Source: a virus. Taken from it: a stretch of 20,066 bases of DNA. The DNA lies in IMG/VR virus record IMGVR_UViG_3300013772_000043, positions 4,158 to 24,223 of that record, one strand, 5' to 3'. Of this stretch, positions 1 through 20,066 are shown in pieces. Each line of letters begins with the position of its first letter. Positions within the stretch are counted from its first letter, which is position 1. The position numbers and the translations under genes were made by a program. Under the pieces are notes generated by a model, which saw only the letters and a program-made list of their open reading frames with translations, was not told the origin of the DNA and searched no databases.

Positions 1-273
1 CACCTTATCGACCCGAGTACCACCTGCGGAAGGTGCTGCGTCTGCTACCACAGTTGCCTGATCCACAGGTGCAAGGATTACCTCACCCACCGAGGTCTGT
101 ATGGCGACAACCCCAGAAGTAACCGTGTAGGACATATCGGTAGCACTGGTAACTGTGTCACACCCTGTGACAACCCCTGCGGTGAATTGCGCTCCCAATA
201 TTCTTCTGATATCCTGTGAAGTAGTTCCGGAACTTCCGTCCGATGTGCTGTCTACGCCAAATCCTGATGCCAT
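1..273 (-). CDS. Minor tail protein, N-terminal part (cut by window edge)
   Basis: The frame runs open for 91 codons from the ATG at 273-271 to the window edge, so the C-terminal part is missing. The protein starts MASGFGVDSTSDG and has a short helix-like stretch (DIRRILGAQF), then a beta-rich segment with GVVTGC, MSYTVTSGVVAI and GEVILAPV. This layout resembles the N-terminus of actinophage minor tail or baseplate-associated proteins, which often begin with a small beta domain followed by receptor-facing modules. A purine-rich stretch (AGGAAGAAGAG) precedes the ATG. It lies 13 nt after the distal tail gene, the usual place for tail-tip or receptor-binding genes, and a promoter candidate sits at 309-317. 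Role is inferred from position and N-terminal style; the receptor-binding part is not visible. Confidence 0.7.
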   Translation of the reverse strand, partial: MASGFGVDSTSDGSSGTTSQDIRRILGAQFTAGVVTGCDTVTSATDMSYTVTSGVVAIQTSVGEVILAPVDQATVVADAAPSAGGTRVDKV

Positions 274-286
274 GTGTCTCTTCTTC

Positions 287-1162
287 CTAAATCCAAGTGT
301 CCCTATAAATTATATCACACCAGCCCGAAGCTGTAGCCATGCCGTTTCCAGCAATGGGGTCGAAGGATGGGAAGATCGTAGTTTGAGGAGGAATACCAAA
401 CCACTGTCGATCAGTCACCAACGTAGTCTTATCTACACCGTTCTGTGTAGCAGTCCCCTTTGCCATGTCAATGGTGACTGGCGACTGTTTAGTCACCATT
501 CCAGTATATGTGACCACTTTCCCGCCAAACCCAGTAAATACCTTGAATCCTGAGTAGAAATCACCTACTGCAACAAACTTAGGGTATGAGATGGCATTTC
601 CCTCGTTTGTCACTGTACGGTTGACAGCCTGCTCGCTGTAGTTGAACTGCATTGGGTACTTTATTGGGTACTTCAGTCCACCTGAGACGACATAGGCTCC
701 TGCCTGAGTTTTCTTCTCCACACCGTATAGGTACGGATCAGGGGCGTAGAATTCAACCCGGAACACGGCAACGTTGTCAAGTTGCTGTACCCATTCCGGC
801 TTACCCTCAAGACCAACCGTCGCGTATCGTACGCCTGTAGAGGTCTCAACTGAGATACTCGCGTACTCATTTTCAGACAACATTCCGATAAGGTTATCTC
901 GCATTGACTGTAGCTCAGTACTGTTTGCTGCAACAGCGGTACCACTTATACTAATTAACCGTGCAGAGAATGTATATGGCTCAGTGAAGTCACCACTAGT
1001 TACAGGCCTCACAGTAGCGGCTCGGCGGACATTGGTGCCATCAGTCCAGCCCGTCAAGGCGGTAGGGTCCAGAATAAACTGGCCCTCCGTCGATGACGTA
1101 CGGAAAGAGCGGAACGTTATTCCCTTAATCGTTACCACGATTTTGTCGTTCTTCAAATGCAT
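287..1162 (-). CDS. Distal tail protein (Dit-like) / minor tail protein
   Basis: This 291-residue protein lies directly after the tape measure gene, where siphoviruses place the distal tail protein that forms the ring joining tail tube to tail tip. The N-terminal half fits the siphovirus tail-component style: an early beta segment (KIVVTIKGITF), a TFSARLISISG-like strand, a helix (ELQSMRDNLIGML) and a VEFYAPDPYLYG motif near residue 140. The APDP-Y motif is typical at the end of the first Dit-like domain in actinophage minor tail proteins. The C-terminal half is beta-rich and ends in GWCDIIYRDTWI. The ATG at 1162 has AGGA 7-8 nt upstream and starts 8 nt after the tape measure stop, so the two are probably co-transcribed. 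No enzymatic motif is seen. Family level is fairly safe; the exact tail-tip position is inferred from order. Confidence 0.75.
   Translation of the reverse strand: MHLKNDKIVVTIKGITFRSFRTSSTEGQFILDPTALTGWTDGTNVRRAATVRPVTSGDFTEPYTFSARLISISGTAVAANSTELQSMRDNLIGMLSENEYASISVETSTGVRYATVGLEGKPEWVQQLDNVAVFRVEFYAPDPYLYGVEKKTQAGAYVVSGGLKYPIKYPMQFNYSEQAVNRTVTNEGNAISYPKFVAVGDFYSGFKVFTGFGGKVVTYTGMVTKQSPVTIDMAKGTATQNGVDKTTLVTDRQWFGIPPQTTIFPSFDPIAGNGMATASGWCDIIYRDTWI
309..317 (-). promoter_or_regulatory. Extended -10 promoter candidate before the minor tail gene
   Basis: On the minus strand this reads TGATATAAT, a perfect TATAAT with the TG of an extended -10 element. It lies inside the last codons of the distal tail gene, and a start about 7 nt downstream would give a leader of roughly 27 nt before the ATG at 273. 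No convincing -35 hexamer is visible, which extended -10 promoters can do without. It could let tail-tip genes be expressed apart from the tape measure transcript. Similar motifs precede three other genes here. Confidence 0.4.
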
Positions 1163-1170
1163 TAGATGTC

Positions 1171-4100
1171 CTAAGTCTGTATAGCTAGCTTCCAGTAAAT
1201 GTTCTCAACCACAGAGTCAGCTACCTGCGATTCGTCTAGGCCAGCGGATGGGTAGACATTAGTGATAATTGTCGGTCCCGGAGCAGATGCCGACACTGTA
1301 GCCGATGGGGCAGCTTGGGTAGTAAGTACCGGACCTCTTATAGACCGAGATGCTGATGCATTATTTGCCATGGCCGAAAGGATTCCACCATTTGCAAATT
1401 TTAGCTTCTTTACCAACGAGAATCCAAACATTTCTGCTACCTGATCAAGAATCTTCAGGGACCTTGGACGCTTGGTGGGGCTTAGAGGAATATAAGCCTC
1501 TCCCCCAGTTTCTGGTTCCGACCATACTCTAAAGGGGGTCTGGCCCGCCGAAATCTGTGCTATGTGGTTTTCAAGACCGCCTCCAGCAAATGACTTTAGG
1601 TTGCTGAATCCACCATTAGCAAACATTTCTGCTCCCGATGGGAGCGTCAACCCACCATTAGCTCTCTTAAGGCTTGCTGGAATTCCATCAGTGTCAGATG
1701 CAGGGGCACCCGGAGTCCCCGCTGTACGGAAGAGCGACAGAATAGTGACCGTCTTGTCCTTCACGCTGTCGATAGCTTGCCTTGCTTGGGCAGCAATCGG
1801 GCTGACACCATCTACTGCTTTAAGGTCAACAGACTTACCGAGAACTAGCGCAATGGTCTTCTTGGCATCCTCAGCAGCAGGCCCAGTAATGTTCATAGCC
1901 TTGAGGAATGATGTGTAGTCACCATTACTGACCGCGAGCAGCGCAGCAAGGGCTTGCTCCTTCGGAACCCCAGTCTTGTCAAGCGCGTCAAGAACAGCTT
2001 GGTAGTTTCCGTCAGCGAACTCTTTACCCTTACCGGTAACGGCAGCAATAGCGGCTTTTGCATCATCAGGTAGCGCACGAAGGGTTGCAGCGAAGTTACC
2101 CGAAGTAAAGGAGTCTGCCGCAAGCTTGGTAAGGAGGATCTTCTTTTGGGCCTCCTCGGCACCATCAACACTGATAGCTGTTCTGATCTGATCTGGCATC
2201 AGTCCGAAGCTCTTGATGACAGCATCAATCTGTGGTGCACTGAGGCCGATCTTCGCCATTGTATCACGCAGGCTAGCTACACCGGGAGCCATAGCCTGAA
2301 CCGCTATGGCGTTAGCATCTGCTGTACTCTTACCAGCCTTAAGCGCCTGATCCATTGCGGCGGTGCCGATTTTAAGGATCGCATCAGATTGGCCGTCAAG
2401 GGCAGTGTGGAGGTCACGACCTGCCTGTGAGGTCAAGTCGAATCCCTTGCCAACAGTGTAGAGGTTTCCTACCAGCCCGTCATTCTTTTTGATAACCTCA
2501 TCAAGGGCAGTCTTAGTGTCTGCAAGTGTTTGCTGATAGGCTTTCTCAGCATTAACGCTAACGCTGGCTTTGTTATTCTTAGCCTCGGTGCTTTGATTGA
2601 GGAGATCAAGGTTCTGCTTCAATGCACTGAATTTATCCGAAGCAGAACTCGTCGTACTGGCTAGTACATCGTAGTTTTTGGTGAGTATCTGTGCTTGCAC
2701 ACTGGAAGTTCCGGTAGCTTCCCCAAGCTTGCGAACCTTTTCTTCGGCCTTGCTAAGCTCTTCCGCCGCGTTTTTTGCCTTCTCGGCAAGGTGGGCCATG
2801 TCGTTACCATTAACGCCCTTCAGGGCTTCTTTGGTTGACCCAATAGCCGCAGCCATCTGGTCCGTGACCGGGCGTCCTCGACGCATTGCGGTAGCAATAT
2901 CATCCATTCCCTTGACATAGCTGTCTCGGCTGGAAGAGTCCGCCAACTTGTCCACATACTGCTGAGTAGATGTTCCAAGCTTTCCAAGAGATTCCTCAGT
3001 GGATTTGGACCCATGGGCCACTCCACGGACGAAGTTATCCCAGTCATTTGTCACACCGTCAAGGGAGTTGGACGCCAGCAGTTTCTTAGTGGCACCCGTG
3101 ATGGTAGCTGAGCCTTGGTCCAGAGATGCAGCCAGCGCATCAGTCTTCGCCTTTGACTCGGCCAGACTGTCGGCGTACATTGTAAGGGCCGTAGTCGCCG
3201 CAGCAAGGGCAATGCCCCACGGGCCTCCAAGGACTCCCAGAAGCCCAGAAGCCGCCCCCTTGAGTCCTGATCCGGCTGCTGTGCCGATGGCACCCATAGT
3301 GTTTTTTGCAGCGGTGCCGATCTCACCAAGGGCAGTTCCGGCAGGGGACAGCATCTGTCCAAGCCCAGAAAAGGTCTCTCTAATTGCAGCACCGGCAGGA
3401 GCAAAGTTCTCCTTTAGGGCACCCATTGCAGAGGTAAAAGTGGTTCTGACGGCGTTAGCAGTAGTGGACGCGGCAGTAGTTACCCCATTGAATGCACTTC
3501 CCATTGCATTGGAAATACCTGCCCCAACATTGGCAAGATCCTTGGCAGCATTGGAGAATGCCGTAGAGAAGTTCCCTCCGACCCTTGATGCAGCAATCTG
3601 GAACTTATCTGCTATAATACCCGCGTGAATACTGGCGGCAGTTGAGAGTTCTGAAAACGCCACTCTAGCTGGGACGGTGGCAGTGTTTATCGCAGCACCT
3701 ACAGCAGTTGCCATGTTGCTAATGTGTGTAGCCGCAGTGCTGGCAGCAGTCTTTGCAGCATCTGCCATCTGAACAAATGGTGCAGTCATTGGGTTAATGG
3801 CAGCAGCAAGGATGGCGCTGTTGAATACCTTAGCACCCTCAGCACGGATCTTTCCAAAAGCATCAGAAGCCGACGATGCTAGTGTAGAGAGAGCACTCTT
3901 GACAGCAGCAGGTGCCTTCTGGATAGCTTCAACAGCCGTCTGCATTCCCTTGCCGATATCTTCAAGGCGCTTCGAAGCATAAAGGGATTGGTCCTGAATG
4001 ACCTGCTTCATTTTTTCCATGGCAAAGCCGACTGCTGGTCCAGCGAGTGTCTTGGCAATGTCAGCTACACCAGCAGCCACCTTTTGGCCAGCCCATGCCA

Positions 4101-6666
4101 TTGTCTGGCCGATTTCTCCCGGAAGAGCCTTAAGTGCAGGGCCTAGTAGGCTGGCTGGGAATGCGGATGCAAGCGACTTCCCAATCTTGATAATGGAGTC
4201 CTTGGCCGCAGTGAAGTAGCCTGTGTAGATTCTGGCTACTTCAGCGAGACTGGCTCCGACACGCTTGAAACCGTCACGTACCTCTTGAGGAAGGAGAGCT
4301 TCAGCGAAGACCGCCCTCATCATGGAGCCGAACTCCTTGACAGGGCCAGCTAGCTTCTTCATCTGGTCGCCAACCTGAGAGAAGGTTGCCTTGAACCCAT
4401 CGGCAATATATGCGCTAGTAAGCTTTACACTATCGCTAATGCCTGTGAACGCCTTCACTACAGCATCTTTTGCATACCCTGCTGAGATACCGATAGTGCT
4501 GAATCCATCATGAATAGGCGAACCCGGACCAAAGGTACTGTTAAGCTTCTCCTTAGTATTAGCAAGAGCTTGCCCGAATTTGCCCAATGCACCGTCAGAA
4601 GACTCGTTCATAGCTTTCTTGAAGCCATCCATGTCGCCCTTGGAGAGGCTGTTCATGGCCTTTCCGAACCTCTTTACCTCACCATCGGCAGTATCGCCAA
4701 ACATCTTCTTTAGCTTGGAAAGTACTACAAGGAAGAGACCAAAGGTAAGGATGCCGTTCTGAACAAACGATGGAAGGGATGCAAAGAACGATAGAATATT
4801 ACCGAGTGCCTGAGCTAACGTGATAGCAATTGGGGCGGCAACGACAAGAATATTCTGAACAAAGTCGTTAAAGATAGGGATGGTCTTGACAACCCCATCA
4901 CGGAGTCCACCAATAACTGCCCTTAGGGTCTCAAAAAGATTGTTTAGGCCGGGAACCATGTTTACAAGTACGACAGAGGCGATCTGGCTGAAGTCGCCCA
5001 TGATCCCGCCGAAGTCCCTGAAGGTAGGCTCAAGGTCCTTCATTGATTTCTGTACTGCAAATAGGAAGGTTACAAATCCGTCACCAAACCCTGTACCATC
5101 AAACACTTTGGAGATATTGGTAAGGAATTGCCCACCAACCGATCCAGCAACCGACATGAATTCAGAAAGAGCAGCTGCCGATTTTCCGGCAACATCCATG
5201 ATCTTTCCGAGACCGCCACCAAGAGCGTCCATACCCTTACGGGCACCCTCTAGGATCAGGACCAGTCTGGAAGTGAAAGGCTCCCCATTAACTGTCTTGG
5301 CAATGTCCTTCATCCCATCTGCCATGTCATGAAGACCCTTGCCTCCTGACATGTCAGAGATCTTGACAAAGCCACTGAAGATATCTACAGTGCTGCCTAG
5401 AATGCCCCCTAGGTCCTTGAGGTTTGCAACGGCAGTGTTGATCCAGACATTGATCTTTCCAGCTTCATCTGCCTTGGTAATGAAAGCGTCAAACCTGTCA
5501 GCAGACTTGGCGAGCCAGTCACCGAAGATCGGGAGATACTTAGATCCTGTAACACTGAGGCGATTCATGGCGTCAAAGAATGGTGTTACAGCCTTAGTGG
5601 CTTTATCGAGACCTAAGCCAACGTTATCAAAGAGGATCTTTAGTCCGCCGCTACTCGAAAGAGTTGCGAAGGACTGAAGAACCGTTTTAGTCATCTTTCC
5701 TATGGAGGTTTCAACTGTAGTGAAACCCTCCTTGGCAACCGGAACCATCTTCTTTACGGTATCCTGAAGGGATGTACCCATTTCAACCCAGAAAGCCTTC
5801 TGGGCTGGCTTGGTTACCTGCTCCCAAAGGCCCTTCAAAGACTTGGCGGCAGTCTGTGCTTCGGGTGGGAGCAACGCCAAAGCCTTTGCGGCAGTCTTAG
5901 CGTTTGAGGACATAGCATTGCCGAAGTTATTCCACGCCAAATGCGACGCAGTAAGTGTGATGAGCATGCCAGAGAATGCCGCTGGTAGTACCGCTACAAT
6001 GCCTGCAAGACTGCCAAGGTCACCGGCAACGGAGAATGCGTTTGCACCTAGTGTCAGGAGGGCAGCACCAGCAGAGCCAACGAGGGTTGACATCTTGGCC
6101 ATAGCAATGGATAGTTGTTCAATGTTCCCGAGAACCCCGGCAATAGCTTCCTGAATGGCAGGGGCAGGGACCGCCCCCATCATTGTATACTTCAGTGCCT
6201 GAAGAGCCTTTGTGATCTCGGGGTCGATCTTGATCTTCGCAGATATAGTTGCGGTTCTTTTGCGAGATACAGCCTCAAGTTGTGCTTCTGCACGTGCTGT
6301 GTCGGCATTGGCGTTAACGTGGGAGGGCATCTCACGGAAACGCTCTCTTATAGACTGAAGAGCCGACTCCATGGGAGTTGTATCAGCGTGTGATACGATA
6401 TGTAGTGGGTTGTCCTCGTACAGCTTGTGAGCATCTGCAAGACCGGAGATTAGGTTCTTGTTGTCTACCTCAGCAGAGAACTTTAGCGGGTTGGCTTTTA
6501 GTTCGGCGCGAAGCTCATCAATTTGCCTACGAACTGGAGCAAGGTTGACATCTGCCCTAAGATCCAACGTTACGTCGTTGATCTTCTTTATGGCATTATC
6601 AATGTCACGACGTAGATATGTATCCAGTGCGCGTATCTCGACATATGCCGAACCTATGATTGTCAA
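1171..6666 (-). CDS. Tape measure protein
   Basis: About 1831 residues: by far the largest gene, just downstream of the tail assembly chaperone pair, which identifies it as the tape measure protein that sets tail length and lies inside the tail tube. The N-terminus (TIIGSAYVEIRALD) is the usual opening of actinophage tape measures. It is followed by a helical, charged stretch to about residue 150, long Ala/Ser/Lys-rich helices, and hydrophobic segments near residues 220-245, 605-655 and 1140-1165 that could insert in the membrane during DNA entry. Near the C-terminus are Gly-rich FANGG/FAGGG repeats and the common EPETGGEAYIPLS motif. I chose the TTG at 6666 because GGAG lies 6 nt upstream; another in-frame TTG at 6678 would add four residues but has a poorer ribosome site. 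No lysozyme or peptidase motif was recognised. Confidence 0.95.
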   Translation of the reverse strand: MTIIGSAYVEIRALDTYLRRDIDNAIKKINDVTLDLRADVNLAPVRRQIDELRAELKANPLKFSAEVDNKNLISGLADAHKLYEDNPLHIVSHADTTPMESALQSIRERFREMPSHVNANADTARAEAQLEAVSRKRTATISAKIKIDPEITKALQALKYTMMGAVPAPAIQEAIAGVLGNIEQLSIAMAKMSTLVGSAGAALLTLGANAFSVAGDLGSLAGIVAVLPAAFSGMLITLTASHLAWNNFGNAMSSNAKTAAKALALLPPEAQTAAKSLKGLWEQVTKPAQKAFWVEMGTSLQDTVKKMVPVAKEGFTTVETSIGKMTKTVLQSFATLSSSGGLKILFDNVGLGLDKATKAVTPFFDAMNRLSVTGSKYLPIFGDWLAKSADRFDAFITKADEAGKINVWINTAVANLKDLGGILGSTVDIFSGFVKISDMSGGKGLHDMADGMKDIAKTVNGEPFTSRLVLILEGARKGMDALGGGLGKIMDVAGKSAAALSEFMSVAGSVGGQFLTNISKVFDGTGFGDGFVTFLFAVQKSMKDLEPTFRDFGGIMGDFSQIASVVLVNMVPGLNNLFETLRAVIGGLRDGVVKTIPIFNDFVQNILVVAAPIAITLAQALGNILSFFASLPSFVQNGILTFGLFLVVLSKLKKMFGDTADGEVKRFGKAMNSLSKGDMDGFKKAMNESSDGALGKFGQALANTKEKLNSTFGPGSPIHDGFSTIGISAGYAKDAVVKAFTGISDSVKLTSAYIADGFKATFSQVGDQMKKLAGPVKEFGSMMRAVFAEALLPQEVRDGFKRVGASLAEVARIYTGYFTAAKDSIIKIGKSLASAFPASLLGPALKALPGEIGQTMAWAGQKVAAGVADIAKTLAGPAVGFAMEKMKQVIQDQSLYASKRLEDIGKGMQTAVEAIQKAPAAVKSALSTLASSASDAFGKIRAEGAKVFNSAILAAAINPMTAPFVQMADAAKTAASTAATHISNMATAVGAAINTATVPARVAFSELSTAASIHAGIIADKFQIAASRVGGNFSTAFSNAAKDLANVGAGISNAMGSAFNGVTTAASTTANAVRTTFTSAMGALKENFAPAGAAIRETFSGLGQMLSPAGTALGEIGTAAKNTMGAIGTAAGSGLKGAASGLLGVLGGPWGIALAAATTALTMYADSLAESKAKTDALAASLDQGSATITGATKKLLASNSLDGVTNDWDNFVRGVAHGSKSTEESLGKLGTSTQQYVDKLADSSSRDSYVKGMDDIATAMRRGRPVTDQMAAAIGSTKEALKGVNGNDMAHLAEKAKNAAEELSKAEEKVRKLGEATGTSSVQAQILTKNYDVLASTTSSASDKFSALKQNLDLLNQSTEAKNNKASVSVNAEKAYQQTLADTKTALDEVIKKNDGLVGNLYTVGKGFDLTSQAGRDLHTALDGQSDAILKIGTAAMDQALKAGKSTADANAIAVQAMAPGVASLRDTMAKIGLSAPQIDAVIKSFGLMPDQIRTAISVDGAEEAQKKILLTKLAADSFTSGNFAATLRALPDDAKAAIAAVTGKGKEFADGNYQAVLDALDKTGVPKEQALAALLAVSNGDYTSFLKAMNITGPAAEDAKKTIALVLGKSVDLKAVDGVSPIAAQARQAIDSVKDKTVTILSLFRTAGTPGAPASDTDGIPASLKRANGGLTLPSGAEMFANGGFSNLKSFAGGGLENHIAQISAGQTPFRVWSEPETGGEAYIPLSPTKRPRSLKILDQVAEMFGFSLVKKLKFANGGILSAMANNASASRSIRGPVLTTQAAPSATVSASAPGPTIITNVYPSAGLDESQVADSVVENIYWKLAIQT

Positions 6667-6676
6667 CCTGTGCTCC
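6664..6676 (-). promoter_or_regulatory. Ribosome binding site deciding the tape measure start
   Basis: The minus strand reads GGAG, then six bases (CACAGG), then TTG at 6666-6664. This spacing is near ideal and favours that TTG over the upstream in-frame TTG at 6678, which overlaps the GGAG. The stop of the frameshifted chaperone lies at 6682-6684, so translation may be coupled. Confidence 0.5.
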
Positions 6677-6681
6677 AACTC

Positions 6682-7032
6682 TTAATTCAACGGGGCAAAC
6701 GGAATTCCTATATACCCATCTTCAGTCTGATCGGCATACTCAATTTCCGAGTAATCGTACTCAACCTCCGGATTGTCAGTATCACGGGCTGTGTAAAACT
6801 TGTCAAAGGCTGTTCGAATCTTCAGCAGAGTATCTTCTGTCTCTGCGTTCTTCAGGGCCTCTTCGACAAGGATGTCGTCTATAATATTGAATGACCTCTC
6901 ACTGCCCAACTCATTGAACAGTTTTTTAAGGTCTAGTCCCTTACGGAGATGGTGGCCGTCAATATACGGCCACCATCGTATGAAGTCGCGCCCTATCCCT
7001 AGGACGCTTCCGTAGGGCGCGAGGAACGCTCC
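6682..7032 (-). CDS. Tail assembly chaperone, -1 frameshift extension
   Basis: This frame is open from just after a TGA at 7033-7035 to the TAA at 6682-6684, and overlaps the end of the first chaperone gene in the -1 frame. It encodes roughly 110 residues including GRDFIRWWPYIDG, RKGLDLKKLFNEL and an acidic C-terminus (NPEVEYDYSEIEYAD). The position between the first chaperone and the tape measure is the standard place for the second half of the lambda G/GT-type pair. No ATG or GTG lies in frame; the only internal start candidate is a TTG at 6909 without a good ribosome site, so expression by -1 frameshifting is more likely. A slip anywhere in the overlap gives a fusion of 218 residues. The slip must fall between about 7035 and 6999, where I see no canonical X XXY YYZ heptamer. 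Confidence 0.75.
   Translation of the reverse strand, partial: GAFLAPYGSVLGIGRDFIRWWPYIDGHHLRKGLDLKKLFNELGSERSFNIIDDILVEEALKNAETEDTLLKIRTAFDKFYTARDTDNPEVEYDYSEIEYADQTEDGYIGIPFAPLN
6948..6977 (-). other. Perfect 12-bp hairpin after the chaperone stop
   Basis: GATGGTGGCCGT (minus strand) is followed by a 6-nt loop and its exact reverse complement (arms 6966-6977 and 6948-6959). It lies inside the -1 frame extension about 22 nt beyond the first chaperone's stop. There is no T-run after it, so it is a poor terminator. It may act as a downstream structure for frameshifting or slow ribosomes there. Confidence 0.7.
6986..7022 (-). other. Perfect 10-bp hairpin spanning the chaperone stop codon
   Basis: TCGCGCCCTA (minus strand, 7022-7013) pairs exactly with TAGGGCGCGA (6995-6986) across a 17-nt loop. 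The TAG stop of the first chaperone (7001-6999) lies in the loop. It covers the only interval where the ribosome can change to the -1 frame, so a role in recoding is plausible. Confidence 0.7.
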
Positions 7033-7337
7033 TCAACCAAATATGCAACGATATTTGAGAGCTTCTCAATGCTGATTTTGTGGTCTGGGCTTTTGATGAT
7101 AGTATCAAAGCGCTTAAAGTTCTCTTCGTCCATCGACGCCTTGAGGTAGTCTAGGAGGCCCTTTGCGACACCTGCTGAGTTGTCACCGCTGGTAGCAGCA
7201 ATGAACTCCAGTGTGACGGCTCCGGAGACATCTCCGTATGCTTCAAGGGTCTCACCCTTGATCAGTTCGAACTCGATTGGCTCTACTGGTGCTTCTTCAG
7301 TCTCAGAGACGAAGGACTTGATCTTACGTGCTGCCAT
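6999..7337 (-). CDS. Tail assembly chaperone (lambda gpG-like)
   Basis: A 112-residue acidic protein just upstream of the tape measure gene. It begins MAARKIKSFVSETEEAPVEP, has a folded-looking middle (FELIKGETLEAYGDVSG, AKGLLDYLKASMDEENFKRFD) and ends VEERSSRPTEAS. The RPT-x-x-S tail before the stop is typical of actinophage chaperones at the point where a fraction of ribosomes shift frame. The chaperone and its frameshifted fusion keep the tape measure soluble and help load tail tube subunits; neither stays in the virion. The ATG at 7337 has AGGA about 6 nt upstream. The stop lies in a hairpin loop, and the -1 frame downstream remains open for more than 100 codons. Confidence 0.9.
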   Translation of the reverse strand: MAARKIKSFVSETEEAPVEPIEFELIKGETLEAYGDVSGAVTLEFIAATSGDNSAGVAKGLLDYLKASMDEENFKRFDTIIKSPDHKISIEKLSNIVAYLVEERSSRPTEAS

Positions 7338-7357
7338 GGTGTATCCTAATGTCGTTG

Positions 7358-7750
7358 CTACAATTGTCGAATTACTGGTCCTAGGTTATCTGTCAGATAC
7401 CTATTAGGCTTTGTTCCCGGATGGTGAACAAGTTTGCTATACACTATTCTACCATGAGAATAGAAGCGAAGTGTTTGTGCGTTTCTTGGCATGATGATGT
7501 GAGGTCGGGTTCCGTTATGGTGCATGAGCGCTACACGATTGTCAGATCCGACTACAGCCACCAGCCCACGAGAATCACGTGTCAGTCGGTAGTTTATCGA
7601 GTTCGACAGTGCTCCGGTCTTCTTACCAACCTGATACTTTGCCAAGTATTTCAATTTTGCACTCACGACGATGAGGTATCTGCCTACCTCACCCGTAGGG
7701 GAGCGTGTTAGCTCCTTATATGCGGCCTCATCCATGACGAAGATAGCCAT
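7358..7750 (-). CDS. HK97 gp10-like neck / tail completion protein
   Basis: A 130-residue basic protein. The N-terminal helix (MDEAAYKELTRSPTGEVGRYL), the KKTGALSNSI turn, the strand LVAVVGSDNRVALMHHNGTRPHII and the late HHPGTKPNRYL motif match the HK97 gp10-like family of head-tail joining or tail completion proteins. The HPGT-PN motif is a reliable family mark. Its ATG overlaps the stop of the preceding gene by one base (TAATG), so it is probably translated by coupling; no clear ribosome site is visible. It is the last neck gene before the chaperones. The family call is strong; the exact ring it forms (stopper or completion) is not decided here. Confidence 0.8.
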   Translation of the reverse strand: MAIFVMDEAAYKELTRSPTGEVGRYLIVVSAKLKYLAKYQVGKKTGALSNSINYRLTRDSRGLVAVVGSDNRVALMHHNGTRPHIIMPRNAQTLRFYSHGRIVYSKLVHHPGTKPNRYLTDNLGPVIRQL

Positions 7751-8292
7751 TAGCTTGTGTAAGCCGTAACTGCGGAGGTTGTCAGTACAAGTGTTATCGC
7801 CTGATAGCCTCCTTGAGGCTGGCCCGCCGATACGTCAGCAAGAGACCCAACTATGGTTGTCTCTCCAGACCGCAAACCAGCATCCAGCAGAAGCATAGCG
7901 TCAACCATCTGCTTACGGGCATGGTTGCTCTGCACATCGGCTGGGAGGATCTCAACACCTGTAGTTACTTGTCCGTACCGTGACGGTACCAGTGTTGCGC
8001 CATTAGCGTCAGACGTGTTCGGGGAAGGGAGTGCGCGGACTACTTCAACAATGTAGACGCCGGTTCTAAGGGAATTACATTTTACAGGTTCCTGAGCCTG
8101 TGCACCCGGACGACCAGAGTACCCTTGCTCAAAGGAAACTGTCACTTGTTCACAATCATGAACAGTGCTTCCCTGCCCACCGACCGCCAGATATCTTCTT
8201 ACGGGGAGATCCACCTGATGGTCGGCATACGTCGCTACAACTGTGTTGAGAATAAGGTCCGCTATCTGAACAAACTCTTGTGGGTCTAGCAT
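7750..8292 (-). CDS. Neck protein, tail terminator-like
   Basis: A 180-residue protein with the pattern I recall for an actinophage neck family: LPVRRYLAVGG near residue 30, HDCEQVTVSFEQGYSGRPG around 45-65, a conserved cysteine in EPVKCNSLRTGVYIVEVVRALP around 70-88, and a late helix with QMVDAMLLLDAGL near 130. Such proteins sit between the head-tail adaptor and the gp10-like protein and are annotated either as tail terminator or as head-to-tail stopper. The C-terminal AITLVLTTSAVTAY strand would suit ring formation at the tube end. The ATG at 8292 has GGAG about 8 nt upstream. It ends in the TAATG overlap with the next gene. Role within the neck is inferred from order. Confidence 0.6.
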   Translation of the reverse strand: MLDPQEFVQIADLILNTVVATYADHQVDLPVRRYLAVGGQGSTVHDCEQVTVSFEQGYSGRPGAQAQEPVKCNSLRTGVYIVEVVRALPSPNTSDANGATLVPSRYGQVTTGVEILPADVQSNHARKQMVDAMLLLDAGLRSGETTIVGSLADVSAGQPQGGYQAITLVLTTSAVTAYTS

Positions 8293-8308
8293 AGCGATTC
8301 TCCGTTAG

Positions 8309-8581
8309 TTACTTATTGAGGATTACGTTTAGTTCTTTGATGAGAGTCTTTCGGTTATCCCCAGAGGTCTCCACATCAAGTGCTGCCTTAGCTCTTGTAG
8401 GGTCTTCTGCGACCCAACTAAGTACTGTCTTGATCGAACCCTCAGGAACGACCTGTTCGGGCGTCTGAGGGGCGTTCTGGGCCTCTACAGAGACCTCTAC
8501 AGCCTCTGCGAGGAGGACTCTTGCTTCTTCTACAACTGGGCCGGTATACTCCGGTGCCGCGAAGGGGTCTGTTTCACTCAT
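8309..8581 (-). CDS. Small conserved phage protein of unknown role
   Basis: A 90-residue acidic protein starting MSETDPFAAPEY at the ATG 8581-8579. An open frame extends further upstream, but that part overlaps the adaptor gene, and the chosen start lies one base after the adaptor stop. The C-terminal half (VPEGSIKTVLSWVAEDPTRAKAALDVETSGDNRKTLIKELNVIL) is a small two-helix module that I recall from many actinophage neck regions, sometimes fused to other proteins. The N-terminal half is Glu/Val/Pro-rich and probably flexible. No catalytic residues are seen. A link to head-tail joining is suggested only by its place between adaptor and terminator-like genes. Confidence 0.7.
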   Translation of the reverse strand: MSETDPFAAPEYTGPVVEEARVLLAEAVEVSVEAQNAPQTPEQVVPEGSIKTVLSWVAEDPTRAKAALDVETSGDNRKTLIKELNVILNK

Positions 8582-8582
8582 A

Positions 8583-9272
8583 TTAGTTAACTCTCTCTGC
8601 TCTTGTCGCTCCGGCCAAGAACACTTTAGGCCTTTTCTTAGCCTTGGATGGGTTTGCTGCTGCAAGGAAGAGATCAATCTCGTAGATCCCTACCTTACCG
8701 TTATCGATAAAACTCTGAGGGTCCATGATAGTGTAAGATACACCCTGACGACTCACTGACGAGATACGTTCGGGGAGGGAACAGGTAGCCGACCCCATGT
8801 CAGAAAGTATCAGTTCGTTTGCCAGTCGGATTGCTGCCCGCTTGCCCGCTGCTGGCGGCGGGGTACCAAATGTGTATGTAACCGATAGCTCCATCACAGG
8901 GTTTAGTATCCATGGAAGGGAATTATGTCTCACTAGGTAGCTGTTATTTCTTAAGGAAAATTCAGACGTAGCAAGTTGGCGTCCCAGATGCACTACAGAT
9001 TGTACTGATCTTACAGGTGTCTGCTGAAGTCGTAGGTTTCGAAGACCTTCAGTACCTTTAGCAATGTTGTACACATTTCCAGAAATAAGGTATGGGTTGG
9101 TTGATACCGGTGCCATTATGTCTGAGGTATACACTTCAGTTACAGTCTGAACCCCGGTGTACTTCTCACCTGAGAGCTTATAGAGAATGAAGCTGGCGAA
9201 CTGGACAGCAGAATCAGTGTATGGCCCAGCAGGGTCAATAGTGTCCGCTGCATTAATCCATAGGGTAGCCAT
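8583..9272 (-). CDS. Head-to-tail adaptor
   Basis: A 229-residue protein, first of the neck cluster. The N-terminal helix region (YTDSAVQFASFILYKLSGEKYTGVQTVTEVY) and the C-terminal stretch SRQGVSYTIMDPQSFIDNGKVGIYEIDLFLAAANP are typical of the actinophage head-to-tail adaptor family, whose subunits form a ring under the portal (comparable with HK97 gp6 or SPP1 gp15). The tail end is Lys/Arg-rich. The ATG at 9272 has GGAG 6 nt upstream. It begins a new transcriptional segment: a terminator-like hairpin (9322-9351) and an extended -10 element (9298-9306) lie just upstream. The next gene starts one base after its stop. Confidence 0.8.
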   Translation of the reverse strand: MATLWINAADTIDPAGPYTDSAVQFASFILYKLSGEKYTGVQTVTEVYTSDIMAPVSTNPYLISGNVYNIAKGTEGLRNLRLQQTPVRSVQSVVHLGRQLATSEFSLRNNSYLVRHNSLPWILNPVMELSVTYTFGTPPPAAGKRAAIRLANELILSDMGSATCSLPERISSVSRQGVSYTIMDPQSFIDNGKVGIYEIDLFLAAANPSKAKKRPKVFLAGATRAERVN

Positions 9273-9297
9273 TTTTTCTCCAATGCTCTTTCAGTCA

Positions 9298-9306
9298 ATT
9301 ATACCA
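9298..9306 (-). promoter_or_regulatory. Extended -10 promoter candidate before the neck genes
   Basis: The minus strand reads TGGTATAAT, a perfect TATAAT with the extended TG. It lies 16 nt after a terminator-like hairpin and about 25 nt before the adaptor ATG at 9272, leaving room for the start site and the GGAG ribosome site. No -35 hexamer stands out at 17 nt spacing. It is the best promoter candidate in the window. Confidence 0.55.
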
Positions 9307-9321
9307 TAGTGTAGAAACAAG

Positions 9322-9351
9322 ACTGGCTGGCCTCATGTGAGACCAGCCAGT
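9322..9351 (-). terminator. Terminator-like hairpin after the major tail gene
   Basis: Two 13-nt arms (9339-9351 and 9322-9334) pair with only one G-U wobble around a 4-nt loop; the outer nine pairs (ACTGGCTGG) are perfect. On the minus strand it is followed by CTTGTTTCT, a partial T-run, and preceded by AAAATA. It begins 17 nt after the major tail stop. This is the most terminator-like structure here and would limit read-through from the highly expressed capsid and tail tube genes into the neck genes. Confidence 0.65.
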
Positions 9352-9368
9352 ATTTTGTAGCGGTTTGG

Positions 9369-10010
9369 TTATGTTACTGCTTGGTAGCCAGTCCCTACAG
9401 GGATGGTTGTGGTTCGGGCGTACGCTACAGGAGCGTCGGCTGCGAATGGCCATAGTGGTGCAGCCGGTCCATCACCGAATCCGGTGTTCCCAACTCCCCA
9501 GCCTTCGAAGTGAGTAGCCAGAAGGTCGTTCTGGATAGCTCGCTCCCCGGCTAGGTGCATCTGTGCGTATGGGAATACCCACTGCCAGTACGGGTTGATA
9601 GCGGCCTGACGACCGGAAACGTTAGCGATAGACCATACCTCGATAGCTACACCATTAGGTGTAGCATCGATACCTACGAGAGGGGCCTTGTAGCCAACGG
9701 ACAGTCCGCCAGCGGACAGCAAGGTACCACCGGAAATCATTTCGGTGAACTCGGGGTCCGGGTCACAGATGGCAATGCTGAGGGTAACGCGCTTGAGGGT
9801 GTCAGGTGCCTTCCAAGAGACACATACTGTGCCGTTAGCGGCCTTGGTAGTGAATTCGTCACCAGACTCGTATTCAGGGGTGAATCCGAGAGAGACGAAC
9901 TTCTTTGTAACGTATGAAGCGCTTGGTCCAATTACGGGGACACCGGCTGCGTCTAGTCGTGTAAGACGGATCGCGATCCCCGTAACGCTGGAAGCGTTGT
10001 CTTGTGCCAT
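9369..10010 (-). CDS. Major tail protein (tail tube subunit)
   Basis: A 213-residue beta-rich protein. The opening VTGIAIRLTRLDAAGVPVIG, the central APDTLKRVTLSIAICDPDPEFTEMISGG around residues 68-95, and NPYWQWVFPYAQMHLAGERAIQNDLLATHFEGWGVGN around 140-175 match the major tail protein family I recall from Streptomyces phages. These subunits stack into the tail tube. The ATG at 10010 follows AGGAG with about 8 nt spacing, a strong ribosome site fitting a highly expressed protein. Unusually it lies between the capsid genes and the neck genes; in most siphoviruses it sits just before the chaperones. A terminator-like hairpin follows it directly. The family call is by recall, not by search. Confidence 0.75.
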   Translation of the reverse strand: MAQDNASSVTGIAIRLTRLDAAGVPVIGPSASYVTKKFVSLGFTPEYESGDEFTTKAANGTVCVSWKAPDTLKRVTLSIAICDPDPEFTEMISGGTLLSAGGLSVGYKAPLVGIDATPNGVAIEVWSIANVSGRQAAINPYWQWVFPYAQMHLAGERAIQNDLLATHFEGWGVGNTGFGDGPAAPLWPFAADAPVAYARTTTIPVGTGYQAVT

Positions 10011-10025
10011 TAGTATATCTCCTAA

Positions 10026-10895
10026 TTATGCGTAATCTAGTGTAAGGTCAACTAGTACTGCGTACGAGTTTGTGGTAGACCATGTGACTGCTGCGGACCC
10101 GTCAACGAAATATTCGATATCGTTGATCTGGGTGTTGACAGCTTGGTTAAGCTTTCCCGGTGTGACAACGGTCGGGCCGATGCGTACGGAGACAGGTCCG
10201 GTGGCGTAAAGCCACGCATTGTTAGCGCCTGCCACGACCCCTGTTGGACCCTTTTTCGAGTAACCAATACCGGAAACAACTGAGTTTCCAAGAGGAGTGA
10301 GGAGCTTCTTACCATCGTTGTGGAGCTTCAGGACGGAGCCTACGACCCGAGGGACGTGGATAACTCCTGCCGATCCGAGTGAGGCGTTCCCTAGTGCTTC
10401 TTCCAGAAGTCCAAGCCCGTAACGGACCTTGACACCTGTTCCAGCAGTGGGGGTAACATCAACAGATTGCGCCGAAGCGAGGTATCTGTTATCGTTAGCT
10501 GAGTCAAGAAGTTTTGCTATATCGCCATTCCAGAATTCAATCTCAATTGCCTTCTGCATCACGATATCCAGCGCATTCTTCGCGCTGGCTTCAATCTCAC
10601 TCGGGTTGGTTCCCATAGTGGAAACCTTTATGGAAGCTTTGACATCGAAAGGGTAGTATGTCTTGAAGTGCTCTTTGGAAGCACTGTTGTCAATGACAGT
10701 CACGGTCTCGATTGGGTTGGCTCCAAGTATGGAGCCATTAGCTACTACCACTCCAGCGTCTAGGTTCTCGTATGTAAAGCCCGAGTTCCAGAAGCTGTCG
10801 CTGTGATCGTACGTAGTGGTAGCTGGACTCAGAATTCCGTATGGGGCGACCTCAAGTCCCGCTGTGGGGACTAGGGTTGTGTTACTGCGTGCCAT
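10026..10895 (-). CDS. HK97-fold-like second capsid protein (possible pentamer subunit)
   Basis: A 289-residue protein directly after the major capsid gene. Its C-terminal half has the run GVIHVPRVVGSVLKLH, LLTPLGNSVVSGIGYS, AWLYATGPVSVRIG, then VTWSTTNSYAVLVDLTL at the end; this order resembles the A and P domains of HK97-fold capsid proteins in actinobacterial phages. The middle has a long helix (EIEASAKNALDIVMQKAIEIEFWNGD), as a spine helix would. It lacks the long N-terminal scaffold arm of its neighbour. A minor capsid or pentamer (vertex) protein is my best reading; a decoration or connector protein is possible. The ATG at 10895 has AAGGA about 6 nt upstream. The 54-nt gap before it holds only this ribosome site; I see no hairpin or promoter there. 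Confidence 0.5.
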   Translation of the reverse strand: MARSNTTLVPTAGLEVAPYGILSPATTTYDHSDSFWNSGFTYENLDAGVVVANGSILGANPIETVTVIDNSASKEHFKTYYPFDVKASIKVSTMGTNPSEIEASAKNALDIVMQKAIEIEFWNGDIAKLLDSANDNRYLASAQSVDVTPTAGTGVKVRYGLGLLEEALGNASLGSAGVIHVPRVVGSVLKLHNDGKKLLTPLGNSVVSGIGYSKKGPTGVVAGANNAWLYATGPVSVRIGPTVVTPGKLNQAVNTQINDIEYFVDGSAAVTWSTTNSYAVLVDLTLDYA

Positions 10896-10949
10896 GTGAT
10901 ATCCTTAGGTTAATTCTGAGTCCAGCTACTGCTACTATTTGATTTTAGA

Positions 10950-13028
10950 CTAGCCAGCAACCGTAGTGGTTCCAGAAGAGGAACCCTTGATTGCGAGGGC
11001 GGAAGTTACGCGTAGGGATTCTACGCCAACCTTGGCAACGCCTTCAAAGGTCTCAAGGAAGATCTTGTAGTCGTTAGTGCCGTTGAGTGTGGAGTCGCGA
11101 ACGATTCCGAGGTCAAGAGTTCCGCCATCAAGGAAGAGGAAAGTACCCTCAGAGAAGAGGTACCAGATGACGTCGCTCGGGAAGCTAAGAAGCGCGCCAT
11201 CAGCCTGTGCACCGAAGATCTGGCCTGCCTCACCATCAAGGTGCCAAGACACGTTGATGTTGCGAGTGGTGAACCACTTGCCGATTTCAGCCTCACCGAG
11301 GTTGAAAGTACCGTCGCGACCGTCACCCGGAAGTTGCTTGGTCAGGTCTGCACGGAGTGCATTCTTGAACCACTCAGGGAAGATAACACGGAGCGGAGCG
11401 GTTGGGTCAAGGCGGTAACGGCTACGGTAAGCAGCAGCGGCCTGTTCGATCTGAACGAAGATGTCGCGAGCAGCACCAAGCTGAGCAGCAGCGGTAACCT
11501 GTGTAGAAAGGGCACCGATGCGGGTAAGAAGGCGAGTCTCAGCGAAACGTGCCTGCTGAACCATACCAAGCTGTGTGTGGCGCTCGACAAGCTCAGGGTA
11601 TGCGCGTGAAGAGAGGTTACCGAAGGTAAGGATGAGCGGGATAGCGTCTGTGTAGACGGTAACTTCAACGCCAGCAGCAACGCGGAGAGCGGGCTTGACA
11701 GGGTTCGGCAGTTCCGGGGTGGAAGCATCGATGTCGTCCTGCATGGTCCATACGGATACAGCACCCGCAAGATCAGAGAGAACCGGAGGAGTCATGAAGC
11801 GGAGTCCGCCACGGTCTGCACCGAAGACTGCAAGAGCATCACGGACTGGGCGGACAGAAGTCTCGCCAAGCTCGAAGATGTCGTAGGAAGTCTCGACCGG
11901 TGCTGTAAGTCCACCAGCAGCAAGGATAGCTTCAGGAGCTACAACTGCGTTGATCTTGGAGCGGTTACCCTCAATGTCGTTTGCGTTGAGCATACGATTC
12001 GACGGGAACGTAGTGGAGAACGTAGCAACGGTGTGCTGTTCGCCGTCTCCACCGGAAGTGCGGCCCATGCCGTGCTTGCGGGAAAGGATTGCCTGAGCAA
12101 CCTCAGAGATGCTGGAGAACTCGGAACCAGCGGTGATTCCGGGAAGGTCAGCGCCAGCGGTAATTACAACCGGAGCAACTGCCTTAGGAGCAGGACGTAG
12201 TTCTGCTGGAGCTTCGAATTCAAGCTCGCTTGGGGTGTTAGAGGCGGTCACTGGTTCCTCCGAACTTTCTGTGATAGAATCTGTTGTAGAGAATTCCTCT
12301 ACGATAACATTAGGGGTTTCGGTAGCGCTTTCAGCTTCCGGTGCTTCTTCGATAGCGGCTTCAGATACGGTGGCTACATCTGCGGAGAAAGGCTTGAGAT
12401 CTTTCTTCTTCTCAGCGTCTTCCTCTTCAGGTGTTTCGCCAGCTTCTTCCTCAGGAGATCCTTCAGCAGGAGCAGCAGCGAAAGGCTTGAGATCTTTCTT
12501 CTTCTCAGCGTCTTCCTCTTCAGGTGTTTCGCCAGCTTCTTCCTCAGGAGATCCTTCAGCAGGAGCAGGCTCAGCGTCTTCCTCTTCAGGTGTTTCGCCA
12601 GCTTCTTCCTCAGGAGATCCTTCAGCGGGGGCTGGTTCAGCCTTCTCCTCTTCAGGTGTTTCGGAGTCTTCTTCTTCTTTAGAGCCTTCAACGGGGTTAG
12701 AATCACCAAAAGCGAGTTCTTGTCCAGTTTCGTCCGCTGGTGCGTCCTCTGCGGCTGGGTCGGCATCTCCTGCATTCATGCGGGTCTTTGCTTCTTCAGC
12801 GGCTTGAGATAGCTCAGCGGCCTCGGCTACACGGCGGTCCTGCTCGCCAACAACAACGTCGTTAGCATCGGCAAGCTCGTTCATAGAGTCTACGGCTTCG
12901 CGAGTGGGGGTGTCTCCAATGGAATCAGATAGTGAGCCGAATTCGGCTACAATCTTTTCCTGTAGGGCAGTAAGTTCTTCCGGAGAAAGGTCGCTTAGGC
13001 GATCTAGATTTTCACGGATTGAATCCAC
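10950..13028 (-). CDS. Major capsid protein with N-terminal scaffold-like arm
   Basis: About 692 residues from the GTG at 13028. Residues 1-85 are helical (DSIRENLDRLSDLSPEELTALQEK), suiting a delta or scaffold domain. About 95-275 is an acidic, disordered arm with four EGS-EEE-ETPEEE repeats and two KKKDLKPF elements. From about 285 the HK97-fold capsid core begins, with AAGGLTAPVETSYDIFELG near 370, RPVRDALAVFGADRGGLRFMTPP, and VDAMQDD-like strand regions to the end. Only the core, about 400 residues, would be expected in mature shells after cleavage by the upstream protease. I chose GTG because AAGGAGG lies 5 nt before it and the protein start there fits the family; an in-frame ATG at 13070 would add 14 residues and has no ribosome site. 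Confidence 0.92.
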   Translation of the reverse strand: MDSIRENLDRLSDLSPEELTALQEKIVAEFGSLSDSIGDTPTREAVDSMNELADANDVVVGEQDRRVAEAAELSQAAEEAKTRMNAGDADPAAEDAPADETGQELAFGDSNPVEGSKEEEDSETPEEEKAEPAPAEGSPEEEAGETPEEEDAEPAPAEGSPEEEAGETPEEEDAEKKKDLKPFAAAPAEGSPEEEAGETPEEEDAEKKKDLKPFSADVATVSEAAIEEAPEAESATETPNVIVEEFSTTDSITESSEEPVTASNTPSELEFEAPAELRPAPKAVAPVVITAGADLPGITAGSEFSSISEVAQAILSRKHGMGRTSGGDGEQHTVATFSTTFPSNRMLNANDIEGNRSKINAVVAPEAILAAGGLTAPVETSYDIFELGETSVRPVRDALAVFGADRGGLRFMTPPVLSDLAGAVSVWTMQDDIDASTPELPNPVKPALRVAAGVEVTVYTDAIPLILTFGNLSSRAYPELVERHTQLGMVQQARFAETRLLTRIGALSTQVTAAAQLGAARDIFVQIEQAAAAYRSRYRLDPTAPLRVIFPEWFKNALRADLTKQLPGDGRDGTFNLGEAEIGKWFTTRNINVSWHLDGEAGQIFGAQADGALLSFPSDVIWYLFSEGTFLFLDGGTLDLGIVRDSTLNGTNDYKIFLETFEGVAKVGVESLRVTSALAIKGSSSGTTTVAG
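12387..12690 (-). repeat. In-frame tandem repeats in the capsid arm
   Basis: 12387-12475 and 12480-12568 are identical over 89 nt at a 93-nt (31-codon) offset. A third copy of the shorter core starts at 12570, offset 66 nt (22 codons) from the second copy's core at 12504. A fourth, diverged copy lies around 12636-12690. Each unit encodes AEGSPEEEAGETPEEED or a variant; the two 93-nt units also carry EKKKDLKPF. All offsets are multiples of three, so the frame is kept. The near identity points to recent duplication. Confidence 0.9.
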
Positions 13029-13040
13029 AGTTCCCTCCTT
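13026..13040 (-). promoter_or_regulatory. Strong ribosome binding site and GTG start of the capsid gene
   Basis: The minus strand reads AAGGAGG (13040-13034), five bases, then GTG (13028-13026). This is the closest match to the anti-Shine-Dalgarno sequence among the starts in this window and decides the capsid start over the upstream in-frame ATG at 13070. Confidence 0.75.
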
Positions 13041-13054
13041 AGATTTTATAGAGG

Positions 13055-13069
13055 TGGACAGAGTGTCCA
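13055..13069 (-). other. Small hairpin in the capsid mRNA leader
   Basis: TGGACA pairs perfectly with TGTCCA around a 3-nt loop, ending 14 nt upstream of the AAGGAGG ribosome site. Such a hairpin could protect the 5' leader or tune translation. It is short, so chance cannot be excluded. Confidence 0.4.
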
Positions 13070-13139
13070 TCGGGGGTTTTCTGGCATTCGGCAGAAGGGC
13101 GGATATCTATATACACGCGCTTTGTTTAAGTATAAGATA

Positions 13140-13148
13140 ATTCTACCA
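13140..13148 (-). promoter_or_regulatory. Extended -10 promoter candidate before the capsid gene
   Basis: The minus strand reads TGGTAGAAT: the extended TG with a five-of-six match to TATAAT. It lies 2 nt after a hairpin (13151-13180) and in the only long gap of the head genes. A start near 13133 would give a leader of about 105 nt before the GTG. No clear -35 element is seen. A dedicated promoter for the major capsid gene would make biological sense. Confidence 0.45.
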
Positions 13149-13150
13149 CA

Positions 13151-13180
13151 CCGAAAAAGTGCGTTTACATACTTTTACGG
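13151..13180 (-). other. Hairpin between protease and capsid genes
   Basis: Two 10-nt arms (CCGTAAAAGT and ACTTTTTCGG on the minus strand) pair with one T-T mismatch around a 10-nt loop, starting 1 nt after the protease stop codon. It is A/T-rich inside and has CTTTTT in its 3' arm, but no T-run after the stem. It may act as a weak terminator or mark an mRNA processing site. Confidence 0.45.
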
Positions 13181-13181
13181 T

Positions 13182-14771
13182 CTACCTATTGAATTTTGAG
13201 CGAAGTTGTGCTAGCTTATTCTGTAGCTCTGCCTCGTCATTCTGACGAATAGTCATCATACGGGCGCGGGCGCTCTCTGCTCTGGCAGATAGTTCAGCGT
13301 TTCTCTGAACAACAAGACCAGCCATTCGGCCACGTGCGGTAGCGGCATCTACAGATAGTGTAGAGTTCTCTATAGCCCTTAGACGGATATCAAGCTCTTC
13401 CATCTTTGATGTTTCCTTGAGTTCAGCAAGGAACGCTGCTCCAGCGGCTACGAGAGCACCCGGAACACCACCGGAGGCTGTGATTGCGCGTGCAATCGGG
13501 AATCCGGGGACGTTGACGTTGCAGACAGCAACCAGTTCCAGGCGACCATTGATCGGACGCCAGTCACCAGAAGGTGAAGACGCACGGAATGCACGGATCT
13601 GTCGCGGTGTAACGTCCGGACGGAGAGCGCCCGCCACATAGATACCAAACTGATCCTCGCCAGCAACCACATCGGCTACAGCAGAGTCAGTGTCGTCATA
13701 GTGTTTGATAGCTTCTTCAGCAGAAGCACTGAGGGACGCGTGTCCGCCAGCAAGGGTAAGCTGCCCAACCTGAATGTCTCCCTCATCCGTACGGAGCACT
13801 CCGTTGCGGAAATACGCGTACTGCGAAGCGGAGCGCGGAGGCTTGACGTTTCGTCCGGGCATACCGATGTGGGAGGTCTGCCATGCGGCAATGTGCCCGA
13901 AGACCCGTCCATCATCTGTAATGTTCAGCGGGGTTGGGCCTGTAAGCTCCGGATTCTTGAACCAAGCCTTAGGCGGGACCATGGGGGCAGCGGAAGCGGC
14001 AATTGTCGCTAGCTGGAATTCGTAGTCGTCCGAAGTCTCCTCATAGATTCCATCAACGAGTGGGAGATCTTCAAGATCCAGCGTTGGCTCTTCTTCAATC
14101 ATAATAAAGCACTCCTGAAATGCTGGTTTTGGTACAATGGTGATACCCATCAGACGTGCAGCTTCAACTACAATCTTTTCGTTCTTGATGGAGTTGTTCT
14201 TTTTATCAGCAGGGTCTTTATCCTGGCCATCAATGACATCTGGCTCGTCTACCACAGCCTCAAACTTGTCAAGATCGACGGAGACTCCACGGAGGAATCC
14301 ACCACGGACCATGCGCTCAGCTTCACGACCGAACGGGCCAACATCGAAGACACCGCGTGCATTCCCGAGACCGGTATCAAGGCGCTCGATGGAGTCGATA
14401 CGACCAACTACTACCGAACCCTCGTGACCGCTTCCGGTCTTGATCTGCCACATAAGAGGTAGCGGGAGATCACGAGTTGTGATAGAGTCCTTCTTGAAGG
14501 AGCGCTCGTCACCTGAGGATACTTCTTCCGGAACAGCCATCGGAATAATGAATCGGGCACCAGAAGACTCTACGCCAGACGCCAGAAGGGATGCCACAAC
14601 TGGCTCGTCCCCGTCTGCATCAAAGTACTGACCCTTGGTCTTATCAAACGTATAGAGTTTGATGTCAATAGAGTTAAACAGCGAGAAGTCTTCGGCTTTG
14701 ATAGCAGCGGAGGCAACCATTGCTTCGTCGTAGTCGAGAGACTTGATCTTTTCCTCATCAAATGGTAGCAT
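13182..14771 (-). CDS. Capsid maturation protease, two-module
   Basis: About 529 residues (numbered here from an upstream TTG at 14780, which would add three). Residues 70-230 look like an S78 prohead protease: LPLPLMWQ around 105, GSGHEGSVVVGRID with a candidate catalytic His119, and GFLRGVSVDLD with candidate Ser167. Residues 265-430 form a second module common in actinophage capsid proteases: VPPKAWFKNPELTGPTPL, DGRVFGHIAAW, GGHASLSA, HYDDTDSAVADVVAGEDQFGIYVAGALRP, SGDWRPINGRLELVAV and VPGFPIAR. Residues 455-532 are helical and charged, like a scaffold tail. The enzyme would cleave the capsid arm during shell maturation. It lies directly before the capsid gene. The ATG at 14771 and the TTG at 14780 both lack a clear ribosome site, and translation is probably coupled to the preceding gene, whose stop lies 12 nt upstream of the ATG. 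Confidence 0.85.
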   Translation of the reverse strand: MLPFDEEKIKSLDYDEAMVASAAIKAEDFSLFNSIDIKLYTFDKTKGQYFDADGDEPVVASLLASGVESSGARFIIPMAVPEEVSSGDERSFKKDSITTRDLPLPLMWQIKTGSGHEGSVVVGRIDSIERLDTGLGNARGVFDVGPFGREAERMVRGGFLRGVSVDLDKFEAVVDEPDVIDGQDKDPADKKNNSIKNEKIVVEAARLMGITIVPKPAFQECFIMIEEEPTLDLEDLPLVDGIYEETSDDYEFQLATIAASAAPMVPPKAWFKNPELTGPTPLNITDDGRVFGHIAAWQTSHIGMPGRNVKPPRSASQYAYFRNGVLRTDEGDIQVGQLTLAGGHASLSASAEEAIKHYDDTDSAVADVVAGEDQFGIYVAGALRPDVTPRQIRAFRASSPSGDWRPINGRLELVAVCNVNVPGFPIARAITASGGVPGALVAAGAAFLAELKETSKMEELDIRLRAIENSTLSVDAATARGRMAGLVVQRNAELSARAESARARMMTIRQNDEAELQNKLAQLRSKFNR

Positions 14772-14783
14772 GATCTTCAAGGG

Positions 14784-17270
14784 TTACTTCTTTCTTGTAC
14801 GCGGAACATACTGTCCGGTTGCAATGTCGTGGGTTTTGTTGGAAACTCCAAACAGACTCTTATGGTAATTCTGTGCAAGTCCCCAAGCCATCTCTGGTCC
14901 GACATATTTGGACAGGTGTCGGTGTGCACGGGTAAGGTCCCCCGGAGTCCCCCATCGTACCTTCAAAGCGCCCTTGCCGGTAGTCCAGTATGCCTGTAGC
15001 TTGGCGGCGTTCTTTAGGTCCGAAGGAGTATCTGCCGTCCCCGGAATACCTGAAGCAACGAGAATTTCTCCGAATTCTCCATACAGTCCCTTAGATGCAG
15101 AGAGTTCGCCAATTTCGGCAAGAGTAAATTCGCGCCAGTCGTAAGGAACAATATCCATACGGTTAAGTGCTCGGGCACGCTTACGGATGTGGGCCTTTAC
15201 GAATAGGTCAGGTGTTGCAGAAGATGCAACAACTGCCTGTAGGTCGTCTACACTAAGTATAGTGTATGATCCGTCAGCCATTGCGTAACCAGATGCAGCA
15301 ACTGCTTGCTCACCGGGCTGTGGTGCCTCAGCATCGGAGACGTTGGTCTGATCAGACCCCGAATCGTGGGAATCAATCTGTGATAGAACACCCTTCACCG
15401 TCTCCGGGTCCGGAAGCTCTACCACCGTAGGAGGGGTACTGCCCTGAAGAAGTGTAAGCGTGTCAGGGGAGGCAGTCCATGCCCCGTCCTTACGGATGAA
15501 TGCGGAGGGCTGGCCATTCTGCTTGACAATGGCTACAGCATCGAGTACAGCGGTCTTGTCAACACTATCAACAATGGCGAAGTACAGGGCCTCGTCTGTG
15601 GGGCCTGTAGCAGCGTCCTCAGTGGCCTGATCCTCTTCGGTGTACTCCGGGAGGTCCGTTGGCGCTCCAGCGGCTACAACAGGGGCTTCAGCGGCTGTGG
15701 AGAGCCATTCATTGATTCGAGCAGCAACGTTGGCTACGACCGGAAGCGCTACAGGTAGTCGGGCCTTCTGTACCGTAGGCTCTGGGGCACCGTCAGCAGG
15801 TGTACTGGGGTCCGTAGGTGCAGGAGCCGCAGGTGCCCCTCCGTTTGCTACAGGGGCAGAGGCAGCAGGGGCCTTGGCTGGTGCAGCAGCGGCCTTTGGC
15901 CCACCGCCCGCTCCAAACCTTCCACCGGAAGCTCTTCCCTGTGCCTTGGCATTCTGGGATCGTTCCTGTGGGGTATACTGTCCGTCACCGGCAGCGGCAA
16001 GAATAGCGTACGCACTAGCTAATTCATCATAGTCTAGCTCAGAATCAGCAAGGGTAAAGAGGTTTCGCTCTTCTGGATCTGTATCCAGAACATCAAATTC
16101 TTCTGCGCTTCCGGAATCCAGCCAGTGGGCTAGTTCGTCAGCCGTCATCTCATCAATAGGGATGATCTGTGGTTCATCCACATCTGTCATATCCATCTCA
16201 GGGATAATCGAGAATCCGTCAGAGGTCCACTGATATACTTCACCAGTCTCATAGTCTACCGCAAGTAGTTGCCGAACCATTGTGGAGCCAGCGTCCTGCC
16301 CTACGGCGAAGTATCCAAATTCGTCATCATCAAATGAATACTTAGGTAGTGTATCTTCTGCATCATCCTCAAGGATAATGTCATCACCGGATGGGTCAAC
16401 AATTTTAGAGGCCCATTTGCGGCCCTTATATCCACCACGAATATTCTCAGAAATCTCATTATCACAGAAGAATCCATGAATCCATTGAACATCAGATAGT
16501 GATACTGTAGAATCATTTGCAAGACGAGAGGCTACAGCGAAGTCAGCTTCAGGAAGCTCCGCCGATAGGCTAGCAATTGTAGACTGGATCTCATTCTTGA
16601 CTGTTTCAGGGACGCGGAAAGGGCGTTCGCCCCCTACTACAGCGATAGATGCGGCCACGGCACCACCAGCAGGGCCAGCAGGTGCGGACGCGGCAGGGCC
16701 ACCGGTTTGGTCGGCAGAAACCATAGCATCAAAGCTATCTGCACCGCTGGCATCATACTTACCTAGGCTTCGCCCACCGGGAGCATAAAGCTGGAACATG
16801 ACCGGGTTCCCGCCAGTCTTGTGCTCTGGGTCCTTAAGGATTGCGGAGAGTGCGTAACCGTCCGCACGCTGGATGGTAGCCTGTCCAGTGGTGTCTAGAG
16901 CCTTCTGGAATGCTGGAGTCTTGAGGGCATTAGCGAAGTTATTTCCGGGATCGTTGATCTTACTTCCGTCAGGGGGCAACGTTGCCTTGGAAGCAATGAC
17001 ACGGATGGCTGAGGGGTCAACGATCTGCTTCGTCGTGGTGCCATCAAGATTCTTTGTATCAACGTAAGCCTTACCGTCGAATACGCTTGTTACAACACCA
17101 GACTGATCAACACCGTTCACACGAAAACTGACGTTGGCTCCCTGAGAGATCCAGCGCCCGAAACGGTCACGAAGTTGATTCATTGCCTTGGTACTGCGCC
17201 AGTGCTCGTCGTTGGCAAATGGCTCGCCATCCATGGACAGGTCAGTGGCGGACGGTGTATTTTCGGACAT
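14784..17270 (-). CDS. Mosaic head morphogenesis protein, 828 residues
   Basis: I recognise modules but not a single named family. Residues 30-95 (RDRFGRWISQGANVSFRVNGVDQSGVV) look like a small SH3-like barrel. Residues 210-425 are acidic and unassigned. YTPQERSQNAKAQGRASGGRFG at 432-453 is a motif often seen in phage head proteins. Residues 455-500 are an Ala/Pro linker. Residues 662-711 (YAMADGSYTILSVDDLQAVV to HIRKRARALNRMDIVPYDW) match the DGSYPI / HI-RA-AL domain of capsid or protease proteins. Residues 759-800 (QAYWTTGKGALKVRWGTPGDLTRAHRHLSKYVGPEMAWGL, in two parts) are a conserved actinophage C-terminal domain. The context suggests a minor capsid or assembly factor. The ATG at 17270 follows a purine-rich AGTAGG. 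A promoter candidate and hairpin lie upstream. Confidence 0.75.
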   Translation of the reverse strand: MSENTPSATDLSMDGEPFANDEHWRSTKAMNQLRDRFGRWISQGANVSFRVNGVDQSGVVTSVFDGKAYVDTKNLDGTTTKQIVDPSAIRVIASKATLPPDGSKINDPGNNFANALKTPAFQKALDTTGQATIQRADGYALSAILKDPEHKTGGNPVMFQLYAPGGRSLGKYDASGADSFDAMVSADQTGGPAASAPAGPAGGAVAASIAVVGGERPFRVPETVKNEIQSTIASLSAELPEADFAVASRLANDSTVSLSDVQWIHGFFCDNEISENIRGGYKGRKWASKIVDPSGDDIILEDDAEDTLPKYSFDDDEFGYFAVGQDAGSTMVRQLLAVDYETGEVYQWTSDGFSIIPEMDMTDVDEPQIIPIDEMTADELAHWLDSGSAEEFDVLDTDPEERNLFTLADSELDYDELASAYAILAAAGDGQYTPQERSQNAKAQGRASGGRFGAGGGPKAAAAPAKAPAASAPVANGGAPAAPAPTDPSTPADGAPEPTVQKARLPVALPVVANVAARINEWLSTAAEAPVVAAGAPTDLPEYTEEDQATEDAATGPTDEALYFAIVDSVDKTAVLDAVAIVKQNGQPSAFIRKDGAWTASPDTLTLLQGSTPPTVVELPDPETVKGVLSQIDSHDSGSDQTNVSDAEAPQPGEQAVAASGYAMADGSYTILSVDDLQAVVASSATPDLFVKAHIRKRARALNRMDIVPYDWREFTLAEIGELSASKGLYGEFGEILVASGIPGTADTPSDLKNAAKLQAYWTTGKGALKVRWGTPGDLTRAHRHLSKYVGPEMAWGLAQNYHKSLFGVSNKTHDIATGQYVPRTRKK

Positions 17271-17306
17271 CAGACCTACTTTAAGCTGTTATTATCGGTT
17301 AAAGTA

Positions 17307-17315
17307 AGTATACCA
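17307..17315 (-). promoter_or_regulatory. Extended -10 promoter candidate before the 828-residue gene
   Basis: The minus strand reads TGGTATACT: extended TG with a five-of-six match to TATAAT. It begins 2 nt after a hairpin (17318-17348), the same order as before the capsid gene, and would leave a leader of about 30 nt. A GATAAT at 17296-17291 is an alternative -10 but lacks a good -35 partner. Confidence 0.4.
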
Positions 17316-17317
17316 CA

Positions 17318-17348
17318 ACGGACGACACGTATTTCTCGTGCCGTCCGT
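17318..17348 (-). terminator. Hairpin after the acidic unknown gene, possible weak terminator
   Basis: In the minus-strand RNA two 12-nt arms pair with one G-U wobble (ACGGACGGCACG and CGTGTCGTCCGT) around a 7-nt loop. It starts 10 nt after the stop of the 183-residue gene. The stem is GC-rich, but the bases after it (TGTGGTATAC) are not a T-run, so termination may be partial or it may serve RNA processing. Confidence 0.5.
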
Positions 17349-17358
17349 GTGTCAATTA

Positions 17359-17910
17359 CTACGCTTGGTCTAGCAGTACTTCTTTGAAATCAGAGACCAA
17401 GAGTTCTTGGCCTTCCTTTTCGTCCCAGATAGCTGTAGCGTCTCCTACGACTTCCAGAAGATCTGCATCGTCAAGTGCTGGAAGATCGTCATCCGGAGAG
17501 ATGGCGATCCACTCCCCCCGATGCCTGTAGCTCTGAAGCCCTGCATCGAGGTCAGTCTTGAGAAGCATCTGGACAATGGCCCCATTAACTGCAAGCTCAA
17601 ACTCTTCTGTCTCAGATACCTTGTCCATCAGGGCTGTTACATCCGGCTCAGGTTGATCCTGCCCCAGAGCGGCAAGTTGGTCAAGGATGGGCTGGGCACG
17701 GTCCTGATAGACCTGCTCCTGCTCGAAGGTAGGGTTGGCGTCCGTGTAGAGTTCCTGATAGTCGGTGATCCCAAGGTCAGGGTGGTGCGGTTCATCCGTT
17801 TCAGGTTTGAAAGCAACCTTATCGGACATCTCCGCACGCCACTCATCATGTATCGCGCCTAGCTCCTCAAGGAGCATATTTCGTTTCTGAATGTTATCCA
17901 TTGCAGGCAT
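17359..17910 (-). CDS. Acidic hypothetical protein, 183 residues
   Basis: I do not recognise this protein. It starts MPAMDNIQKRNMLLEELGAIHDEW and is rich in Asp and Glu throughout, with predicted helices at 5-30, 78-100 and 108-135, and a short aromatic stretch (SYRHRGEWIAISPDDDLPALDD) near 140. There is no signal peptide, membrane segment or catalytic motif that I can name. The ATG at 17910 has AAAGGA 6-7 nt upstream, better than the ATG three codons later. It starts 24 nt after the GNAT-like protein and ends before a hairpin, so it probably belongs to the same transcript. A head assembly helper is possible from position alone. Confidence 0.65.
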   Translation of the reverse strand: MPAMDNIQKRNMLLEELGAIHDEWRAEMSDKVAFKPETDEPHHPDLGITDYQELYTDANPTFEQEQVYQDRAQPILDQLAALGQDQPEPDVTALMDKVSETEEFELAVNGAIVQMLLKTDLDAGLQSYRHRGEWIAISPDDDLPALDDADLLEVVGDATAIWDEKEGQELLVSDFKEVLLDQA

Positions 17911-17934
17911 TTTGAATCCTTTCGTCGTCGGGGA

Positions 17935-20066
17935 CTAGACTGCCCCCGCTGGGGCAACTGCTGTATCTACTGTAGCAGAAGGTGCCGCAGAATTCAACAT
18001 GAAGTCTCCGTACCAGTGAGTGTGCTTCAGCATTTCCTTGCCGAACCATTTCACATCAGGTCCGGTATCGCCTGAAGTCGGGCGACCGATGTTGGAGAAC
18101 GCTACTGCTGGCGGATGAGTTCCGTTCAGGAAAGCCTCGGCAGTAGCCTTCGCCCTCAGTTCCTTGAACTGACGAATGCCGTCTGCCCATTCTGCTTCCC
18201 TGCCTCGTGGTGCCCTGCCCCATGCACCGTCCCATGCGGTCATAGCAGACGCCATGTAGTGGGCGGATCTGAAGTCAAACCCGCCACGTGCCCACGCATA
18301 GCTACCGATTGAGATATCAGCGTGGACCGTGATACGGTCAAGCCCCATCTGGCGGTACATCTGCTTGGATGCCTTCAGGAACGCGGCGGAAATGCCAGAA
18401 CCCTGCACATCCGAAGCAAGATCCCAGTACGCGTGCTCGACACTAGACACTCTCTTACCTGTTCGGCTGTCCGTTGTAATACTAAAGCGTCGTTGAGCGG
18501 GTCCAAGTTCTCGGCCTCCTTGGAAGAACTGAACATAGGTTGTCATGCTTCCAGATTCGAAGGAGATATCGCCTCGTAGCTCGGCTCTGAAGCCTGCTGG
18601 TAGTTCGGTATTCAGGTTCTCAATGAACCTAGCATATCCAGCACGTACAGCCTGCTTTTGGGCGTTGGTGAGTGCGCCGAAGCTACCACCATTTTCCAAG
18701 AATGCGCCCAAGCTCTGGCCTCCGGGAAGATTCAGATCCTCAGCGTACATGCCTACGTTATTGCCGAAGCGGTTGTCCTTAGGGGCTACCGTAGATGTAC
18801 CCATTAGCTCTTGGAATACCTTAACAGTATCATCAGTCACGAACCTACCAGTCGGCTGTCCGTCTTTGATCATTTCCCACTTATCAGGACCGACGCGCTT
18901 CATACCGGATGTAGATCCTTCGGCGCTCGGCAGGAGCGTCCCCACTGGGAGCTTATCGTGGATAGCCGCTACCGGTGTCGAAGGTGCAGCCGGTGCCTCC
19001 TGAGGCATAGTTGCGACTGGAGCGTGAGTGCCGTATGAGAGGCTCAATCTCCAAGCGAGGTCGGCATCGTTGTAGTACTCTTCCGGATTTTCTGCTGAAG
19101 ACCAAACATCTGCCTCCCTACGGATGAACGTTGTATTGTTTCGTCCACCAGTAACAGTAGCTCCCTCAGGCAGCGAAGTCAACTGCTTCTCAAGCTCATT
19201 ACCGTCACGAGACATCGGCCCACCCTTGAATACAGCTTTCGCGTCAGGGGCCGGGGCAATATCAGGGACATTAAAGCCCTGAACAAAGTAGTTACCGGTG
19301 TACGGGTTGTTCTCTAGCTTGGAAGCGAACTCAGCGAGATGGTACTTGAAACTACCTGTTGCCGTATCAGCCCATAGTGTGTCGCTGATCTTAGTGTAGC
19401 TCTCGCCTTCACTGCTGGTAACAATCGTACCGATTGGTGCCTCTTCAGCCACACGCTGCCTTGACCCAATATCCTGCGGAATCGGGCGCGGAGTCGGTGG
19501 AGTAACTACACCCGGCTCATGAATACTACCTGCCCAAGAGACATCAGCGGATGAGTTTTCTTCGCCATTGAGGTCCCAAGAATCGGACCCGACTTTTTCG
19601 TAAGTGTATCCACGTACGTTGATGACAGACCCAACAGGGAGCGCCTTAATCGCTGCCTCACGTTCGGCCCGACCGGTAGGCAGGGTTCCTTTCGGAGGAG
19701 CAACAACAGTGTCAGGGTGTGTAAGCCCATACGGGCCGGAAATATCAGCCCTCCCAGCAAAGTACGACAGGTCAGCAGGCGTAAAGTGCTCTCCGAGATG
19801 GTTAGTCCATTCGCGATCACCAGTCTTGGTGAAGACCTTGCCTCCCGTGCTTGTCATCTTAGAGCCGATAGGTGCCTGACGGAACGCAGCCATCCTATCA
19901 GTGACGCTTAGCCCAGTGATGTTGACACCTTCTACCGATGGGGTAGTTGGTGTGTCAGATAGGGTTACAGGCGGGAGAACCGTAGGGCCAGCCGGTGCAG
20001 GGGTTGCCGCAGGCTGGTCAGGTGTAGGTGTAGGTGTAGGTGTAGGTGTAGGTGTAGGTGTAGGTG
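17935..20066 (-). CDS. Large repeat protein with C-terminal GNAT-like domain (5' end outside window)
   Basis: The frame is open to the window edge, giving 709 visible residues; the ATG at 19893 has no ribosome site, so I treat it as internal. Numbering from that Met, an upstream Pro-Thr repeat and Pro-rich linker lead into five diverged repeats at about 6-45, 84-121, 151-190, 240-283 and 314-360, each with a pattern like P-x-G-(ST)-(IVK), a (FY)-x-(KR) strand and a W. Residues 405-480 form a mixed domain. Residues 480-541 look like a GNAT fold: VQGSGIS (496-502) resembles the acetyl-CoA-binding Q-x-x-G-x-G loop, followed by a helix, GLDRITVHAD and YAWARGGFDF. Whether it binds acetyl-CoA is unknown. 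It precedes the head genes and may be a virion or assembly protein. Function is not established. Confidence 0.75.
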   Translation of the reverse strand, partial: PTPTPTPTPTPTPTPDQPAATPAPAGPTVLPPVTLSDTPTTPSVEGVNITGLSVTDRMAAFRQAPIGSKMTSTGGKVFTKTGDREWTNHLGEHFTPADLSYFAGRADISGPYGLTHPDTVVAPPKGTLPTGRAEREAAIKALPVGSVINVRGYTYEKVGSDSWDLNGEENSSADVSWAGSIHEPGVVTPPTPRPIPQDIGSRQRVAEEAPIGTIVTSSEGESYTKISDTLWADTATGSFKYHLAEFASKLENNPYTGNYFVQGFNVPDIAPAPDAKAVFKGGPMSRDGNELEKQLTSLPEGATVTGGRNNTTFIRREADVWSSAENPEEYYNDADLAWRLSLSYGTHAPVATMPQEAPAAPSTPVAAIHDKLPVGTLLPSAEGSTSGMKRVGPDKWEMIKDGQPTGRFVTDDTVKVFQELMGTSTVAPKDNRFGNNVGMYAEDLNLPGGQSLGAFLENGGSFGALTNAQKQAVRAGYARFIENLNTELPAGFRAELRGDISFESGSMTTYVQFFQGGRELGPAQRRFSITTDSRTGKRVSSVEHAYWDLASDVQGSGISAAFLKASKQMYRQMGLDRITVHADISIGSYAWARGGFDFRSAHYMASAMTAWDGAWGRAPRGREAEWADGIRQFKELRAKATAEAFLNGTHPPAVAFSNIGRPTSGDTGPDVKWFGKEMLKHTHWYGDFMLNSAAPSATVDTAVAPAGAV
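20021..20066 (-). repeat. Hexanucleotide tandem repeat encoding Pro-Thr
   Basis: The plus strand reads GGTGTA repeated seven times plus four bases, running to the window edge, so the full length is unknown. On the coding strand it gives alternating CCT and ACA codons, a Pro-Thr linker. Hexamer gain or loss keeps the reading frame, so the linker can vary in length by slippage. Confidence 0.9.

Follow-up and report, generated by a model that had tools for sequence, protein, structure and literature searches.

A conserved C_CCN tetranucleotide as the probable −1 frameshift site of the tail assembly chaperone genes in a family of actinobacterial phages

The position just before the tape measure gene is the usual location of tail assembly chaperones. 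In lambda-type G/GT systems two overlapping genes stand there, and late in the first gene a −1 shift yields a fusion carrying the T domain (PMC5009743). The locus described here is alike in each of these respects; it differs in that its putative slip site is a tetranucleotide and not a heptamer, and in that G matched no family in searches of Pfam and PHROG. A search of PDB likewise gave no credible relative of G. Shifting at Z_ZZN tetranucleotides, where one tRNA re-pairs, as it could at C_CCU, is known from a survey in E. coli and from IS1 and IS3 (PMC4066793). At C_CCU a downstream stimulator is needed in E. coli, where the ranking in the presence of a structural stimulator is C_CCU = C_CCC above C_CCA and C_CCG, and the C_CCU tetramer shifts weakly and requires a strong stimulator (PMC4066793). 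The natural IS examples named in that work are A_AAG, U_UUY and A_AAA, whereas here a whole phage family retains C_CCY, and does so in a tail gene. A literature search found no paper on the use of C_CCU in phages, and annotators and frameshift finders mostly seek X_XXY_YYZ heptamers. The 'threetwotwo' motif CCCGGAA of PRFect and the SEA-PHAGES annotations (PMC10885494) is matched by C_CCG_GAA in phage Cece and its relatives, whereas C_CCU_ACG fits none of the eight listed backward motifs, judged by the motif names.

The window analysed here is a stretch of 20,066 nucleotides from a 24.2-kb virus record, the relatives of which are the Arthrobacter phages Racecar, Mimi, Talia1610 and Atuin (192–194 kb). 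Its order of transcription includes a major head protein, a match to a major tail protein, a head-tail adaptor, a tail completion/Neck1-like protein, G, T and the tape measure protein, the overlapping pair G/T immediately preceding the tape measure gene (Table 1). Homologues of G carry the annotation tail assembly chaperone in deposited records. The N-terminal part of the major head protein (10950-13070, minus strand) is long, acidic and composed of near-perfect repeats (AEPAPAEGSPEEEAGETPEEEDAE), and an open frame at 17935-20064 on the minus strand, which runs off the window, has a PT dipeptide repeat at its start (PTPTPTPTPTPTPT).

Table 1. Features of the G/T locus, in window coordinates
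Feature	Position	Strand	Remarks
G, tail assembly chaperone ORF	7337..6999	−	112 aa; G alone terminates at stop 7001-6999
G N-terminal part common to both products	7014..7337	−	108 codons up to the putative slip codon; homologues annotated tail assembly chaperone
GAGGAG, Shine-Dalgarno-like	7029..7034	−	11 nt upstream of C_CCT
10-bp hairpin, TCGCGCCCTA/TAGGGCGCGA	6986..7022 (7022-7013 with 6995-6986)	−	perfect; stop in loop
Putative slip site C_CCT_ACG	7011..7017	−	Pro CCT 7016-7014 would give way to CCC after a one-base step back; invariant CGC 7019-7017 stands before it
Frame-0 tail of unshifted G	6999..7013	−	T-E-A-S-stop; further in-frame TAG at 6995-6993
Conserved hairpin 1, GCGTCCTA-GGGA-TAGGGCGC	6988..7007	−	8 bp, tetraloop
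Second hairpin, GATGGTGGCCGT/ACGGCCACCATC	6948..6977 (6977-6966 with 6959-6948)	−	12 bp; perfect in the window
−1 frame T extension	6682..7014	−	110 codons after the slip; TAA end at 6682; no ATG/GTG/TTG before 6909
Tape measure protein, directly downstream	1171..6678	−	PHROG tape measure matches

By its position, its frame and the selection acting on it, all read from the DNA, the pair is of the lambda G/GT kind. A programmed −1 frameshift at C_CCU, assisted by a hairpin, very probably yields a G-T protein of 218 residues beside the shorter G. The −1 frame has a TGA at 7035-7033 and then, starting with 7032, no further stop until the TAA whose last base is 6682; the only interval available to a −1 slip is 7032-6999. 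An earlier sequence-only reading had stated that the extension is open only from 7032 and that the interval holds no X XXY YYZ heptamer; an ORF check agrees with the former, and a script scan of 7041 to 7000 returned no X_XXY_YYZ in frame. Within the open interval C_CCT_ACG, at 7017-7011, is the sole triplet run in slip phase, and the translation computed through its CCT has the 218 residues that had been given for the fusion. Three other candidates were rejected: A_AAA_AAC near 6929 is in slip phase but lies 3′ of three frame-0 stops and is not conserved, TTTGGTT at 7041 is not X_XXY_YYZ and precedes the −1 TGA, and a Mu-type −2 frameshift is contradicted by T, which sits in the −1 frame of G and not in the −2/+1 frame.

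Homologous loci were collected using as queries the G protein, a G profile and the DSL-LC01 and Cece homologues. This gave 71 family loci, 67 of them distinct over the site. CGC_CCN was not demanded by the queries, except by one DNA pattern that added a few close relatives; three matches to a hairpin pattern (L120, L122 and L123) and L119 were left out as unrelated. CGC_CCN is invariant at the homologous codon in all 67 distinct loci, the third base of the Pro codon varying (CCU 38, CCA 18, CCG 7, CCC 4); as background, CGC makes up 21% of the Arg codons that precede Pro elsewhere in these loci. None of the genome contigs searched contained an exact match to the slip block. Across the relatives, stops in frame −1 extend no further than codon 10, and no frame-0 stop comes before codon 15; CGC_CCN occupies codons 11-12, and two further codons fit ahead of codon 15. 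The synonymous share of codon changes upstream of the site is 0.40–0.84 in frame 0 versus 0.02–0.08 in frame −1, and downstream of it 0.10–0.19 versus 0.40–0.47. Protein-level selection switches from frame 0 to frame −1 at the site in all three clades, and the frame-0 constraint ends after the Pro codon. The sequence-only reading had pointed to CCT at 7016-7014, and with the invariance of CGC_CCN and the change in the frame of selection at this position the predicted slip codon is indeed that CCT. The C_CCU slip site appears to be kept by the entire family of actinobacterial phages, as C_CCN with a variable third base.

T lacks a start of its own ahead of the conserved portion, and selection acts on it throughout the overlap. 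No ATG, GTG or TTG occurs in the −1 frame between 7032 and 6910, though this stretch is conserved, and since no start lies ahead of the conserved −1 segment YGSVLGIGRDFI...WPYIDGHH, the segment is reachable only from G. It is highly improbable that T is instead a separate gene, beginning at TTG 6909 and expressed with no programmed frameshift, as the separate ORFs annotated in the deposited Racecar, Atuin, Cece and DSL-LC01 would have it; about 34 conserved −1 codons lie upstream of this first possible start, selection in frame −1 begins just after CCN, and the frame-of-selection test largely contradicts such an arrangement.

The slip motif varies among the relatives. In the clade of the window (clade W) it reads C_CCU_ACG, once C_CCU_ACA, and only tRNA-Pro can re-pair. 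The canonical heptamer C_CCA_AAU is found in 18 of the 67 loci, with the same codon position, −1 frame and fusion; the window has CCU ACG in place of CCA AAU, and C_CCY sites tend to have the stronger downstream structure. One relative has C_CCU_UUG. Any of seven different codons may follow C_CCU or C_CCC, whereas C_CCA is followed by AAU only (18/18) and C_CCG by GAA in six of seven loci. This freedom of the following codon, wide after C_CCU and C_CCC and restricted after C_CCA, parallels the ranking of the tetramers in E. coli (PMC4066793). Two codons further upstream, the distant Gordonia phages GMA2, which is annotated as frameshifted, and Phendrix have G_GGA_AAC and A_AAA_AAA, respectively. 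The G-T tree has C_CCU in each of its two deep clades and C_CCA_AAU nested within one, which argues that the non-heptameric site is not simply a decayed heptamer; it appears to be widespread and stable and not a recent decay. The tree does not prove in which direction the motif changed, because heptamers of other kinds stand in the outgroup and several of its forks are open. The family offers a natural series of C_CCU, C_CCC, C_CCG and C_CCA_AAU at one homologous position with different structures, which makes it directly testable by what rule one tRNA slips into −1 and how downstream structure compensates.

Slippage at the same site could also take another path into the same frame, as by +2, −4 or a short bypass. 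Steps that end in the same frame are indistinguishable by sequence alone, and other tail phages are known to use −2 and +1 shifts (PMC5009743), but the invariant C_CCN and the related C_CCA_AAU, G_GGA_AAC and A_AAA_AAA all predict −1, and we give such a path hardly any credence.

Two perfect inverted repeats had been described around the stop of G, one of 10 bp with the stop in its loop and one of 12 bp located 8 nt further on, and both are present as stated. The region 6940-7030 folds with −47.5 kcal/mol (z −5.55), which none of 200 dinucleotide shuffles equalled, and the 12-bp hairpin alone has a z of −7.2. In the predicted best fold an 8-bp hairpin, hairpin 1 (7007-7000 with 6995-6988, loop GGGA), replaces the overlapping 10-bp stem, and the stop codon then falls in the top of the 5′ arm and the loop. 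The two hairpins are mutually exclusive because they have the 3′ arm in common. Hairpin 1 is complete in all 15 distinct members of clade W, one pair varying between U.G and U-A, and in each of the nine members tested its stability exceeds that of synonymous recodings preserving the −1 protein (z −3.6 to −4.7). Covariation speaks neither for nor against it because its pairs hardly vary, and its CTA and ATA codons also write frame-0 TAG stops, which is an alternative cause of their conservation. The hairpin is absent in the sister clade V. A C.A mismatch interrupts the 10-bp stem, which the sequence-only reading had taken as the element, in L004, Atuin, L016 and L019, and its outer pairs are missing in L020, L025, L026, L022 and L038; that role passes to the overlapping 8-bp hairpin, intact in every member. 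By its slip-phase tetramer, conserved in the whole family, and its placed downstream structure, a putative stimulator at 7007-6988 preserved beyond synonymous recoding, the site is a Z_ZZN site as far as its sequence defines it.

The expected covariation of both stems among relatives was found for one of them. Two-sided changes affect five pairs of the 12-bp stem, as many as in 0 of 500 shuffles, and the stem is partly conserved: it is kept in most clade W members and strong in clade V (z −3.3 to −4.3), and it is lost in Racecar, L020, L025 and L026. The 10-bp stem, by contrast, is not consistently kept. Much of the 12-bp stem is dictated by the amino acids WWP...GHH, and this second hairpin is probably an accessory element. 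Clade X has a different stem (CCAGAGG/CCTCTGG), which begins 5 nt past the A-site codon and is not formed in the window. The median z of the structure in this clade is −4.3 at C_CCY versus −1.65 at C_CCA_AAU (Mann-Whitney p about 0.001, kinship ignored), which suggests that a weak slip site depends on a stronger structure. The predicted fold also has a helix, UACGGA/UCCGUA, that encloses the two hairpins; by inspection it is not kept in L004, L020, L025, L026, L038 or clade V, and it was rejected. The only match to a known Rfam element was a sub-threshold chance match.

In the proposed mechanism hairpin 1 would slow the ribosome at the slip site, and tRNA-Pro would leave CCU and re-pair with the overlapping CCC one base back. 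Translation would then resume in the −1 frame as ...R-P-Y-G-S-V-L-G. The slip would involve one tRNA, since re-pairing is impossible for the tRNA that reads ACG, the codon after CCU. The second hairpin lies about 33 nt beyond ACG and may help, and the upstream GAGGAG may act as a Shine-Dalgarno-like 5′ stimulator; this role is not separable from coding because GAGGAG encodes a conserved Glu-Glu. Hairpin 1 begins 6 nt past CCU when CCU is in the A site and 3 nt beyond the A-site codon ACG when CCU is in the P site. The usual spacer range is 5-9, and spacers as short as 3 are known (PMC5009743); the 3-nt spacer after ACG falls below the usual range and counts against the proposal, as do the weak shifting of the C_CCU tetramer in E. 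coli and the absence of hairpin 1 from clade V. What is read from the sequences is the frame in which selection acts, the invariance of the site, the missing internal start and the selection on hairpin 1; the movement of the tRNA, the pause and the yield of the fusion are what we infer.

It had also been suggested that the signal may be a non-standard one driven by structure; in the stronger form of this reading the hairpins would force the shift outside the rules of slippage and the re-pairing of the codon would be incidental. Two strong hairpins in a region of such low z and a next codon unable to re-pair are in keeping with this. The slip tetramer is, however, the only element common to all clades, the structures differing among W, V and X, and relatives with a canonical heptamer use the same position, which makes such recoding very unlikely. 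What stands of the suggestion is a predicted −1 G-T frameshift with downstream structure under selection; its place outside known rules does not, as C_CCU is a Z_ZZN tetramer that shifts in E. coli with a stimulator (PMC4066793). A further elaboration of the hairpin-assisted slip at C_CCU, which we regard as rather unlikely, is that the two arm-sharing hairpins form a switch setting the ratio of G to G-T, the 10-bp hairpin burying the slip codon and the 8-bp hairpin following it, within a family that combines a conserved one-tRNA C_CCY slip with a trade-off between slip strength and structure.

None of the deposited records for Racecar, Mimi, Talia1610, Atuin, Cece and DSL-LC01 has the G-T fusion annotated. 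At the loci of Cece (L014), DSL-LC01 (L011) and the Arthrobacter phages (L007-L010), T is deposited as a separate hypothetical protein that starts inside conserved −1 coding sequence.

Frame-0 stops occur in close pairs or triples (TAG NNN TAG) in the window (7001-6993) and in the clade V loci L031 and L034-L037. These stops are written by −1 frame CTA, ATA or GTA codons, also in clade V, which lacks hairpin 1, and such closely spaced stops may be selected as back-up termination.
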